Assembly (NCBI GenBank): GCA_900012615.1
Contig: LT009756.1
Location: 35,850 to 99,849 of the forward strand
Direction: 5' to 3'
DNA from: Agrobacterium genomosp. 13 str. CFBP 6927
GTDB taxonomy: Bacteria; Pseudomonadota; Alphaproteobacteria; Rhizobiales; Rhizobiaceae
DNA length: 64,000 bases
This document shows positions 1 to 64,000 of the stretch, one piece after another. The notes under the pieces are model-generated. The model saw nothing but the letters and a program-made list of their open reading frames with translations, ran no database searches and had not been told where the DNA came from. Made by a program: the position numbers and the translations under genes. Each line of letters opens with the position of its first letter. The stretch's first letter is position 1.

Positions 1-43
1 CGCGGATCGCCGCGACGCTAGACGCGGTCGATCAGGCCTGATG

Positions 44-418
44 TCAATCCTCCGGACCGACGCCGTCGAGCGGCGACAGCGTGCCGCCCAGCACATGATA
101 GGCGGTGTTCATCGCGCCGGCCCGCTCCAGCGCCCACAGATCCGACACGTCTTCCACCACGATGATGACCGACTGGTCGCGCCGGTCGTCGGTGCAGACG
201 GTGCAGGGGTCGATCGTATCGACATTGCCGCAGCAGGAGCAGATCTTCACCTTGTCATAGGCCTCGCCCATCGCATGGCCGAGAGGCCCAAGAAGCTGTT
301 CCTTCTTCTTGATGAGATGCAACGCCGCCCGCCGCGCCGAGCGGGGGCCAAGCCCCGGCACTTTTGCCAGAAGCTGGATCAGTTTTTCGATTTCGGGACC
401 GGTGACTCGTTTTGCCAT
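44..418 (-). CDS. recR: Recombination protein RecR, 3' part disrupted at window edge
   Basis: RecR works with RecF and RecO to load RecA at gaps during recombinational repair. The readable 124 residues carry the N-terminal helix-hairpin-helix ([16 protein letters not shown]), the four-cysteine zinc finger (CSCCGN...CTVC) and the start of the Toprim domain ([12 protein letters not shown]). The frame then stops after LDGVGPED, while family members run to about 200 residues. Beyond the stop, recognisable RecR sequence continues in shifted frames: LIDRV is readable just before another stop. Several one-base indels within about 40 bases of the window end look more like poor sequence at a contig edge than true decay. 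It lies downstream of ybaB and dnaX on the same strand, a common order. The identity is certain; whether the gene is truly broken is not. Confidence 0.85.
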
Positions 419-476
419 GAGCGTTTTCTACTGCATAAATCGGGAAACGGGAATCATGAAGCGCAAAGGGCAGTCC

Positions 477-1091
477 ATGAAAATACGGGCGGTGTGCCGA
501 GGCGAGGCGAAAAGCCTGCCGGGAAAGACGATGAAGACGGGTATCTTCAAGCATCCCGTCCACGGCCCGGTCATGGTTGACGCGGAAGGCATCGTCAGCG
601 ACGCCGTCTGCAATCGCAAACATCACGGCGGGCCGGATCAGGCGATTTACGTCATGGGGTCCGTCGATCTCGATTTCTGGTCGCGCTCTCTGGGCTTTGT
701 GATCGAAGCCGGGTTTTTCGGCGAAAACCTTGTTCTTGATGGCGTCGACAGCGCAAAACTCCATGTCGGCGACAGGTTCTTGGCCCACGAAGTCGTGCTG
801 GAGGTAACCGCCGCCCGCATTCCCTGCGCCACTTTGTCGGCCCGCATCGGCGATCCCGATTTCGCACCGCGTTTCCGGCAGGCGGGCCAGCCGGGTTTTT
901 ATTGCCGGGTGCTGAAAGGCGGAATGCTTGCCGCCGGGGAGGATATCGCCTTCGAACCCTATCAGGGAACGAAACTGCCTATACCGACCATTCTCCAGCG
1001 CTTCCGTCCCATGCAGCTCACCATGGCTGAACGCACGGCCTATCTCGAAACGCCGCTTGCAAGCCGGTTCCGCGCGATGCTGGAAGCCTAG
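477..1091 (+). CDS. MOSC domain protein (YiiM-like)
   Basis: A 204-residue protein of the MOSC family, which is related to the molybdenum cofactor sulfurase C-terminus and to YiiM; YiiM-type proteins act in molybdenum-cofactor-dependent detoxification of N-hydroxylated compounds. The family pattern is visible: HGPVMVDAEGIVSDAVCNRKHHGGPDQ near residues 28-54, then FGENLVLDG, a GDRF core and a C-terminal cysteine segment (RIPCATLSARIGD). The conserved cysteine in PCATL is the usual putative sulfur carrier. The ATG at 477 follows AAAGGG; an ATG at 456 in the same frame is also possible and adds seven residues. It is transcribed divergently from recR. The exact substrate cannot be inferred. Confidence 0.85.
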   Translation: MKIRAVCRGEAKSLPGKTMKTGIFKHPVHGPVMVDAEGIVSDAVCNRKHHGGPDQAIYVMGSVDLDFWSRSLGFVIEAGFFGENLVLDGVDSAKLHVGDRFLAHEVVLEVTAARIPCATLSARIGDPDFAPRFRQAGQPGFYCRVLKGGMLAAGEDIAFEPYQGTKLPIPTILQRFRPMQLTMAERTAYLETPLASRFRAMLEA

Positions 1092-1145
1092 ACCCTGTCT
1101 TGACGCGAGGACGGCGTGCGTCACGCCATCCTCTTCGGTCGGATA

Positions 1146-1469
1146 TCAGAACGGGAATTTCATGCCGGGCGGCAGCGGCAGGCCCGCGGTCAGGCCGGCC
1201 ATCTTTTCCTGCGCCTGTGCTTCGCCCTTTTCCTTGGCGTCCTTGTGGGCAGCCACGATCAGGTCTTCGAGGATTTCCACCTCGTCTTCCTTGAACAGCG
1301 AAGGATCGATTTTCAGGCCGCGCATTTCGCCCTTGCCATTGAGAATGACGGTCACGAGACCGCCGCCAGCCCTGCCTTCGACTTCAAGGGCGGCGATTTC
1401 TTCCTGCACCTTCTCCATCTTGGACTGCATTTCCTTGACCTTGCCCATCATGCCCATGATGTCACGCAT
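1146..1469 (-). CDS. YbaB/EbfC family nucleoid-associated protein
   Basis: A 107-residue member of the YbaB/EbfC family, small dimeric DNA-binding proteins that associate with the nucleoid. It shows the typical N-terminal amphipathic helix ([18 protein letters not shown]), the middle strand region ([29 protein letters not shown]) and the C-terminal helical tail ([28 protein letters not shown]) ending in the family's PGMKFPF-like tail. The length is normal. It sits 24 bases downstream of dnaX and upstream of recR on the same strand, the conserved dnaX-ybaB-recR order, so it is probably part of that operon. Confidence 0.95.
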
Positions 1470-1493
1470 GTGCCAAACTCCTGTTCTTTTTGT

Positions 1494-3368
1494 TTAAAAC
1501 TCGATGTCGTCGCCGGGAAGGATGTCGCCTTCGCTCGATTCGGCAACCGATGGCGGCGCGATTTCTTCCGCCTCATCCTGTACGGCGGCGCGAATGCGCA
1601 CGTCGGTGATTTTTGCGCCGGGAAACTGCGCCAGAATGGCGGCAACGTCAGGATCCTGACGCGCATCGACAAGACGGGCATCCCGGGCATTGCTTTCGGC
1701 TTCAACAAGGGTCGGCTCGCCCTGTTCCTTGCTGAGGCTGACGATCCAGTGGATACCGGTCCATTCCTTGAGCTTCACGCCAAGTTCACCCGGCAGAGAG
1801 CCCGGCGCGCCATCGCCGAGGCGCATATCAAGCCGGCCGGGCTCCAACCGCACCAGACGCACGAAGCCGCGCACCTTGGCCCGCATGACGGGATCGCGGT
1901 TCTTCTGGCAGAGATCAGCAATATCCTGCACCGAAGTGACGGGAACCTTCGGCTCCGGCCGCTCTTCGGTTTTCGGTGCCGCGACCTGCATCTCCTGCGG
2001 GCGGCTGTCCGGAACGGCGCGCAGCACGGCGGAGGTCTGCGGTGTCGTCTGGCGCTGGGCGGGAAGATCGAGAGGTCTTCCCGCGGCCACCGCCTGTCCT
2101 GACGAATAGGCGCGCGCACCGCCGCCATTGCCGCCGCCCGAAGGTCCGCCATTGGCATAACCGCCGTCGCCGTTCGAAAGCTCCAGCAGGCGCCGGGCAG
2201 CATCTTCCGGAGCCGGCAGATTGGCGGCATGCGAAAGCCGGATCAGCACCATTTCGGCCGCACCCGCCGGACGCGAGGCATTTTCCGTTTCCGGAATGCC
2301 TTTCAGTAGCATCTGCCAGATGCGCGAGAGTGCGGTTACCGCAATCGTCTCGGCAAATTCCGCGCCGCGCACGCGCTCGATCTCGGAAAGCGAGGGGTCT
2401 TCCGCCGCGTCCGGCACATATTTCATGCGGGTGACGAGATGGGTGAAATCGGCAAGGTCGTTGAGCACAACGACAGGGTTTGCACCCGCCTCATATTGCC
2501 CGTTGAATTCCAAAAGGGCGGCCGCGACATCGCCTTTGACGACATGCTGAAATAGATCGACGATACGCGCACGGTCGGCAAGGCCGAGCATGCCGCGCAC
2601 CGCTTCCGCCTCCACGCGGCCTCCACCATGGGCAATCGCCTGATCGAGCAGGGAAAGGCCGTCACGCGCAGAGCCCTCGGCCGCACGGGCGATCATCGAC
2701 AGCGCCTGCGGCTCCGCGTCAAAGCCTTCCTTGCCGGCAATGGCGGTGAACAGGCCGACCAGATCGGCGGCGCTGATGCGACGCAGGTCAAAGCGCTGGC
2801 AGCGCGACAGAACGGTGATCGGAACCTTGCGGATTTCGGTGGTTGCAAAGATGAATTTCACATGTTCCGGCGGCTCTTCAAGGGTCTTCAGAAGACCGTT
2901 GAAAGCCTGCGTCGAGAGCATGTGCACTTCGTCGATGATATAGACCTTGTAGCGTGCCGAAACCGGGCGGTAACGCACCTGTTCGATGATCTCGCGAATA
3001 TCGTCGATGCCGGTATGGGAGGCGGCGTCCATCTCGATCACGTCGACATGCCGGCCTTCCATGATCGCCTGGCAATGTTCGCCGGGGATGCGCAGGTCGA
3101 TGGTCGGCTTGTCGATGGTGTCGGTCTTGTAATTCAGCGCGCGGGCGAGAATGCGGGCCGTGGTCGTCTTGCCCACGCCGCGAACGCCGGTCAGCATATA
3201 GGCCTGCGCGATACGCCCGGTCTCAAACGCGTTGGTCAGCGTGCGGACCATCGGCTCCTGGCCGACCATCAAATCGGAAAAATCCTTGGGGCGATATTTG
3301 CGCGCCAGTACCCGGTAGCCGGTCCCGACCTGGGATTCGCTTGATGTGGTGGGTACGGTGTCGCTCAT
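1494..3368 (-). CDS. dnaX: DNA polymerase III subunits gamma/tau (DnaX)
   Basis: The clamp-loader ATPase of the replicative polymerase, 624 residues. The AAA+ module carries Walker A (GVRGVGKTT, residues 61-69), Walker B with the DEVH box (near 146) and the sensor region TTEIRKVPITVLSRCQRFDLRR. The zinc module that usually has four cysteines is reduced: only one Cys remains (near residue 99, in PGEHCQ). Residues 400-460 are a Gly/Ala-rich, probably disordered linker, followed by a tau-type C-terminal domain that in E. coli contacts DnaB and the polymerase. No A-rich slippery heptamer of the E. coli kind was noticed, so a frameshifted gamma form is not evident. SRP RNA lies directly upstream on the same strand. 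Confidence 0.96.
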   Translation of the reverse strand: MSDTVPTTSSESQVGTGYRVLARKYRPKDFSDLMVGQEPMVRTLTNAFETGRIAQAYMLTGVRGVGKTTTARILARALNYKTDTIDKPTIDLRIPGEHCQAIMEGRHVDVIEMDAASHTGIDDIREIIEQVRYRPVSARYKVYIIDEVHMLSTQAFNGLLKTLEEPPEHVKFIFATTEIRKVPITVLSRCQRFDLRRISAADLVGLFTAIAGKEGFDAEPQALSMIARAAEGSARDGLSLLDQAIAHGGGRVEAEAVRGMLGLADRARIVDLFQHVVKGDVAAALLEFNGQYEAGANPVVVLNDLADFTHLVTRMKYVPDAAEDPSLSEIERVRGAEFAETIAVTALSRIWQMLLKGIPETENASRPAGAAEMVLIRLSHAANLPAPEDAARRLLELSNGDGGYANGGPSGGGNGGGARAYSSGQAVAAGRPLDLPAQRQTTPQTSAVLRAVPDSRPQEMQVAAPKTEERPEPKVPVTSVQDIADLCQKNRDPVMRAKVRGFVRLVRLEPGRLDMRLGDGAPGSLPGELGVKLKEWTGIHWIVSLSKEQGEPTLVEAESNARDARLVDARQDPDVAAILAQFPGAKITDVRIRAAVQDEAEEIAPPSVAESSEGDILPGDDIEF

Positions 3369-3446
3369 TGCCTCGCCAGTTTGTTTTGCCAGTTGTCTTG
3401 GGGCGCTGAACTGGCCCGGCGAAAGCTGAGCACGTCTTTTAAAAAA

Positions 3447-3546
3447 GGTGGGAGGCTGGCACGGCGACCCGTGCCGGGCTCGTTAGGGCTGCTTCCTTCC
3501 GGACCTGACCCGGTTGGCGAGTGGCTCGTCCACCACCAACCTCCCG
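3447..3546 (-). ncRNA. ffs: Signal recognition particle RNA, small bacterial type (4.5S)
   Basis: Read on the minus strand, this stretch contains the SRP domain IV signature GGTCAGGTCCGGAAGGAAGCAGCC (given here split: GGTCAGGTCC, then GGAAGGAAGCAGCC, about 3488-3511), the Ffh-binding asymmetric loop and GGAA tetraloop. The two ends pair with each other: GGGAGG at the 5' end (about 3545) with CCTCCC at the 3' end (about 3450), and a run of seven T follows on the transcribed strand, as expected of a terminator. The length near 100 nt matches the short Gram-negative form. The RNA forms the SRP with Ffh and targets nascent membrane proteins. Ends are estimated from the pairing. Confidence 0.93.
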
Positions 3547-3609
3547 GGGCCACATATCGGCAATATCGAAAGCAAATGCAAGCCAAGCCTTCAAAAAACT
3601 GCTATCACA

Positions 3610-4038
3610 ATGAAAACAAACATGGAGGACACCTTGGAGACATTCCGGCTGGATGACAGACTGGCGCGCGACAGTGTGCTTGTGACACGTTTGGGACTAT
3701 GTGAACTGCGTTTGCAAAACGACAACCGCTGGCCCTGGCTGGTGCTGGTGCCGCAGCGAGACGGCGTCAGTGAATTATTCGATCTCACCCCGCTTGATCA
3801 GGCCGTGCTGACATTCGAGACCAATCTCGTCGCGTCTGCCTTGAAAGAAATCACCGGAGCCACCAAGATCAATGTCGGTGCTTTGGGCAATATCGTCCGG
3901 CAGCTTCATGTCCACATTATCGCCCGCAATGAAGGCGACACCTGCTGGCCGGGTCCCATCTGGGGCCACGGAACGCCTGTGCCCTATGCCGTGGGCGAAA
4001 AGGAAACTTTGATGAAAAAAATCTCCGGCGCGCTCTGA
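3610..4038 (+). CDS. HIT family protein
   Basis: About 142 residues with a histidine-triad fold, a family of nucleotide hydrolases and transferases acting on nucleoside-phosphoramidate or dinucleoside polyphosphate bonds. The signature is QLHVHIIAR, followed by the alphaproteobacterial variant segment GDTCWPGPIWG. The first position of the usual His-x-His-x-His triad is Gln here; the central catalytic His is present. The start is uncertain: ATG 3610 (MKTNMEDT) and ATG 3622 are both plausible, neither with a strong Shine-Dalgarno. It overlaps nudC by the ATGA arrangement at 4035-4041, so the two are likely co-translated, pairing two nucleotide-cleaning enzymes. Confidence 0.88.
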   Translation: MKTNMEDTLETFRLDDRLARDSVLVTRLGLCELRLQNDNRWPWLVLVPQRDGVSELFDLTPLDQAVLTFETNLVASALKEITGATKINVGALGNIVRQLHVHIIARNEGDTCWPGPIWGHGTPVPYAVGEKETLMKKISGAL

Positions 4039-5000
4039 TGATATCAATGAAAATTTTTGAAACCACTGCCCCCCATCCCGAAGCAAGCCTGCTGACAGCC
4101 TTTTCCAAGAACGCCCTCGACCGTTTTGCCGAAAAACGGTCGGAAGAATGCGTTGCCGATGCGCTGAAGGTCGATGGCACCCATATTTTCGCTTTCTCTG
4201 GCAACAGGCTTGTCCTGAAGCATGACGAGCAGGTCATCGACCCCCTGTTTTCCGCTTATGAGCTGGCTGAACTGCAGCCGGATTTCGACAATGCCGTGCT
4301 GCTCGGATATCGCGAAACCGGCGAGCCGAGAATTGCGGTGCCGGTTGCCGTTGCCGAGGATCAGCTCGCAAGCCACTACAAGCTCGCCGACGCCCGCACG
4401 CTTTATCGCGACCATCTTCTCGATGAGGAATTGTTGAGCGAGGTTGCCCAGGCCGTCAGTCTCACCCACTGGAACGCCGACAATCGCTTTTGTGGAAAGT
4501 GCGGCGGCACCATGGAACTGCGCATCGGTGGCTACAAGCGTATCTGCGCCGCCTGCAACCACACTATTTTTCCCCGCACCGATCCCGTCGTCATCATGAT
4601 GACGATCGATATCGAGCGTGATCTTTGCTTGCTTGGCCGTGGTGCGCATTTTGCGCCGGGCATGTATTCGTGCCTTGCTGGTTTTGTGGAGCCGGGAGAA
4701 ACCATCGAGCAGGCCGTCCGCCGCGAAACGCATGAGGAATCCGGCGTCGAAATCGGCCGCGTGCGTTACCACGCGTCGCAGCCCTGGCCGATGCCGCATA
4801 CGCTGATGATCGGCTGTTATGCCGAGGCACTGTCTTTCGATATTGCCCGCGATGAGATCGAACTGGAGGATTGCCGCTGGTTCACACGGGCGGAAGTCGC
4901 CAAGATGCTGGAGACGGCAACGGGTGAGGGCTTTTCCGCGCCTCCCGGTGGCGCCATCGCGCACCGTCTGATGCGCGATTGGGTGGAATGGACGAAATAA
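4038..5000 (+). CDS. nudC: NADH pyrophosphatase NudC
   Basis: A Nudix hydrolase of 320 residues that splits NAD(H) into NMN(H) and AMP and, in characterised homologues, removes NAD caps from RNA. A central zinc ribbon is seen (FCGKCGG...RICAACNH, about residues 152-176). The Nudix box GFVEPGETIEQAVRRETHEES follows with the GX5EX7REUXEEXGU pattern, and then the NudC-specific SQPWPMPHTLM segment. The N-terminal domain is of the usual NudC type. Translation starts at an ATG overlapping the stop of the upstream HIT gene; an ATG three codons in is the alternative. Confidence 0.94.
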   Translation: MISMKIFETTAPHPEASLLTAFSKNALDRFAEKRSEECVADALKVDGTHIFAFSGNRLVLKHDEQVIDPLFSAYELAELQPDFDNAVLLGYRETGEPRIAVPVAVAEDQLASHYKLADARTLYRDHLLDEELLSEVAQAVSLTHWNADNRFCGKCGGTMELRIGGYKRICAACNHTIFPRTDPVVIMMTIDIERDLCLLGRGAHFAPGMYSCLAGFVEPGETIEQAVRRETHEESGVEIGRVRYHASQPWPMPHTLMIGCYAEALSFDIARDEIELEDCRWFTRAEVAKMLETATGEGFSAPPGGAIAHRLMRDWVEWTK

Positions 5001-5015
5001 TCGCGTTCGGCAGGC

Positions 5016-5879
5016 TCAACCCTGGTTGAGCTTGCCGCGCATCGCATGGCCCTTGTAGACGCCGAGAATGCGGACTTTTTCGGAGAAGAAGCGCAACTCG
5101 TCCAGCGCATGCCGCACCGGCTCGTCATCGGGGTGGCCTTCAATATCGGCATAAAACTGCGTCGCCACGAATTTGCCGCCGAGCTGGTAGCTTTCGAGCT
5201 TCGTCATGTTGATGCCGTTTGTCGCAAAGCCACCCATGGCCTTGTAGAGCGCAGCCGGAATATTGCGGACATTGAAGACGAAAGTCGTGACGATGATTTC
5301 GTCAGGGGATTGACGCTTGGCCCAATTCTCATCGCGGGAAAGCACGACGAAACGGGTGACGTTGTTTTCCGAATCCTCGACATTTTCAGCCAGAATATCG
5401 AGACCGTAAAGATCGGCGGCAAGACGGGGCGCCAAGGCTGCCATGCTGCGGTCGCCCTTTTCGGAAACCTGCTTGGCAGCGCCCGCGGTATCGCCGGCAA
5501 TAACCGGCTTCCAGCCGTTGGAGCGGATGATCTTGCGGCACTGGCCAAGCGCGTGGATGTGGCTGTGCACGGTGCGGATCTCGTCTTTTTTCACACCCGG
5601 CATCACCATCAGCTGGAAGCGGATCGGCATGAAATATTCACCGATGATGTGAAGGCGCGATTCCGGCAGCAGGTGATGAATATCCGCAACGCGGCCGGCC
5701 AGCGTGTTCTCGATCGGGATCATGCCAAGATCGGCTTCGCCGTTTTCGATGGCGTTGAAGGCGTCCTCGAAGGTCGGGCACGGCAAAGGCTCCATGTCCG
5801 GGAACATGTCGCGGCAGGCCATGTCGGAATTCGCGCCGAATTCGCCCTGAAAGGCAATGCGTTTTGTGCTCAAGGTCAT
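5016..5879 (-). CDS. pheA: Prephenate dehydratase
   Basis: A 287-residue monofunctional prephenate dehydratase, converting prephenate to phenylpyruvate in phenylalanine synthesis. The catalytic domain begins with IAFQGEFGANSD and includes IPIENTLAGRV and the active-site motif NVTRFVVL (near residue 173). A C-terminal ACT domain (FVFNVRNIPAALYKAMGGFATNGINMTKLESY) should bind phenylalanine for feedback control; the common LESR motif reads LESY here. There is no chorismate mutase domain, as expected in rhizobia. It begins 11 bases downstream of kdsB on the same strand, so the two are likely co-transcribed despite unrelated roles. Confidence 0.95.
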   Translation of the reverse strand: MTLSTKRIAFQGEFGANSDMACRDMFPDMEPLPCPTFEDAFNAIENGEADLGMIPIENTLAGRVADIHHLLPESRLHIIGEYFMPIRFQLMVMPGVKKDEIRTVHSHIHALGQCRKIIRSNGWKPVIAGDTAGAAKQVSEKGDRSMAALAPRLAADLYGLDILAENVEDSENNVTRFVVLSRDENWAKRQSPDEIIVTTFVFNVRNIPAALYKAMGGFATNGINMTKLESYQLGGKFVATQFYADIEGHPDDEPVRHALDELRFFSEKVRILGVYKGHAMRGKLNQG

Positions 5880-5890
5880 GGGACTGTCCG

Positions 5891-6646
5891 TTAGAGGGGT
5901 CTGCTTGCAAGAATGGTACGGGCTTTTTCGAGATCGTGCGGCGTATCGACGCCAAGCGGCACGGAGCGGACGATTTCAGCATCGATGCGCATGTCGGCTT
6001 CCAGTGCGCGCAGCTGTTCCAGCCGCTCGCGTTTCTCCAGCGGCGATGGCGGAAGGCTCACGAATGTCTCGAGTGCTGCGCGGCGATAGGTGTAAAGCCC
6101 GATATGGTGATAAAGCGGCCCGTCACCGTAAGGCGCGGTCGCACGGGTAAAATAAAGCGCGCGCAATCGCGTCTCGGAAAGCGGACTGCCGACGACTTTC
6201 ACGACGTTCGGATTGGTTTTTTCTTCCTCGTCGGTGATTTCGACCGTCAGCGTCGCAATGTCGACGGCAGGATTTTCCAGCGGGCGCAGCGAAGCGCGGA
6301 TTGTTTCCGCCTCAATCGTCGGAAGGTCGCCCTGGACATTGATGACATATTCGGCCTTGCCATAGGGGTCGGCCTTCTGCAAAGCCTCGAAAATGCGGTC
6401 AGAACCGGACTGGTGATCGTCGCGCGTCATCATCACATCGAAACCGGCATTTTTTACGGCCGAAAAAACCTGTTCGTCATCCACCGCGACGACGATTCGC
6501 TCGGCCCCTGCTTCACGTGCCCTCAGCGCAACCTGCACGATCATCGGCTTGCCGCCAATGTCCGCGAGCGGCTTGCCGGGCAGGCGTGTGGATGCCATCC
6601 GCGCCGGTATGAGGACGACAGCTTTCTCGAAATCCCGATTCTTCAT
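5891..6646 (-). CDS. kdsB: 3-deoxy-manno-octulosonate cytidylyltransferase (CMP-KDO synthetase)
   Basis: Activates KDO as CMP-KDO for attachment to lipid A in the cytoplasm. The 251-residue protein opens with the nucleotide-binding segment [25 protein letters not shown] and carries the metal and substrate motifs [28 protein letters not shown] and [14 protein letters not shown]. The C-terminal [13 protein letters not shown] is also standard. The length is normal. It lies upstream of pheA with an 11-base gap, divergent from the cytochrome c gene. Confidence 0.96.
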
Positions 6647-6797
6647 CCGACACCCTTCAAATCCCGCCCGAAAAGTGTCAAAACGTCACGGTGTGGGGAG
6701 CATTATTCAAGTTGCGCAGGCTGTGCAAAAGCCATAGCTTTCGAGCAATTTCAAGATGCCCGTTATATATAGAGCGGATGCGAGGGAGCGCGTTTAG

Positions 6798-7373
6798 ATG
6801 AATTCTTATGTAAATATGGGCGTTGGGGCGCTTTTGGGCACGGTTTTCGTCCTGATGTCGGTGTCAATTGCGTCTGAGGGCATTTTCCATGCGCCCGCGC
6901 CCGAAAAGGAAGGTTACGCCATTGCTGCGGCAGAGGGTGGCGGCGAAGCAGGTGGCGGAGAAACCGCTGCCGCGGCGACGCCGATCGCACAATTGCTTGC
7001 GAACGCCGACGCCGCCAAGGGTGAGACGGTCTTCAAGAAGTGTACGAGCTGTCATACCGGAGAGAGTGGTGGTGCAAACAAGGTCGGCCCCAATCTCTTC
7101 GATATCGTCAACCGGCCGATCGCCAGCCATGAAGGTTTCAGCTACTCCGCGGGGATGAAGGATTTCTCCAAGGGCGGTTCCGTGCATTGGGATTATGATC
7201 ATCTCAGCTTCTTCCTCGAAGCTCCCAAGAAGCACGTTCCCGGCACGGCCATGGGCTTTGCGGGTGTGAAGAAGGAAACGGAACGCGCCGATCTCATCGC
7301 CTATCTGCGCACGCTGTCGGCAAACCCGGCGCCGCTGCCGGATCCGGCTGCCGCTCCCGCGCCGACGAACTGA
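6798..7373 (+). CDS. Membrane-anchored class I cytochrome c (CycM-like)
   Basis: A 191-residue c-type cytochrome. An N-terminal hydrophobic segment (residues 5-25, [18 protein letters not shown]) has no obvious cleavage site and probably serves as a periplasm-facing anchor. A flexible Ala/Gly/Glu linker follows. The heme-binding motif CTSCH is at about residues 81-85, and the distal Met ligand is likely in PGTAMGFAG near residue 153. The C-terminus is Pro/Ala-rich. Proteins of this architecture, such as CycM of bradyrhizobia, carry electrons from the bc1 complex to the aa3 oxidase. The gene stands alone and ends at a strong terminator shared with the opposite strand. Confidence 0.9.
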
Positions 7374-7390
7374 CGAATTCATGTTTCATG

Positions 7391-7422
7391 AAAAAAGCCC
7401 GGCAGCGATGCCGGGCTTTTTG
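7391..7422. terminator. Bidirectional intrinsic terminator
   Basis: AAAAAAGCCCGGC-AGCGAT-GCCGGGCTTTTT forms a GC-rich hairpin with an A-run before and a T-run after. It can therefore end both the cytochrome c transcript and the convergent sugar transferase transcript. Confidence 0.9.
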
Positions 7423-7451
7423 ATTCTGGCGTGCATCCGGCGTTTGAAAGG

Positions 7452-8180
7452 TCAGAAACCCTTGCCGCCGCGCAATTCGGAAATGACCGTCCCGACCATG
7501 ATCTTGATATCCAGCCAGACCGAAAAATTCTCGACGTAATAAAGATCGGAAACGATACGCGCGCGCGCCTTGTCGCTGCGGTCGGTCGGGCCGCGCAATC
7601 CCCGCATCTGGGCAAGACCGGTAATGCCTGGCCGCACCCGGTGCCGCATGTGGTAGTGGGGAACAAGGTCCTCATAAAGACGGCCAGCCGCCAGCATGCC
7701 GATGGCATGGCAGCGTGGGCCGACCAAAGACATGTCGCCTTTCAGCACGTTGATGAGCTGCGGCAGCTCATCGATATTTGTGCGGCGGAGAACGGCGCCG
7801 ATACGTGTTATCCGTGGATCGTTCTTCACCGTTTGTGCCACGCCGGTGGCGTCGCCCAGTTCGGTTCTCATCGAGCGAAATTTATAGACGCGGATTTTCC
7901 GGCCGTTCATGCCCCAGCGGACCTGCGAGAACAGGACCGGCCCCTTGCTGTCGAATTTGACCAGAACCGCAACGGTCAGCAGGACCGGGGCGAGTGCAAC
8001 AAGGGCGATGGACGCCCCTGCAATGTCGATTGTTCTTTTGAGTGCGAACTGGCCGCGCTGGAACGCCGAGATATTACTTTCCAAAACGGAAGGTTGCGTT
8101 TCCGAAGCTTCAAAAGTGGCTGCCGTGGAATAGGGAGCGCCGTAAAAAACGGCATGCGATGAGCCTTTAGTACCCAGCAT
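7452..8180 (-). CDS. Initiating undecaprenyl-phosphate sugar-1-phosphate transferase (ExoY/UppE-like)
   Basis: A bacterial sugar transferase of about 242 residues that loads the first sugar phosphate onto undecaprenyl phosphate for exopolysaccharide assembly. It has one N-terminal membrane helix ([25 protein letters not shown]). The cytosolic catalytic domain contains [37 protein letters not shown], the RVRPGITG box and a C-terminal DIKIMVGTV helix. ATG 8180 follows CAGGGC and is preferred over an upstream TTG at 8213. No other polysaccharide gene is nearby, so this is an orphan initiating transferase. From memory, Agrobacterium has such a homologue outside its unipolar-polysaccharide locus that substitutes for UppE under phosphate limitation; identity with it is inferred. 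Confidence 0.88.
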
Positions 8181-8470
8181 AATATAGAGCCCTGAAAAGT
8201 TATTCTGAAACAAGAAAATTAATTTATATGAACGATTAATAATTCATTTACCGTAAAAAGTCATCCGAAATGTAACCGTCTTTGCGCAAATGGCAATCTA
8301 CGGTTAATGCGTCTGCACGCATATGTTGCGAGCCGCGCACCATCTCCGCTCGTGGCTGCGGATCGGGCGTCATCAAGCCTTTGGAAAGGGTGAATGGGCC
8401 AGCCGGCGGTGAGATCATCGATACCGCTCGCCGCCCCGGGAAATCGGTCTGCCGGTGACCTGAAAAGTGG

Positions 8471-10771
8471 TCAGTTCCCCATCAATATATCAAGCAGGGT
8501 CGTCTGCTTCGGCCCGGATGTGGCAGGTGCCTGAGCGCCGATATCGGCTGGCGGCACGGGTCCGTTTCCGGCTGAGTAGCCGGGTTCCATGTCGCGTGAG
8601 GGAATGTTTGTCGGCGGCATGGGCGCACCCGGCTGACCGGCGTTTGGCGAAACGGGTGCCTCGGGATAGGCGCGGTTATTTGTGGAGCCTCCGCCAAGCG
8701 CATTGGAAATGATGTCGCCGATGGAGGAGGGTGCGTTTTCAGGTGACGGCTGCTGCATTTCCCCAAGGGATGGTACATTGCCAGCGCCAAGCCCGAAGAG
8801 GGGCGACGGAGAGAGCCCGGAATGGGCGGCAGTCATGAAATCCTTCCAGGCCTTTGCCGGCAACCCGCCGCCGGTGACCTTTTTCATCGACGTACCATCG
8901 TCATTGCCGAACCAGACGCCCGTGGTCAGGTTGCTTGTATAACCGACAAAAAGTGCGTCGCGGAAAGACTGCGTCGTGCCGGATTTTCCGGCCGCCTGCC
9001 AGCCTTGCAGGCGCGCGGCCTTTCCGGTGCCTTCGGTGATGACGCGTGACAACATGCCGTTCATGGTCGCGGCGATCTCTTCGCTCAGCACGCGCGGCGG
9101 ATTGTCGTATTTGTTTTCGTACAGCACCTTGCCATCTGCGTCGGTGATGCGCTTGACGACATGGGGTGTCGCCTTGTAGCCGCCATTCATGAAGGGGGCG
9201 TAGGAGGCCGTAAGCTCCATCAGCGACACTTCCGAAGTGCCGAGCGCGATGGAAGCATTGTTCTGCAGCTCCGATTCGATGCCCATGCGATGCGCCACCT
9301 GGGTCACCCGATCGGGGCCGACTTCCATCACCAGCTGCGCGGCAATGGTGTTCAGCGAATTGGCGAGTGCCGTGGCAAGCGTGACTTCGCCACGATATTT
9401 CTTCTCATAGTTTTCCGGTGTCCAGTTTCCGATGCGGACCGGGCCGTCATTGCGAATGGTGTAAGGTGTAAGCCCCGATTCGAGCGCGGCGACGTAAACG
9501 AAAGGCTTGAATGCCGAGCCGGGTTGCCGTTTCGCCTTGGCGGCGCGGTTGAACTGGCTTTCGGCATAATCCGCCCCGCCCACAACGGCCCGGATCGCGC
9601 CGGTACCATCGATGGAAACCAGAGCCGCCTGCGAGGCGCCCTGCTTCTTGCCGTCTCCCTGCAGAACATGGCTCAGCGCTTTTTCAGCGTCGCGTTCGAG
9701 ATTGGGGTCGATGGTCGTGTCGACGACGATGTCCTGCTTGACGTCGCCAATCAGGCCGCGAACTTCCTCCAGCACCATATCGGCGGCATAATGCTCGGCG
9801 CCGGACCAGAAACGTTTGGCCTTGGTCGGCGGCTGCGACATGGCGGTCTTGATCTCGTCATCGGTGATGAAGCCGACATCCCGCATGGATTGCAGCACGA
9901 CCTGCGCCCGCTGTTCCGCTGCCTGCGGGTCACGCGCCGGTGAAAGGCGCGAGGGTGCTTTGAGAAGCCCGGCAAGTGTTGCGGCTTCACCAAGATTAAC
10001 GTCGCGTGCGGATTTGTTGAAGTAGCGCCGGGAGGCGGCTTCAACACCATAGGCGTTGGATCCGAAATAGACACGATTGAGATACATCGCGAGGATCTGG
10101 TCCTTGGTGTATTTATGCTCCAGCCAGAAGGACAACAGCACTTCCTGAACCTTGCGCTCAAGCGTTCGGTCGGGCGACAGGAAGAGGTTTTTCGCCAGCT
10201 GCTGCGTCAGCGTCGAGCCGCCCTGCACGGTCCGCCCCGTCAGCACATTGGTGACGATGGCGCGCCCAAGACCAAGGGGATCGACACCGAAATGCGAATA
10301 AAAACGTCGGTCCTCGATCGCCATCACCGCTTGCGGAATGTACGGCGACATGTCTTCGAGCGCGAGGGCCTCGCCACCCGTGGTGCCGCGATTGGCAAGC
10401 ACGCTGCCGTTCACTGACACGATCTTCACATTCGGCGGGCGTTCGGGAATGGACCAGCTGCTGGCGCTCGGCATGCGCGCGCCATAATAAAAGACCAGAC
10501 CGGCAATGCCGATCCCACCCCAGATGCCAAGCACGATGCACCAGTAAATCAGGGAACGGATCATGCCCGTCGAGCCACGGCCGGAACTGCGGCTGCGCTT
10601 TTCCCTTTTTTGCGATTTGGCGCGACCGCTGGCCGGCTTTGATTTCTTGGCAGGCTGTTTCGCTGTTCCGCTGATACGCTCGCTGGCATCGAGGCGCAGG
10701 TCATCGCCGGACTCGTGGAAATCCCCGAAGGAAGGTTCTACCCGTTCGCGTGATTTGCCCTTGCCTGCCAT
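8471..10771 (-). CDS. Class A penicillin-binding protein (PBP1 family)
   Basis: A bifunctional peptidoglycan glycosyltransferase/transpeptidase of 766 residues. A basic, disordered cytoplasmic tail of about 70 residues precedes one membrane helix (71-95). The GT51 domain has the catalytic Glu153 in EDRRFYSHFG and the GGSTLTQQLAKNLFL motif (184-198). The transpeptidase domain shows the Ser419-Ala-Phe-Lys422 tetrad, Ser472-Leu-Asn474 and the Lys596-Ser-Gly-Thr599 box. The last 120 residues are Pro/Gly-rich and low in complexity. Rhizobia have several class A enzymes; by the short periplasmic loops this resembles the PBP1a/1b2 type, but I cannot assign the paralogue securely. It is a monocistronic-looking gene. 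Confidence 0.93.
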   Translation of the reverse strand: MAGKGKSRERVEPSFGDFHESGDDLRLDASERISGTAKQPAKKSKPASGRAKSQKREKRSRSSGRGSTGMIRSLIYWCIVLGIWGGIGIAGLVFYYGARMPSASSWSIPERPPNVKIVSVNGSVLANRGTTGGEALALEDMSPYIPQAVMAIEDRRFYSHFGVDPLGLGRAIVTNVLTGRTVQGGSTLTQQLAKNLFLSPDRTLERKVQEVLLSFWLEHKYTKDQILAMYLNRVYFGSNAYGVEAASRRYFNKSARDVNLGEAATLAGLLKAPSRLSPARDPQAAEQRAQVVLQSMRDVGFITDDEIKTAMSQPPTKAKRFWSGAEHYAADMVLEEVRGLIGDVKQDIVVDTTIDPNLERDAEKALSHVLQGDGKKQGASQAALVSIDGTGAIRAVVGGADYAESQFNRAAKAKRQPGSAFKPFVYVAALESGLTPYTIRNDGPVRIGNWTPENYEKKYRGEVTLATALANSLNTIAAQLVMEVGPDRVTQVAHRMGIESELQNNASIALGTSEVSLMELTASYAPFMNGGYKATPHVVKRITDADGKVLYENKYDNPPRVLSEEIAATMNGMLSRVITEGTGKAARLQGWQAAGKSGTTQSFRDALFVGYTSNLTTGVWFGNDDGTSMKKVTGGGLPAKAWKDFMTAAHSGLSPSPLFGLGAGNVPSLGEMQQPSPENAPSSIGDIISNALGGGSTNNRAYPEAPVSPNAGQPGAPMPPTNIPSRDMEPGYSAGNGPVPPADIGAQAPATSGPKQTTLLDILMGN

Positions 10772-10919
10772 TCAGCCGAAGTCGCTCCTTATTCGCGAAA
10801 CCGCGCGCATCCCACCATGGATTTGAGGCTTCTATGCCTGCGCGATCCTTAATCCACGATGAAGAGTTTAAATGCGGCAATTTAAGGCGGGGTTAAGTCC
10901 TGAAAGGATCAAATCGGCG

Positions 10920-11378
10920 TCATTGGCAGACGTCGACCCATTCCGCCCGCGTCAGTCGCGCCATCATGTCGGGTGAAATCCGCACCGCCGCATTGGTGGC
11001 ACCGGCTGCCGGAACCACCTCGGTGTAGTTTTTGAGAGAGATGTCGCAAAACACTGGAAGCGGCGAGGGCAGCCCGAAAGGGCAGACGCCACCAACGGGA
11101 TGGCTGGTTACCGCAACCACCTCTTCAGGTCCGAGCATGCGCGGTTTGGCGCCGAAATGATCGCGGAATTTGCGGTTGTCCAGCCGTTTCGTGCCGGCGG
11201 CGACCACGAGAAGAATGGTGTCGCCCGCCTTCAGGCAGATCGTTTTGGCGATCTGGTCTGGATCGACGCCGTGTGCTTCGGCAGCCAGCGCAACCGTCGC
11301 CGAACTCGCTTCGGTTTCGATCACGGCCACTTCGGGTGACTTCTCGGTGAAAAAGGCTCTGACGGATTCGATGGTCAT
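10920..11378 (-). CDS. YbaK/EbsC-type aminoacyl-tRNA deacylase
   Basis: A 152-residue single-domain protein of the YbaK/ProX family, which hydrolyses mischarged tRNAs (Cys-tRNA(Pro) by YbaK, Ala-tRNA(Pro) by ProXp-ala). The core strand-helix pattern includes DPDQIAKTICLKAGDTILLVVAAGTKRLDN and the signature TSHPVGGVCPFGLPSPLPVFCD near residues 91-112. The catalytic-type lysine sits in AKTICLK. The length is normal. A 149-base gap separates it from the PBP gene downstream, and both are on the minus strand. The precise tRNA substrate is not deducible from sequence alone. Confidence 0.9.
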   Translation of the reverse strand: MTIESVRAFFTEKSPEVAVIETEASSATVALAAEAHGVDPDQIAKTICLKAGDTILLVVAAGTKRLDNRKFRDHFGAKPRMLGPEEVVAVTSHPVGGVCPFGLPSPLPVFCDISLKNYTEVVPAAGATNAAVRISPDMMARLTRAEWVDVCQ

Positions 11379-11499
11379 GCGTATTTATTAGGCGGTAAGC
11401 GGAGAGGCTTCAAGATGCCACCAGATAGCTATGCATTTTGCGCAATGCTGCGCTGCAATGAATCGTCTGTTTTTTAAGCGGGTATCCTGTAAATTCAAA

Positions 11500-11617
11500 T
11501 CATCGAAGCGACGCACTCCTCCTCCCAGCGTCGCCCGATTGGACTGACAATACTCCTCCTCCCAATTGTCAGTCAGTTTCAAGAACCCGGCGCACCTCCT
11601 CCCGCGCCGGGTTTTTG
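11500..11617 (+). ncRNA. Three-hairpin sRNA with CCUCCUCCC loops (alpha-r14 / cuckoo RNA type)
   Basis: Three consecutive perfect hairpins each expose an anti-Shine-Dalgarno motif in the loop. Hairpin 1 pairs GCGACGC (11508-11514) with GCGTCGC (11528-11534). Hairpin 2 pairs GACTGACAAT (11542-11551) with ATTGTCAGTC (11565-11574). Hairpin 3 pairs AACCCGGCGC (11584-11593) with GCGCCGGGTT (11604-11613) and continues into T5, making it the terminator. Loops read ACTCCTCCTCCCA twice and ACCTCCTCCC once. This matches the alpha-r14/cuckoo (CcsR-like) sRNAs of alphaproteobacteria, thought to mask ribosome binding sites or titrate an RNA-binding protein. The 5' end is estimated; no clear promoter was seen. 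Confidence 0.85.
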
Positions 11618-11690
11618 CTGTTTAAGGGCTTGTTTCCCGCGCCTTTCATTTTCCGTTGGTTCACAAAGCTCGTCCGGTTTTTCAAAGAAA

Positions 11691-11719
11691 CTTGACTTTT
11701 CGCCCCTGCCAACCTAGGT
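11691..11719 (+). promoter_or_regulatory. Housekeeping promoter of cspA
   Basis: CTTGAC (11691-11696), a 17-base spacer, then CTAGGT (11714-11719) match the rhizobial sigma-70 consensus CTTGAC-N17-CTATAT closely. Transcription would start near 11726, giving a cold-shock-type 5' leader of about 130 nt. The leader contains a GCACTGC/GCAGTGC inverted repeat (11811-11826) and a GGAAGGAA ribosome site just before the start codon. Confidence 0.65.
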
Positions 11720-11857
11720 GTTCGCCCATCGATATTTGTTTGACGACCAGAGCTTCGGCACCTTTTTGAGGTGCGCACGACGATCTTTCCTTCAAATTCG
11801 ACCCAAGACCGCACTGCGTGCAGTGCAAATACAATTTGCCAACGGAAGGAAATCGTT

Positions 11858-12067
11858 ATGGCGACTGGTACAGTAAAGTGGTTCAACGCAACCAAGGGCT
11901 ACGGCTTCATTCAGCCTGACGACGGTTCGCAGGACGTCTTCGTTCACATCTCCGCAGTTGAGCGCGCTGGTCTGACCGCCCTCAACGACGGTCAGAAGCT
12001 CTCCTACGAGCTGATGCAGGATCGCCGCTCGGGCAAGATGTCCGCAGGCAACCTCGTTGCTGCCTGA
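11858..12067 (+). CDS. Cold shock protein CspA family
   Basis: A 69-residue cold-shock-domain protein that binds single-stranded RNA and DNA and melts RNA structure. Both nucleic-acid binding motifs are present: RNP1 as KGYGFIQPD (near residues 14-22) and RNP2 as DVFVHISA (near 27-34). The fold starts with the classic TGTVKWFNATKG. The start codon is set by AACGGAAGGAA 8 bases upstream and by the family N-terminus. A long leader and its own promoter precede it, and an intrinsic terminator follows 40 bases downstream, so it is monocistronic. Confidence 0.96.
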   Translation: MATGTVKWFNATKGYGFIQPDDGSQDVFVHISAVERAGLTALNDGQKLSYELMQDRRSGKMSAGNLVAA

Positions 12068-12107
12068 CTAAGCGCTCTGGCCCTGAGGGGCCATTGACAT
12101 CAAATGG

Positions 12108-12138
12108 AAAGGCCGGATTTTTCCGGCCTTTTTCTTTT
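12108..12138 (+). terminator. Intrinsic terminator of cspA
   Basis: AAAGGCCGGA pairs with TCCGGCCTTT (12122-12131) and runs into TTTTCTTTT, a standard Rho-independent terminator 40 bases after the cspA stop. Confidence 0.9.
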
Positions 12139-12199
12139 GCGGAGACGGCCCGCAACCGACCGGTCTTGAAAAAGGCAAACCGCATACCAATATAGGGTT

Positions 12200-12426
12200 C
12201 AACGGTGTTCCGGACAGGAGCCGTCAGGCTGGCATGTATAAAAGTGCCGCTGTTCTCGCGTTAACCAAAGATTAACCGAAACAGCTGATCCTGATGGTGA
12301 AAGCAGCGTCGACACGATCGACGCGCTCAGGAACATCAGACCGTTTGAACGCTTTGACCACGGATGTACTGGCACTGACGAAAAAACGGATGGAAAGGTC
12401 GGGCTTGCCCGGCCTTTTTGTTTTTT
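12200..12426 (+). ncRNA. Candidate unassigned small RNA between cspA and the dipeptidase gene
   Basis: No coding frame is supported here, yet the stretch has the signs of a transcription unit. CTTGAA (12165-12170), 17 bases and CAATAT (12188-12193) form a rhizobial-type promoter. A terminator hairpin AAAGGTCGGGC/GCCCGGCCTTT (12394-12417) is followed by a T-rich tail. The terminator has its T-run only for the plus strand, whereas the nearest gene is on the minus strand. Inside, GCGTCGA-CACGA-TCGACGC forms a hairpin enclosed by a second pairing of TGATCCTGA with TCAGGAACATCA (about 12287-12342). I do not recognise the family. The 5' end is inferred from the promoter. Confidence 0.45.
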
Positions 12427-12444
12427 GGCGTCCAAAAACAAAAT

Positions 12445-12474
12445 GAGGAGGCGTCGAATAGCCGGCGCCTCCTC
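12445..12474 (-). terminator. Intrinsic terminator of the M20 dipeptidase gene
   Basis: On the minus strand GAGGAGGCG (12474-12466) pairs with CGCCTCCTC (12453-12445) and is followed by ATTTTGTTTTT. It lies 10 bases after the stop codon. Confidence 0.8.
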
Positions 12475-12483
12475 TCTATTTGA

Positions 12484-13875
12484 TTACTTCGCTGCGAGCG
12501 CGTCGAGAATGCGCACCCATGAGCGGATGCCCTTGTGGAAGGACTGCAGGTCGTATTTTTCATTCGGCGAATGAATGCGGTCATCGGTAAGGCCAAAACC
12601 GACGAGCAGCGAATCCATGCCCAGCATCTTCTGGAAATCGCCGACGATCGGGATCGAACCTCCCATGCCGATCACGACGGCGGGTTTGGGCCACTCTTCC
12701 GAAAGCGCATTCTTGGCCTTCGTCAGGACGGGTGAATCATAGGAAAGCTGGATGGCCGGCGATGCGCCGTGCTCATGAAACTCTACCGAGCAATCCGCCG
12801 GGATTTTCGAGCGGACATAGGCCCGGAAACTCTCACGGATGGCTGCCGGGTTCTGCTCTCCAACGAGGCGGAAGGAAACCTTGGCAGACGCCTTGGCGGC
12901 GATCACGGTCTTGAAGCCGTCGCCGGTATAGCCGCCGATAATGCCGTTTACCTCCGCCGTCGGACGCGCCCAGGTCTGCTCCAGCACGGAGCGACCCTTT
13001 TCACCGGAAGGTACTGAAAGGCCGACCTCACCGAGGAAGGCCTCTGCACTGCGGCCCAGCGTTTCCCAGGAGGCCTTGATATTGGCAGGGGTTTCCTCCA
13101 CGCCATCGTAGAAGCCGGCAAGTGTCACCCGGCCGGTCTCGTCATGCAGGCCGGCGAGAATATCGGTCAGGATGTGGATGGGATTTGCGGCAGCGCCACC
13201 GAAAAGGCCGGAATGCAGATCGCGGTCGGCTGCGGTGATGACGATCTCCTCGCCGACCAGGCCACGAAGGGCAGCGGCAATGGCGGGCGTATCGCGGTCC
13301 CACATGCCGGTATCGCATACCAGCGCGTAGTCGGCCTTCAACTCATCGGCATTTGCTTCAAGAAACGGCTTCAGAGACGGTGAGCCGGATTCTTCCTCGC
13401 CTTCGAAAAGAATGGTGACGCGCACCGGCAGGCCGCCATTGACCGCCTTATAGGCGCGGCAGGCTTCCACGAATGTCATCAGCTGGCCCTTGTCGTCAGC
13501 CGTCCCGCGCCCGGTGATCACCTGCCGGCCGGCGCCGATATCCTTCACGGCAGGCTCGAACGGATCATTTTCCCAAAGATTGAGCGGATCGACCGGCTGC
13601 ACATCGTAATGGCCGTAGAAAAGCACATGTGGGGCGTCTTTCGTGGCTGCGTCGTGATGCGCCACCACCATCGGATGGCCGGCCGTATCGCGAACGGAGG
13701 CCTCAAAACCCAATGAGGAAAGGCTTCTCACCAGCCATTCCGCCGCCTTGCGGCATTCCGCCTTGTAAGCAGGGTCCGTGGAAATCGACGGAATGCGTAC
13801 GAGTTCGAACAGCCGCTCGAGGCTGGAGGTGAGGTTGTCGTCGGCCGTGGAAAGAATGGGGGAAACGTCTGTCAT
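12484..13875 (-). CDS. M20 family metallodipeptidase
   Basis: A 463-residue zinc aminoacyl-peptidase of the M20/M25/M40 family, subgroup of dipeptidases like carnosinase/DUG1. Metal-binding segments are visible: VLFYGHYDVQPVDP (His and Asp, near residues 87-100), TGRGTADDKGQ (bridging Asp), LFEGEEESGSPSL (catalytic Glu pair) and VCDTGMW. The dimerisation lid domain contains the invariant-type LHSGLFGG segment, and the C-terminal metal His is in DDRIHSPNEKYDL. The ATG at 13875 has AGGA eight bases upstream; an ATG five codons earlier (13890) is less well placed. It is probably a cytosolic enzyme for small peptides. The natural substrate is unknown. Confidence 0.92.
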   Translation of the reverse strand: MTDVSPILSTADDNLTSSLERLFELVRIPSISTDPAYKAECRKAAEWLVRSLSSLGFEASVRDTAGHPMVVAHHDAATKDAPHVLFYGHYDVQPVDPLNLWENDPFEPAVKDIGAGRQVITGRGTADDKGQLMTFVEACRAYKAVNGGLPVRVTILFEGEEESGSPSLKPFLEANADELKADYALVCDTGMWDRDTPAIAAALRGLVGEEIVITAADRDLHSGLFGGAAANPIHILTDILAGLHDETGRVTLAGFYDGVEETPANIKASWETLGRSAEAFLGEVGLSVPSGEKGRSVLEQTWARPTAEVNGIIGGYTGDGFKTVIAAKASAKVSFRLVGEQNPAAIRESFRAYVRSKIPADCSVEFHEHGASPAIQLSYDSPVLTKAKNALSEEWPKPAVVIGMGGSIPIVGDFQKMLGMDSLLVGFGLTDDRIHSPNEKYDLQSFHKGIRSWVRILDALAAK

Positions 13876-14091
13876 CGCTGATCCTGTCATGTCTGTCGTG
13901 ACCCGGCGATAAGACGAAACATCCGGGCATCGCGCATCGCGGGAAACAAGGGGCAGGCGTGCCGTGAATCGGCAAACGCGCAGCCGCCGGAACGATAGAG
14001 CAGTTCGAGAAAACTGCGAAGCGGTTTTCCGCCCGGAACCCGGCTATCTCGGCGATGAAAGGCTCGGCAGCAGGGAGACGAATTTGGGGCG

Positions 14092-14526
14092 CTATTTCGC
14101 TTTCTTGGCGCTGTCGATTGCCCGGCGCATATATTCCAGCAGAAGCTGTTTTTCAAAACGCCTGAAATCCTTGAGCAGTGCGTCCTCTGTCGCCTCGGAG
14201 GCGGCGATGGCGTTCGCCTCCAGATCCCGGCCGCGCTGCGTCAGTTCGATGATCTGGGCACGGCGGTCGCTTGGATGGGATTTGCGCAGGATCAGCCCGT
14301 CACGCTCCATACGCGATAACGTATTGGCGAGTGTTGCCTGTTCGATGTCGATTCTATCAAGCAATTGCCGCTGCGTCAGGCCTTCCTCATGCCAAAGCTC
14401 GATGAGAATCGGGAATTGCCCGGGAGAGAAACCCAATGCGGCAGCTCGCTTCTGGAGCGCCATGGTGAATTCCCTTGCCATTCTCGCGGCGAGATAGATC
14501 GCCGATTCGTCCCGGGAAAAACCCAT
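14092..14526 (-). CDS. MarR family transcriptional regulator
   Basis: A 144-residue winged-helix regulator. The N-terminal helix (SAIYLAARMAREFTMALQKRAAALGFSPGQFPILIELWH) precedes the DNA-binding region GLTQRQLLDRIDIEQATLANTLSRMERDGLILRKSHPSDRRAQII, whose DRR wing is characteristic of MarR. ATG 14526 fits family length; longer in-frame reading to 14640 runs through the promoter and operator and into the sRNA terminator, so it is rejected. A perfect 16-bp palindrome 51 bases upstream is the likely self-operator. The ligand and other targets are unknown. It sits tail to head with the alpha-r7-type sRNA on the same strand, an arrangement conserved beside polA in rhizobia as I recall it. Confidence 0.9.
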   Translation of the reverse strand: MGFSRDESAIYLAARMAREFTMALQKRAAALGFSPGQFPILIELWHEEGLTQRQLLDRIDIEQATLANTLSRMERDGLILRKSHPSDRRAQIIELTQRGRDLEANAIAASEATEDALLKDFRRFEKQLLLEYMRRAIDSAKKAK

Positions 14527-14576
14527 TCGTCTGTCCGTAAACTTCGTAGCCAGCGCATTCCGCGCAATTTCGATAG

Positions 14577-14592
14577 TGCGATATATATCGCA
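14577..14592. promoter_or_regulatory. Perfect palindrome, likely MarR operator
   Basis: TGCGATATATATCGCA is a 16-bp perfect dyad lying 51 bases upstream of the MarR start codon. The AT-rich centre GATATAT could also serve as the minus-strand -10 element, so repressor binding would block transcription. Size and symmetry fit MarR dimers. Confidence 0.6.
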
Positions 14593-14624
14593 TGATATGT
14601 TTAAGCCAGCCTGGAAAATGGCGC

Positions 14625-14772
14625 AAAATAAAACCGCCATGGCCGGGAGGGGTCGGCCATGGCGGTCATATTGGAGGACAAAGGCCCGGAGAGGGGGAAA
14701 GGCCTTTGTCCGGTCTGATGCGGCGGGGGACGAGCCTACAATCAGACTACGGCGTGATCAGGCGCCGTCCCC
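14625..14772 (-). ncRNA. alpha-r7 family small RNA (Smr7C-like)
   Basis: Read on the minus strand there are three hairpins with C-rich loops. The first pairs GTCTGAT (14747-14741) with ATCAGAC (14719-14713) around a loop containing GTCCCCCGCC. The second pairs GGACAAAGGCC with GGCCTTTGTCC (14711-14701 with 14686-14676) around TTTCCCCCTCTCCG. The third pairs ACCGCCATGGCC with GGCCATGGCGGT (14666-14655 with 14644-14633), loop GACCCCTCCC, and ends in TTTTATTTT. Length (about 148 nt), three-hairpin plan and position next to polA and a MarR gene match the alpha-r7 family of rhizobia, a trans-acting sRNA whose CCUCCC loops pair with ribosome binding sites. The 5' end near 14772 is estimated. Confidence 0.85.
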
Positions 14773-14940
14773 TAAGAAATGTGTCTGCAAATGCGGCTTT
14801 TCAAGGGAAAATCCATTACAAATCGGTAACGTTCGGGTGAATTTCACGGGCTTTTCCGGACGCTTCGCTTCATACGCTTTGCGGTGCGTTATGCGAAGTT
14901 TCTATGGACGTCAAAACGGCCCCGCGTTATCCATATCGCC

Positions 14941-17940
14941 ATGAAAAAAGGCGATCATCTCTTCCTCGTTGACGGTTCCGGTTTCATTTTCCGGGCGTTC
15001 CATGCCATTCCGCCGCTGAACCGCAAGTCGGACGGGCTGCCGGTCAACGCCGTTTCCGGCTTCTGCAACATGTTGTGGAAGCTCCTGAAGGATGCGCGCA
15101 ATACCGATGTCGGTGTCACCCCCACACATTTCGCGGTCATATTCGATTATTCGTCGAAGACATTCCGCAATGAGCTTTATGATCTCTACAAGGCCAACCG
15201 CAGCGCGCCACCGGAAGACCTTGTTCCGCAATTCGGCCTGATCCGCGAAGCGACACGCGCCTTCAACCTTCCCTGCATCGAGACGGAGGGCTTCGAGGCG
15301 GACGATATCATCGCCACCTATGCCCGCCAGGCGGAGGCCGTCGGCGCCGATGTCACCATCATCTCGTCCGACAAGGATCTGATGCAGCTCGTCACGGCCA
15401 ATGTGCACATGTACGACGCCATGAAGGACAAGCAGATCGGCATTCCCGATGTCATCGAAAAATGGGGCGTAGGTCCCGAAAAGATGATCGACCTTCAGGC
15501 GATGACCGGCGACTCCACCGATAATGTCCCCGGCATTCCCGGCATTGGCCCGAAGACGGCGGCGCAATTGCTGGAGGAATACGGCGATCTCGATACCCTT
15601 CTGGCGCGTGCGGATGAAATCAAGCAGCAGAAACGCCGGGAAAATATCATTGCTAATGCGGAGCTTGCCCGCCTTTCCAGACAGCTTGTAGCGCTCAGGA
15701 CCGATGTGCCGCTGGAACAGTCTCTTGAGGCCTTGGTGCTCGAACCGCAGAACGGCCCGAAACTCATTGCCTTCCTGAAGGCCATGGAATTCACGACGCT
15801 GACGCGCCGGGTTGCCGAAGCGACCGAAACCGATGCCTCGGCCATCGACCCCGCCAATGTGCCGGTGCAATGGGGTGCCGATGCCCATGGTCCCGATCTC
15901 GATGCGCCTGCCCCTGCCGTCTCTGCCGGTGAAGCGGTCGCTGATGCGAAAAATGCGCCGGCTTCCCCGGCAGCGACAGCAAGAAAGGCGACGGGGGAGG
16001 GCAGTGCGCCCGCCGATCTCGCCACGGCACGGCAAACGGTGTTTGCCGCCGCCAGGATCGACACGACAGCCTACACGACGATCAGGGATCTGGCGGCGCT
16101 GGACCGCTGGGTTGCGGCGGCCCGCGAAACCGGTGTCGTCGCCTTCGATACGGAAACGACCTCGCTCGACCCCATGCAGGCCGAACTCGTCGGATTTTCG
16201 CTGGCGATTGCAGATAATGGCAAGGATGCCTCGGGCACGGATATCCGTGCTGCCTATGTTCCCTTGACACACAAGACCGGCTCCGGCGGCGATCTTTTCA
16301 GCGATGGTATCAAGCTGGCCGAAGGGCAGGTGCACTTTAAGGAGGCGATGGAGCGTCTGAAGAGCCTGCTTGAGGACCCGGCCGTTCTGAAAATCGCTCA
16401 GAACCTCAAATATGATTACCTGCTGATGAAACGCCATGGCGTCGTCATGCAGAGTTTCGACGACACGATGCTGATTTCCTATGTTCTGGAGGCCGGCAAG
16501 GGCACACATGGCATGGATTCGCTGTCCGAACGCTGGCTCGGTCACAAGCCGATCGCCTACAAGGATGTGACGGGGTCGGGCAGGTCGAGCGTCACCTTCG
16601 ATTTCGTCGATATCGACAAGGCGACGGCTTACGCGGCGGAAGATGCGGATGTCACATTGCGCCTCTGGATGGTGCTGAAGCCCCGGCTTGCCGCCGAGCG
16701 CCTGACCAAGGTCTATGAGCGGCTGGAACGCCCCTTGGTGCCGGTTCTGGCGCATATGGAGGAGCGTGGCATCACCGTGGACCGGCAAATCCTGTCGCGT
16801 CTCTCCGGCGAACTGGCCCAGAAGGCGACTGCCTTCGAAGAGGAAGTTTATCAGCTGGCGGGCGAGCGTTTCAATATCGGATCGCCCAAGCAGCTTGGTG
16901 ATATCCTATTCGGCCGGATGGGCCTGCCGGGCGGTTCGAAAACCAAGACCGGCCAATGGTCGACATCGGCGCAGGTGCTGGAAGATCTGGCCGCGGAAGG
17001 TGCCGAACTGCCGCGCAAGATCGTCGACTGGCGTCAGCTGACCAAACTGAAATCGACCTATACGGATGCGCTGCCCGGCTATATTCATCCAGAGACGAAG
17101 CGGGTGCATACGTCTTACGCGCTTGCCTCCACCACGACGGGGCGCCTGTCGTCTTCGGAGCCGAACCTCCAGAACATTCCGGTGCGTACCGCCGAAGGCC
17201 GCAAGATTCGCACGGCCTTCATCTCCACGCCCGGCCACAAGCTGCTGTCGGCCGATTACAGCCAGATCGAATTGCGCGTGCTTGCCCATGTCGCGGATAT
17301 TCCGCAGCTTCGCAACGCGTTTGAAAACGGCATCGACATTCATGCGATGACCGCATCGGAAATGTTCGGTGTGCCGGTGGAAGGTATGCCGTCGGAAGTG
17401 CGCCGCCGCGCCAAGGCCATCAACTTCGGTATCATCTACGGTATTTCCGCTTTCGGGCTGGCCAATCAGCTCAGCATCGCCCGTTCTGAGGCGGGTGAAT
17501 ATATCAAGAAATATTTCGAGCGGTTCCCCGGCATTCGCGACTACATGGAAGCGACCAAGGCTTTCGCCCGCGAAAACGGTTATGTCGAAACGATTTTCGG
17601 CCGCCGCGCCCATTATCCGGAGATCCGCTCCTCCAACCCTTCCGTAAAAGCCTTCAACGAGCGTGCGGCCATCAACGCGCCGATCCAGGGTTCCGCGGCC
17701 GATATCATCCGCCGTGCGATGGTCCGTATCGAGCCGGCGCTGGAGGCAGAAAAACTTTCCGCCCGCATGCTGCTGCAGGTGCATGACGAACTCATCTTCG
17801 AAGTCGAGGAAGCGGAAATCGAAAAGACCCTGCCCGTCGTCGTCTCCGTGATGGAAAATGCGGCGATGCCGGCGATATCCATGAAGGTGCCGCTGCAGGT
17901 GGATGCCCGCGCGGCCGACAACTGGGATGAGGCGCACTGA
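14941..17940 (+). CDS. polA: DNA polymerase I
   Basis: A 999-residue repair and Okazaki-fragment-processing polymerase with all three activities. The N-terminal 5'-3' exonuclease domain begins FLVDGSGFIFRAFHA and has ETEGFEADDIIATYA and the GDSTDNVPGIPGIGPKTA helix-hairpin-helix. An Ala/Pro-rich linker spans about residues 315-365. The 3'-5' exonuclease domain keeps its acidic motif (VVAFDTETTSLDP), so proofreading is probably intact. Polymerase motifs A (SADYSQIELRVLAH), B (RRRAKAINFGIIYG) and C (QVHDELIFEV) are complete. The ATG at 14941 fits the family N-terminus; the 19 extra in-frame upstream residues are not family-like. It is transcribed away from the alpha-r7-type sRNA. Confidence 0.97.
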   Translation: MKKGDHLFLVDGSGFIFRAFHAIPPLNRKSDGLPVNAVSGFCNMLWKLLKDARNTDVGVTPTHFAVIFDYSSKTFRNELYDLYKANRSAPPEDLVPQFGLIREATRAFNLPCIETEGFEADDIIATYARQAEAVGADVTIISSDKDLMQLVTANVHMYDAMKDKQIGIPDVIEKWGVGPEKMIDLQAMTGDSTDNVPGIPGIGPKTAAQLLEEYGDLDTLLARADEIKQQKRRENIIANAELARLSRQLVALRTDVPLEQSLEALVLEPQNGPKLIAFLKAMEFTTLTRRVAEATETDASAIDPANVPVQWGADAHGPDLDAPAPAVSAGEAVADAKNAPASPAATARKATGEGSAPADLATARQTVFAAARIDTTAYTTIRDLAALDRWVAAARETGVVAFDTETTSLDPMQAELVGFSLAIADNGKDASGTDIRAAYVPLTHKTGSGGDLFSDGIKLAEGQVHFKEAMERLKSLLEDPAVLKIAQNLKYDYLLMKRHGVVMQSFDDTMLISYVLEAGKGTHGMDSLSERWLGHKPIAYKDVTGSGRSSVTFDFVDIDKATAYAAEDADVTLRLWMVLKPRLAAERLTKVYERLERPLVPVLAHMEERGITVDRQILSRLSGELAQKATAFEEEVYQLAGERFNIGSPKQLGDILFGRMGLPGGSKTKTGQWSTSAQVLEDLAAEGAELPRKIVDWRQLTKLKSTYTDALPGYIHPETKRVHTSYALASTTTGRLSSSEPNLQNIPVRTAEGRKIRTAFISTPGHKLLSADYSQIELRVLAHVADIPQLRNAFENGIDIHAMTASEMFGVPVEGMPSEVRRRAKAINFGIIYGISAFGLANQLSIARSEAGEYIKKYFERFPGIRDYMEATKAFARENGYVETIFGRRAHYPEIRSSNPSVKAFNERAAINAPIQGSAADIIRRAMVRIEPALEAEKLSARMLLQVHDELIFEVEEAEIEKTLPVVVSVMENAAMPAISMKVPLQVDARAADNWDEAH

Positions 17941-18030
17941 AAGGTCGCAGGACCTGCGAAATCCACCGGTCGATGTCATTGATCTGTTGCGTATCGGGAC
18001 TAGGGGAAACGTCTCAAAAGGAGTTTCCCC

Positions 18031-18756
18031 ATGCACGCCCCGGTCGTCTCGAAAGATCTCGAGTATATTTCCGCTGCCAACCACGATCAGCCGCCGCGCC
18101 ATCTCGGCAGCCGCTTTAACGCCGAGCGCGAATTCCTGCCCGAGCCGGGTAACACGGTCGTCTGCCACCTCGTTGAAGGCTCGCAAACCGAGAGCGCGAT
18201 CATCACGACACGCCAGCGTTTTCTGGACATGCCCGAGGCATCGCTGCTTGCCTTCACGCCGGTTTCCAGCCTGCATATGACGGTGTTTCAGGGCATCATC
18301 GAGTTCCGGCGCATGGCTCCCTATTGGCCCGAGGAGATGCCGCTCGATACGCCGATCGACACGATGACCGAATATTATCGTGACCGTCTTTCGGCCTTTC
18401 CGGTTCTGCCGGGCTTCAACATGCAGGTGACGGGTCTTAAACCGACAGGACTGGTGATGAAGGGGGCGACCGCTGAAGACGACCGGACTGTCGCTCTGTG
18501 GCGCGATGCATTTGCTGAAGCCTTCGGTTACCGCCATCCCGATCACGAAAGCTATGAGTTTCATATCACGCTGTCCTACATCACACGCTGGTTTGCGCCG
18601 GAAAGCCTGCCGCGGTGGCAGGCAATGCTGGACGAAGAGCTGGAAAAACTGCGCGCAGCAGCCCCTGTCATCGAGATGCGCCCGCCTGCTTTCTGTGAAT
18701 TCATGGACATGAACCACTTCAAGGAACTCATCGTTTTTGATAGAAGTGAGGCCTGA
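18031..18756 (+). CDS. DUF1868 protein, 2H phosphoesterase-like
   Basis: A 241-residue protein recognised as DUF1868, a group within the 2H phosphoesterase superfamily. The two characteristic His-x-Thr motifs are present as SSLHMTVFQG (near residue 85) and YEFHITLSY (near residue 182), the arrangement used by RNA ligase-like and cyclic phosphodiesterases. No signal peptide or membrane segment is seen. The start is supported by AAAGGAG just upstream of the ATG. It lies 90 bases downstream of polA on the same strand and may be cotranscribed with it. The substrate is unknown; a nucleotide or RNA end with 2'-3' phosphate chemistry is the family expectation. Confidence 0.82.
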   Translation: MHAPVVSKDLEYISAANHDQPPRHLGSRFNAEREFLPEPGNTVVCHLVEGSQTESAIITTRQRFLDMPEASLLAFTPVSSLHMTVFQGIIEFRRMAPYWPEEMPLDTPIDTMTEYYRDRLSAFPVLPGFNMQVTGLKPTGLVMKGATAEDDRTVALWRDAFAEAFGYRHPDHESYEFHITLSYITRWFAPESLPRWQAMLDEELEKLRAAAPVIEMRPPAFCEFMDMNHFKELIVFDRSEA

Positions 18757-18942
18757 TTTGCGTGCACCTCCAGCCTGCTCGTCGTCCCTGTTCCGCTGAA
18801 TCGGAAAAAATGCGCGTCAGGGCTGGTCAAAGCCCGTTAGGGCATGTATAAGCGCGCCAAATTTCCGATATCGAGACACCCGACATTCGGCCTTTGGTTC
18901 TGGCCGGTTCCGTTGTTTCGCCGCTAAAGTGGAGTAACAAAA

Positions 18943-19128
18943 ATGGCTGTACCAAAAAGAAAAACAAGCCCGTCCAAGCGCGGTATGCGCCGCTCGGCTG
19001 ACGGTCTCAAGTCTGCAACCTATGTTGAAGACAAGAACTCCGGCGAACTGCGCCGTCCGCACCATATCGATCTGAAGACCGGTATGTATCGCGGCCGTCA
19101 GGTTCTGACGCCGAAGGAAAGCGCATAA
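18943..19128 (+). CDS. rpmF: 50S ribosomal protein L32
   Basis: The 61-residue large-subunit protein L32, starting [18 protein letters not shown] and continuing with the family [19 protein letters not shown]. It lacks the four zinc cysteines seen in some bacteria, as is usual in alphaproteobacteria. GGAG lies 11 bases before the ATG. It has its own terminator 22 bases downstream, so the unit is probably monocistronic. There is no plsX or fab gene beside it, unlike the enterobacterial order. Confidence 0.97.
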
Positions 19129-19150
19129 GCTTTTCCGACATTGTAATTAC

Positions 19151-19179
19151 AAAAAACCGGCCCTCGTGGCCGGTTTTTT
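19151..19179. terminator. Intrinsic terminator of rpmF
   Basis: AAAAAACCGGCC-CTCGT-GGCCGGTTTTTT is a near-symmetric hairpin with a T6 run, immediately after rpmF; it could work in both directions. Confidence 0.9.
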
Positions 19180-19285
19180 GTTTTCAGGACCGTTTGGCTG
19201 TCTTTTCCACTCACTTGGAAAATTCGGCCACTCCTCCTACACTCTGCTCGGGAGAGCAGTTTGGTGCGCGTTAGGGGGAGTTTCG

Positions 19286-21112
19286 GTGAAATATCGCTGG
19301 ATTTTGTTGATGCTTCTCAGCCTCGGTCTCGGCTACGGCGCCGTGACGAAGGGTGACGGCATCATCGCGGAAAGCTATTTCGGCGAAGTATCCGATCAGG
19401 GCCGCACCACCCTCAGGCTGGCCGTCTCTGCCCTCGGTGGGCTTTTGAGCCGTTACGAACCGCTGCCGGCTCTGATCGCCGATCACGACGACATTGAGGA
19501 GCTGGTCGCGCATCCGAAGGATGAGGCGCTGCGTCAGCGCGCCAATGTCTATCTCAAATCCATCAACACCCTCTTGGAATCCTCCGATATCTACATCATT
19601 ACGCTGGATGGAGAGACGATCGCCGCCAGCAATTACGATGGACCCACGAGCTTCGTCGGCGAGAATTTCAGCTACCGGCCCTATTTCCAGGATGCCGCCA
19701 AGGGCTTCAAGTCGCGTTTCTTCGCGCTTGGCACCACCTCTCACAAACGTGGCTATTATTTCTCCGCCCCCATCCTCTTCAACGAGGAGATCAAGGGCGT
19801 CATCGTCTTCAAGGTCGATATTGAAGGCATAGAGGCATCCTTCGGCGATGGCGAGAACCGCATCCTCGTATCGGATCCGGAAGGCATCATCTTCATGACG
19901 GGAACGCCGCAATGGCTTTATTCCGGCCTGATGCCGCTGACACCCGAAAGGCTTGCGCGCACGGAGGCATCCCGCCGTTACGCGAACGCCACCCTGAAGG
20001 AACTGCCGCTGAAAAACGGCAGCTTCGGCTCCCATCAATTGATGACGATCACCCAGGATGACGGTGAGAGGGAATATCTCGTCCTGTCGCAGCCGATGCC
20101 GGATGCGGGCTGGACCGTCAGCGTGCTGATGGATACGGGCTCACTCAGAACGCAGGTCAAGACGGCAATGATCGCCATCATTCTCTGCCTGTGTCTTGCC
20201 GCTGCCGTTATCGCGGCCATGCTGCAAAGACGCCGGCGTCTGCGTGAACGTCTGACCCACCAGGCGGAAGCGCAGGCGGAACTGGAACGCCGGGTGGAGG
20301 AACGCACTGCTGATCTGGCGCGCGTGAACCAGGAGATCGAACACGAAATCGCCGAACGCCGCCAGACCGAGAAACAATTGCGCAAGATGCAGAACGATCT
20401 GGTGCAGGCGGGCAAGCTTGCGGCACTCGGGCAGATGTCGGCGGCCCTGTCGCATGAGTTCAATCAGCCGCTTGCCGCCGCCAAGAATTATGCCGAAAAC
20501 GCGTCGCTCCTGGTAGAGCGGGGGCGGCTGGAAGAGGTGACGGAGAACCTCAGGCGTATTTCAGGCCTCATCGACCGCATGGCGTCCATCAGCAAGCACC
20601 TCAGGAATTTCGCCCGCAAGCCCAACGAAAAAATGGCTGCGGTCAGTCTGGATACCGTCCTTCGTGACACGCTCGAAATCGTCGGCGCGCGGCTGAAGGC
20701 CGCCGATGCGGTTCTGGATGTCGATCTCGGTTCGGTGCCGCTTGCGGTGAAAGCCGGGCCGGTGCGGCTGCAGCAGGTGCTGGTCAACATCATCTCCAAT
20801 GCCGCCGATGCGGTGGAAGGGCGCGAGGACCGCCGCATCGCTTTGAAAGCCGTGCTGAACGGTCAGTCGGTGTCGATTTTCATCCGCGACCGTGGTCCCG
20901 GCGTTCCGCCGGCAATTTCGGAACGCATCTTCGATCCCTTCTTCACCACCAAGGGTGTGGGGCGCGGCCTCGGTCTCGGCCTCTCCATCACCTACAATAT
21001 CATCAAGGATTTTGGCGGCCAGCTGCGCGTCAGAAACCATGAAGACGGCGGGGCGGAATTCGAGATCGAATTGCCGGCAGCTGCCTATCGCGTGGAGGTG
21101 GCGGCGGAATGA
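19286..21112 (+). CDS. DctB-type sensor histidine kinase
   Basis: A 608-residue membrane kinase. A first membrane helix (residues 4-20) and a second near 292-312 bracket a periplasmic sensor of about 270 residues with the double-PDC pattern of DctB (YIITLDGETIAASNYDGPTSFVGENFSYRPYFQDA, RGYYFSAPI). A coiled coil (about 320-375) leads to the HisKA domain, phospho-acceptor His in LSHEFNQPLAAAKNY, and an HATPase domain with NIISNAADAV, DRGPGVP and GRGLGLGLSI. The GTG at 19286 is chosen because AGGGGGAG lies six bases upstream and it gives the family N-terminus. It overlaps the regulator gene by four bases. The genes downstream suggest a tri- or dicarboxylate signal. Confidence 0.9.
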   Translation: MKYRWILLMLLSLGLGYGAVTKGDGIIAESYFGEVSDQGRTTLRLAVSALGGLLSRYEPLPALIADHDDIEELVAHPKDEALRQRANVYLKSINTLLESSDIYIITLDGETIAASNYDGPTSFVGENFSYRPYFQDAAKGFKSRFFALGTTSHKRGYYFSAPILFNEEIKGVIVFKVDIEGIEASFGDGENRILVSDPEGIIFMTGTPQWLYSGLMPLTPERLARTEASRRYANATLKELPLKNGSFGSHQLMTITQDDGEREYLVLSQPMPDAGWTVSVLMDTGSLRTQVKTAMIAIILCLCLAAAVIAAMLQRRRRLRERLTHQAEAQAELERRVEERTADLARVNQEIEHEIAERRQTEKQLRKMQNDLVQAGKLAALGQMSAALSHEFNQPLAAAKNYAENASLLVERGRLEEVTENLRRISGLIDRMASISKHLRNFARKPNEKMAAVSLDTVLRDTLEIVGARLKAADAVLDVDLGSVPLAVKAGPVRLQQVLVNIISNAADAVEGREDRRIALKAVLNGQSVSIFIRDRGPGVPPAISERIFDPFFTTKGVGRGLGLGLSITYNIIKDFGGQLRVRNHEDGGAEFEIELPAAAYRVEVAAE

Positions 21113-22455
21113 CCATGTCGCGCGTTCTGTTGATCGATGACGAAGAGGAACTGCGCTTTTCCACCGCGCAGGCGCTGGAGCTTTCCGGTTTTGCCGTCAC
21201 CATGCTTGCGAGTGCCGAACATGCGCTCGAACTCATCGGCTATAGCTTCGATGGCGTCGTGGTCAGCGATATCAGGATGCCCGGCATGGATGGCATGACG
21301 CTGCTGCAGAAGGTGAGGGAGCTTGATCCGGAAATACCTGTCATCCTGATGACGGGTCATGGCGATGTGCAGCTGGCGGTCAACGCCATGCGCAACGGCG
21401 CCTATGACTTCATCGAAAAGCCCTTCACCCCGCAATATCTCGCCGGCATCATCAAAAGAGCCAATGATCGGCGGGCGCTGGTGCTGGAAAACCGCCGCCT
21501 GAAGGCGGTGGCGGGCAAGCATGACGATCTCGAGACGCGTCTGCCCGGCCGAACCCAGATCATGGTCGATCTGCGTTACCGCATCCGCGCCATCGGTGCG
21601 ACGGATGCCGACACGCTCATCGTCGGCGATACCGGCGCGGGCAAGGAGGTGGTGGCGCGGGCGCTTCACGATATCAGCGCCAGAGCCAACCGGCCCTTCG
21701 TGGCGATCAATTGCGCCGCCCTGCCGCAAACACTGATCGAAAGCGAGCTGTTCGGCCACGAGGCGGGCGCCTTTCCGGGTGCGCTGCGCCCGCGCTACGG
21801 CAAGTTCGAGCACGCCCGCGGCGGCACCATCCTGCTGGATGAAATAGGCTCCATGCCGTTTGAATTGCAGGGCCGGTTCCTGCGCGTGTTGCAGGAAAGG
21901 GTGATTACCCGCCTTGGCTCCAACGAGACAGTGGAACTCGATGTCCGCTTTATCGCCACCAGCAAGGTGGATCTGGAGCAGGAGGTTGCGGCCGGTCGGT
22001 TCCGCGCAGACCTTCTCTACCGCCTGAATGTGGCGACGCTTCTTGTCCCCTCCCTGTCGCAGCGCAGCGCTGACATTCCCTTGCTTTTCCTGCATCTGGT
22101 GAGGGAGGCCGCTGCCCGTTACGGGCGGGAAGACATGGAGGTTCCTCAGCAACTGCTCTCGGCGATCTCCCTGCGTGAATGGCCGGGCAATGTGCGGGAA
22201 TTGCGCAATGCGGCGGACCGCTTCGTGCTCGGTCTGGAAAGCGACGTTGCCGAACCATCGCTGCCGTTCCCGGACGATGGCAGGGCAGCACTTGCCGCGA
22301 AGGTCGCCGCTTATGAAAAGAGCCTCATTGCGCGCGCGATAGCCGTCCATGGCGGAAATCTGAAATCCGTCTATGAGGCGCTCGGTATCTCGCGCAAAAC
22401 GCTTTACGAAAAAATGCAGAAATACGAACTGCACCGTCATATGACCGAGGTGTAA
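21109..22455 (+). CDS. DctD-type response regulator, NtrC family, with altered GAFTGA loop
   Basis: A 448-residue regulator of receiver, AAA+ and Fis-type HTH domains. The receiver has the acidic pair (DDEEEL), phospho-Asp in VVSDIRMPGMDG and the Lys in IEKPFTP. The AAA+ domain has Walker A GDTGAGKE, Walker B GGTILLDEIG and the arginine finger region FRADLLYRLNV. The surface loop that contacts sigma-54 reads GAFPGA (21766-21783) instead of GAFTGA, with Pro at residue 223. The C-terminal helix-turn-helix (GNLKSVYEALGISRKTLYEKM) is intact. The start overlaps the kinase stop. Two 20-bp dyads begin at its stop codon and probably are its binding sites, upstream of tctC. Confidence 0.9.
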   Translation: MTMSRVLLIDDEEELRFSTAQALELSGFAVTMLASAEHALELIGYSFDGVVVSDIRMPGMDGMTLLQKVRELDPEIPVILMTGHGDVQLAVNAMRNGAYDFIEKPFTPQYLAGIIKRANDRRALVLENRRLKAVAGKHDDLETRLPGRTQIMVDLRYRIRAIGATDADTLIVGDTGAGKEVVARALHDISARANRPFVAINCAALPQTLIESELFGHEAGAFPGALRPRYGKFEHARGGTILLDEIGSMPFELQGRFLRVLQERVITRLGSNETVELDVRFIATSKVDLEQEVAAGRFRADLLYRLNVATLLVPSLSQRSADIPLLFLHLVREAAARYGREDMEVPQQLLSAISLREWPGNVRELRNAADRFVLGLESDVAEPSLPFPDDGRAALAAKVAAYEKSLIARAIAVHGGNLKSVYEALGISRKTLYEKMQKYELHRHMTEV

Positions 22456-22506
22456 TGGGTGGATTTCCACCCATGGACGAGGCCTCATGGGTGGAAATCC
22501 ACCCAT
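22455..22506. promoter_or_regulatory. Two 20-bp dyads, likely regulator binding sites upstream of tctC
   Basis: ATGGGTGGA-TT-TCCACCCAT (22455-22474) and ATGGGTGGA-AA-TCCACCCAT (22487-22506) are two dyads with identical 9-bp arms. Their centres are 32 bp apart, about three helical turns. The second is the exact reverse complement of the first. They lie about 150-200 bp before the tctC start codon, where upstream activating sites for NtrC/DctD-like regulators are expected. Confidence 0.7.
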
Positions 22507-22653
22507 TGCCAGCAGTGATAGCGATAAAACCGCACCTCATTTGCAAGACCGCCATTGCTGAACGCTGATCCCGGATCGCAAATAGCTCACCCCGGCCGCC
22601 ATAGAGGAGTATGCGCGGCTGAAGTGGCGAACATTTTCATCCGGGAGGAATCG

Positions 22654-23637
22654 ATGAAAATACTGAAGACAGTTACCGGCCTTGCTGCCGCCGCTGCCGT
22701 TTCCCTTTTTGCGCTGTCCGCATCCGCTCAGAACTATCCAGAGCGCAACATCACCATGGTCGTGCCTTTTGCCGCCGGTGGTCCGACGGATACGGTTGCG
22801 CGTCTTGTCGCTGAATCCATGTCGAAGGATCTCGGCCAGCAGATCATCGTTGAAAATGTCGGCGGTGCGGGTGGCACACTGGGTGCAGGCCGCGTGGCGG
22901 CAGCCGATCCGGACGGCTACACCGTTCTCCTGCATCATATCGGCATGGCGACGAGCGCCACGCTCTATCGCAAGCTCGCCTATGATACGCTGAACGCGTT
23001 CGAATATGTCGGCCTGGTCACGGAAGTTCCGATGACCATCCTGTCGCGCAAGAACCTCGAGACCAAGGATCTCAAGGGTCTGATCGATTATGCCAAGGCG
23101 AACAAGGACAAGGTAACCGTCGCCAATGCCGGCATCGGCGCCGCTTCGCATCTGTGCGGCATGCTGTTCATGAGCGCCATTGAGACACCGCTCGTCACCG
23201 TTCCCTACAAGGGCACAGGCCCGGCCATGACCGACCTGCTCGGCGGCCAGGTCGACATCATGTGCGACCAGACCACCAACACCACCAAGCAGATCCAGGG
23301 CGGAACCGTGAAAGCCTATGCCGTGACCTCGGCCAAGCGGCTTGATGTGCTGCCGGATGTACCCACGGTCGCCGAATCGGGCTTGCCGAAGCTTGAGGTC
23401 GGCATCTGGCACGGCATCTACACGCCCAAGGGCACGCCTGCTGAAATCAACGAAAAACTCTCCAAGTCGCTGCAGATCGCGCTGAAGGACAAGAATGTCG
23501 CGGCTCGTTTTGCCGAACTCGGCACCACGCCTTCGCCGGAAAGCGATGCGACGCCCGCCGCCCTGAAAACCAAGCTTGAAAGCGAAATCGCTCGCTGGAA
23601 GCCGGTGATCGAGTCCGCCGGCCAATATGCCGACTGA
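22654..23637 (+). CDS. tctC: Tripartite tricarboxylate transporter substrate-binding protein (TctC/Bug family)
   Basis: A 327-residue periplasmic solute receptor. A Sec signal peptide (KILKTVTGLAAAAAVSLFALSASA, cleavage after Ala-Ser-Ala-Gln-type site near residue 24) is followed by the Bug family opening NYPERNITMVVPFAAGGPTDTVAR and the carboxylate-binding loops GVGGAGGTLGAGRVAAADPDGYT-like and VPYKGTGPAMTDLLGGQVD. GGGAGGAA lies six bases before the ATG. It is the first gene of the tctCBA cluster and is separated from tctB by a hairpin terminator, which would favour excess binding protein. The ligand is probably a carboxylate, perhaps citrate-like, but is not fixed by sequence. Confidence 0.92.
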   Translation: MKILKTVTGLAAAAAVSLFALSASAQNYPERNITMVVPFAAGGPTDTVARLVAESMSKDLGQQIIVENVGGAGGTLGAGRVAAADPDGYTVLLHHIGMATSATLYRKLAYDTLNAFEYVGLVTEVPMTILSRKNLETKDLKGLIDYAKANKDKVTVANAGIGAASHLCGMLFMSAIETPLVTVPYKGTGPAMTDLLGGQVDIMCDQTTNTTKQIQGGTVKAYAVTSAKRLDVLPDVPTVAESGLPKLEVGIWHGIYTPKGTPAEINEKLSKSLQIALKDKNVAARFAELGTTPSPESDATPAALKTKLESEIARWKPVIESAGQYAD

Positions 23638-23651
23638 TGGTCAAAGCAATC

Positions 23652-23679
23652 GCCGGCGGCACCCTGCCGCCGGCTTTTT
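23652..23679 (+). terminator. Intercistronic intrinsic terminator between tctC and tctB
   Basis: GCCGGCGGCA-CCC-TGCCGCCGGC followed by T5 lies 14 bases after the tctC stop. As tctB and tctA follow on the same strand with no obvious separate promoter, partial termination would set a high ratio of receptor to permease transcript. Confidence 0.75.
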
Positions 23680-23737
23680 GCCATCGATTTAAAGCGCGGA
23701 TCGGTGTGTCACCGGCCGCAATGGAGGGGCATCTTTC

Positions 23738-24199
23738 ATGAAGTCGTTATTTAATGACCCTGCCGAGGCAGTCTGCGGGGCAATTTTCATGGGACTTGGC
23801 GTCTTTTTCGCCTTGCAGTCTTATGGGCTGGAGATCGGAACCGCCTTTCGCATGGGACCGGGCTATTTCCCGCTCGTTCTCGCAATCATCCTGATCCTGC
23901 TCGGTGGCGTCATATTTCTGCGGTCGGCCCGCCCCGCCGGGGAAGGTATCGGAGCGATCGCCTGGCGAGGCATATTTTTCATCCTGCCCGCGCCAATCTT
24001 CTTCGGTTTCACTGTCCGGGGCCTCGGCTTTGTGCCGGCGCTTTTTTTCAGTGCCCTTATCGCGGCCTTCGCCTCCCACAAGATGAGCCCGCTCATGGCG
24101 GTCATTCTTTCCGCAGCCATCACGGTCTTTTCCGTCGCTGTTTTCAATTACGGTCTCGGCCTGCCGTTCCAGCGCTTCGGCCCCTGGCTTAAATTTTGA
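23738..24199 (+). CDS. tctB: Tripartite tricarboxylate transporter small membrane subunit TctB
   Basis: A 153-residue integral membrane protein of the TctB family with four predicted helices: GAIFMGLGVFFALQSYGL, YFPLVLAIILILLGGVIF, GIFFILPAPIFFGFTVRGLGFVPALFFSALIAAF (probably two) and MAVILSAAITVFSVAVFNYGLGLPF. The family motif RMGPGYFP is present near residue 43. It works with the large subunit TctA and the receptor TctC to take up carboxylates using an ion gradient. GGAGGGG precedes the ATG. It ends nine bases before tctA starts, so the two are co-translated. Confidence 0.9.
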   Translation: MKSLFNDPAEAVCGAIFMGLGVFFALQSYGLEIGTAFRMGPGYFPLVLAIILILLGGVIFLRSARPAGEGIGAIAWRGIFFILPAPIFFGFTVRGLGFVPALFFSALIAAFASHKMSPLMAVILSAAITVFSVAVFNYGLGLPFQRFGPWLKF

Positions 24200-24208
24200 G
24201 GTGCTGCG

Positions 24209-25714
24209 ATGGATTTGCTCGATAATCTTGCTCTCGGTTTCGTCACCGCCTCGTCGCTGGCAAACCTGTTCTTCTGCCTGATCGGCGTGCTGCTCGGTAC
24301 CCTGATCGGCGTGCTGCCCGGCATCGGCGCGACGGCGACCATCGCCATGCTGCTGCCGATCACCTTCCAGCTCGAACCCGTCTCATCGCTGATCATGCTC
24401 GCCGGCATTTATTATGGCGCGCAATATGGCGGCTCCACCACGGCCATCCTGATCAATATGCCTGGCGAATCGTCCTCTGCCGTCACTGCCATCGATGGTT
24501 ACCAGATGGCGCGCAAGGGCAAGGCGGGTGCCGCACTCGCCATTGCTGCCATCGGTTCGTTCTTTGCCGGCACGGTATCCACCTTTCTCGTGGCAATCTT
24601 CGCCCCGCCTCTGACGGCGATTGCGCTGGAGTTTGGCGCGGCGGAATATTTCTCGCTGATGGTCGTCGGCCTCGTTTCGTCGATCGCACTTGCCCATGGC
24701 TCCATCGTCAAGGCGCTGGCCATGGTGGTGCTCGGCCTGCTGCTCGGCTTGGTCGGCACCGATATCTATAGCGGCACGCCGCGCTTCACCCTCGGCATCC
24801 GCGAGTATGCCGATGGCCTGAACTTCGTTGCGGTCGCTGTTGGCGTCTTCGGCATCGCTGAAATCTTGCGCAATCTCGAGAATGAACGCACCCGGTCGGT
24901 GCTGATCGCCAAGGTCAGCAGCCTGATGCCGTCGAAGGAGGATTTCAAGCGTATGATCGGCCCGGTGCTGCGCGGCACGGCCATCGGTTCCGCACTCGGC
25001 ATCCTGCCGGGCGGCGGCGCAATCCTCGCTGCCTTCGCTTCCTACACCGTGGAAAAACGCGTCTCCAAGAACCCGGAGGAATTCGGGCATGGCGCGGTTG
25101 CCGGCGTGGCCGGTCCGGAATCCGCCAATAATGCTGGCGCCCAGACCTCCTTCATTCCGTTGCTCACCCTTGGCATCCCAGCCAACCCGGTTATGGCGCT
25201 GATGATCGGTGCGATGATCATTCAGGGCATCGTGCCGGGCCCCAACGTTGCGACCGAGCAGCCGGCGCTGTTCTGGGGCATCATCGCGTCCATGTGGATC
25301 GGTAATCTGATGCTCGTCATCCTGAACCTGCCCCTGATCGGGCTGTGGGTGAAGCTGTTGACGGTGCCCTATTACGTGCTGTTCCCCATCATCATGGCTT
25401 TCTGCGCCATCGGGGTTTACAGCGTCAATTCAAACGTCTTCGATCTCTATGCCGTCGCCTTTTTCGGTTTCATCGGTTACGTGTTGGTGAAATTGCGCTG
25501 CGAGCCGGCGCCGCTGCTTCTGGGTTTCGTGCTTGGCCCGCTGCTGGAAGAGAACCTGCGCCGCGCCATGATCCTGTCGCGTGGCGATCCGATGACCTTC
25601 GTCACGCGTCCGATCAGCGCCACCCTGCTTTTTATTGCGCTTGCGGTGTTGATCGTCGTCTTCCTGCCAAGCGTGAAGAAAAAGCGCGAAGAAGTCTTCG
25701 TCGAAGAGGACTGA
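24209..25714 (+). CDS. tctA: Tripartite tricarboxylate transporter large permease TctA
   Basis: A 501-residue permease with about 11-12 hydrophobic segments. It carries the TctA signature segments GVLPGIGATATIAMLLPITF (near residues 33-52), YYGAQYGGSTTAILINMPGESSSAVTAIDGYQMARKGKAG, GILPGGGAILAAFASY and GVAGPESANNAGAQTSFIPLLTLGIPAN, the last two forming the conserved Pro/Gly-rich internal repeat. The C-terminal tail KKKREEVFVEED is charged and cytosolic. GAGGTGCG lies before the ATG. It is the last gene of the tct cluster and is followed by an intrinsic terminator. Confidence 0.94.
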   Translation: MDLLDNLALGFVTASSLANLFFCLIGVLLGTLIGVLPGIGATATIAMLLPITFQLEPVSSLIMLAGIYYGAQYGGSTTAILINMPGESSSAVTAIDGYQMARKGKAGAALAIAAIGSFFAGTVSTFLVAIFAPPLTAIALEFGAAEYFSLMVVGLVSSIALAHGSIVKALAMVVLGLLLGLVGTDIYSGTPRFTLGIREYADGLNFVAVAVGVFGIAEILRNLENERTRSVLIAKVSSLMPSKEDFKRMIGPVLRGTAIGSALGILPGGGAILAAFASYTVEKRVSKNPEEFGHGAVAGVAGPESANNAGAQTSFIPLLTLGIPANPVMALMIGAMIIQGIVPGPNVATEQPALFWGIIASMWIGNLMLVILNLPLIGLWVKLLTVPYYVLFPIIMAFCAIGVYSVNSNVFDLYAVAFFGFIGYVLVKLRCEPAPLLLGFVLGPLLEENLRRAMILSRGDPMTFVTRPISATLLFIALAVLIVVFLPSVKKKREEVFVEED

Positions 25715-25735
25715 GCAAAATCAGGAAAAATTCGG

Positions 25736-25768
25736 ACGCCGGTGATGGAAACGTCGCCGGCGTTTTTT
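25736..25768 (+). terminator. Intrinsic terminator after tctA
   Basis: ACGCCGG (25736-25742) pairs with CCGGCGT (25757-25763) and is followed by T6. It lies 21 bases after the tctA stop codon. Confidence 0.8.
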
Positions 25769-25866
25769 GTTGAGTCGATCATTATGACGAATCCGGTTCA
25801 CGAAAGCGGCGTATGGTTGACTCGAAGCTCGTAAGGCACAAGGAAGGGCGGGAAAGAGAGGTCGAT

Positions 25867-26079
25867 ATGACGTCGGAAACCGAAAAACGGATCATCGCGC
25901 TTGAGGAAACGATCGCGCATCAGGCCAAGGCCGTGGAGGAACTGTCCGATCAGCTGGCGGAGCAGTGGAAGGTGGTGGAACAGACCCGCGCCAAGCTCGA
26001 CCGCTTGACGGAGAGGTTTCTGAGTCTGGAGGAGCAATCGCTGGACGCGCCTGCAATCACCCGTCCGCCGCATTACTGA
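25867..26079 (+). CDS. SlyX family protein
   Basis: A 70-residue protein of the SlyX family, short coiled-coil proteins of unknown function. Nearly all of it is one heptad-rich helix (ETEKRIIALEETIAHQAKAVEELSDQLAEQWKVVEQTRAKLDRL), and it ends with the family's conserved Pro-Pro-His-Tyr tail (RPPHY). The ATG at 25867 is preferred: AGAGAGG lies upstream and the length then matches the family; a longer reading from 25813 adds a non-homologous leader. DUF924 follows 13 bases later and is likely cotranscribed. Confidence 0.88.
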   Translation: MTSETEKRIIALEETIAHQAKAVEELSDQLAEQWKVVEQTRAKLDRLTERFLSLEEQSLDAPAITRPPHY

Positions 26080-26092
26080 CAGGGAAGACCCA

Positions 26093-26644
26093 ATGAAAAA
26101 AGACACAGCCGCACTTGCCGCCGATATCGTGGATTTCTGGAGGAAGGCGGGACCTGAAAAATGGTTCGACAAGGATGCCGCCTTCGACAACCACTTCCAC
26201 GACCGTTTCCGCGACGCCCATTTTGCCGCCGCGAGGCGCGAACTGGATGACTGGCTGGGGGAGCCGGAAAGCAGTCTGGCGCTGATGCTTCTGCTGGATC
26301 AGTTTCCGCGCAACTGCTTTCGTGGCACCGCGCATATGTATGCGACCGATCCGCTGGCGCGGTTATTCGCCGACAAGGCGATCCGCCGGGGCCATGATCA
26401 GGCGCTGGGCGAGGATTTGCGCGTCTTTTTTTATCTGCCCTTTTCTCATGCGGAAGACCTGCAGGATCAGGAGCGTGCCTGCACTCTCAACCAGCCGCTT
26501 GGCGGGCTTTATCTGCACCATGCTGAAGAGCATCGCGATATCGTCCAGCGCTTCGGCCGTTTTCCGCACCGCAACGACATATTGCTGCGGGAAACGACGC
26601 CGGAGGAACGGCTATATCTGCAGGAAGGCGGTTTTTCCGGCTGA
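26093..26644 (+). CDS. DUF924 family protein
   Basis: A 183-residue cytosolic protein of the DUF924 family, all-helical and related to tetratricopeptide-like folds; no biochemical role is established as far as I know. Family hallmarks are the N-terminal VDFWRKAGPEKWFDKDAAFD, the core LMLLLDQFPRNCFRGTAHMYATDPLA, the FFYLPFSHAEDLQDQERA segment and the C-terminal FGRFPHRNDILLRETTPEE. The length is normal. It overlaps nothing and ends before a terminator shared with the convergent dnaJ gene. Confidence 0.9.
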   Translation: MKKDTAALAADIVDFWRKAGPEKWFDKDAAFDNHFHDRFRDAHFAAARRELDDWLGEPESSLALMLLLDQFPRNCFRGTAHMYATDPLARLFADKAIRRGHDQALGEDLRVFFYLPFSHAEDLQDQERACTLNQPLGGLYLHHAEEHRDIVQRFGRFPHRNDILLRETTPEERLYLQEGGFSG

Positions 26645-26653
26645 TCTGAACAA

Positions 26654-26686
26654 AAACGCCGCCTGTCCCGAAAGACGGCGGCGTTT
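26654..26686. terminator. Shared terminator between DUF924 gene and dnaJ
   Basis: AAACGCCGCCTGTC-CCGAAA-GACGGCGGCGTTT forms a near-perfect hairpin between the convergent genes. It has A-rich and T-containing flanks that could serve either direction. Confidence 0.75.
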
Positions 26687-26709
26687 ATCATGATGCGTAA
26701 CGACGATAA

Positions 26710-27843
26710 TCAGCCGTCGAAAAATTCCTTCATCCGGGCAAAGAAGCCGGTCGATTCCGGATTGTTCTCCTTGGAGGATAGCTGCTCGAACTCCTGCAAC
26801 AGCTCGCGCTGACGTTTGCTGAGTTTCTGCGGCGTCTCGATCTGGATCTGGATATAGAGATCGCCCGTCTGCGCCGAACGCAGCACCGGCATGCCCTTGC
26901 CCTTCAGACGGAACTGCTTGCCTGGTTGGGTGCCTTCCGGAACCGTGACACGCGACTTGGTGCCGTCGAGCGTCGTGACATCGAAAGTGCCGCCAAGTGC
27001 CGCCGTGGTCATGGAAATCGGCACGGTGCAATAAAGATCGGCGCCGTCGCGCTGGAAGAACTCATGCGGCCGGACCGACAGGAAGATGTAAAGATCGCCC
27101 GCCGGGCCACCGCGCATGCCTGCCTCGCCTTCGCCCTGCAGGCGAATGCGGGTGCCATCCTCGATGCCCGAGGGAATGTTGACCGAGAGCGAACGCTCTT
27201 CCGTCACACGGCCCTGGCCGTGGCACTTGCCGCAGGGGTCGGAAATCGTCTGTCCGCGACCATGGCAGGTCGGGCAGGTGCGTTCCACCGAGAAGAAACC
27301 CTGCGCCGCGCGTACGCGGCCGGAGCCCTGACAGGTGGCGCAGGTCTTCGGCTGCGTGCCGGGTTTGGCGCCGGAGCCGGAACAGACGTCGCAGGTGATC
27401 GAGGTCGGAACCCTGATCTGCGCCGTCTTGCCGGCAAAGGCTTCCTCCAGCGTGATTTCCATGTTGTAGCGAAGGTCGGCGCCGCGCTCACGCCCGCCGG
27501 AAGAGCGGCGTGCGCGTCCACCACCCATCATCTCGCCGAAGATGTCCTCGAATATATCGGAGAAGCCGCCATTGGCGAAACCGCCGCCGCCCATGCCACC
27601 GCCGCCCATGCCGCCATTTTCAAATGCGGCGTGGCCGAAACGATCATAGGCCGCACGCTTCTGCGGGTCCTTCAGCGTTTCGTATGCTTCGTTGATTTCC
27701 TTGAATTTCTGCTCGGATTCGGCGTTATCCGGGTTCTTGTCCGGATGATATTTCATCGCGAGTTTGCGGAAGGCGCTTTTCAGCTCTTTTTCGTCCGCGG
27801 TCTTGCTGACGCCAAGTGTTTCGTAAAAGTCTGCTTTCGCCAT
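26710..27843 (-). CDS. dnaJ: Chaperone protein DnaJ
   Basis: The Hsp40 co-chaperone that delivers substrates to DnaK and stimulates its ATPase, 377 residues. The J domain (residues 3-68) contains the HPD tripeptide in [12 protein letters not shown] Gly/Phe-rich region ([18 protein letters not shown]) follows. The cysteine-rich zinc domain has four CxxCxGxG repeats ([32 protein letters not shown]), and the C-terminal beta-sandwich substrate domain is complete. It lies 90 bases downstream of dnaK with a GC hairpin (27872-27893) between them lacking a T-run, which may lower DnaJ relative to DnaK. Confidence 0.97.
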
Positions 27844-27933
27844 TAAGATAACAAGCCCCGCAAATGGATTTCCGGCTGCACGTCGGCAGCCGGATGTCTT
27901 GCATATGGTGTGAGGAGTAGGGAAGCCACGCGA

Positions 27934-29835
27934 TTATGCGGACTTCTTGTCGTCCTTGATTTCTTCATAGTCGGCATCGACGACGTCGTCCTTGCCGCCT
28001 TCAGAAGCGTCGCCGGCCTCGGCCTGCTGCGCTTCGTAGATGGCCTGACCGAGCTTCATGGAGACTTCCATGAGGGTCTGGGTCTTCGCCTGAATGTCGT
28101 CGGCATCCGGCTCGGAAGCTTCAACCGCCGTCTTCAGGCTGGCAATGGCGTCTTCGATGGCCTTGCGGTCCGTCTCGGAAACCTTGTCACCATATTCCTT
28201 CACCGACTTCTCGGTGGAGTGAATGAGGCTTTCGGCCTGGTTCTTGGCCTCGACACCCGCACGACGCTTCTTGTCGGCTTCGGCATTGGCTTCAGCGTCC
28301 TTGACCATCTTTTCGATGTCGGCGTCGGAAAGACCACCGGAGGCCTGGATGCGGATCTGCTGTTCCTTGCCCGTCCCCTTGTCCTTGGCGGATACCTGCA
28401 CGATGCCGTTGGCGTCGATATCGAAGGTCACTTCGATCTGCGGAACGCCGCGCGGCGACGGCGGCAGGCCGACGAGGTCGAACTGGCCGAGCAGCTTGTT
28501 GTCCTGCGCCATTTCGCGCTCGCCCTGCGAAACGCGGATGGTCACGGCCGACTGGTTGTCTTCGGCGGTCGAGAAGGTCTGGCTCTTCTTGGTCGGGATC
28601 GTCGTGTTGCGATCGATCAGACGGGTGAAGACGCCACCGAGCGTTTCGATGCCGAGCGACAGCGGGGTCACGTCGAGCAGCAGAACGTCCTTGACGTCGC
28701 CCTGCAGAACGCCGGCCTGAATGGCGGCGCCCATGGCGACCACTTCATCCGGGTTCACGCCCTTGTGCGGCTCCTTGCCGAACAGCTGCTTGACGACTTC
28801 CTGCACCTTCGGCATGCGGCTCATGCCACCGACGAGAACGACTTCATCGATCTCGGAAGCGGAAACGCCGGCATCCTTGAGTGCTGCCTTGCACGGTGCG
28901 ACGGTGCGCTGCACCAGATCGTCCACCAGGCTTTCGAACTTGGCGCGGGTCAGCTTCAGCGTCAGGTGCTTCGGACCGGAAGCATCGGCCGTGATGAACG
29001 GCAGGTTGATTTCGGTCTGCTGCGAGGACGAAAGTTCGATCTTTGCCTTTTCCGCAGCTTCCTTGAGGCGCTGCAGAGCGAGCTTGTCGTTCTTCAGGTC
29101 GATGCCCTGATCCTTCTTGAACTCGCCGGCCAGATATTCGACCAGACGCATGTCGAAGTCTTCACCACCAAGGAAGGTATCGCCGTTGGTGGACTTCACT
29201 TCGAAAACGCCGTCGCCGATTTCCAGAACGGAAATATCGAAGGTACCGCCGCCAAGGTCGTAAACGGCGATGGTCTTGCCGTCCTTCTTGTCGAGGCCAT
29301 AGGCAAGCGCTGCCGCGGTCGGCTCGTTGATGATGCGCAGAACATCAAGGCCGGCAATGCGGCCAGCATCCTTGGTTGCCTGGCGCTGGGCGTCGTTGAA
29401 GTAGGCCGGAACGGTGATGACGGCCTTCTCGACCTTTTCGCCGAGATAGGATTCAGCTGTTTCCTTCATCTTCTGAAGGATCATCGCGGAAATCTGCGAC
29501 GGGGAATAATTCTTGTCCTGCGCCTTCACCCAGGCGTCGCCATTGTCGCCCTTGACGATTTCGAAGGGGACGAGGGCCTTGTCCTTTTCAACGGTCGGGT
29601 CTTCATAACGACGGCCGATGAGGCGCTTGACCGCAAACAGGGTGTTGGTCGGGTTGGTGACCGCCTGGCGCTTGGCCGGCTGGCCGACAAGGCGTTCGCC
29701 ATCGTCGGAAAATGCCACCATGGACGGCGTGGTGCGCGCGCCTTCCGCGTTTTCAATTACTTTCGTGTCCTTGCCGTCCATCACTGCGACGCAGGAATTG
29801 GTCGTGCCAAGGTCGATACCGATTACTTTTGCCAT
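27934..29835 (-). CDS. dnaK: Chaperone protein DnaK (Hsp70)
   Basis: The major Hsp70, 633 residues. The nucleotide-binding domain starts [20 protein letters not shown] and includes [19 protein letters not shown], the [17 protein letters not shown] phosphate loop and [14 protein letters not shown]. The linker [12 protein letters not shown] and the substrate-binding domain follow, then the helical lid. The C-terminus [14 protein letters not shown] is the conserved DnaK tail. GGAGAGAAG precedes the ATG at 29835; upstream in-frame reading to 30033 passes through the promoter and is rejected. A heat-shock RpoH-type promoter is found about 100 bases upstream. Confidence 0.98.
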
Positions 29836-29934
29836 GCTCTTCTCTCCTTGAAGCGAGCCGTCGGAACCCCGTGAGGCATTCCATTGACAACTCCTTGACT
29901 TGGATTTGCAGTATTCGCTGCAGTTATGCGGCGT

Positions 29935-29963
29935 ATATAAGGAGCGATTTTTCCTGCTGCAAG
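29935..29963 (-). promoter_or_regulatory. RpoH (sigma-32)-type promoter of dnaK
   Basis: On the minus strand CTTG (29963-29960), 18 bases, then CTTATAT (29941-29935) match the alphaproteobacterial RpoH consensus CTTG-N17/18-CYTATNT. It points into dnaK, with an untranslated leader of about 95 bases. The rest of the interval between 29836 and 30177 shows no gene. Confidence 0.7.
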
Positions 29964-30177
29964 GCGCAAGAGAGGGGGAAGCGCAGCAAAAAAGCGCAAG
30001 AAACCCCTGTCTGTGCAGAAGCATAGCCATCAAGGCTTGCGGAAGCGGGAAAACGCGACTTGGACATTATGCTGTCCCGCCATCAGATGCGATGGCGGCG
30101 GTGGAGAACGAGCTCCGATTCCGAAGCGGTTTTGACCGCTTTCGCGATTATGGGGCTTATGGTGGGCCGGAAGGGTC

Positions 30178-31083
30178 TCACGCCTCGCGAGGCACTCTCT
30201 CTTTAATCATGCTGCAAATGGCGTCGATAACCGTCTGGTCAAGTGCGCGCGGCATGTCGTGTCCCATTCCCTTGATCGGCAGATAAATCGCGTCTGGAAT
30301 CGAAAGCGCCGTATCATAACCGCAGGCCGGCGGGATCAAGGGATCATCCGTTCCATGAATGATGAGCGTCGGCACCGTGATCGTCGCCAGACGTGAGCGC
30401 CGGTCCCCAGCCACGGCCATGCCGGCGATCTGCCGTGCCACGCCACCGGGATCATGGTCGCGATGCACCTCTTCCAGCAAAAGGGCGCGATGGGCGTCTT
30501 CGTTGAACGGATAACCCATGCCGGCAATCCGGCACGCGAAAGCAAGACGTACAGCCAGAAACCCTTCCTGATCGATGGTGGGATCAGGGGCGGGGCGCAT
30601 CATCATCGCCATGACATCGGGTGCCGCCTGCGGCAGGGCGGGATTACCGGTGCTCGACATGATCGAAGTCAGGGAAAGGACACGGTCAGCGTGATCGCTA
30701 GCAAGAATTTGTGCGATCATGCCGCCCATGGAGCGGCCGACGACATGAGCCCTCGCGATGCCGAGCGCATCGAGAAGGCCGACGGTGTCCTTCGCCATAT
30801 CGCTGAGCGAATAGGGGACGTCCGGCCGGCGTCCCGCCATCAATTCAGCCGCAAGGGTGCCGAAATCCGGTGTGGGAGAGGCGCTGAAATGGGTGGAATA
30901 TCCGGTATCCCTATTGTCGAAGCGGATTACGCGATACCCTCTCGCGGCCAGGTCCTGGCAGAAAGGCTTCGTCCAGCGGATCATCTGTGTTCCCAGTCCG
31001 GAAATCAGTAGGATCGCCTCATTCGCGGCATCGCCAAAACTGTCCCAGGCGAGTTCGATGCCATTGGATTTTGCAATGTTCAT
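30178..31083 (-). CDS. Alpha/beta hydrolase fold protein
   Basis: A 301-residue cytosolic hydrolase. The oxyanion region is LLISGLGTQMIRWTKPFC, and FDNRDTGYSTHF follows strand 4. The nucleophile elbow is VVGRSMGGMIAQIL (Ser near residue 118), the acid is Asp in IHGTDDPLIPP, and the catalytic His is in IKGMGHDMP. This resembles the family of lactone or ester hydrolases near streptomycete aclacinomycin methylesterase-like enzymes, but the substrate cannot be called. It lies 64 bases downstream of the DUF2239 gene on the same strand and may be cotranscribed. Confidence 0.85.
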   Translation of the reverse strand: MNIAKSNGIELAWDSFGDAANEAILLISGLGTQMIRWTKPFCQDLAARGYRVIRFDNRDTGYSTHFSASPTPDFGTLAAELMAGRRPDVPYSLSDMAKDTVGLLDALGIARAHVVGRSMGGMIAQILASDHADRVLSLTSIMSSTGNPALPQAAPDVMAMMMRPAPDPTIDQEGFLAVRLAFACRIAGMGYPFNEDAHRALLLEEVHRDHDPGGVARQIAGMAVAGDRRSRLATITVPTLIIHGTDDPLIPPACGYDTALSIPDAIYLPIKGMGHDMPRALDQTVIDAICSMIKERVPREA

Positions 31084-31146
31084 GGCTGCCCTCCATCGGC
31101 AATCATTGGAACGACTTTCGTGACGGTGCGGAAGACAGGGAGCGCG

Positions 31147-31785
31147 TCACGAATACGCAGGATCGGTCGGGCCGAATGCGAGACGCAGGGCGTAAGTCCT
31201 GATATCTGCGGGCCATGAGGCGAGCCGTTCTTCCAGCGCGGGGCGATCATCAGCAAAAAGGGCACGTGTCGCCTCTTCGTAACCGGGCAGATTTCCCGCG
31301 ATCGCCTGCATGAATCGATACGCGGCCTCCTGCGCCACTCGCCTTTGCTGGTGCGGATCCATTGCCTTCCGGGCCTCTTCTACCAGACGCCGTAGAGTGG
31401 CAGAAGCGCCGCCGGGCTGGCCTGCCAGCCATTCCCATTGCCGTGGCAGCAACGTCACTTCGCGGGCGACAACTCCGAGTTTCGGCCGGCCGCGGCTTTT
31501 CTGATCCCGATCTTCCTCCAAAAGCGTCGCGTCGGCGGTGTCGGCCCTCGGACGATACCGTCCCGCCAATGTCTTGAGAGGCTGAGACAGCCGTTCAACG
31601 ATGTCCGCATCGGTACCGCGCAGATCGAGATCGACAACACGGCCCGTCGCATCATCGAACACAAGCACGGCGGCGTCGGTCTCGCCTGATCGGCCAATTG
31701 CAATGGCCACTTCGGCCAAAGGGCCGGTGAACAGCAATTTATTGCCGGAAAATGCGGTGCAAGTTTTGCTCGAGGAATTGGACAT
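31147..31785 (-). CDS. DUF2239 family protein
   Basis: A 212-residue protein of DUF2239, function unknown. The N-terminal half is a beta-rich segment (TAFSGNKLLFTGPLAEVAIAI...VLVFDDATGRVVDLDLRG). The middle carries the family's strongest motif, RGRPKLGVVAREVTLLPRQWEWLAGQPGGASATLRRLVEEAR (residues about 99-140), which looks like a nucleic-acid-binding helix pair. The C-terminal half is helical. Its promoter overlaps two copies of a TAYCCGGGTAAAAT element, suggesting repression by an unknown regulator. An alpha/beta hydrolase gene follows. Confidence 0.85.
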   Translation of the reverse strand: MSNSSSKTCTAFSGNKLLFTGPLAEVAIAIGRSGETDAAVLVFDDATGRVVDLDLRGTDADIVERLSQPLKTLAGRYRPRADTADATLLEEDRDQKSRGRPKLGVVAREVTLLPRQWEWLAGQPGGASATLRRLVEEARKAMDPHQQRRVAQEAAYRFMQAIAGNLPGYEEATRALFADDRPALEERLASWPADIRTYALRLAFGPTDPAYS

Positions 31786-31813
31786 GTCGCGCTCGCCGAA
31801 ATGGATGTGCGCT

Positions 31814-31859
31814 TAATACCCGGGTAAAATACGATTCGTCAATTATATCCGGGTAAAAT
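31814..31859 (-). promoter_or_regulatory. Promoter of DUF2239 gene overlapped by two TAYCCGGGTAAAAT repeats
   Basis: On the minus strand TTGACG (31842-31837), 17 bases, then GTATTA (31819-31814) form a housekeeping-like promoter. TACCCGGGTAAAAT (31817-31830) covers the spacer and -10 end, and TATCCGGGTAAAAT (31846-31859) lies just upstream of the -35. The repeats are 29 bp apart; the first contains the perfect palindrome TACCCGGGTA. This is a typical operator layout for a repressor. Confidence 0.5.
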
Positions 31860-32120
31860 TAATGCCGTTCGAAAAAGCTCGTTCAGCGAAGGTGGAATTG
31901 GAATTTACCATGGTCAGGGATTGGCACGCCGCAGCGCGCGAGAAACCTGCGCTGACGATTGCCCGTGAACTCTTCGAGGCCGTTCCAGATTATGGCGATG
32001 TCCTGATAACGATCCGCGTCGATGCAGCTGATAGCGGCGGAGAGGGACCTGAAAAGAGCGAAGCCAGCCATGGTAGGCGTCGCGCAGCTGCTCGGTGATG
32101 TTTTATGACGCGCGGTGAAA
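31860..32120. other. Intergenic stretch with no supported gene
   Basis: The only plus-strand frame here (31862-32098, 78 codons) has no ribosome binding site and no family likeness, and its last third is basic low-complexity sequence. It ends shortly before the tRNA-Ser 3' end. I see no other structure. Confidence 0.5.
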
Positions 32121-32210
32121 TGGCGGACAGGGTGGGATTCGAACCCACGGTACGCTTTCACGCACACACGCGTTCCAGGCGTGCGCCTTAAACCACTCGG
32201 CCACCTGTCC
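32121..32210 (-). tRNA. tRNA-Ser (anticodon GGA)
   Basis: On the minus strand the sequence starts GGACAGGTGGCCGAGTGG and ends CCCTGTCCGCCA, so the 7-bp acceptor stem pairs and CCA is encoded. The D arm, the anticodon stem-loop with CTGGAAC (GGA anticodon), a long variable arm (GTGTGCGTGAAAGCGTACC region) and the T loop GGTTCGAATCC are all visible. A long variable arm with GGA is tRNA-Ser for UCC/UCU codons. A T-rich stretch follows neither end closely; processing sites were not predicted. Confidence 0.96.
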
Positions 32211-32430
32211 TTTTTCAAATCTGCATGTTTTGAAGAATGCAAATCACTGGAACGGCGCGATATATACCGATGAATTCGCAGGGATCAACACGAATCTGAC
32301 AGTTTTTTGAAATGTCGGCAATTTCCTGCGTTCCGATGCGATTGCAAAGCGGTTTTCCCGCCTTTATCGATGCATTATAGGTTTCAAAACATGGCTGCCC
32401 GACCGGCGGCTCGTAAGCGAGGTGTCCCCG

Positions 32431-32748
32431 ATGAAAGCTTTTTTGCGGTTTTTGAGCTTTCTTTTCCTCGTGGCGGCGGTTTTTCTGGGTGTGCTCGATT
32501 CGATCCGCTCGGTTTCCACATCCTCGGTCAACATCACCGGCATCCTGTCCGTCTGGAACTATCTTCTTCCTGCCTCGCGCACCATGGTGGAAGCGGCCAT
32601 GGCTCACTATATTCACCCTGAAGCGTGGCGCTTCGTTGAAAATGCCCTGTCGACGGTGCCGGCATTTGCCGTTTCCCTGGCGCTTTCCCTGCTTTGCTGG
32701 ATGGCGGGTTACAGGAAACACAAGGCGATGAGGCGTTTGTCGGCCTGA
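32431..32748 (+). CDS. Small conserved-type membrane protein, function unknown
   Basis: A 105-residue protein with two clear hydrophobic segments (about residues 3-23, AFLRFLSFLFLVAAVFLGVLD, and 76-95, VPAFAVSLALSLLCWMAGY) joined by a loop of about 50 residues, and a basic C-terminus (RKHKAMRRLSA). This is probably an inner membrane protein with both ends in the cytosol. GAGG lies eight bases before the ATG at 32431; a GTG three codons earlier is the alternative. I do not recognise the family. It lies 76 bases before msrA on the same strand. Confidence 0.7.
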   Translation: MKAFLRFLSFLFLVAAVFLGVLDSIRSVSTSSVNITGILSVWNYLLPASRTMVEAAMAHYIHPEAWRFVENALSTVPAFAVSLALSLLCWMAGYRKHKAMRRLSA

Positions 32749-32824
32749 CTTTTGTCTGTTGAATCGGGCGCGCCCGCAGATGTGAACCATGAGAAGCGGC
32801 GGAACTGGCCGCATGGAGGACCGA

Positions 32825-33475
32825 ATGTTCCTGTTCGATACGCTTTCAAAAAAAACGACGATGCCGACCGAAGAAACCGCTTTGCCCGGACGCGAAGAGG
32901 CCCTTGCGGTGCCGGAAAACCATTTCGTCAATGGCCGGCCTTTGAAAGGGCCTTATCCCGATGGTCTTGAAACCATCTATCTCGGCATGGGCTGCTTCTG
33001 GGGTGCGGAACGGCTGTTCTGGAAAACGCCGGGCGTGTGGGTGACAGCGGTGGGTTATGCTGGCGGCTTTACCCGCAACCCGACCTATCAGGAGACGACG
33101 ACGGGCCAGACGGGCCACGCCGAAGTGGTCAAGGTTGTTTACGATCCGGCTGTCATCTCGCTCTCGGGCCTGCTCAAGATATTCTTCGAGGAGCATGATC
33201 CCACTCAGGGAATGCGGCAGGGCAACGATGTCGGCACGACCTATCGTTCCGCCATTTACGCGACGACGGAAGGCCAGCTGCAGCAGGCGCAGAAGGCGCG
33301 TGACGCTTTTCAGGACGCCCTGGAGACGGCGGGCCATGGCAGCGCTATCACCACCGAGATCGGGCCGCTTGAAACATTTTATTACGCGGAAGACTATCAT
33401 CAGCAATATCTTGCCAAGAACCCGGGTGGCTACTGCGGCCTCAGGGGAACAGGCGTAAGCTGCAATATCGACTAG
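32825..33475 (+). CDS. msrA: Peptide methionine sulfoxide reductase MsrA
   Basis: A 216-residue enzyme reducing the S-epimer of methionine sulfoxide in damaged proteins. The catalytic motif [13 protein letters not shown] (Cys near residue 58) starts the fold. The family segments [61 protein letters not shown] and [21 protein letters not shown] follow. The distal Cys in GGYCG and the one in VSCNID can serve as recycling cysteines. The ATG at 32825 is chosen because GGAGG lies seven bases upstream. No msrB is adjacent. Confidence 0.95.
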
Positions 33476-33492
33476 ATTTTTTGCAGCTTTGG

Positions 33493-33538
33493 CCGGTGGA
33501 AAGACTAAAAAAGCGCCAGATTAAAGTTTTTCCACCGG
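33493..33538. repeat. 10-bp inverted repeat before the nucleoside operon
   Basis: CCGGTGGAAA (33493-33502) is repeated inverted as TTTCCACCGG (33529-33538) with a 26-base, A-rich loop, between the msrA stop and the nucleoside importer. There is no T-run after it on either strand. It may be an operator or an mRNA hairpin. Confidence 0.4.
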
Positions 33539-33689
33539 GTCAAAAAAACCGGATGAATTTTTCATTGAGCCATGCAAGGATATGGGCCAAGCACAGCCGG
33601 GGAAACGGCTGGCGGTTCCGCAGACATTCCCGGTCAACGGGTTTGCGGGAGGACCCTAATAATATCAATTGCAACAACAGGGCTGCACA

Positions 33690-34682
33690 ATGAAAAAATC
33701 CCTTCTGACACTTTTTGCGCTTGCCGCAATGTCGGCTTCTGCGCTCGCGGCGGATATCAAGCCGGCGCTGGTCTATGGCACGGGCGGCAAGTTCGACAAG
33801 TCGTTCAACGAAGCCGCTGCGGCCGGCGCTGAAAAGTTCAAGGCAGAAACGGGCATCGAGTTCCGCGATTTTGAACCGACCAGCGACACGCAGGGCGAAC
33901 AGGCCATCCGCAACTTCGCCAGCAAGGGCTTCAACCCGGTCGTCGCCGTGTCCTTCGCCTGGACCTCGGCCATGGAAAAGGTCGCGGCCGAATTCCCCGA
34001 TACCAAGTTCGTCATCGTCGATTCCGTCGTCGAACTGCCGAATGTCCGCTCCGTCGTCTACAAGGAGCATGAAGGCTCTTATCTCGTCGGTCTTCTGGCC
34101 GGCATGGCCTCCAAGACCGGCAAGGTCGGCTTCATCGGCGGCATGGATATTCCGCTGATCCGTAAGTTCGCCTGTGGTTATGCGCAGGGCGCAAAGGCTG
34201 CCAACGACAAGATCGAAGTCTTCCAGAACATGACCGGCACCACGGGTGCGGCCTGGAACGATCCGGTGCGCGGCGGCGAACTCACCAAGAACCAGATCGA
34301 CCAGGGTGCGGACGTGATTTACGCGGCAGCCGGCGCGACGGGTATCGGTGTGCTGCAGACTGCCGCCGACAACAAGAAGTTCTCGATCGGCGTCGATTCC
34401 AACCAGAACCACCTGCATCCGGGTTCGGTTCTGACCTCCATGGTCAAGCGCGTCGATCTGGCCGTCTACAATGCCTATAAGGATGCCAAGGACGACAAGT
34501 TCACCCCCGGCATCGTTGCGCTCGGTGTCAAGGAAGACGGCGTCGCCTACGCTCTCGACGACAACAACAAGGCCCTGATCACGCCGGAAATGACCGCCGC
34601 CGTGGACAAGGCGAAGGCCGATATCATCTCCGGCGCCGTCAAGGTTCATGACTATATGGCGGATAATTCCTGCCCGAAATGA
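33690..34682 (+). CDS. BMP family ABC transporter substrate-binding protein (nucleosides)
   Basis: A 330-residue periplasmic binding protein of the BMP/PnrA-Med family, which binds purine and pyrimidine nucleosides. The signal peptide is KKSLLTLFALAAMSASALA (cleavage near residue 21). The mature part begins with PALVYGTGGKFDKSFNEAAAAGAEKFK, the ligand-loop motif of the family, and continues with GFIGGMDIPLIRKFACGYAQGAK, VIYAAAGATGIGVLQTA and IGVDSNQNHLHPGSVLTSMVKR. The ATG at 33690 has only a weak GGG upstream. It heads an eight-gene run of nucleoside import and breakdown genes, which is the main evidence for nucleoside ligands. Confidence 0.93.
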   Translation: MKKSLLTLFALAAMSASALAADIKPALVYGTGGKFDKSFNEAAAAGAEKFKAETGIEFRDFEPTSDTQGEQAIRNFASKGFNPVVAVSFAWTSAMEKVAAEFPDTKFVIVDSVVELPNVRSVVYKEHEGSYLVGLLAGMASKTGKVGFIGGMDIPLIRKFACGYAQGAKAANDKIEVFQNMTGTTGAAWNDPVRGGELTKNQIDQGADVIYAAAGATGIGVLQTAADNKKFSIGVDSNQNHLHPGSVLTSMVKRVDLAVYNAYKDAKDDKFTPGIVALGVKEDGVAYALDDNNKALITPEMTAAVDKAKADIISGAVKVHDYMADNSCPK

Positions 34683-34758
34683 TATGATATGTAACGGGGG
34701 CGCATGATGTTTTTCATCTTGCGCCCTTTTCATATCCAGCCTTCGGAAAGGTTTCGGT

Positions 34759-36270
34759 TTGAGTATGGACCCTGCAATCGAACTGGTGGGCATCGACAAG
34801 AAATTCGGTGCCGTTCACGCCAACAAGAATATCAATCTGACCGTCGCCAAGGGCACGATCCACGGCATCATCGGGGAAAACGGCGCCGGGAAATCGACCC
34901 TGATGTCGATCCTCTACGGATTTTACCAGGCGGATGCCGGCGAAATCCGGGTCAATGGTGCGCCGATCGTGATCCGCGACAGCCAGGCCGCGATCAATGC
35001 CGGCATCGGCATGGTGCATCAGCATTTCATGCTGGTGGAAAATTTCACCGTGCTGGAGAACGTCATGCTCGGCGCGGAAGGCGGCGCGTCGCTCGCCAAG
35101 GGCCGGGCGGCGGCTCGCAAGGAATTGCAGCGCCTCGAGGACGATTACGGTCTGGAAGTCGATCCGGATGCGGTCATCGAGGAACTGCCGGTTGGCCTGC
35201 AGCAGCGCGTCGAAATCCTCAAGGCCATGTACCGTGGCGCCGAAATCCTGATCCTCGACGAGCCGACCGGCGTTCTGACGCCAGCTGAGGCCGATCACCT
35301 TTTCAAGATACTCGGCGTCCTGCGCGAGCAGGGCAAGACCGTCATCCTCATCACCCACAAGCTGCGCGAGATCATGGCGATCACGGATTCCGTCTCCGTC
35401 ATGCGCCGCGGTGAAATGGTCGCGACCCGCAAGACCTCCGAAACCAGCGTCGAGGAACTGGCCGAACTGATGGTTGGCCGCCGCGTGCTGCTCAGGGTGG
35501 AAAAGGGCGAGACGACACCGGGCGATGTTCTGCTCTCCATTCGCAATCTCACTGTCAAGGACAGTCGCGGCGTCACCATGGTGGACGATGTCTCGCTCGA
35601 TGTCCGTGCCGGTGAAATCGTCGGCATCGCCGGCGTGGCGGGCAATGGCCAGTCTGAGCTGCTCGAAGCCATCGCCGGCATCCGCAAGCCCTATTCGGGC
35701 GAGATATGGGTGGATGGCCAGAAGGTGGACCGTCCCGATCCGGCGATCTTGCGCAAACTTGGTCTGGCGCATATCCCGGAAGACCGCCACCATATGGGGC
35801 TGGTGCTGAAATTCGAGGAATATGAAAACTCCATCCTCGGTTATCACCATGATGAGAGATACGGTAAAGGACCTTTCCTCAACCCCGAGGCCATCCGCAG
35901 GGATGCAGTCGAAAAGATCGAGAAATACGATATCCGCCCGCCGAATCCGCAGCTGAAGACCGCGAATTTTTCCGGCGGCAATCAGCAGAAGATCGTCGTG
36001 GCCCGCGAAATTGAACGCGACCCCAAGATGCTGATTATCGGCCAGCCGACCCGCGGCGTGGATATCGGCGCCATCGAATTCATCCATCGCCGCATCATTG
36101 AAATGCGCGATGCCGGTAAGGCGATTTTGCTGGTTTCGGTCGAACTCGATGAAATCCGTTCCCTTTCGGACCGGATCATGGTCATGTTCGCCGGGCGTGT
36201 CGTTGGAGAAAAAACGGCGGAAGCCGAAGAACAGACGCTGGGCCTGATGATGGCCGGCATCGCCGCATGA
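34759..36270 (+). CDS. Nucleoside ABC transporter ATP-binding protein (two-domain)
   Basis: A 503-residue cytosolic ATPase with two fused ABC domains, as in NupA/YufO-type systems. Domain 1 has Walker A GENGAGKST, the Q-loop GMVHQHFMLVENFTV, the signature LPVGLQQRVEI and Walker B EILILDEPTG. Domain 2 has a degenerate Walker A (GVAGNGQSE) and signature FSGGNQQKIVVAREI but retains MLIIGQPTRGVDIGAIEFIHRR. The start is a TTG at 34759 with GGAAAGG seven bases upstream; the ATG at 34765 is the alternative. It lies between the binding protein and two permeases. Confidence 0.93.
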   Translation: MSMDPAIELVGIDKKFGAVHANKNINLTVAKGTIHGIIGENGAGKSTLMSILYGFYQADAGEIRVNGAPIVIRDSQAAINAGIGMVHQHFMLVENFTVLENVMLGAEGGASLAKGRAAARKELQRLEDDYGLEVDPDAVIEELPVGLQQRVEILKAMYRGAEILILDEPTGVLTPAEADHLFKILGVLREQGKTVILITHKLREIMAITDSVSVMRRGEMVATRKTSETSVEELAELMVGRRVLLRVEKGETTPGDVLLSIRNLTVKDSRGVTMVDDVSLDVRAGEIVGIAGVAGNGQSELLEAIAGIRKPYSGEIWVDGQKVDRPDPAILRKLGLAHIPEDRHHMGLVLKFEEYENSILGYHHDERYGKGPFLNPEAIRRDAVEKIEKYDIRPPNPQLKTANFSGGNQQKIVVAREIERDPKMLIIGQPTRGVDIGAIEFIHRRIIEMRDAGKAILLVSVELDEIRSLSDRIMVMFAGRVVGEKTAEAEEQTLGLMMAGIAA

Positions 36271-36277
36271 GGCATGA

Positions 36278-37381
36278 ATGAGTACCGCTTCCGTACCCCT
36301 ACCAAACTGGATCAGCTACGGCCTGTTGCCGTTGCTGAACGTCGTCACCGCCTTTCTGATTTCCGGCCTCGTTGTCTGGTCCATCGGTGAAAACCCGCTG
36401 GCAGCCCTTCGTCTGCTCATTGAAGGCGCGCTCGGCCGTGGCGATGCCATCGGCTTCACGTTGTTTTACACGACGAGCTTCATCTTCACCGGCCTCTCCG
36501 TCGCAGTCGCCTTTCATGCCGGCCTGTTCAACATCGGCTCCGAAGGTCAGGCCTATATTGGCGGGCTGGGTGCCGCGCTGGTGGCGCTGGCGCTTGATCG
36601 TTACGTGCCATGGTATGTGACGATGCCTTTCGCCGTCATTGGTGCCGCGCTTTTTGGCGCGGCCTGGGCCTTCATTCCGGCCTGGCTGCAGGCCAAGCGC
36701 GGCAGCCACGTCGTCATCACCACCATCATGTTCAACTTCATCGCGGCTGCGCTGATGGTCTATCTGCTGGTGAATGTGCTGATCGTGCCGGGCAAGATGG
36801 CGCCGGAAACGCGCACCTTTCTGCCGGGCGGGCAATTGCCGAAGCTGGACTGGCTGATGGCGCTGTTCGGCCTCAAGCTTGGGCCGGCGCCGTTCAACGT
36901 CTCCTTCATCATCGCGCTGGTCATGTGCTTCCTCGTCTGGGTGCTCATCTGGCGTACCAAGCTCGGTTATGAGATGCGCACGCTCGGCATCAGCCCGTCG
37001 GCCGCCATCTATGCCGGCATTCCCTATGCGCGTACCGTCATCATCGCCATGCTCATTTCCGGCGGCCTGGCGGGCATGATGGCGCTGAACCCGGTCATGG
37101 GGGCTTCCGCCCGTCTGCAGGTGGAATTCGTCGGCGGTGCTGGTTTCGTTGGCATTGCCGTGTCGCTGATGGGGCGGAGCCATCCGCTTGGCATCATCTT
37201 CTCGGCATTGCTGTTCGGCATTCTCTATCAGGGCGGTGCGGATCTTTCTTTCGAGATGCCGAACATTACCCGCGAGATGATCGTGGTGATCCAGGGTCTG
37301 GTGATCCTGTTTGCCGGCGCGCTGGAATATATGTACCGGCCGGCGGTCGTCCGCATCTACCAGCGTTTGGCAAAGGGGTGA
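36278..37381 (+). CDS. Nucleoside ABC transporter permease, first subunit
   Basis: A 367-residue membrane protein of the branched-chain amino acid/BMP-associated permease family with about nine hydrophobic segments. The conserved sequence FHAGLFNIGSEGQAYIGGLGAALVAL lies near residues 80-105, AKRGSHVVITTIMFNFIAAALMVYLL in the middle, and GGAGFVGIAVSLMGRSHPLGIIFSALLFGILYQGGADL towards the C-terminus, the hallmark of this transporter class. It partners with the next gene as a heterodimeric channel. It starts seven bases after the ATPase gene ends. Confidence 0.92.
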   Translation: MSTASVPLPNWISYGLLPLLNVVTAFLISGLVVWSIGENPLAALRLLIEGALGRGDAIGFTLFYTTSFIFTGLSVAVAFHAGLFNIGSEGQAYIGGLGAALVALALDRYVPWYVTMPFAVIGAALFGAAWAFIPAWLQAKRGSHVVITTIMFNFIAAALMVYLLVNVLIVPGKMAPETRTFLPGGQLPKLDWLMALFGLKLGPAPFNVSFIIALVMCFLVWVLIWRTKLGYEMRTLGISPSAAIYAGIPYARTVIIAMLISGGLAGMMALNPVMGASARLQVEFVGGAGFVGIAVSLMGRSHPLGIIFSALLFGILYQGGADLSFEMPNITREMIVVIQGLVILFAGALEYMYRPAVVRIYQRLAKG

Positions 37382-37387
37382 GCTGAT

Positions 37388-38359
37388 ATGGATTTTTTCG
37401 ATATGCTGGTCAGCATCCTCGGCTCGACCGTCCGCCTCACCATACCGCTTCTCTTCACCGCACTTGCCGGGCTTTTTTCCGAACGTGCCGGCGTGTTCGA
37501 TATCGGGCTTGAAGGCAAGATGCTGGCGGCGGCCTTCGCCTCTGCCTGCGTTGCCTATCTCACGGCAGATCCATGGGCCGGTCTGCTGGCGGGCATCACC
37601 GTCTCCATCCTCTTCTCGCTGATCCATGGTTTCGCCGTCATCACCAATCGCGGCAACCAGATCGTGTCGGGCGTGGCGCTGAACTTCATCGCCGCCGGCC
37701 TGACGGTGGTTCTGGGGCAGGCCTGGTTCGGGCAGGGCGGCCGCACGCCGCAATTGCCGTCTGAGGGCCGCTTTGCGCCGATCATCCTGCCCGGTGCGGA
37801 TGCGATGCGCGAGGTGCCTTTCATCGGCCCGCTTTATGCCAATGTCATTTCCGGCAACAACATCCTCACCTATCTCGCCTTTCTGGCGGTGCCGCTCTCC
37901 TGGTGGGTGCTTTACCGCACCCGGTTTGGCCTGCGTCTGCGCGCCGTCGGTGAAAACCCGGGCGCGGTGGACACGGCCGGCATTTCGGTGACATGGATGC
38001 GCTTCCGCGCCGTCATCGTTGCCGGTTTCCTCTGCGGTTTCTCAGGCGCTTATCTCGCCGTTGCGCAATCGGCGGCCTTTATCGCCAACATGTCGGCCGG
38101 CAAGGGCTATATCGCGCTTGCAGCGCTGATCTTCGCGAAATGGAAGCCGGTGCCGGTCATGTTCGCCTGCCTGCTCTTCGGTTTTCTGGATGCCTTCGCC
38201 AACTTCATGCAGGGCAAATCCGTGCCTGGTATCGGCGAGGTGCCGGTGCAGATCTTCCAGGCCATGCCCTATATTCTGACCTGCATCCTGCTTGCCGGTT
38301 TCATCGGCGTCGCCAAGCCCCCCAAGGCCGGTGGCGTTGCCTATGCGAAGGAGCGTTAA
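37388..38359 (+). CDS. Nucleoside ABC transporter permease, second subunit
   Basis: A 323-residue permease related to the preceding subunit. It shows the shared motif FSERAGVFDIGLEGKMLAAAFASACVAYL near residues 30-60, the core NRGNQIVSGVALNFIAAGLTVVLGQAWFG and the late motif AFIANMSAGKGYIALAALIFAKWKPVPVMFACLLFGFLDAFANFMQ. About eight hydrophobic segments are visible. It begins six bases after the first permease and ends five bases before cdd, so importer and salvage enzymes are one transcription unit. Confidence 0.92.
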   Translation: MDFFDMLVSILGSTVRLTIPLLFTALAGLFSERAGVFDIGLEGKMLAAAFASACVAYLTADPWAGLLAGITVSILFSLIHGFAVITNRGNQIVSGVALNFIAAGLTVVLGQAWFGQGGRTPQLPSEGRFAPIILPGADAMREVPFIGPLYANVISGNNILTYLAFLAVPLSWWVLYRTRFGLRLRAVGENPGAVDTAGISVTWMRFRAVIVAGFLCGFSGAYLAVAQSAAFIANMSAGKGYIALAALIFAKWKPVPVMFACLLFGFLDAFANFMQGKSVPGIGEVPVQIFQAMPYILTCILLAGFIGVAKPPKAGGVAYAKER

Positions 38360-38363
38360 ACTC

Positions 38364-38768
38364 ATGTCCTCCAACCCGACATCTCATGCGTTGTTCGAGG
38401 CAGCGGTTGAGGCCATGGCCTTTGCCCATGCGCCCTATTCGAAATTTCCAGTCGGCGCGGCCATCCGCGCCGACGATGGAAAAATCTACAAGGGTGCCAA
38501 TATCGAAAACATCTCCTTCCCGCAGGGCTGGTGCGCGGAGCCTTCCGCCATCAGCGCCATGATCATGGGCGGAGCAAAGAAGATCAGCGAAATTGCCGTC
38601 ATCGCCGAAAAGCTTGCTCTTTGCCCACCCTGTGGTGGCTGCCGGCAGAAGATCGCCGAGTTCGCGACGCCGGAAACGAAAATCTATCTCTGTGACGAAA
38701 CCGGCGTCCAGAAGGTCATGACCATGGAAGAGCTCTTGCCTGCCAGCTTCAAGACCGAGTTACCCTGA
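38364..38768 (+). CDS. cdd: Cytidine deaminase
   Basis: A 134-residue small tetrameric-type deaminase converting cytidine and deoxycytidine to uridine forms. The zinc site is complete: the C-A-E motif reads GWCAEPSAISAMIMGG (Cys ligand and catalytic Glu; most homologues have CAERxA) and the second motif is CPPCGGCRQKIAEF. The N-terminus AHAPYSKFPVGAAIRADDGKIYKGANIEN binds the ribose. GAAGGAG lies upstream of the ATG at 38364, and the stop codon overlaps the ATG of the next gene. It processes cytidine imported by the upstream transporter. Confidence 0.95.
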   Translation: MSSNPTSHALFEAAVEAMAFAHAPYSKFPVGAAIRADDGKIYKGANIENISFPQGWCAEPSAISAMIMGGAKKISEIAVIAEKLALCPPCGGCRQKIAEFATPETKIYLCDETGVQKVMTMEELLPASFKTELP

Positions 38769-39568
38769 TGACGGACACCCTGATCGATATTCTGGTGGAG
38801 CGCCTGAACGGCCTGATGCCGCGCGTCGCCATCGTCCTCGGCTCGGGCCTCGGTTCGCTGGTGGAAGAAGTCAGCGATCCGGTCCGGGTGCCCTATGCCG
38901 AGCTTCCCGGTTTTCCCGCAAGCGGCGTTTCCGGCCATGCGGGCGAGCTGGTGGCCGGTTATCTCGGCGGCGAGCCTGTCATGATGCTTTCCGGCCGGGT
39001 GCATTTTTACGAAAAGGGCGATCCGGGCGCCATGCGGGTCGTCATCGAAGCGCTGGCCGGTCTCGGCGTGCAGTCGCTCATTCTCACCAATTCGGCAGGT
39101 TCGGTCAGGCAGGACATGCCGCCCGGCTCGGTCATGCAGATCACCGATCACATCAACTATTCCGGCATGAACCCGCTGATTGGCGAGGAAAGCGATCGCC
39201 GCTTCGTCGGCATGACCACCGCTTACGATCCCGATCTGATGCTTGCCATGCGCAACGCCGCCATCCGCGCCACGGTGCCTCTGTTCGGCGGTGTCTATAT
39301 GTGGTTTTCCGGCCCGAGCTTCGAAACGCCGGCGGAAATCCGCATGGCGCGGCTGCTGGGGGCGGATGCCGTTGGCATGTCCACCGTGCCGGAAGTCATC
39401 CTTGCGCGCTTTTTCGGGATGCGCGTTGCCGCCGCATCGGTTATTACCAATTACGGTGCCGGCATGACCGGCGCGGAACTGAGCCATGAAGAAACCAAGG
39501 ATATGGCTCCCGTGGGCGGCAAGAGGCTTGCTGCCATTCTGAAGGAAATGATCGCAGGAGGAGCGTGA
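38768..39568 (+). CDS. Purine nucleoside phosphorylase (trimeric type)
   Basis: A 266-residue phosphorylase that splits purine (deoxy)nucleosides with phosphate into base and (deoxy)ribose-1-phosphate. It belongs to the mammalian-like trimeric group: IVLGSGLGSLVEEVSDP (phosphate loop), ELPGFPASGVSGHAGELVAGYLGG, VMMLSGRVHFYEKGDP and the base-binding LILTNSAGSVRQDMPPGSVMQITDHIN are all typical, as is GADAVGMSTVPEVILARFFGMRVAAASVITNYGAGM, with the key Met-Ser. It overlaps cdd at its start and deoC at its end. The family symbol may be punA, deoD or xapA, so I give none. Confidence 0.92.
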   Translation: MTDTLIDILVERLNGLMPRVAIVLGSGLGSLVEEVSDPVRVPYAELPGFPASGVSGHAGELVAGYLGGEPVMMLSGRVHFYEKGDPGAMRVVIEALAGLGVQSLILTNSAGSVRQDMPPGSVMQITDHINYSGMNPLIGEESDRRFVGMTTAYDPDLMLAMRNAAIRATVPLFGGVYMWFSGPSFETPAEIRMARLLGADAVGMSTVPEVILARFFGMRVAAASVITNYGAGMTGAELSHEETKDMAPVGGKRLAAILKEMIAGGA

Positions 39569-39570
39569 CC

Positions 39571-40344
39571 ATGGAACTCCAGCGTCCGCGCGAAGCGGCT
39601 GCCCTCACCCTGTCCTTGCTGGACCTGACCAATCTCAAGGAAGACTGCACGCCCGAGCAGATCGCTGCTTTGTGCCAGCGGGCGCATACGGAGTATGGCA
39701 ATACGGCCGCGATCTGCATCTGGCCGCGCTTCGTGGCGCAGGCCCGCGCTGCTTTCGGAAAAGACCATGCTATCCGCATCGCCACGGTCGTCAATTTTCC
39801 TTCGGGCGATCTCGACATCGCGACCGTGGTTGCCGAAACCGAGGCGGCGATCCGTGACGGCGCTGACGAAATCGATCTCGTCATTCCCTACCGCAAATTT
39901 ATAGCGGGCGATGAAACAGCGTTGTCCACCATGGTGGCGGCCGTTCGCAAAGCCTGCGCAGCACCCGTGCTGCTCAAGGTCATTCTTGAAACCGGCGAAT
40001 TGAAGGACAAGGCGCTGATCCGTCGCGCATCCGAACTCGCCATTGCCGAAGGGGCCGATTTCATCAAGACCTCGACCGGCAAGGTCGCGATCAATGCCAC
40101 GCTGGAGGCAGCCGACATCATGTTGCAGGCGATCCGCGACAGCCGGCAGAAGGTCGGTTTCAAGCCCGCCGGCGGTATCGGCACGGTGGAAGACGCCACG
40201 CTTTACCTCAGGTTGGCGGAAACCATCATGGCGCCCAACTGGGCCATGCCGTCCACCTTCCGTTTCGGCGCTTCCGGTGTTCTCGATGATGTGCTGAACG
40301 TGCTGGCCGGCGGCGAGCCCGCCAAGGCCGCCAGCGGGTATTGA
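39571..40344 (+). CDS. deoC: Deoxyribose-phosphate aldolase
   Basis: A 257-residue class I aldolase cleaving 2-deoxyribose-5-phosphate to acetaldehyde and glyceraldehyde-3-phosphate, the last step of deoxynucleoside breakdown. Segments LLDLTNLKEDCTPEQIAALC, IATVVNFPSGD, EIDLVIPYRKF and LKVILETGELKD lead to the Schiff-base lysine in ADFIKTSTGK, and KVGFKPAGGIGTVEDA carries the second lysine. The ATG at 39571 has AGGAGGAG seven bases upstream; a GTG at 39565 would place the start too close. It lies between purine nucleoside phosphorylase and deoA. Confidence 0.95.
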   Translation: MELQRPREAAALTLSLLDLTNLKEDCTPEQIAALCQRAHTEYGNTAAICIWPRFVAQARAAFGKDHAIRIATVVNFPSGDLDIATVVAETEAAIRDGADEIDLVIPYRKFIAGDETALSTMVAAVRKACAAPVLLKVILETGELKDKALIRRASELAIAEGADFIKTSTGKVAINATLEAADIMLQAIRDSRQKVGFKPAGGIGTVEDATLYLRLAETIMAPNWAMPSTFRFGASGVLDDVLNVLAGGEPAKAASGY

Positions 40345-41657
40345 GCTTGATCCCGCAGGAAATCATTCGCCGCAAACGTGATGGCCTGTCACTTGAGCCT
40401 CGGGAGATTGCCGCTTTCATAGAGGCGCTTTCGAAAGACGGCATCTCGGAAGGCCAGGCGGCTGCCTTTGCCATGGCGGTGTTCTTTCGCGGCATGAGCC
40501 GGGATGAGATGGTGGCGCTGACGCTCGCGATGCGCGACAGCGGTGAGGTCCTGTCCTGGAGCGATCTCGGCAGGCCGGTGGCGGACAAGCACTCCACCGG
40601 CGGTGTTGGCGATAACGTCTCCCTGATGCTCGCCCCCATCGTTGCCGCCTGTGGTCTCGCCGTGCCGATGATTTCCGGCAGGGGCCTTGGCCATACCGGC
40701 GGCACGCTGGACAAGCTGGAAGCGATCCCCGGTTACAATGTCATGCCGGACGAGACGTTGTTTCGCCGGACGGTAAAGACGGTCGGCTGCGCCATCATCG
40801 GCCAGACGGGCGATCTCGCCCCCGCTGATAAACGTCTTTATGCCATTCGCGATGTGACCGCGACGGTGGATTCCATACCGCTGATTACCGCCTCCATCCT
40901 GTCGAAAAAGCTTGCGGCCGGGCTGCAGACGCTGGTTCTGGATGTGAAGGTCGGCAACGGTGCTTTCATGCAGAGCGTCGAGGATGCCCGCAATCTGGCC
41001 CGCGCGCTGGTCGATGTGGCGAATGGCGCAGGCCTGCCGACAACGGCGCTGATAACCGACATGAACCAGCCGCTTGGCGATGCCGCCGGCAACGCGGTCG
41101 AAATCATCAATTGTCTGGATTTTCTGGCCGGTCGCAAGGCCGGCACCCGTCTTGAAAAGGTGGTCCTGTCCTTTGCGGCGGAAATGCTGGTGCAGGCGAA
41201 AAAGGCGGCCACGCTGGAGGAAGGAGAGGCGCTGGCGTCGGCTGCGCTCTCCTCCAGCCGGGCGCTGGAAATCTTTGCACGGATGGTTTCGGCACTGGGC
41301 GGTCCATTGGACTTCGTTGAGCACCCGTCCCGCTATCTGCCTTCTGCGCCGGTCATTCTTCCGGTTCTGGCAGAGCGTAGCGGCTTGCTCGCCTCCTGCG
41401 CCACGCGTGATCTTGGCATGGTTGTCGTCGAACTCGGCGGCGGCAGAAAAAAGCCATCGGACACGATCGATCCTTCTGTTGGTATCTCGGACATTATCCC
41501 GCTCGGTACGAAAGTGGAAAAGGGCGAGTCGATCGCCATTGTCCATGCTGCTTCCAGGGAGGAAGCAGAACGTGCGGTGAAAAGGGTAGCGGCCTGCTAC
41601 GGAATTGCTGACAGCGCGCCAGAGATCGATGCGCCCATTCTCGAGCGGATCACTTGA
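40341..41657 (+). CDS. deoA: Thymidine phosphorylase
   Basis: A 438-residue pyrimidine nucleoside phosphorylase giving thymine and deoxyribose-1-phosphate. Family features are PQEIIRRKRDGLSLEPREI at the N-terminus, the phosphate-binding VADKHSTGGVGDNVSLMLAP (with the KxSTGGVGD signature), MISGRGLGHTGGTLDKLEAIPGYNV and the ADKRLYAIRDVTATVDSIPLI segment that binds the base. The C-terminal alpha/beta domain is complete. The start is a TTG at 40341 overlapping the deoC stop as TTGA; a second TTG two codons on is also possible. The 3' end overlaps the convergent aspartic protease gene by eight bases. Confidence 0.94.
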   Translation: MSLIPQEIIRRKRDGLSLEPREIAAFIEALSKDGISEGQAAAFAMAVFFRGMSRDEMVALTLAMRDSGEVLSWSDLGRPVADKHSTGGVGDNVSLMLAPIVAACGLAVPMISGRGLGHTGGTLDKLEAIPGYNVMPDETLFRRTVKTVGCAIIGQTGDLAPADKRLYAIRDVTATVDSIPLITASILSKKLAAGLQTLVLDVKVGNGAFMQSVEDARNLARALVDVANGAGLPTTALITDMNQPLGDAAGNAVEIINCLDFLAGRKAGTRLEKVVLSFAAEMLVQAKKAATLEEGEALASAALSSSRALEIFARMVSALGGPLDFVEHPSRYLPSAPVILPVLAERSGLLASCATRDLGMVVVELGGGRKKPSDTIDPSVGISDIIPLGTKVEKGESIAIVHAASREEAERAVKRVAACYGIADSAPEIDAPILERIT

Positions 41658-42171
41658 CCAGCCGCATCTCGCCGCCCGATACCTTGAAAGACGACAATTG
41701 CTTCAGGAAACTCATGCCGATCAGCATGTTGCTAAGCGCATTGTCCTTCAGCACCATGGCGTCGACGTTCTGAACTCGGATAGCGCCGATCTCCACCCGG
41801 TCGAGCTTCACATAGGCTGCCATGGTCTGACCATTGGCCGTTGAAATTGCATATTTAAAATCGAGGCTGTTGACGCCGTGGCCCAGCCGGCGCGCAATCG
41901 TCTCGTTGATGGCGACCATCGAAGCGCCGGTATCGACAAGCCCGTCGAAGGACTTGCCATTGATGCGGAAGGTAGCGTTGAAGTGGCCGCGGGCATCCGC
42001 TTTCAGATTGACGCCGCCCAGCGAAACGGGCTCCGGTTTGGTCGCTTCGGGTCTGGCTTCCGCTTTCTCGATGCTCGTTTCCGGGCGCGGCTGAAATTTT
42101 TCCACCAGAGCCGGAATCTGCGTCGCACCGACCGAAAGCCCAACAAGCAGAAAAATCGCGCGCGTCAGCAA
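41650..42171 (-). CDS. Retropepsin-like aspartic protease (TIGR02281 family)
   Basis: A 173-residue single-domain aspartic protease of the clan AA, anchored by an N-terminal helix (RAIFLLVGLSVGATQIPALV). A short linker rich in Pro/Glu/Ala leads to the retropepsin fold with catalytic DTGASMVAIN (Asp near residue 95), a flap region SLDFKYAISTANGQTMAAYVKLDRVEIG and the second hydrophobic strand AMVLKDNALSNMLIGMSFLKQL. Its homologues act as homodimers in the periplasm. A TTG start at 42171 is chosen because GGAGGAG lies seven bases upstream; the longer TTG reading to 42219 lacks one. The substrate is unknown. Confidence 0.85.
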   Translation of the reverse strand: MLTRAIFLLVGLSVGATQIPALVEKFQPRPETSIEKAEARPEATKPEPVSLGGVNLKADARGHFNATFRINGKSFDGLVDTGASMVAINETIARRLGHGVNSLDFKYAISTANGQTMAAYVKLDRVEIGAIRVQNVDAMVLKDNALSNMLIGMSFLKQLSSFKVSGGEMRLVK

Positions 42172-42238
42172 GTCGTTGCTCCTCCAGGGGCAGGTTATTC
42201 TTGCCGAGAATAGACGCAAAACATGCTGAAACCTTAAA

Positions 42239-42278
42239 AGAAAAAGCCATTCGCCGCTGGTGGAGGCGGCGAATGGCT
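42239..42278 (-). terminator. Intrinsic terminator of upp
   Basis: On the minus strand AGCCATTCGCCGC pairs with GCGGCGAATGGCT (42278-42266 with 42257-42245) around the loop CTCCACCA, and continues into T-rich sequence. It lies 28 bases after the upp stop codon. Confidence 0.85.
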
Positions 42279-42305
42279 CAAACGGTTAAGCAATGATGAA
42301 CGGGT

Positions 42306-42935
42306 TTATTTGGTGCCGTACATGCGGTCGCCGGCATCGCCGAGACCGGGAACGATATAACCCTTCTCGTTCAGATGGCTGTCGATCGCGGCGGTGTAGA
42401 TATGCACATCGGGATGCGCTTCGCGGAAGTTCTTGATGCCCTCGGGTGCCGCCAGCAGACACAGGAAGCGGATATTCTTCGCACCGCGCTCCTTCAGCTT
42501 TTCCACCGCGGCGATGGAGGAATTGCCGGTTGCCAGCATCGGATCGACAACGATGATCAGGCGCGCATCGAGACTTTCGGGAGCCTTGAAGTAATATTCG
42601 ACAGCTTCCAGCGTGTCATGATCGCGATAAACGCCGATATGGGAAACGCGCGCCGAAGGCACAAGCTCGAGCATGCCTTCCAGGAGGCCGTTGCCGGCGC
42701 GCAAGATAGAGGCGAAAACCAGCTTCTTGCCTTCGAGCACGGGGGCTTCGATGGTTTCGAGCGGCGTATCGATGGTTTCCATCGTCATTTCAAGGTCGCG
42801 CGTCACTTCATAGCAGAGCAGCGTTGAAATTTCCCTGAGCAGGCGGCGGAAGCCGGCCGTCGAGGTTTCCTTCTTGCGCATGATGGTAAGTTTGTGCCGC
42901 ACCAGCGGATGTTCGATGACTGTGACGCCGTCCAT
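42306..42935 (-). CDS. upp: Uracil phosphoribosyltransferase
   Basis: A 209-residue salvage enzyme making UMP from uracil and PRPP. The fold opens with [40 protein letters not shown], contains [24 protein letters not shown] and [22 protein letters not shown], and has the PRPP-binding loop [26 protein letters not shown]. The C-terminal [16 protein letters not shown] binds uracil and is the family end. It uses uracil released from uridine by the nucleoside pathway around it. It is followed by its own terminator. Confidence 0.97.
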
Positions 42936-43031
42936 GAAACTGGCCTTCCTTTTTATCTTATGCCCTGTAATTCACCGAAAGTGCGTTTTTCGCAAGCCTT
43001 CTTCGCGGTTTTACCCCCGCGAACCGCAGCG

Positions 43032-44009
43032 TCAGGCGCCATTGAGTTTCGCAAGCAGTCGCGCGCGTGTTTCCTCGTCCACGAAGGCGCATTCCAGTGC
43101 GGTCCGTGTCATACGGTTGATCTCGGCATCGCTGAAGCCGAACTCATCCGCAGCCAGCGCATATTCCCGCGCAAGCGAGGTAAAGAAGAATGGCGGGTCG
43201 TCGGAACTGATGCAGACACGCACTCCGGCATCGCTGAGAGCTCTCAGCGGGTGGCTGGCAAAATCAGGATAGACGTTGAGCGCGATATTCGAGCCGGGGC
43301 AGACTTCCAGAACCGTTCCCGCCTCGGCCAGCCGGGCGATAAGACCGGCATCTTCGATGGCGCGCACGCCATGGCCAATACGCGCAGGTTTGACGAGGTC
43401 GAGCGCGTCGGCAACGCTTTCCGGCCCGCAAACCTCACCGGCATGGATGGTCAGCCCGAGGCCTGCATCGCGGGCAATGTCAAAGGCGCGGGCATAGTCT
43501 GCAACGCGGCCCATGCGCTCTTCGCCGGCCATGTTGAAGCCGGTCACCAGCGGGTGCCGGGCGCGGGCCGCATATTCGGCCGCCGCGATCACCCGGTCAG
43601 GACCGAAATGCCGCTCGCCGGTCACGATGATGCGGGTTTCGATGCCGGTTTTTTCCTTCGCGACGCGGATGCCTTCGGCAATGCCGGCCAGATAGGCGTC
43701 GGCGCCGAGCCCGATGCGGTCGCCATGATCGGGCGAAATGATCAGCTCGCTATAGATGGTATTGGCTTCGGCAAGTTCGGTCAGATAGGTTTCAGTCAGG
43801 ACGGCATAATCCTCATCCGTCTTGAACACCTGCGCCACCGCGTCATAACAACGGATGAATTCGGCGAAATCCGACCAGACATATTGGCCGTCCCGCAGAA
43901 AACCGCTGGTGTCGATGCCGTATTTCTCCGCCTGTTTCGCAACGAGGGCGGGCGGGGCCGCACCTTCGAGGTGGCAGTGAATTTCCGCTTTCAGTAAATG
44001 CGATGTCAA
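43032..44009 (-). CDS. add: Adenosine deaminase
   Basis: A 325-residue zinc enzyme converting adenosine (and deoxyadenosine) to inosine forms. The zinc and substrate residues are visible: [16 protein letters not shown] (two His ligands), [18 protein letters not shown] (His ligand and catalytic Glu), [11 protein letters not shown] (catalytic His) and [15 protein letters not shown] (Asp pair). The start is taken as the TTG at 44009: CAGGAG lies six bases upstream and the family N-terminus then follows. This TTG overlaps the TGA of deoB, so the two are translationally coupled. An adenine deaminase identity is possible but the opening segment fits adenosine deaminase better. Confidence 0.9.
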
Positions 44010-45226
44010 ATGAAGCTCCTGCCGTGAGAACCGGCCTCGATGCCAAGATGGTGGGCGATGCTTTCGCCTATATCGGCGTAGCTTGAACGGATGCCGACGT
44101 CGCGCGAGCGGATGCCCGGTCCGAATGCCATGATCGGCACCCTTTCGCGTGTATGGTCCGTGCCCCGCCAAGTGGGGTCGCAACCGTGGTCGGCGGTGAG
44201 AAGGGCGATATCTCCCGGTTTCATCTTGCGATGGATTTCGGGAATACGGGCGTCGAAAGCCTCAAGGGCGGCGGCATAACCAGCAACGTCGCGGCGATGG
44301 CCATAAAGCATGTCGAAATCGACGAAATTGGTGAAGACAAGATCGCCGTTTTCGGCTTCATCGATGGCCTGCAGCGTCGCATCCATCAGGGCGCTGTTGC
44401 CATTTGCCTTGATGATGCGCGAGACGCCCTGATGGGCGTAGATATCGCCGATCTTGCCGATGGCATGCACCTTGCGCTCCGCCTCCACCAACCGGTCAAG
44501 CAGGGTCGGCTCGGGCGGCAGAACGGAGAAGTCGCGGCGGTTGCCGGTGCGTTCGAAGGTGGCGGCGGTCTCGCCGATGAAGGGGCGCGCAATGACACGG
44601 CCGATATTGAGCGGATCAAGCAGCTTGCGCACCGCCTCACAAAGCGCGATGAGCCGCTCCAGACCGAAATGCGTTTCGTGCGCGGCGATCTGGAAAACGG
44701 AATCGGATGAGGTGTAGCAGATCGGTTTGCCGCTTCTGATATGGTCTTCGCCGAGCTCGGCGATGATCTCGGTGCCGGAAGCATGGCAATTGCCCAGAAT
44801 GCCGGGGATATCGCCTTCCCTGCAAATCGCTTCCACCAGTTCCGGCGAAAACGCATCGCCTTCCGTCGGGAAATATCCCCAGTCGAAGGTTACGGGCGTC
44901 CCGGCGATCTCCCAGTGGCCGGACGGGGTATCCTTGCCTTTTGAGATTTCGCTGGCGGAACCGTGCAGGCCGAAAATACGCTCCGGCAGCTCCATGCCTG
45001 CGGGAATGTCGCCGCTTGCCTGTTTCGCGATCTCCAGCAAGCCGAGCGAGCACATGTTCGGCAGTTTCAGCGGACCGGAGCGAAGCCCCGCTTTGTCGGC
45101 AGCGCCCGCGGCACAGAATTCCGCGATATGGCCGAGCGTGTTTGCGCCAAGATCGCCATAACGCTCCGCGTCGGGTGCGCCGCCGACGCCAAAGGAATCC
45201 AGAACGAGAAGAAATGCTCTTGCCAT
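44006..45226 (-). CDS. deoB: Phosphopentomutase
   Basis: A 406-residue metalloenzyme of the alkaline phosphatase superfamily interconverting (deoxy)ribose-1-phosphate and 5-phosphate, thus linking the phosphorylases to deoC. Metal and phosphothreonine motifs are complete: [52 protein letters not shown] (with the phospho-acceptor Thr), [32 protein letters not shown] and [28 protein letters not shown]. It overlaps add by TTGA and lies on the strand opposite the nucleoside importer operon; the shared function suggests a divided nucleoside regulon. Confidence 0.95.
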
Positions 45227-45339
45227 AACTCACCGAAACAAAATGCGCCGACGGGCAATGTCAGGCCGAACTGTCGTTATAGATCAGCAAAACGTGAAGA
45301 AGAAAGTGATTTTATGAACCATCCGGTAAAACCGGCCGC

Positions 45340-46110
45340 TTAGTCTTCGTCCCGTTTCGATTTCGGTGCATTGAGATTGCGCAGAACGTACCAGCCGGCA
45401 GCAACCACCATGGCCGCCAGAATATACCACGTAACGGCATAGGAGAGGTGGTTGTTGGGGAAGGTGAGCATGGTCTTGCCGCCGATCGGCAAGCCGCCCG
45501 GATTGGGTGTCGCATCAGCATCGACATAGAACGGCGCGACATCGGAAAGGCCGGATGCCTGCGATATTTGCGGGATGTTACGGGAATACCAACGGCCATT
45601 TGCCGGATCGTTGGTTCGAAGGAAAAGCCCGCCGGTTTCCGGCGCACGCATCAATCCGACGATCTCGACATTTCCGGCGGGTTCACCTTCCCGTCTGGAG
45701 GATGGGTCCCGTTTGTCGGAAGGCACGAAACCGCGATTGACGATAACGCTTGAACCGTCGTCGCGTCTGAGCGGCGTCATCACCCAGTAGCCGGGGCCGA
45801 GATCGCTGACCGTATAGACCTGAACTTGCCTGTCGTTGAGGAAGGTGCCCGACAATTTTACGCGGCGATATTCATAGCCTGCGGGATCGGCAAGGGCCGG
45901 CCACTCGGCGGCGGCAGGGGCCTCGACAGGGGCCGCATGGGCGCGGGCCTCGATGCGTTGGATGAGATCGAGCTTCCAGGAAAGACGTTTGACCTGCCAT
46001 GTTCCGAGCGCAAGCAGAGAGCCCGTCAGGATGATGGTTAAAAACAGGACGACGATTGCCGCGGGGCGGATACGGCGCTTCTGCGGGGCGGTTGTCGATG
46101 GATCGGTCAT
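45340..46110 (-). CDS. SURF1 family protein
   Basis: A 256-residue membrane protein of the SURF1/SHY1 family, which assists heme insertion and assembly of heme-copper oxidases. Two membrane helices flank a large periplasmic domain: an N-terminal helix (PAAIVVLFLTIILTGSLLALGTWQVKRL) and a C-terminal helix (YAVTWYILAAMVVAAGWYVL). The family signature QVKRLSWKLDLIQRI and the strand segments GYEYRRVKLSGTFLNDRQVQVY, IVNRGFVPSDKR and the end NNHLSYAVTWY are clear. ATG 46110 gives the family N-terminus. It lies 170 bases downstream of cyoD on the same strand with a strong hairpin between, so it most probably serves the bo3-type oxidase. Confidence 0.92.
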   Translation of the reverse strand: MTDPSTTAPQKRRIRPAAIVVLFLTIILTGSLLALGTWQVKRLSWKLDLIQRIEARAHAAPVEAPAAAEWPALADPAGYEYRRVKLSGTFLNDRQVQVYTVSDLGPGYWVMTPLRRDDGSSVIVNRGFVPSDKRDPSSRREGEPAGNVEIVGLMRAPETGGLFLRTNDPANGRWYSRNIPQISQASGLSDVAPFYVDADATPNPGGLPIGGKTMLTFPNNHLSYAVTWYILAAMVVAAGWYVLRNLNAPKSKRDED

Positions 46111-46186
46111 GATTTCACAGTCCTTGCAAGGCCATGCGGCTTGCCGCGGCAGCGCTTTCGGCCGCAGGCATCCGGTCTTCCAGCAA

Positions 46187-46223
46187 ATAACCCCATAAAT
46201 CGCACCACGATTCATGGGGTTAT
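46187..46223 (-). terminator. Long 16-bp stem-loop between cyoD and SURF1 gene
   Basis: On the minus strand ATAACCCCATGAATCG (46223-46208) pairs with CGATTTATGGGGTTAT (46202-46187), 16 pairs with one G-U, around the loop TGGTG. A TTTGC follows, so there is only a short T-run. It may be a weak terminator or an mRNA-stabilising hairpin that tunes SURF1 relative to the oxidase genes. Confidence 0.6.
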
Positions 46224-46279
46224 GTGTTGGTGCGTTAGCCGGCCCGCCGGAAACCCGGCAGGCCGTTGATTTATGCTGC

Positions 46280-46675
46280 TCAGGGCAGGTTCTTCACATC
46301 TTCGATGTGCAGCGGCATCATGTTCTTGTTCATGTTGTACATGACCCAGAGCGAGCCGGAGAGCGTGATCAGGAGCACCACGACGGTGAAGATCAGCGCC
46401 ATGAAGGTCCAGCCGCCTTCGGACTTGGTGTCCATGTGCAGGAAGTAGATCATGTGCACGAAGATCTGGATGACGCCGAGACCCATGATCGCGATGACCA
46501 GCAGGGTCTTGTTTTCAAGAACGTCGCCCATGACCAGCCAGAAGGGGATCGCCGTCAGGATAACCGACAGGACGAAGCCGATCATGTAGCTCTTGAAGGT
46601 GCCGTGGCTCGCGCCATCATGGTGATGGTCGTCGCCATGCGCGTCGTGGTGTGCGTGTGCTTCGGAACTCATCAA
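46280..46675 (-). CDS. cyoD: Cytochrome o ubiquinol oxidase subunit IV
   Basis: A 131-residue membrane subunit of the cytochrome bo3-type quinol oxidase. A His/Asp-rich N-terminal tail (AHAHHDAHGDDHHHDGASH) precedes three hydrophobic helices: GFVLSVILTAIPFWLVMG, LLVIAIMGLGVIQIFVHMIYFLHM and MALIFTVVVLLITLSGSLWVMYNM. Family markers are SYMIGFVLSVILTAIPFWLV and the YNMNKNMM end. It assists assembly of the binuclear centre. Its ATG overlaps the cyoC stop as ATGA. The His-rich tail may bind copper; that is a guess. Confidence 0.95.
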   Translation of the reverse strand: MMSSEAHAHHDAHGDDHHHDGASHGTFKSYMIGFVLSVILTAIPFWLVMGDVLENKTLLVIAIMGLGVIQIFVHMIYFLHMDTKSEGGWTFMALIFTVVVLLITLSGSLWVMYNMNKNMMPLHIEDVKNLP

Positions 46676-47298
46676 AGAACTCCCATGAGATAGACGAATG
46701 AGAAGACGCCGATCCAGATGACGTCAAGGAAGTGCCAGAACATCGAAAGGCACATCAGGCGACGCTTGTTTGCTGCGATCAGGCCGTGCTTGGAGACCTG
46801 GAACATCAGCGTGACGAGCCAGATGATACCGAAGGTGACGTGCAGACCGTGCGTACCGACCAGCGCGAAGAAGGCCGACAGGAACGCCGAACGCTGCGGA
46901 CCGGCGCCTTCCGCGATTAGGTGATGGAACTCGTAAAGTTCCACGGCGAGGAAGGCGAGGCCGAAGAGGCCGGTGACGCCAAGCCATACCAGTGTCGACT
47001 TCACCTTCTTCTTTTCCATTTCCAGCATGGCAAAGCCATAGGTGATGGAGGAGAAGAGCAGGAAGCCGGTATTGATCGCCACCAGCTTGAGATCGAACAG
47101 GTCGGCGCCCGAAGGGCCGGCCGCATAGTTGCGGCCGACAACGGCATAGGTGGCAAACAGGGTCGCGAAGATGAGGCAGTCGCTCATCAGGTAGAGCCAG
47201 AAGCCCAGCGAGGTGCCGTTCTCCGGGTGGTGGTCTTCTTTCAGATAGAAGACCGGTGGTTCAGCGCCGTCGACGCTTTGTGCAGGTGCATGAGCCAT
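46672..47298 (-). CDS. cyoC: Cytochrome o ubiquinol oxidase subunit III
   Basis: A 208-residue subunit with five hydrophobic helices, the usual number for CyoC. Characteristic segments are NGTSLGFWLYLMSDCLIFATLFATYAV, LKLVAINTGFLLFSSITYGFAML, FLSAFFALVGTHGLHVTFGIIWLV and the final MCLSMFWHFLDVIWIGVFSFVYLMGVL with the WHFLDVIWI motif. It supports the catalytic subunit CyoB. It starts five bases after cyoB ends. Confidence 0.95.
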   Translation of the reverse strand: MAHAPAQSVDGAEPPVFYLKEDHHPENGTSLGFWLYLMSDCLIFATLFATYAVVGRNYAAGPSGADLFDLKLVAINTGFLLFSSITYGFAMLEMEKKKVKSTLVWLGVTGLFGLAFLAVELYEFHHLIAEGAGPQRSAFLSAFFALVGTHGLHVTFGIIWLVTLMFQVSKHGLIAANKRRLMCLSMFWHFLDVIWIGVFSFVYLMGVL

Positions 47299-47303
47299 AT
47301 TCG

Positions 47304-49307
47304 TTACGCCTGTTCAGCAAGCAGCTTCGTACGTTCCGCCTCGACTGTCGAAACATCGGAAGCCGGAATGTAGTAATCGCGGTTGTAGTTGAAGGTATGG
47401 GCGATCGAGACCGCGATGATGGCGAGCATGGACAGAGCCGCCAGCCACCAGATGTGCCACACCAACGCAAAGCCGAGCACCACGCTGATGGCGCTGATGA
47501 TCACGCCCGCACCGGTATTCTTCGGCATATGGATCGGGATGTAACCTTCAAGCGGACGGACATAACCGCGCTTCTTCATATCCGCCCAGGCGTCGACGTC
47601 ATGGACGACCGGCGTGAAGGCGAAGTTGTAGGCCGGCGGCGGCGACGAGGTCGACCATTCCAGCGTACGCCCATGATAGGGATCGCCGGTAACGTCACGC
47701 AGCTGATCGCGCTTGAGGAAGCTGACGATGAGCTGGATGACGAAGGAGGCGATGCCGAGCGCGATCAGGAAGGCGCCGAAGGCCGCGATCACGAACCAGA
47801 TCTGCAGCGAATTGTCTTCGAACTGGCTGATACGGCGGGTCACGCCCATCAGGCCGAGAATGTAGAGCGGCATGAAGGCGAAATAGAAGCCGATGAACCA
47901 GAACCAGAAGGACAGCTTGCCCCAGAAAGGATCGAGGCGGTAACCGAAGGCCTTCGGGAACCAGTAGACGATACCCGCGAGCACACCGAACACAACGCCG
48001 CCGATGATGGTGTTGTGGAAGTGGGCGATGAGGAACAGCGAGTTGTGCAGCACGAAGTCCGCCGGCGGAACGGCGAGAAGAACGCCGGTCATGCCGCCGA
48101 TGACGAAGGTAATCATGAAGCCGATCGTCCACAGCATCGGGACATCGAACTTGATGCGGCCCTTATACATGGTGAAGAGCCAGTTGAAGATCTTGGCACC
48201 CGTCGGGATCGAGATGATCATCGTGGTGATGCCGAAGAAGGCGTTCACGCTTGCGCCCGAACCCATGGTGAAGAAGTGGTGCAGCCACACGACATAAGCG
48301 AGGATGGTGATGACGCCCGTGGCGTAGACCATCGAGGCATAACCGAAAAGGCGCTTGTTGGAGAAGGTCGAGACGATTTCCGAGAAGACGCCGAAAGCCG
48401 GCAGCACCAGAATGTAGACTTCGGGATGGCCCCAGATCCAGATGAGGTTGACATACATCATCGGATTGCCGCCGAGATCGTTGGTGAAGAAGTTCGTGCC
48501 AACGTAGCGGTCGAGGGTGAGAAGCGCGAGCGTGCCGGTCAGGATCGGGAACGAGGCCACGATCAGGATGTTCGAACACAGCGATGTCCAGACGAAGATC
48601 GGCAGACGCATCATGGTCATGCCAGGCGCGCGCATCTTGATGATCGTCACGATCAGGTTGATGCCTGAGAGTGTCGTTCCCACACCGGCGATCTGCAGAC
48701 CCCAGATGTAATAATCCACCCCGACGCCCGGACTGCCATCGATGCCCGAAAGCGGCGGATAGGCGAGCCAGCCGGTCTGCGCATATTCACCCACGAACAG
48801 CGAGATCATGGTGATGACGGCGCCGGCCGTGGTCATCCAGAAGGAGAAGTTGTTGAGGAAGGGGAACGAAACGTCGCGTGCGCCGATCTGCAGCGGCACG
48901 ACGAAGTTCATCAGACCCGTGATCATCGGCATGGCCATGAAGAAGATCATGATGACGCCGTGCGCCGTGAAGATCTGGTCGTAATGGTGCGGCGGAAGGT
49001 AACCTTCCGATCCGCCAGAGGCGATAGCCTGCTGGACGCGCATCATGATGGCATCGGCGAAACCGCGCAAAAGCATGACCAGCGCCAGGATGATGTACAT
49101 GATACCGATCTTCTTGTGATCGATGCTCGTGAACCATTCATTCCAGAGATAGCCCCAGAGGCGGAAATAGGTGAGGGCGCAGACGACGGCGATACCGCCC
49201 AGAGCCACGGCCGCGAAGGTCGCGACGAGAATGGGCTCGTGAAGCGGGATGGACTCCCATGTCAGCTTCCCGAACAGGAACGACGTTTGATCGGAATTGA
49301 CGATCAT
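47304..49307 (-). CDS. cyoB: Cytochrome o ubiquinol oxidase subunit I
   Basis: The 667-residue catalytic heme-copper subunit with about 15 membrane helices. Heme b and o3 ligands and CuB ligands are visible: [16 protein letters not shown] (low-spin heme His), [23 protein letters not shown] (CuB His and the cross-linked Tyr, HPEVY), [12 protein letters not shown] (two CuB His) and [17 protein letters not shown] (heme His pair). The proton-channel segment [13 protein letters not shown] is normal. The quinol-oxidase type is given by the conserved N-terminal [14 protein letters not shown] and the W-E-W-S/T-x-P-like [15 protein letters not shown]. It follows cyoA by 76 bases. Confidence 0.97.
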
Positions 49308-49383
49308 TTTTAGCCTCTTGCGATTCTAAGACATAAGATCGGCGCAGCCATTGGCCGCGCCGCATAATGCCGGGACGTATCCG

Positions 49384-50463
49384 TCAGCCAGCGACTTGTT
49401 TCGTTTCCGGCAGCGCCGCAGGCTCGAAAGTCTGACCTTCGATCGCAGCCGGAGTGGATTGGGGACCGCTGGCAACGCCATAGGGAGCAAGCGGCGTGCA
49501 GACGACGGAGTTCAGCGCCTTGGCGATGTCGATGCCTTCCTTGCCGCCGCCGCCCTTGGCGTCGATATGCATCATGTCGCGCATGCAGAGCTTGTTGGGC
49601 TCGACACAGCGGTTGAGGATGGCGCTGTAGAGTTCCGGATCGACGGAGGCGAAATACTGAACCGGCTCACGCTCCGACGGCTTGGCGAATTCGAGATATT
49701 CCTGACGGCCGAAGCCCTTGCCGCCTTCCTTCGCCTTCGCCACCCACTGGTCGAAGCCCTGCTGGCTCAGGCCATGGAACTTGAAGCGCATATGGGAGAA
49801 GCCGGGGCCGGAAAAGTTGGCCGAGAAGCCGTCATAAACGCCTTCCTTGTTGATGACCGCGTGCAGCTTGGTCTGCATGCCGCCCATGGCGTAGATCTGG
49901 CCGGCAAGTGCGGGAACGAAGAAGGAGTTCATCGCGGTCGTGCCGGTGATCTTGAAGTTGATCGGAACATCGACCGGAGCGGCGAATTCATTGACACTGC
50001 CAATGCCCAGTTCGGGATAGAAGAACAGCCACTTCCAGTCCATGGCCACCACTTCGACCGTGATCGGCTTGGTCTCGGCGGTGACCTGGCGGTTCTCGTC
50101 GATACGCTCCAGCGGACGATAGGGATCGAGGCGGTGGGTGGAAATCCAGGTGACCGTGCCGAGCATCAGGATGATGGCGACCGGGGCCGACCAGATCACC
50201 ATTTCAAGGCGCGTCGAGTGATGCCACTCGGGATCGTAATCCTCCGCCTTTGCCGATTCGCGGTACTTCCATGCGAAGAACAGCGTCAGGACGATGACCG
50301 GAACGATGATAAGCAGCATCAGAACCGTGGACGTGATGATGAGGTCGCGCTGCTGGATGGCGATGTCACCCGAAGGATTCATCACCACGAGGTTGCAGCC
50401 GCTGAGCAGCAACAGTGCCGGGATTGCCAGAAGGGCGGACGGGAGTTTTTTGATCATGCGCAC
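49384..50463 (-). CDS. cyoA: Cytochrome o ubiquinol oxidase subunit II
   Basis: A 359-residue periplasmic-facing subunit, quinol oxidase type: the copper A ligands of cytochrome c oxidases are absent. The N-terminus is a lipoprotein signal with lipobox LLLSGCN (Cys near residue 23), then two membrane helices (LIITSTVLMLLIIVPVIVLTLFFAW and LEMVIWSAPVAIILMLGTVTW). The cupredoxin domain contains VVAMDWKWLFFYPELGIGSVNEFAAPVDVPINFKITGTTAMNSFFVPALAGQIYAMGGMQ and the COX-aromatic-rich C-terminal domain follows. ATG 50463 and ATG 50457 are both possible starts. It leads the cyoABCD operon. Confidence 0.96.
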   Translation of the reverse strand: MRMIKKLPSALLAIPALLLLSGCNLVVMNPSGDIAIQQRDLIITSTVLMLLIIVPVIVLTLFFAWKYRESAKAEDYDPEWHHSTRLEMVIWSAPVAIILMLGTVTWISTHRLDPYRPLERIDENRQVTAETKPITVEVVAMDWKWLFFYPELGIGSVNEFAAPVDVPINFKITGTTAMNSFFVPALAGQIYAMGGMQTKLHAVINKEGVYDGFSANFSGPGFSHMRFKFHGLSQQGFDQWVAKAKEGGKGFGRQEYLEFAKPSEREPVQYFASVDPELYSAILNRCVEPNKLCMRDMMHIDAKGGGGKEGIDIAKALNSVVCTPLAPYGVASGPQSTPAAIEGQTFEPAALPETKQVAG

Positions 50464-50762
50464 GTTCTTTGGACTCGTACAGTTTGGATTATGCCGCGAT
50501 TAATTGCCGAACATCATTTTTGAAATGAGGTATATTGTCGCGGTGCAGCGAAACCTTCGCGATGCACCATGTGCGGGCAGAGCTGCGTTTGAAGACGGAG
50601 CGGGTGCATTATCGCATAGCGAGCTTCTCGGGCAAGCCTTTCTTGCCAAACTTCAATTGACGTTACGGAGGGTGCGTGTGACAATCCGTCGCATCGTAAC
50701 GCAACGGAAGAGGAGCCGGCGCGTTACAGGAAATGGTTCGTCCATGACGCAGGAGGAATATT
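50464..50762. other. Divergent promoter region between cyoA and MFS gene
   Basis: No gene is supported here. The stretch must hold the promoters of both cyoA (minus) and the transporter (plus). A bipartite inverted repeat, GTTACG-GAGG-GTGCG and CGCAT-CGTAAC (about 50663-50701), lies about 60-100 bases before the transporter start codon and may be a leader hairpin or an operator. I see no recognisable FNR-type or other named box. Confidence 0.4.
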
Positions 50763-52091
50763 ATGAGTTATAGCAATGCTGCTCCATCCTTTGGGCAGGC
50801 GCCGGAAGCAAACGGTCATGGAACCGATCCGGTCAAGGTCGATCCGGATCGCATCACGATTGCGGTCATTCTTGCGAGAATGACTGAGTTTTTCGACTTC
50901 TTTATCTATGCCATTGCCTCCGCGCTCGTTTTTCCGCACGTTTTCTTCTCCTTCGTCGACCCGCTGACGGCTACGCTTTATTCCTTTGCAGTCTTCTCTC
51001 TGGCCTTTATCGCAAGGCCGATCGGCTCGCTGATCTTCCTTCAGATCGACCGAAAGTTCGGCCGCGCCGTCAAGCTGATGGCCGCGCTGTTCACGCTCTG
51101 TGGTTCAACGATGGCGATCAGCTTTCTTCCCTCCTATGCGGAAGCCGGCATGCTCGCTCCCTGTCTTCTGGCGGTGTTCCGCATCGGTCAGGGTCTCGGT
51201 CTTGGCGGCGCATGGGATGGTCTCGTTTCATTGCTCGCCATGAATGCACCGCCGAAGCAACGCGGCTGGTACGCCATGATGCCGCAGATCGGCGCGGCGA
51301 TGGGCTTCGGTCTCGCAAGCGCGTTCTTCATCGTTTTCGTCACACAGCTTTCCAATGCGGAATTCCTCGCCTGGGGCTGGCGTTTCCCCTTCTTCGTGGC
51401 GCTGGCGCTCAACGTTCTCGCGCTCTTTGCCCGCCTGCGCATGATCGTGACGCCGGAATTCCAGGCCATGCTTGAACAGCACGAACTGGAGCCGCGCCCC
51501 ATGTTCAAGATGTTGCGCTCGCAGTTTCCGGTCGTGGTCACAGGTGCATTCGTGCCGCTGGCAAGCTTCGCGCTCTTCCATCTCGTCACGGTTTTCCCGC
51601 TGAGCTGGGTTTCCCTCAACACCACCCAGCGTGTTTCGGACTTCCTGTTCGTGCAGTTTGTCAGCGCCATCATCGCCGGTGGCATGATCGTGGTTTCAGG
51701 CATTCTGGCCGACAGGATTGGCCGCCGGAAGCTTCTGGCTGTCGCAGCAGTGCTGATCGGTCTGTTCAGCCTTGTTGCACCCGTCCTTCTGAGTTCGGGC
51801 GATATCGGCCGCTATCTCTTCGTGCTGATCGGCTTTTCGCTGCTTGGTCTGTCCTTCGGTCAGGCGGGCGGTGCGCTCGCTTCCCGCTTCAGCCGCGAAT
51901 ACCGTTATACCGGCGCATCGCTCACCTCGGATATTTCCTGGCTGATCGGTGCCGGTTTCGCCCCGCTTGTCGCACTTGGATTTTCGTCCAAATTCGGACT
52001 GTTTGCGGTCGGAATTTACCTGATGTCCGGTGCGGTCTGTACCCTGGTCGCGCTTTGGTTCAGCCGCACGCTGGACATGCCGTCGGAGTGA
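50763..52091 (+). CDS. MFS transporter, metabolite:H+ symporter type
   Basis: A 442-residue major facilitator with twelve hydrophobic segments. Family markers are EFFDFFIYAIASALVFPHVFF (first helix with acidic-aromatic motif), the loop motif GSLIFLQIDRKFGRAVKLMAA (degenerate DRxGRR motif), LAVFRIGQGLGLGGAWDGLVSLLAMNAPPKQRGWYAMMPQIGAAMGF and the second-half loop GILADRIGRRKLLAV. It resembles the MHS group (sugar or carboxylate symport). CAGGAGGAATATT precedes the ATG. It is divergent from cyoABCD, suggesting a shared respiratory signal. The substrate is unknown. Confidence 0.88.
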   Translation: MSYSNAAPSFGQAPEANGHGTDPVKVDPDRITIAVILARMTEFFDFFIYAIASALVFPHVFFSFVDPLTATLYSFAVFSLAFIARPIGSLIFLQIDRKFGRAVKLMAALFTLCGSTMAISFLPSYAEAGMLAPCLLAVFRIGQGLGLGGAWDGLVSLLAMNAPPKQRGWYAMMPQIGAAMGFGLASAFFIVFVTQLSNAEFLAWGWRFPFFVALALNVLALFARLRMIVTPEFQAMLEQHELEPRPMFKMLRSQFPVVVTGAFVPLASFALFHLVTVFPLSWVSLNTTQRVSDFLFVQFVSAIIAGGMIVVSGILADRIGRRKLLAVAAVLIGLFSLVAPVLLSSGDIGRYLFVLIGFSLLGLSFGQAGGALASRFSREYRYTGASLTSDISWLIGAGFAPLVALGFSSKFGLFAVGIYLMSGAVCTLVALWFSRTLDMPSE

Positions 52092-52124
52092 ACAGGGCAA
52101 TTTAACAACCTCTGCAGCCATTGC

Positions 52125-52159
52125 GCCGCGGAATCCTGTCGGATTTCGCGGCGTTTTTG
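52125..52159 (+). terminator. Intrinsic terminator after the MFS transporter gene
   Basis: CGCCGCGGAATCC-TGTC-GGATTTCGCGGCG is a 13-bp stem including one G-U pair, followed by TTTTTG and a further T-rich tract. It lies 34 bases after the stop codon. Confidence 0.85.
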
Positions 52160-52498
52160 TTTTTTTATTGCGCGGGATCGATTTTAATCTTGACTCGGTC
52201 CTTCATGAAATATTATGTAAGCAATACTGACGTAATTCAGTGTGTCTCATTGCCGGAAATGCCGGCCACCAGGGAACGCGATGCGAACGACGACGATCAT
52301 TATTTGCGAAAAAGCGGCCATTGCCGCCACGCCGTTTGCCGGCCGCAAAACGACCGTTCGCGCCATTAAACGCCGATAAGCAAAAGAATGAGGAGCAGCC
52401 AGGTCGCCTGCGGCTCCGCCCGCAGAGTGCCGGCTGACGCGCCGGGTTTCGGGAAAGAGGGCGATGCCGCGCGAAATGCGCAACGAGAGGAGAGTGCC
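52160..52498. other. Leader region before the glutamate-synthase-like gene
   Basis: About 340 bases without a supported gene. An in-frame ATG at 52388 would add 37 residues that are unlike the family N-terminus and lacks a ribosome binding site. A GC-rich inverted segment (GCGGCC...GGCCGC, about 52314-52346) may form a hairpin. No attenuator peptide or known riboswitch was recognised. Confidence 0.4.
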
Positions 52499-55400
52499 TT
52501 GAGTGTGACGGAGCAAAAATTCGGCCTTTACGATGCGGCTTTTGAAAAAAGCAGCTGTGGCGTCGGTTTCATCACCCGCAAGGATGGCGTGCAGACGCAT
52601 GATGTGCTGAAGCGCGGTCATGAGGCGCTCTGTGCCGTGCCGCATCGCGGCGGCATGTCGGCGGAAGGTGTCGGCGATGGTGCCGGCGTGTCGCTCGACC
52701 TGTCGTTGTCATTTTTTCAGAAGCTGACGGGTAATGATGCCTTGCAGGCCGGCCGCTTCGGTGTCGGCAATTTTTTCCTGCCGCAAAATCCGGCTTTCCA
52801 CGGCGAGGCGGTCGGTATCATCGCAAACGCCCTCAAGGAGCAGGGGTTTTCGGTCCTGCTTGCCCGCGATGTACCGGTGAATGACGCGGCTATCCGCCCC
52901 GCCGCCATTCCTTACCAGTTGCCGATCCGGCAATGGGTTTTCTCGGCTCCTGCCGAATGCGCAACCCTCGCCGAATTCGACTGGCGCATCCACAAGGCGC
53001 TGCTGGCCATCGAGGCGCTTGCCTATACCGTGCCGGAACTCGCCGGCTTTTATCCGTTGTCGCTCAGCGCCCGCACGCAGGTTCTGAAAGGGCGTCTGAA
53101 CTCGCATGAGGTCATGCCCTATTTCTGTGACCTTACCGATCCGCGCCATGAAGTGCATACGATGTATTTCCACACGCGGTTTTCCACCAATACCGATCCG
53201 CACCCCTCCATGGCGCAGCCCTTCCGCCTGATGGCGCATAATGGCGAACTCAATACCGACAAGAAGAACCGGCTGTCGGAAGCGGCCGTGGCGCTGGCGA
53301 AGAATGCCAGCATCATCCGGCCGAAGGGCCAGTCGGATAGCTGCCGTCTGGATCAGACCCTGCAGGCACGGGTAATGGAAGACGGTCTCGACCTCGTTAC
53401 CGCCGTGGTCTCGATGATGCCGCCAGCCTGGGAAAATGACGATACCCTGTCACCGGCCGTGAAGGCGATGCTGGAATATTTCTCGCTTTATGAGGAAAAG
53501 AATGATGGCCCGGCCGCGCTGATTTTCGGCGATGGCACCATCATCGGTGCGCGGCTCGATCGCCTCGGCCTGCGCCCGCTGCGCACGGTCGAGACGGAAG
53601 ATTATCTCTGCGTCATGTCGGAGGCCGGGCAGATCGCGTTTCCGGCGGAAAGCGTCATCCGTCGCGGCCGCATCGAGGCGGGCGGCATGCTTTATTACGA
53701 TCACGCCGAGCGTCGTGCTTTTTCCACAGTAGAGGCGCTGGAGCTTCTGGCCTCGCAGCGGGACTATTCCTCGCTGCTATCTGAAGCGCGCGTGATGCTT
53801 GGTGATCTGCCGGAGGTGCCCGCCGACAAGCAGGGCTCGCCGCTGCGTTACAACGGCGATCTGGAACGCCACCAGCGTTATGTTGCCTATTCGCATAATC
53901 AGGAAAGCTTCAAGTTCCTGATGGACCCGATGCTGGCCTCCGGCGCGGAAAAGATTTCGGCGATGGGTTACGGCAATGCCATCAATGCGCTTTCCGATCA
54001 GGAAGGCGGCGTCGCGAAGTATTTTTCACAGCGTTTCGCGCAGGTCACCAATCCGCCGCTCGACAGTATTCGTGAGGCCGATGGCATGACGTTGCGTGTC
54101 GCCCTCGGTGCGAAGCCGAACAGCGGCGCGAAGAAGGCCCGCCAGATCGTCGTGCGCTCTCCGATCCTGACCCATCTCGATATGCTGCGTATTCGCGAAC
54201 AGTCGGAGACGCCCCTTCGTCGTTTTGAAATGCTCTATTCGCCGGTCTTCGATGTTGCGGAGGCCAATGAAACGGCCCTGCGGCAGGCAATCGATGGTCT
54301 CTGCGATGAGGTTGTGGCTTTCGCAGCAGAGGAAGGCGGCATCGCCGTCATCACCGACCGGCATGTCTCCGCAGGCCGCGCCGCTCTGCCGATGATCATG
54401 GTCGTTTCCGCCATCAATCAGCGGCTGATCGAGGAGGGTCTGCGGCTGCGCATTTCCCTGATCGTGGAAAGTGGCCAGTTTTCTTCCTCGCATCACATAG
54501 CAGCCGGCCTCGGCTTCGGTGCTTCGGCCGTCTATCCGCTTGGCGTGCAGTTCCGCGCCGAGGAGAAATTCGGTACCGATGCCGACAAGGCCTTCAAGCG
54601 TTTTGCCAAGGCGGCGGAAAAGTCGCTGATGAAGACCATGGGCAAGGTCGGCCTGTGCACGGCGGAAAGTTATATCGGTGGCGAGTTCTTCGAGCCGAAC
54701 TTCCTCGACACCAACGATGCTGTATTGAAGCGCTATTTCCCGAATGTGAAGACCCCGGTTGGCGGCGTCAACTTCGCCGTCATCGCGCAGGCCGTGGCGG
54801 ACTGGCACCGCAAGGCGCTGTCCGTGAAGGGCGAAAACGACATTCCGCTGCTCGGCCTCTTCAAGGAGCGTGCGGAAGGCGCCGGCCATTCCTATGGCAC
54901 GACGGCGGTACGCGGTTTCGTGGATATGACGGAGGAAAAGATCGGTTTCGACAAGGGAACCGAAAACGAGGAGGCGCTGCGTCTCCTGCCGCTCAACCGG
55001 CTCGAAGATGCGTTCGGTCTCAATGATGCCGCCTATTATCACAACAGCTTCGACCGGCTGACCCCTGACGCCATCGATAAATTCGAGGTAACGCCCGGCT
55101 ACCGCGCCTTCGCCCGCATGATGGCAGAGGAAAGGGCGCGCCGCCCCGCCGCCCTGCGCGATGTTCTGGAATTGCCGGCCGATGTGACATTCGCCGGTTC
55201 CGCGGAAGAATTCCGCCGGGAAATGGGCCGTTTTTCCCGGCAGGGCAATAACAGCTTCATGGTGCGCGGATTGCGCTGCGAAGAGGCGGGAGACGGCGCA
55301 TTCCGGCTGCAGCTGACAGGCCCGCATGGTCATGAGCTTGCCCGCCTTGCCGCGCTCGGCCAGTCGCTGCTTGACCGTTTCGGTGCGGATATTCCTGGCC

Positions 55401-58000
55401 ACTGGCTGGAAGGCGGCGCGCTCATGGTTCAGGCGAAGGGTGAAGCCTCCGCTTATCTCTCGCTTATCCGCACTGCACCGGAAAGCATTCCGCTCGACGC
55501 CGTTCAGAAGGCGAGCGAGATCACCAAAACCCTCGCATCGGGCGCCATGAGCCATGGTGCGCTGGTTGCTGCGGCCCATGAGGCGGTTGCCCATGGCACC
55601 AACATGGTCGGCGGCATGTCGAATTCGGGTGAGGGCGGCGAGCATATTTCCCGTTATGGCACCATCCGTGCCTCGCGCATCAAGCAATTCGCCTCCGGCC
55701 GTTTCGGCGTCTGGGCCGGTTATCTTGCCGATCCGATGCTGGAAGAGATCGAGATCAAGATTGGTCAGGGCGCAAAGCCGGGTGAGGGCGGGCAGTTGCC
55801 GTCTCCCAAGGTGACGGTGGAAATCGCCGCCGCGCGTGGCGGCACGCCGGGTGTCGAACTCGTCTCGCCGCCGCCGCATCACGATACCTATTCGATCGAG
55901 GATCTGGCCCAGCTCATCCATGACGCCAAGGCAGCGCGCGTGCGGGTCATCGTCAAGCTGGTCTCGTCGGAAGGCATCGGCACGATTGCGGTCGGCGTTG
56001 CCAAGGCGGGTGCGGATGTCATCAATGTCGCCGGCAATACCGGCGGCACGGGCGCGGCGGCCGTCACCAGTCTCAAATATACCGGCCGTGCGGCGGAAAT
56101 CGGCATTGCCGAGGTGCATCAGGCGCTTTGCGCCACCGGCCTGCGCGCCAAGGTGCTGCTGCGTTGCTCCGGCGCGCACCAGACGGCGAGCGACGTGGTG
56201 AAGTCAGCACTTCTCGGCGGCGACAGCTTCGAATTCGGCACGACGGCGCTGATGATGCTGAAATGTGTCATGGCCAAGAACTGCAACATCAAGTGCCCGG
56301 CCGGTCTCACCACCAATCAGGAAGCCTTCAACGGTGATCCCCGCGCGCTGGCGCAATATCTCATGAACATCGCCCATGAAACGCGCGAGATTTTGGCCGG
56401 GCTTGGGGTTGCCTCGCTGCGGGAGGCACGCGGCCGTTCCGATCTTCTTCATCTCCTCGATCATCCGGCAAGCGTCGGCCAGCTTGACCTCCGGGCAATG
56501 CTTGCCGTGGTCGAAGAGGTGAAGATCGACAGCCCCGTCTATATGGAAAAGGACTTTGCACTGGACGATGCCTTCATCGAACTCGTGCGCTCGGCCCTGG
56601 TCGACAGCAGGCGCGAGAATATCGAGCTTGGCGGCAATCGTTTCCTCAACAATTGCAACAAGAGTGTCGGCGGTCAGCTTGCCGTCGATATCGAGCGTAT
56701 GCTGAACCATGAGCTTTCCGATGAAGAGGCGGATGCGCTGCCGGCCGTGAAGCGGGACAGCCGTGGCCGCCGGTTCCTGGAGGCGGGTTCGGTGCGCATC
56801 GATACGTCCGGTTCCGCCGGGCAGTCCTTCGGCGCCTTCTGTAATGACGGCATGGTCATGGTCCATACCGGCACCTGCAATGACGGCGTTGGCAAAAGCG
56901 CCTGTGGCGGCACCATTGTCGTGCGCTCCCCCGGCGGCGGCTCGGAAGAGGCGGGCGGCAATGTGCTGGTCGGCAATTTCGCATTGTTTGGCGCCACCGG
57001 CGGCCGCACTTTCGTGGAAGGACAGGCGGGCGACCGTTTTGCGGTGCGTAACTCCGGCGCCACCGCCGTGGTCGAAGGCGTGGGTGATTTCGCCTGCGAA
57101 TACATGACCAACGGCGCGGTGCTGAACCTCGGCAGTTTCGGCAAGGGTTTCGGCAACGGCATGAGCGGCGGCTTTGTTTATCAATATGATCCCTATGGCG
57201 ATCTGCCGAAGAAGGTCAGCCATGATTCCATCCTGCTCGGCGCGATCACCGGTGAGGATGAGCAGGCCGCGATCCACAATCAGGCAGTCCACCAGCTTCT
57301 GACTTTGCATGTCGCGGAGACCGGCTCGGCCAAGGCGACGTGGCTGTTGGAAAACTGGGAAAGTGAACAGCATAATTTCGTCTACGGCATGCCGCGTGCC
57401 CTGCTGCTTTATCAGGACAGCGACGAGATTCTCAAAGCCAAGCCCCGCAAGGAGCTGCTGGAGGAACTGGCATCCGCGCTTGCCGCCCACCAGCTGCGCA
57501 AGTTCAAGCTCGCCTATCGCGACCGCAAGGCCGTCCTGAACGGAACGGTGCCGGGTTATGGCGAGACGGATACGGAAGACATGTATGCGCTGCTCAACAA
57601 TTATACCGTGTTGAGCATGGCGCAGGCCATCGCTTTGCAGCGGCTGCCGCTGGCCTCGGGCCCTTCCGATCCCGCCATCGAAAAAGCCGTGCGCAATCTC
57701 ATCCTCACGGAAGATTATGCGCTGATGCAACGGCTGCTGAAATATGCGCGCGAGGCGCTTTCGGACCATAGCGATGAACAGCTTGCGGTGATGATCGCCG
57801 CCAAGCGGCTTGACGACTACAAGCAGGCGCTGGCGCGCCGGAACATCTGGTCGGTGGACAGCCCCGGCACCTACGGCTGGATCATTCAGCAGAACCGGAA
57901 AAACATCGAGAAGATCGGCCGACTGCCGGGCTTTGAGGAGCTTTTCGCAGCCCGCGCCATTCCCGACCTTGCCACCGCATCCAGCCACAGGGCAGCATGA
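52499..58000 (+). CDS. Glutamate-synthase large-subunit-like protein (divergent, extended GltB)
   Basis: A protein of 1833 residues with all GltB domains in order, much longer than the usual 1500 or so. The Ntn glutaminase starts at Cys20 (KSSCGVGFITRKDG) after a short propeptide and retains PHRGGMSAEGVGDGAG, HTRFSTNTDPHP, MAHNGELNT and SDSCRLDQ. The FMN domain has AMSHGALVAAAHEAV, GGMSNSGEGGE and GQGAKPGEGGQLPSPKV, SPPPHHDTYSIEDLAQLIHDAK. The iron-sulfur motif is Cys1256-x5-Cys1262-x3-Cys1266, one residue shorter than the common CX5CX4C. After the GXGXG beta-helix comes an unusual C-terminal extension (about 1640-1833). The TTG at 52499 is favoured by AGGAG six bases upstream. Its stop overlaps a diflavin reductase start, and no GltD is present. 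Confidence 0.85.
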   Translation: MSVTEQKFGLYDAAFEKSSCGVGFITRKDGVQTHDVLKRGHEALCAVPHRGGMSAEGVGDGAGVSLDLSLSFFQKLTGNDALQAGRFGVGNFFLPQNPAFHGEAVGIIANALKEQGFSVLLARDVPVNDAAIRPAAIPYQLPIRQWVFSAPAECATLAEFDWRIHKALLAIEALAYTVPELAGFYPLSLSARTQVLKGRLNSHEVMPYFCDLTDPRHEVHTMYFHTRFSTNTDPHPSMAQPFRLMAHNGELNTDKKNRLSEAAVALAKNASIIRPKGQSDSCRLDQTLQARVMEDGLDLVTAVVSMMPPAWENDDTLSPAVKAMLEYFSLYEEKNDGPAALIFGDGTIIGARLDRLGLRPLRTVETEDYLCVMSEAGQIAFPAESVIRRGRIEAGGMLYYDHAERRAFSTVEALELLASQRDYSSLLSEARVMLGDLPEVPADKQGSPLRYNGDLERHQRYVAYSHNQESFKFLMDPMLASGAEKISAMGYGNAINALSDQEGGVAKYFSQRFAQVTNPPLDSIREADGMTLRVALGAKPNSGAKKARQIVVRSPILTHLDMLRIREQSETPLRRFEMLYSPVFDVAEANETALRQAIDGLCDEVVAFAAEEGGIAVITDRHVSAGRAALPMIMVVSAINQRLIEEGLRLRISLIVESGQFSSSHHIAAGLGFGASAVYPLGVQFRAEEKFGTDADKAFKRFAKAAEKSLMKTMGKVGLCTAESYIGGEFFEPNFLDTNDAVLKRYFPNVKTPVGGVNFAVIAQAVADWHRKALSVKGENDIPLLGLFKERAEGAGHSYGTTAVRGFVDMTEEKIGFDKGTENEEALRLLPLNRLEDAFGLNDAAYYHNSFDRLTPDAIDKFEVTPGYRAFARMMAEERARRPAALRDVLELPADVTFAGSAEEFRREMGRFSRQGNNSFMVRGLRCEEAGDGAFRLQLTGPHGHELARLAALGQSLLDRFGADIPGHWLEGGALMVQAKGEASAYLSLIRTAPESIPLDAVQKASEITKTLASGAMSHGALVAAAHEAVAHGTNMVGGMSNSGEGGEHISRYGTIRASRIKQFASGRFGVWAGYLADPMLEEIEIKIGQGAKPGEGGQLPSPKVTVEIAAARGGTPGVELVSPPPHHDTYSIEDLAQLIHDAKAARVRVIVKLVSSEGIGTIAVGVAKAGADVINVAGNTGGTGAAAVTSLKYTGRAAEIGIAEVHQALCATGLRAKVLLRCSGAHQTASDVVKSALLGGDSFEFGTTALMMLKCVMAKNCNIKCPAGLTTNQEAFNGDPRALAQYLMNIAHETREILAGLGVASLREARGRSDLLHLLDHPASVGQLDLRAMLAVVEEVKIDSPVYMEKDFALDDAFIELVRSALVDSRRENIELGGNRFLNNCNKSVGGQLAVDIERMLNHELSDEEADALPAVKRDSRGRRFLEAGSVRIDTSGSAGQSFGAFCNDGMVMVHTGTCNDGVGKSACGGTIVVRSPGGGSEEAGGNVLVGNFALFGATGGRTFVEGQAGDRFAVRNSGATAVVEGVGDFACEYMTNGAVLNLGSFGKGFGNGMSGGFVYQYDPYGDLPKKVSHDSILLGAITGEDEQAAIHNQAVHQLLTLHVAETGSAKATWLLENWESEQHNFVYGMPRALLLYQDSDEILKAKPRKELLEELASALAAHQLRKFKLAYRDRKAVLNGTVPGYGETDTEDMYALLNNYTVLSMAQAIALQRLPLASGPSDPAIEKAVRNLILTEDYALMQRLLKYAREALSDHSDEQLAVMIAAKRLDDYKQALARRNIWSVDSPGTYGWIIQQNRKNIEKIGRLPGFEELFAARAIPDLATASSHRAA

Positions 58001-59763
58001 TGAAGATACCTTATATTCCGCAGGACGCGCCCTTCAACGGTGATCAGCGCGCATGGCTTTCCGGTTTTCTGGCGGGGCTCCATTCCCGCGCCGCCATCGG
58101 TCTGGAGACATCGGTTGCCGCTGCTGCTCCCAGGGCGGCCACCAGCGTGCTGAATATTCTTTTCGGCACCCAGACCGGCAATGCCGAGGCGCTGGCGATG
58201 GATATTGCCGCCGCCGCCCGCACGCAGGGCATGCAGCCGGTGGTGACGGCACTCGATGATGTCTCGATGGACAATCTCGGCGCCATGAAGCGGGTCATCG
58301 TTGTCACCTCGACCTATGGCGAAGGTGAAATGCCCGACAATGCCCAGCTTTTCTGGGAAGCGCTCGCCGCTGACAGTGCGCCGCGTCTGGACGAGGTGAA
58401 TTTTGCCGTCCTCGCGCTCGGCGATACCGGTTATGACGGCTTCTGCCAGGCGGGCAAGCTTATCGACACGCGGTTCGAACAACTCGGCGGCAAGCGCATG
58501 AAGACGCGTATAGACTGCGATATCGACTTCGAGGACGCCGCCGCCGCATGGATCGGCGAGGCCCTGCCGCTTGCGGTTGCTGTCGATGGCGGCAATCCGG
58601 CCTCAACAACCCTTCCTGTCATCGAGCCGGCGGCAAGAGCAAAACAGGGCTGGAACCGCAAGAACCCCTATTCGGCCCGGGTGAACATTAATCGCCTTCT
58701 TTCTGGCCCCGCCTCGTCAAAGGAAATTCGTCACTATGAATTCGATCTCGGCGAAAGCGGTCTGGACTATGAGGCGGGTGACGCTCTGGGCGTCGTGCCT
58801 CTTAATGACCCGAAACTGGTCGAAGCGCTGATCGATCGGTTCGACGTAACAGCAGATGGCGAAGTGGCTGGCCTCGACCGGCCGATTGGTGATGCCCTTC
58901 TGAATATGTTCGAGATTTCGACACCCTCGCGTGAGCTGGTTGCCGAAATTGGCAAGCGCGCAGGACATGACGAACTCAGCCACATTCTCGCAAACGGAGA
59001 CAGGGAGCAACTGGCCGCCTTTCTCTGGAGCAAGGATATTCTCGACCTCGTCAATCTCGGCGGAAAGCCGCTATTTGATGTTGCCGAATTCGTGACTTTC
59101 CTGAAGCCGCTACAGCATCGCGCCTATTCCATCTCCTCCAGCCCCCTCGTCGCGGAAAACAGCGTGCATCTGACCATCGCCAGCGTGCGTTATCGCGCTG
59201 AGGGCCGGGAGCGCGGCGGCGTGTGCTCCACTTATCTCGCCGACCGGGTGGAGGCGGGCCAGAATAGCGGAATTTTCGTCTCGCCGAACAAGGCGTTTCG
59301 TGTGCCGCAGGATAATGACGCGCCTATGATCATGGTGGGACCAGGCACGGGTATCGCGCCTTTCCGGGCTTTTTTGCAGGAACGGCAGGCGAGGGGCGCA
59401 AAGGGCAAAAACTGGCTGTTCTTTGGCGATCAGCACCGGCAGTCGGATTTCATCTATGAAGATGAACTTGGCGACATGAGCCGCGATGGCGTGCTGACCC
59501 GTCTCGATCTCGCTTTTTCACGCGATCAGGCGGAAAAGATCTACGTCCAGACCCGCATGCAACAGAACGGCAAGGCGCTCTATCAATGGCTTGAAGAGGG
59601 TGGCTATTTCTACGTTTGCGGTGACGCAACCCGTATGGCGAAGGATGTCGACGACGCCTTGCACCGGATCGTTATTGACGAGGCCGGTATCTCGGCGGAA
59701 GCAGCAAGTGACTATGTAAACCGGCTGAAGCGCGAAAAGCGCTATCTGCGTGATGTCTATTAA
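57997..59763 (+). CDS. CysJ-like diflavin reductase (NADPH sulfite reductase flavoprotein type)
   Basis: A 588-residue flavoprotein. The N-terminal segment PFNGDQRAWLSGFLAGLHS (residues 12-30) is typical of CysJ-like reductases. The flavodoxin (FMN) domain follows with ILFGTQTGNAEALAMD, TSTYGEGEMPDN and LALGDTGYDGFC. The FAD/NADPH domain has RVNINRLL, the RAYSISSSP FAD motif, GGVCSTYLADR, the NADPH-binding GPGTGIAPFRAFLQER and the end YVNRLKREKRYLRDVY like CysJ. Electrons would run from NADPH through FAD to FMN. The ATG overlaps the stop of the GltB-like gene (ATGATG), so they are probably translated together and may form a complex. No cysI-like sulfite reductase heme subunit is adjacent. Confidence 0.92.
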   Translation: MMKIPYIPQDAPFNGDQRAWLSGFLAGLHSRAAIGLETSVAAAAPRAATSVLNILFGTQTGNAEALAMDIAAAARTQGMQPVVTALDDVSMDNLGAMKRVIVVTSTYGEGEMPDNAQLFWEALAADSAPRLDEVNFAVLALGDTGYDGFCQAGKLIDTRFEQLGGKRMKTRIDCDIDFEDAAAAWIGEALPLAVAVDGGNPASTTLPVIEPAARAKQGWNRKNPYSARVNINRLLSGPASSKEIRHYEFDLGESGLDYEAGDALGVVPLNDPKLVEALIDRFDVTADGEVAGLDRPIGDALLNMFEISTPSRELVAEIGKRAGHDELSHILANGDREQLAAFLWSKDILDLVNLGGKPLFDVAEFVTFLKPLQHRAYSISSSPLVAENSVHLTIASVRYRAEGRERGGVCSTYLADRVEAGQNSGIFVSPNKAFRVPQDNDAPMIMVGPGTGIAPFRAFLQERQARGAKGKNWLFFGDQHRQSDFIYEDELGDMSRDGVLTRLDLAFSRDQAEKIYVQTRMQQNGKALYQWLEEGGYFYVCGDATRMAKDVDDALHRIVIDEAGISAEAASDYVNRLKREKRYLRDVY

Positions 59764-59806
59764 AGGCAGGCGATGATGGGGGAATCACCTCCCCGCTCCA
59801 GATGCC

Positions 59807-60397
59807 TCAGCAATTGGAGCAGGTGGTCTCCGCGTCGCGCTGCTTGAAGAAGTAATCGCGCCCGATCGTGATCGACTTTACACCGGATGAGGAGATGTCG
59901 GTCATGAACATCAGCAATTCATGCGGGATGGAAAGCTCGACGTGGATGAGGAAGCTGTTCTCTATCAGCAGGCGGGTTGGAACCGTTACCGTCGATCCAA
60001 CGGCATAAGGCCTCTGATCTTTCTCATTCCAGGACCAGGCGATTTTCGCCTGTTTCTGCTTGTCGATCGTGATACCGCTGATTTTCAGCTGCAGACCTTT
60101 GGTGCTGTAAGGCGCAAAGACAGCCGCCGCGACATTCTGCATGTTCTTGAGATAGGTCTTGTCGACGGAGCCCGTTTTCGAGATCAGATCGTTGATCGTG
60201 GCGGCGGCGCTGCTTGACCGCTTGAGCGTATTGTAGCCGAGCGTGAGTTCGAAGGACGTCACATACAGCGCGAGCAATATCGGGAAAAGGATAGCAAATT
60301 CCACGGCGCCCACGCCGCGGCGATCTTTTGCGAAGCGTGCAATGAGCGCGATGAAACGCAGTTTGCCGTTCGTGACGGCAGACGCCAACCCTGCCAT
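59807..60397 (-). CDS. TadE/TadG-like pseudopilin or pilus assembly protein
   Basis: A 196-residue protein with the TadE-like N-terminus: a short basic tail, then RRGVGAVEFAILFPILLALYVTSFELTLGYNTLKRSSSAAATINDLISKTG (residues about 27-75), where Gly-Ala-Val-Glu-Phe and the hydrophobic helix mark prepilin-like TadE/F/G proteins. The rest is a periplasmic domain with several beta-rich segments and a C-terminal Cys pair (CSNC). It overlaps the upstream paralogue-like gene by one base (TAATG). No tadA, tadB, tadC or cpaF is nearby, so this is an isolated pair rather than a full Tad locus. Confidence 0.8.
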   Translation of the reverse strand: MAGLASAVTNGKLRFIALIARFAKDRRGVGAVEFAILFPILLALYVTSFELTLGYNTLKRSSSAAATINDLISKTGSVDKTYLKNMQNVAAAVFAPYSTKGLQLKISGITIDKQKQAKIAWSWNEKDQRPYAVGSTVTVPTRLLIENSFLIHVELSIPHELLMFMTDISSSGVKSITIGRDYFFKQRDAETTCSNC

Positions 60398-60993
60398 TAT
60401 GAGCCCCCGCTTGTGGTGTATTTCTCGTTCATGAAAGCATCGGTCGCGACAATGAGGAAATGCGAGGGCATCGATCCGTCAGCCGGGCGTATTTTGGTGA
60501 GATAGGGCCGGATGATGTCGGCGACAACGCGCCAGCGATAATAGACGCGCAGCATGTTGATCGTTTCCGGACCGCCCGGCTTGAAGCCAAATTGCGAGGT
60601 ATCCAGATCGTAATATTGGCCGTAGGGCTTCAGGGGTATCGTGGTTGGAATATCCTTGAAGGCGGTAAAGGAGCGAAGATCGATATAGAGCTTCTGTTCC
60701 TGTTTGATCTCATCCGCCGAGCAGGTGATCATCACTGAAACTTCATTGCAGAAGCTCTTGCGAAAATCCTCTTTCGAAATTGAACTGCTGATTTGCCCGG
60801 TGCGCAGACGCCGCGCCATGTTCTCCGTGGCATTAACGACAACCTGTTCCGCCATCATGGCGATAAAGGTCTCGATAATTGCAAAGACAACGAGGAAATA
60901 GGGAATCGCGAGGATCGCGAATTCGATGGCCGCTGTCCCGTCGCGCGAGACGCCGAATTTTTCCAGCAATGGCTTCAGTCTGGCCAGTCGCAT
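60397..60993 (-). CDS. TadE-like pilus assembly protein
   Basis: A 198-residue protein with the same plan as the preceding gene: SRDGTAAIEFAILAIPYFLVVFAIIETFIAMMAEQVVVNATENMARRLRTG (residues about 16-67) gives the TadE-type Glu-Phe and hydrophobic helix. The following domain has one potential disulfide (Cys near 82 and 92). Two such genes side by side match the minor pseudopilins TadE and TadF, used as structural or priming parts of Flp-type pili. Expression would start from the 130-base interval beyond 60993. Confidence 0.8.
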   Translation of the reverse strand: MRLARLKPLLEKFGVSRDGTAAIEFAILAIPYFLVVFAIIETFIAMMAEQVVVNATENMARRLRTGQISSSISKEDFRKSFCNEVSVMITCSADEIKQEQKLYIDLRSFTAFKDIPTTIPLKPYGQYYDLDTSQFGFKPGGPETINMLRVYYRWRVVADIIRPYLTKIRPADGSMPSHFLIVATDAFMNEKYTTSGGS

Positions 60994-61134
60994 GTGGTTG
61001 TTTCGATCTCTAGAATATGCGCCAGGCGCAACCGTTGAATTTGTTGCGGACCATAACCAGCCGGTATTTACATTCAGTTACCTCGATATTTTATACTTTA
61101 GTGATTCACAAAAGTGGCACAGTCTATAAATGCA

Positions 61135-61163
61135 AAAGGCCCGGCATATTGCCGGGCCTTTAT
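61135..61163 (-). terminator. Intrinsic terminator of fabI
   Basis: AAAGGCCCGGCA-TAT-TGCCGGGCCTTT is a 12-bp perfect stem. On the minus strand, the fabI direction, the hairpin (61161-61135) is followed by TGCATTT; it begins 24 bases after the stop codon. Confidence 0.8.
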
Positions 61164-61184
61164 TGAACATAGAAAAATGGCAGC

Positions 61185-61997
61185 TTATTCAGCGTCCGCT
61201 TTCGACAGAACCTCAAGAGTGGGCGTCGAGGTGATGTTGTAGCCGCAATCCACATAATGGCACTCGCCGGTAACCCCGCGCGACATGCCTGACAGCAGGT
61301 AAAGCGCCGATCCGCCGATATCGTCGATATCTGCCGTCCGCCGCAGCGGCGCGTTTTTCTGGTTCCAGGCGTAGATCGCACGCGCATCCGAAATGCCGGC
61401 ACCTGCCAGCGTGCGGACCGGGCCGGCCGAGATGGCGTTGACGCGAATGTCACGCGGGCCGTAATCGGCGGCGAGATAGCGAACGGACGCCTCAAGTGCC
61501 GCCTTGGCTACGCCCATGACGTTGTAGTTCGGGATAACGCGCTGCGAACCGTTATAGGTCAGCGTCAGCATGGATCCGCCATTCGTCATCAGTTCTGCGG
61601 CGCGTTTGGCGATTTCCGTGAACGAGAAACAGGAGATGACCATGGTACGGCTGAAATTTTCGCGGGTCGTATCCGCGTAAAGACCTTTCAGCTCGTTCTT
61701 GTCGGAAAAGCCGATGGCGTGCACGACGAAATCGAGCGAGCCCCACTTTTCCCGGATCGTCGCAAACAGCGCGTCGACCGAGGCGATATCCTCGACATCG
61801 CAAGGCACGATGAAGTCGGAGCCGAGTTCGGCGGCCAGCGGCTTCACGCGCTTGCCAAGCGCCTCTCCCTGATAGGTGAAGGCCAGTTCAGCGCCCTGTG
61901 CCGCAAGCGCCTTGGAGATGCCCCAGGCGATGGAGTGATTGTTTGCGACGCCCATGATGAGGCCGCGTTTACCCTGCATGATGCCGTTCATGGGCAA
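61185..61997 (-). CDS. fabI: Enoyl-[acyl-carrier-protein] reductase (NADH)
   Basis: A 270-residue SDR enzyme completing the fatty acid elongation cycle. The cofactor site is GLIMGVANNHSIAWGISKALAAQGAELAFTYQG, a FabI-specific opening. The catalytic pattern Tyr-x6-Lys is found as SQRVIPNYNVMGVAKAALEASVRYLAADYGPRDIRVNAISAGPVRTLA. The insertion GSMLTLTYNG is typical. It forms an operon with fabB one base upstream and fabA. Rhizobia often carry two FabI paralogues; this one is linked to the FabA/FabB unsaturated-fatty-acid branch. Confidence 0.95.
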   Translation of the reverse strand: MPMNGIMQGKRGLIMGVANNHSIAWGISKALAAQGAELAFTYQGEALGKRVKPLAAELGSDFIVPCDVEDIASVDALFATIREKWGSLDFVVHAIGFSDKNELKGLYADTTRENFSRTMVISCFSFTEIAKRAAELMTNGGSMLTLTYNGSQRVIPNYNVMGVAKAALEASVRYLAADYGPRDIRVNAISAGPVRTLAGAGISDARAIYAWNQKNAPLRRTADIDDIGGSALYLLSGMSRGVTGECHYVDCGYNITSTPTLEVLSKADAE

Positions 61998-63221
61998 TTA
62001 TCCGTTATGACGCTGGAAGACGAGCGTGGCGTTGGTGCCGCCGAAGCCGAAGGAATTGGAAAGGATGGTGTCGATCTTGGCGTTATCGATGCGGCTGCGA
62101 ACGATCGGAACGCCCGCAAATTCCGGATCAAGCTCGGAAATATGCGCGCTTTCGCCGATGAAGCGTTCCTGCATCATCAACAGGCCGTAGATCGATTCCT
62201 GAACGCCGGCAGCACCCAGCGAATGGCCGGTGAGCGACTTGGTCGACTGGATATGCGGGATTTTGTCGCCAAAGACTTCCCGGATCGCGCCGATTTCCTT
62301 GCTGTCGCCAACCGGCGTCGAGGTGCCGTGGGTATTGATGTAGTCGATGTCGCCCTTGACGGTGGAAAGTGCCTGACGCATGCAGCGGATTGCGCCCTCG
62401 CCGGAAGGAGCCACCATGTCGTAACCGTCCGAGGTCGCGCCGTAACCGACGATCTCGGCGTAAATCTTCGCACCACGTGCCTTGGCATGTTCCAGTTCTT
62501 CAAGAACCAGCACGCCAGCGCCGCCGGCGATAACGAAACCGTCACGATTGACGTCATAGGCGCGCGAGGCGACACCGGGCGTTTCGTTATATTTGGACGA
62601 CATGGCGCCCATGGCGTCGAAGAGGTTGGACATCGACCAGTCCAGATCCTCATGGCCGCCTGCGAACATCACGTCCTGCTTGCCCCACTGGATCATTTCG
62701 GCAGCGTTGCCGATGCAATGCGCCGAAGTCGAGCAGGCGGACGAGATGGAATAGTTGACGCCGTGGATCTTGAACCAGGTGGCAAGCGTCGCCGAGGCGG
62801 TCGAGGACATGGCCTTCGGCACGGCGAAGGGGCCAATGCGCTTCGGGCTGTTGTTCTTGAGCGTGATATCGGCGGCTTCGACGATGGTGCGGGTGGAAGG
62901 ACCACCGGAGCCCATGATGATGCCGGTGCGCTCATTGCCGCTGATATCGCTCTCTTCCAGACCGGAATCGGCGATCGCCTGCTTCATCGCGACATGGTTC
63001 CAGGCACCGCCCTGCGACAGGAAGCGCATGGCGCGGCGGTCGACCAGTTCCGTCGGGTCGAGAGACGGCTTGCCCCAGACCTGGCATTTGAAACCGTGTT
63101 CGGCAAAATCCGGCGAAAATGAAATGCCGGATTTGGCATTGCGCAGCGATGCGGTGACTTCAGCGGCATCACCGCCGATGGAAGAAACAATACCGAGGCC
63201 GGTGACAACAACTCGTCTCAT
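61998..63221 (-). CDS. fabB: 3-oxoacyl-[acyl-carrier-protein] synthase I
   Basis: A 407-residue condensing enzyme that elongates the cis-unsaturated intermediate made by FabA. The nucleophile is Cys in [28 protein letters not shown] sequence ([17 protein letters not shown]), with His pairs in [17 protein letters not shown] and [21 protein letters not shown]. The N-terminus [32 protein letters not shown] is typical FabB. It lies between fabA, 76 bases upstream, and fabI, which starts one base after it ends. Confidence 0.96.
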
Positions 63222-63297
63222 GAAAGGGACCTTTTCTTAAGATTTCGGCTGGACGACCGAAGCCGCCCGGCTTTTGCCAGGACTTATTCCGTCTGCT

Positions 63298-63813
63298 TCA
63301 GGCGGTCTTTTCTTTCGATAGCCCTACACGAAGGTCAGTCGCCTGATAAATGGTTTCTCCATCCGCCTTCAGCCATCCGTCTGCGGTTCCAAGCACAAGA
63401 CGACCGCGCATCACGCGCTTGAAGTCGATGCCATACTGGAGGAGCTTCGTGTTCGGGCGGACCATGCCCTTGAATTTTACCTCGCCGGTCGACAGCGCCA
63501 TGCCGCGGCCCTCTTCACCCAGCCAGCCGAGGAAGAAGCCGGTCAGCTGCCACATGCCGTCAAGGCCCAGGCAGCCCGGCATGATCGGGTTGCCCTGGAA
63601 GTGGCAGGGGAAATACCAGTCGTCGGGGCTCACATCATATTCGGCACGAATGAAACCCTTGTCGAACGCGCCGCCGGTTTCGGAAATTTCGGTGATGCGG
63701 TGAACCATGAGCATGGGGGGCAATGGAAGCTGGGCATTTCCCGGGCCGAACAATTCGCCGCGACCGCAGGAAAGGATCTCCTCATAATTGTAACTTGATT
63801 GCCTCGTTGCCAT
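63298..63813 (-). CDS. fabA: 3-hydroxydecanoyl-[acyl-carrier-protein] dehydratase/isomerase
   Basis: A 171-residue hotdog enzyme that both dehydrates 3-hydroxydecanoyl-ACP and isomerises it to the cis-3 form, starting unsaturated fatty acid synthesis. The active site is visible as [32 protein letters not shown], with the catalytic His in CHFQGNP and the catalytic Asp in [10 protein letters not shown]. The ATG at 63813 (MATRQSS) gives the usual 171-residue length and has GGGGAAG upstream; an in-frame start at 63855 adds fourteen unlike residues. With fabB and fabI it forms one operon. Confidence 0.96.
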
Positions 63814-64000
63814 ACCGCTTTCACTTCCCCAATTACTGGTGTTGATTGACTTCACTAGAGCAAGTTAGGTTCAAAATGAAGCGCTGCAAGGGCAGAGGCC
63901 GCTCAGCCCCCATATCTTTGTCTTCGAACCTTCTTTGCAGAAGTCATTAACTCAATATGCCGTCCGCATACAGGAACCATCCGGCAGGAACCAGAGGAAA
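63814..64000. other. Upstream region of fabA and probable divergent gene start beyond the edge
   Basis: The minus strand carries the fabA promoter region, not resolved here. The last bases on the plus strand read GGAACCAGAGGAAA, a ribosome-binding-site-like end, so a plus-strand gene probably starts within about ten bases outside the window. In Agrobacterium-type genomes I recall the iron regulator gene irr in this position, but nothing of it is visible. Confidence 0.35.

Follow-up and report, generated by a model that had tools for sequence, protein, structure and literature searches.

A GltB-like protein gene-coupled to a diflavin reductase: a probable NADPH-dependent glutamate synthase with the reductase in place of GltD

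Glutamate synthase (GOGAT) is a main route by which ammonia nitrogen enters metabolism; in the bacterial GltB-GltD enzyme the GltD subunit carries FAD and two [4Fe-4S] clusters. As described in part of PMC8097209, Fd-GltS works without GltD, with one FMN and one three-cysteine cluster. GOGAT is an iron-costly enzyme, and passages of three reports describe its lowering by iron sparing in Caulobacter, Bacillus and Staphylococcus (PMC3751524, PMC9938188, PMC9410917), the canonical gltBD of Caulobacter being lowered at low iron (PMC3751524). In listings of the open-licence literature we found no description of a GltB-like protein paired with a diflavin reductase; one could exist elsewhere.

Such a pair, joined by an ATGA overlap and with neither gltD nor cysI adjacent, had been proposed for the 64,000-nt window (the whole stretch of DNA analysed). 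Both open reading frames (ORFs) and the overlap were confirmed (Table 1), no GltD-like ORF was detected in the window by blastp, and the sulfite/nitrite reductase (NIR_SIR) matches of the genome all lie outside it. The TTG start of the GltB-like gene is preceded by GAGAGGAG, and an in-frame ATG is located at 52388. An upstream MFS gene was rejected as a member of the unit, as it adjoins the pair only in L013-L025 (13/80 loci); two further matches, distant at 32%, lie away from the pair in L062 and L084.

Table 1. Positions of the paired genes, their protein features and the candidate upstream site in the window
Feature	Coordinates	Strand	Details
TGACTCGGTCCTTCA, TGA-N9-TCA site (RirA IRO-type)	52191..52205	+	candidate iron operator; overlaps TTGACT -35-like element
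GltB-like gene	52499..58000	+	1833 aa; TTG start; stop TGA 57998-58000; ORF listing and Pfam
Class-II glutamine amidotransferase (GATase_2) domain	52556..53773	+	residues 20-425; catalytic Cys20
Glu_syn_central domain	53876..54694	+	residues 460-732; Pfam
Insert region	54920..55468	+	approximately residues 808-990; more than 100 residues extra versus the genome's canonical GltB
Glu_synthase (FMN/2-oxoglutarate) domain	55475..56410	+	best stretch residues 993-1304
Fe-S cluster motif	56264..56296	+	C1256-x5-C1262-x3-C1266; alignment
GXGXG beta-helix domain	56762..57265	+	residues 1422-1589; Pfam
Family-specific C-terminal extension	57416..57997	+	residues 1640-1833
ATGA start/stop overlap of the two genes	57997..58000	+	
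CysJ-like diflavin reductase gene	57997..59763	+	588 aa; FMN, FAD and NADPH domains

The GltB-like protein exceeded the Pfam cut-offs for GATase_2, Glu_syn_central, Glu_synthase and GXGXG, and its NF008730 score fell just below the cut-off (1038.9 versus 1047). With the GltB of GltB-GltD it shares the domain order, the catalytic Cys, the synthase-site residues and the three Fe-S cysteines; it differs in its insert and C-terminal extension, in a C-x5-C-x3-C rather than C-x5-C-x4-C Fe-S motif, and in being paired with a diflavin reductase and no GltD. Thirteen checked glutaminase, synthase and Fe-S positions were invariant in all 82 GltB-like proteins; these, and the 86 reductases counted below, were drawn from the window, 80 named loci and seven stretches, with shorter or broken ORFs omitted. 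The invariant Lys, Gln and Arg are presumably the 2-oxoglutarate site, and most other residue roles are likewise our assumption. The protein falls into a family of its own that carries a C-terminal extension, which we guess to be a candidate docking region. Like Fd-GltS, it is a large subunit without GltD, its residues predicting FMN and a three-cysteine cluster; unlike Fd-GltS, it has a dedicated NADPH reductase gene in its unit. The segment at what we take to be the place of the Fd-GltS ferredoxin loop in the synthase domain is shorter than in canonical GltB (by an alignment without an Fd-GltS row) and may be a second difference.

The reductase exceeded the Pfam cut-offs for Flavodoxin_1, FAD_binding_1 and NAD_binding_1, and it shares flavodoxin, FAD and NADPH domains with CysJ. 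Fourteen counted cofactor positions were kept in 86/86 reductases, with a T/S exchange at one; the tyrosine of the FAD motif lies outside this count. The difference from CysJ is one of linkage, the reductase gene standing 3' of a GltB-like gene at all the homologous loci that we examined: directly so in 80/80 named loci (from three proteobacterial classes and Actinomycetota), in 30/30 loci of an order-level sample, own locus included, and in a further 5/5 loci of the phylum and 22/22 of the genus, some organisms occurring in more than one set. The neighbour count suggested with the original prediction thus returned universal linkage among the loci examined. Computed with the start codon closest to the aligned first residue, an overlap of -4 bp was shared by 39/80 homologous loci and the spacing was at most 10 bp in 64/80, with a maximum gap of 69 bp; because this close spacing recurs across homologous loci, the ATGA overlap is not due to chance. 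Evolutionary distances of the two proteins correlated at 0.93 over 82 pairs, a parallel divergence that we read as co-evolution. Among plasmids, the nine best reductase matches (at least 54%) were exactly the nine records carrying the GltB-like gene, the next match being at 49%. An ordinary gltD, a second neighbour to be looked for, was rare, found by blastp in 2/94 stretches searched (directly beside the pair in L159 and several kb downstream in L083), while the reductase linkage was conserved and the genes around the pair mostly differed between genera (24 loci).

We also examined whether carriers of the pair possess canonical gltBD, as had been proposed. This genome does carry gltB-gltD. 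Canonical GltB was absent from 18 of 28 sampled carriers, several draft genomes being among the carriers, and from 1 of 32 named carriers; the samples represent 28 of the carriers found and 32 of the 80 named loci, and in the former a canonical call required at least 487 bits, GltB-like entries scoring no higher than 346. In a GltD search of 26 genomes, TIGR01317 scores of 603-729 bits were obtained in 7/7 tested carriers having canonical GltB, E. coli GltD scoring 365 bits, and 0/19 carriers without canonical GltB reached either the TIGR01317 cut-off or the E. coli value. No GltD-like protein above 44 bits was detected in 10 of these 19; a distant relative was present in the other nine, seven at 251-265 bits and two weaker. 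Two of the seven were scanned and passed the TIGR01316 gltA cut-off; we take the scanned relatives to be Nfn-like, and in G239 the relative adjoins a dihydroorotate-dehydrogenase-like FAD/NAD-binding protein. These relatives may serve as electron donors in the nine carriers. In Winslowiella (L087 and L092) the gene order is mtgA-elbB-arcB-pair, and mtgA and arcB are also at the pair locus of L163; the E. coli counterpart reads mtgA-elbB-arcB-mnmL-gltB-gltD. By gene order, the pair in Winslowiella occupies the position of the E. coli gltBD locus.

A link to iron, absent from the original prediction, was seen upstream of the pair. TGA-N9-TCA sites, following the IRO/RirA consensus as given in parts of PMC6386902 and PMC8822346, were present in 27/35 upstreams of the pair in Rhizobiaceae-like loci (2.91 expected from shuffles that ignore kinship), the exact site missing in 8/35, and in 0/6 upstreams of canonical gltB; RirA is encoded in this genome (297.7 bits versus a cut-off of 193). 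The TTGACT that the candidate site overlaps may simply be a -35 element, and the extended motif TTGACTN6ATCA gave five matches in the own genome versus two in a control; by our own reading, no match falls at a gene clearly for iron uptake. In Actinomycetota, IdeR-like sites resembling TTAGGTTAGSCTAACCTAA matched at least 13/19 positions in 21/27 upstreams of the pair and at least 14/19 in 14/27, with 0.01 of the latter expected from shuffles that again ignore kinship. Canonical gltB of this phylum showed weaker IdeR-like sites (4/12 at 13/19, 0/12 at 14/19), and iron control therefore extends beyond the pair. Omitted from these counts for too little upstream DNA or an incomplete ORF were L030 (1/36 Rhizobiaceae-like loci) and L051, L054 and L056 (3/30 actinomycete loci). 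Fur-box and ICE (Irr) searches gave no convincing group-wide signal: a single Fur-like match in L087 (14/19, 0/60 shuffles, at -399) was not found in its relative L092, and matches in the Agrobacterium group were 11-13/19 in the loci listed. Among scanned neighbours, TonB receptors occurred in 2/8 loci and most genes were not iron genes, none being found in L158, L159, L160, L165 and L166. Taken with the RirA of this genome, the HemS/ChuX-like third genes and siderophore genes described below, and the lowering of canonical gltBD in iron-poor Caulobacter, the upstream sites make a role of the pair in iron starvation reasonably probable.

Could the pair be no glutamate synthase but a glutamine-dependent reductive aminase acting on another 2-oxo acid? 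The large insert, the C-terminal extension, the altered Fe-S spacing and the gltBD already in the genome would fit this. We nevertheless consider it unlikely, because the presumed 2-oxoglutarate-site residues were invariant in 82/82 proteins and the pair stands at the gltBD place in Winslowiella, which weakens the other-substrate option that the original prediction had left beside its main idea; the 19 carriers without canonical GltB also argue against it. Diflavin reductases are able to reduce other carriers and Fd-GltS works without GltD, so a glutamate synthase might instead be fed by ferredoxin or flavodoxin that the reductase keeps reduced. Tight gene coupling and correlated divergence suggest a direct partner, however, and the segment at the presumed ferredoxin-loop place is shorter, not longer; we regard such a carrier as quite unlikely.

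The reductase might also have a different acceptor, for instance the sulfite reductase CysI, with a linkage that reflects co-regulation only. It is the sole CysJ-like match in this genome, its plasmid homologues are annotated as sulfite reductase subunit alpha, and it exceeded the cut-off of NF004859 (PRK06214 sulfite reductase subunit alpha; 466.8 versus 432 bits), although not that of TIGR01931 (CysJ; 613.9 versus 668.15 bits). The NF004859 match gives a family name and no demonstrated function. Against this, a check for cysI lacking cysJ placed cysI at C1:1364655, 1.27 Mb from the pair, with a cysG-like ORF (own reading) nearby, together with one resembling ferredoxin-NADP reductase (142 bits against NF008178, whose cut-off is 390). 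The best scores of the cysI product were with models of ferredoxin-type nitrite reductases, none of which reached cut-off. Given also the universal adjacency to the GltB-like gene, and a GltB-like protein that would be left donorless in the 10 carriers without a GltD-like protein above 44 bits, such a role of the reductase is very improbable. Also to be weighed is a unit for iron or heme handling, in which a HemS-like protein is fed by the reductase, with an unspecified supporting role for the GltB-like protein: a HemS/ChuX-like third gene is present in 17/80 loci (one a 27-aa partial match), siderophore genes adjoin the pair on a Ketogulonicigenium plasmid, and the IdeR-like and IRO-type sites would suit it. 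The third gene was not found in 63/80 loci by this search, and neither site occurs in seven pair upstreams from gltBD-less lineages, making this idea highly improbable.

A glutamate synthase with a diflavin reductase replacing GltD, the main idea of the original prediction, is supported by the linkage, the rarity of nearby gltD, the distant cysI and the 19 gltBD-less carriers. The domains, residues, linkage, missing GltB or GltD matches in some carriers and upstream sites were observed directly in the sequences; from them we infer the electron path, activity and regulation of the pair. Electrons would pass from NADPH to FAD and FMN within the reductase, and from its FMN through the three-cysteine Fe-S cluster to the FMN of the GltB-like subunit. 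Glutamine-derived ammonia would be tunnelled and join 2-oxoglutarate to give 2-iminoglutarate, to be reduced to glutamate at that FMN. Since the reductase is iron-free, a protomer would need 3 Fe, not 11. That the pair is such an enzyme is very likely, and the fuller view, an NADPH-dependent glutamate synthase serving as low-iron isoenzyme or sole GOGAT, is likely. Where gltBD is kept, the pair would probably be an isoenzyme for iron starvation, controlled by RirA in Rhizobiaceae and by IdeR in Actinomycetota; in lineages without gltBD it would be the only glutamate synthase found. Known iron-sparing responses reduce the iron-costly enzyme, whereas the pair seems to provide a version that needs less iron.

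We lean toward a third, diflavin-dependent glutamate synthase class, beside the NAD(P)H/GltD- and the ferredoxin-dependent ones, with 3 versus 11 Fe per protomer, that passed from phylum to phylum as a block of two genes, acts as an iron-starvation isoenzyme under unrelated iron regulators and replaced gltBD entirely in some lineages. If true, this would amount, within central nitrogen assimilation, to a substitution in the style of flavodoxin for ferredoxin. The annotation of the reductase as sulfite reductase alpha would then need correcting, and the pair would offer a way to ask how GltB takes electrons from an unrelated partner; the glutamate synthase claim is open to direct test.

The GltB-like gene, noted to share an ATGA with a diflavin reductase gene, does so as delimited in the table, its start codon being preceded by GAGAGGAG. 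The Pfam domains of its product are the GltB set, and those of the reductase are of the CysJ/P450-reductase-type flavoprotein. Against NCBIfam, the GltB-like protein scored 1038.9, slightly below the GltB equivalog cut-off of 1047, and the reductase fell below the cysJ cut-off and above that of NF004859. The source genome consists of two contigs, and its closest named relatives are Agrobacterium. The upstream MFS gene was rejected as a member of the unit, as it adjoins the pair only in loci L013-L025.

Coordinates of features in the window and in homologous loci
Feature	Location	Positions	Strand	Description
MFS gene	window	50763-52091	same as pair	metabolite/H+ symporter-like, upstream of pair
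TGA-N9-TCA	window	52191-52205		RirA-type candidate iron operator
Near-palindrome	window	52210-52235		conserved GT(C/A)AG-N5-CTGAC or close variant, after the TGA-N9-TCA site
GltB-like gene	window	52499-58000		1833 aa; TTG start codon
Diflavin reductase gene	window	57997-59763		588 aa; ATGA common with GltB-like gene
Second CysJ-like reductase	Mycobacteroides-group L057, L062, L076, L084, L089	~270-2130	minus	46-47% identity to the window reductase; ~8.6 kb upstream of the one in the pair
gltB-gltD and pair	L159 (G453:C1)	509500-526000 (locus)	all on one strand	pair directly downstream of gltB-gltD, in tandem
GltD-like ORF	L083 (Corticibacter populi)	18223-20519		several kb downstream of pair

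A search with the C-terminal extension of the GltB-like protein (residues 1640-1833) found 231 proteins among 2762 candidates and, within that search, only this family. Among the 120 listed, source names were glutamate synthase-related protein, glutamate synthase large subunit or chain, and GltA, and the organisms named belong to Pseudomonadota or Actinomycetota, some of these placements being our assumption. Genome contigs yielded 163 relatives, and the noted neighbourhood recurred in all of the best 80, retained as named loci, the reductase coming next after the GltB-like gene in the same orientation (L055 ends at a contig edge, and a frame is broken in L060). With the own genome counted in, the extension was present in 31/397, 6/398, and 23/39 genomes of the order, phylum, and genus samples, respectively; the reductase lay beside the GltB-like gene in 30/30 order-sample loci, own included, and in 27/27 loci fetched from the other two; these counts exclude one matched genome, G262 (no locus fetched). 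This linkage holds even where extension identity is 29%. The spacing is -4 bp in 39 of the 80 loci, at most 10 bp in 64, and 69 bp at maximum. Distances between GltB-like proteins track those between their reductases, with a correlation of 0.93 (82 pairs). A quick tree, with long branches flagged, groups the family in one clade separate from two canonical GltB rows and nests the actinomycete members within the proteobacterial ones. On plasmids, the nine records with the extension are also the nine best reductase matches, and the genes are adjacent in all four examined. Of the 94 stretches searched, two (L159 and L083) contain a GltD-like ORF, and the pairing idea is supported.

Several loci have further features of note. 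In L110, L111, and L166 (G355, G390), a lone TAG is all that separates the GltB-like frame from that of the reductase, and the two genes come close to one reading frame. The GltB-like frame looks broken in single genomes (L137, L030, and L060, the last also in the reductase), perhaps through sequencing error or decay. Among plasmid reductases lacking a GltB-like gene, the nearest (49%; L209, Paracoccus sp. TOH plasmid p2) has glutamine synthetase-like genes and an aldehyde dehydrogenase gene close by. The Mycobacteroides group carries a second reductase (see table).

No GltB-like member (82/82) varies at the glutaminase residues (catalytic Cys with Arg, Asn, Gly, and Asp), the Lys, Glu, Gln, and Arg in the synthase loop, the Met that lies between cluster and FMN, or the three cysteines of the cluster; except for Cys1 and Met, these roles are assumed. 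All 82 have the cluster motif C-x5-C-x3-C, whereas the two canonical GltB rows have C-x5-C-x4-C. In the reductase, 14 counted FMN, FAD, and NADPH positions are kept in 86/86, save for a T/S exchange at one; they include an SR...K-x-Y-x-Q pattern, which we take to be the 2'-phosphate site. The roles of Cys1 and Met follow section 10 of PMC8097209.

A canonical gltBD, looked for elsewhere in the source genome, is present on the other contig, with gltD adjoining gltB (TIGR01317, 598 bits); 558/1463 aligned residues are identical between the two GltB-type proteins. As noted, cysI is not next to the pair; it is 1.27 Mb away, near an ORF resembling ferredoxin-NADP reductase (142 bits against an NF008178 cut-off of 390) and an ORF we read as cysG-like. 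The window's reductase is the sole CysJ-like match in this genome.

Among carriers of the pair, a synthase-domain search of 28 found canonical GltB in 10 and none in 18 (some drafts), and 31 of 32 named carriers have it, the exception being Winslowiella iniecta. The GltD search (TIGR01317, cut-off 447.7) covered 26 of the searched carrier genomes. Scores were 603-729 bits in all 7 that have canonical GltB; among the 19 lacking it, no protein reached the cut-off or the E. coli GltD score of 365 bits. As a limit on this result, 9 of these 19 retain a distant GltD relative (251-265 bits in seven, 124 and 144 bits in two). Two of the seven were scanned, and both exceeded the TIGR01316 (gltA) cut-off; in G239, the relative adjoins a dihydroorotate-dehydrogenase-like FAD/NAD-binding protein, an arrangement presumably Nfn-like. 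In the other 10 the search showed nothing above 44 bits, and therefore the GltB-like protein would be without GltD as electron source in at least 10 genomes, as far as the assemblies go. Gene order in Winslowiella L087 and L092 is mtgA-elbB-arcB-pair, with no match to mnmL or gltD there, and that of an E. coli chromosome is mtgA-elbB-arcB-mnmL-gltB-gltD; L163 has mtgA and arcB, and elbB was not found. The best reading of these sequence comparisons is that the pair stands in for gltBD in carriers lacking canonical GltB. Both systems are close together in L159 and in Corticibacter populi, where canonical GltB is likewise several kb downstream of the pair.

TGA-N9-TCA occurs in 27/35 Rhizobiaceae-like pair upstreams (expected 2.91; expected counts throughout are from shuffles, which ignore kinship), and wrong-order or wrong-spacing control patterns gave 3, 3, and 4; eight of the 35 lack the exact site. 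Canonical gltB upstreams had it in 0/6 (expected 0.55). The positive control, TonB-receptor upstreams of the own genome, had the site in 7/14, against an expectation of 1.16 and counts of 3, 0, and 3 with control patterns; this genome also encodes RirA. TGAC-N8-TCA has 13 matches in the 64-kb window (expected 6.0), so the window's single match is not strong by itself; the evidence is conservation, with TGAC and TCA constant and the middle variable in the window and 12 relatives. The TTGACT at this site may be a promoter element, and an extended motif had no match at evident iron-uptake genes of the own genome. The near-palindrome that follows recurs at the corresponding position in many of the Rhizobiaceae loci in L013-L053.

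Upstream DNA was sufficient in 27 of the 30 actinomycete loci, and sites in these were scored against the DtxR/IdeR consensus (PMC1382209, PMC9505556). At ≥13, ≥14, and ≥15/19, 21, 14, and 11 pair upstreams matched (expected 0.16, 0.01, and 0.00), and canonical gltB upstreams of 12 actinomycete genomes gave 4, 0, and 0 (expected 0.13, 0.01, and 0.00). These weaker canonical sites, often ~190-270 bp upstream (L187-L198), look partly real, hinting that both glutamate synthases may be under iron control in Actinomycetota. Seven pair upstreams from lineages without gltBD had neither IdeR-like sites (0/7) nor TGA-N9-TCA (0/7), the genomes of two (L092 and L166) lying outside the canonical-GltB search. 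Among neighbouring genes, a HemS/ChuX-like third gene follows the pair in 17/80 loci, matching partially in one of them, and also on a plasmid of Tsukamurella. Near the pair are also a TonB siderophore receptor, a siderophore-binding ABC protein, and a siderophore-interacting protein on a Ketogulonicigenium plasmid, a sigma factor, FecR, and TonB receptor in Methylobacillus (L065), and a TonB receptor in L026. Both the enzymatic and the regulatory reading come from sequence, and the regulatory one is the weaker of the two.

In canonical NADPH-dependent glutamate synthase, electrons pass from FAD through two [4Fe-4S] clusters of GltD to [3Fe-4S] and FMN, as outlined in PMC8097209. In the pair, by contrast, FAD and FMN of the reductase would substitute for the FAD and both [4Fe-4S] clusters of GltD, with the extension, we guess, as a candidate docking part. 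From the cofactor list of the canonical enzyme, iron would fall from 11 to 3 atoms, assuming that the three-cysteine cluster is [3Fe-4S] despite its altered spacing. The word "diflavin" was not found in the available text of that 2021 review of iron-sulfur flavoenzymes, and novelty rests on finding no description of the pair in open-licence literature. Our best reading is a glutamate synthase with a diflavin reductase for GltD, probably linked to iron. Published work reports reduced canonical GOGAT in Caulobacter short of iron (PMC3751524) and names the enzyme in iron-sparing responses of Bacillus and Staphylococcus (PMC9938188, PMC9410917); therefore, a low-iron substitute would be physiologically sensible.
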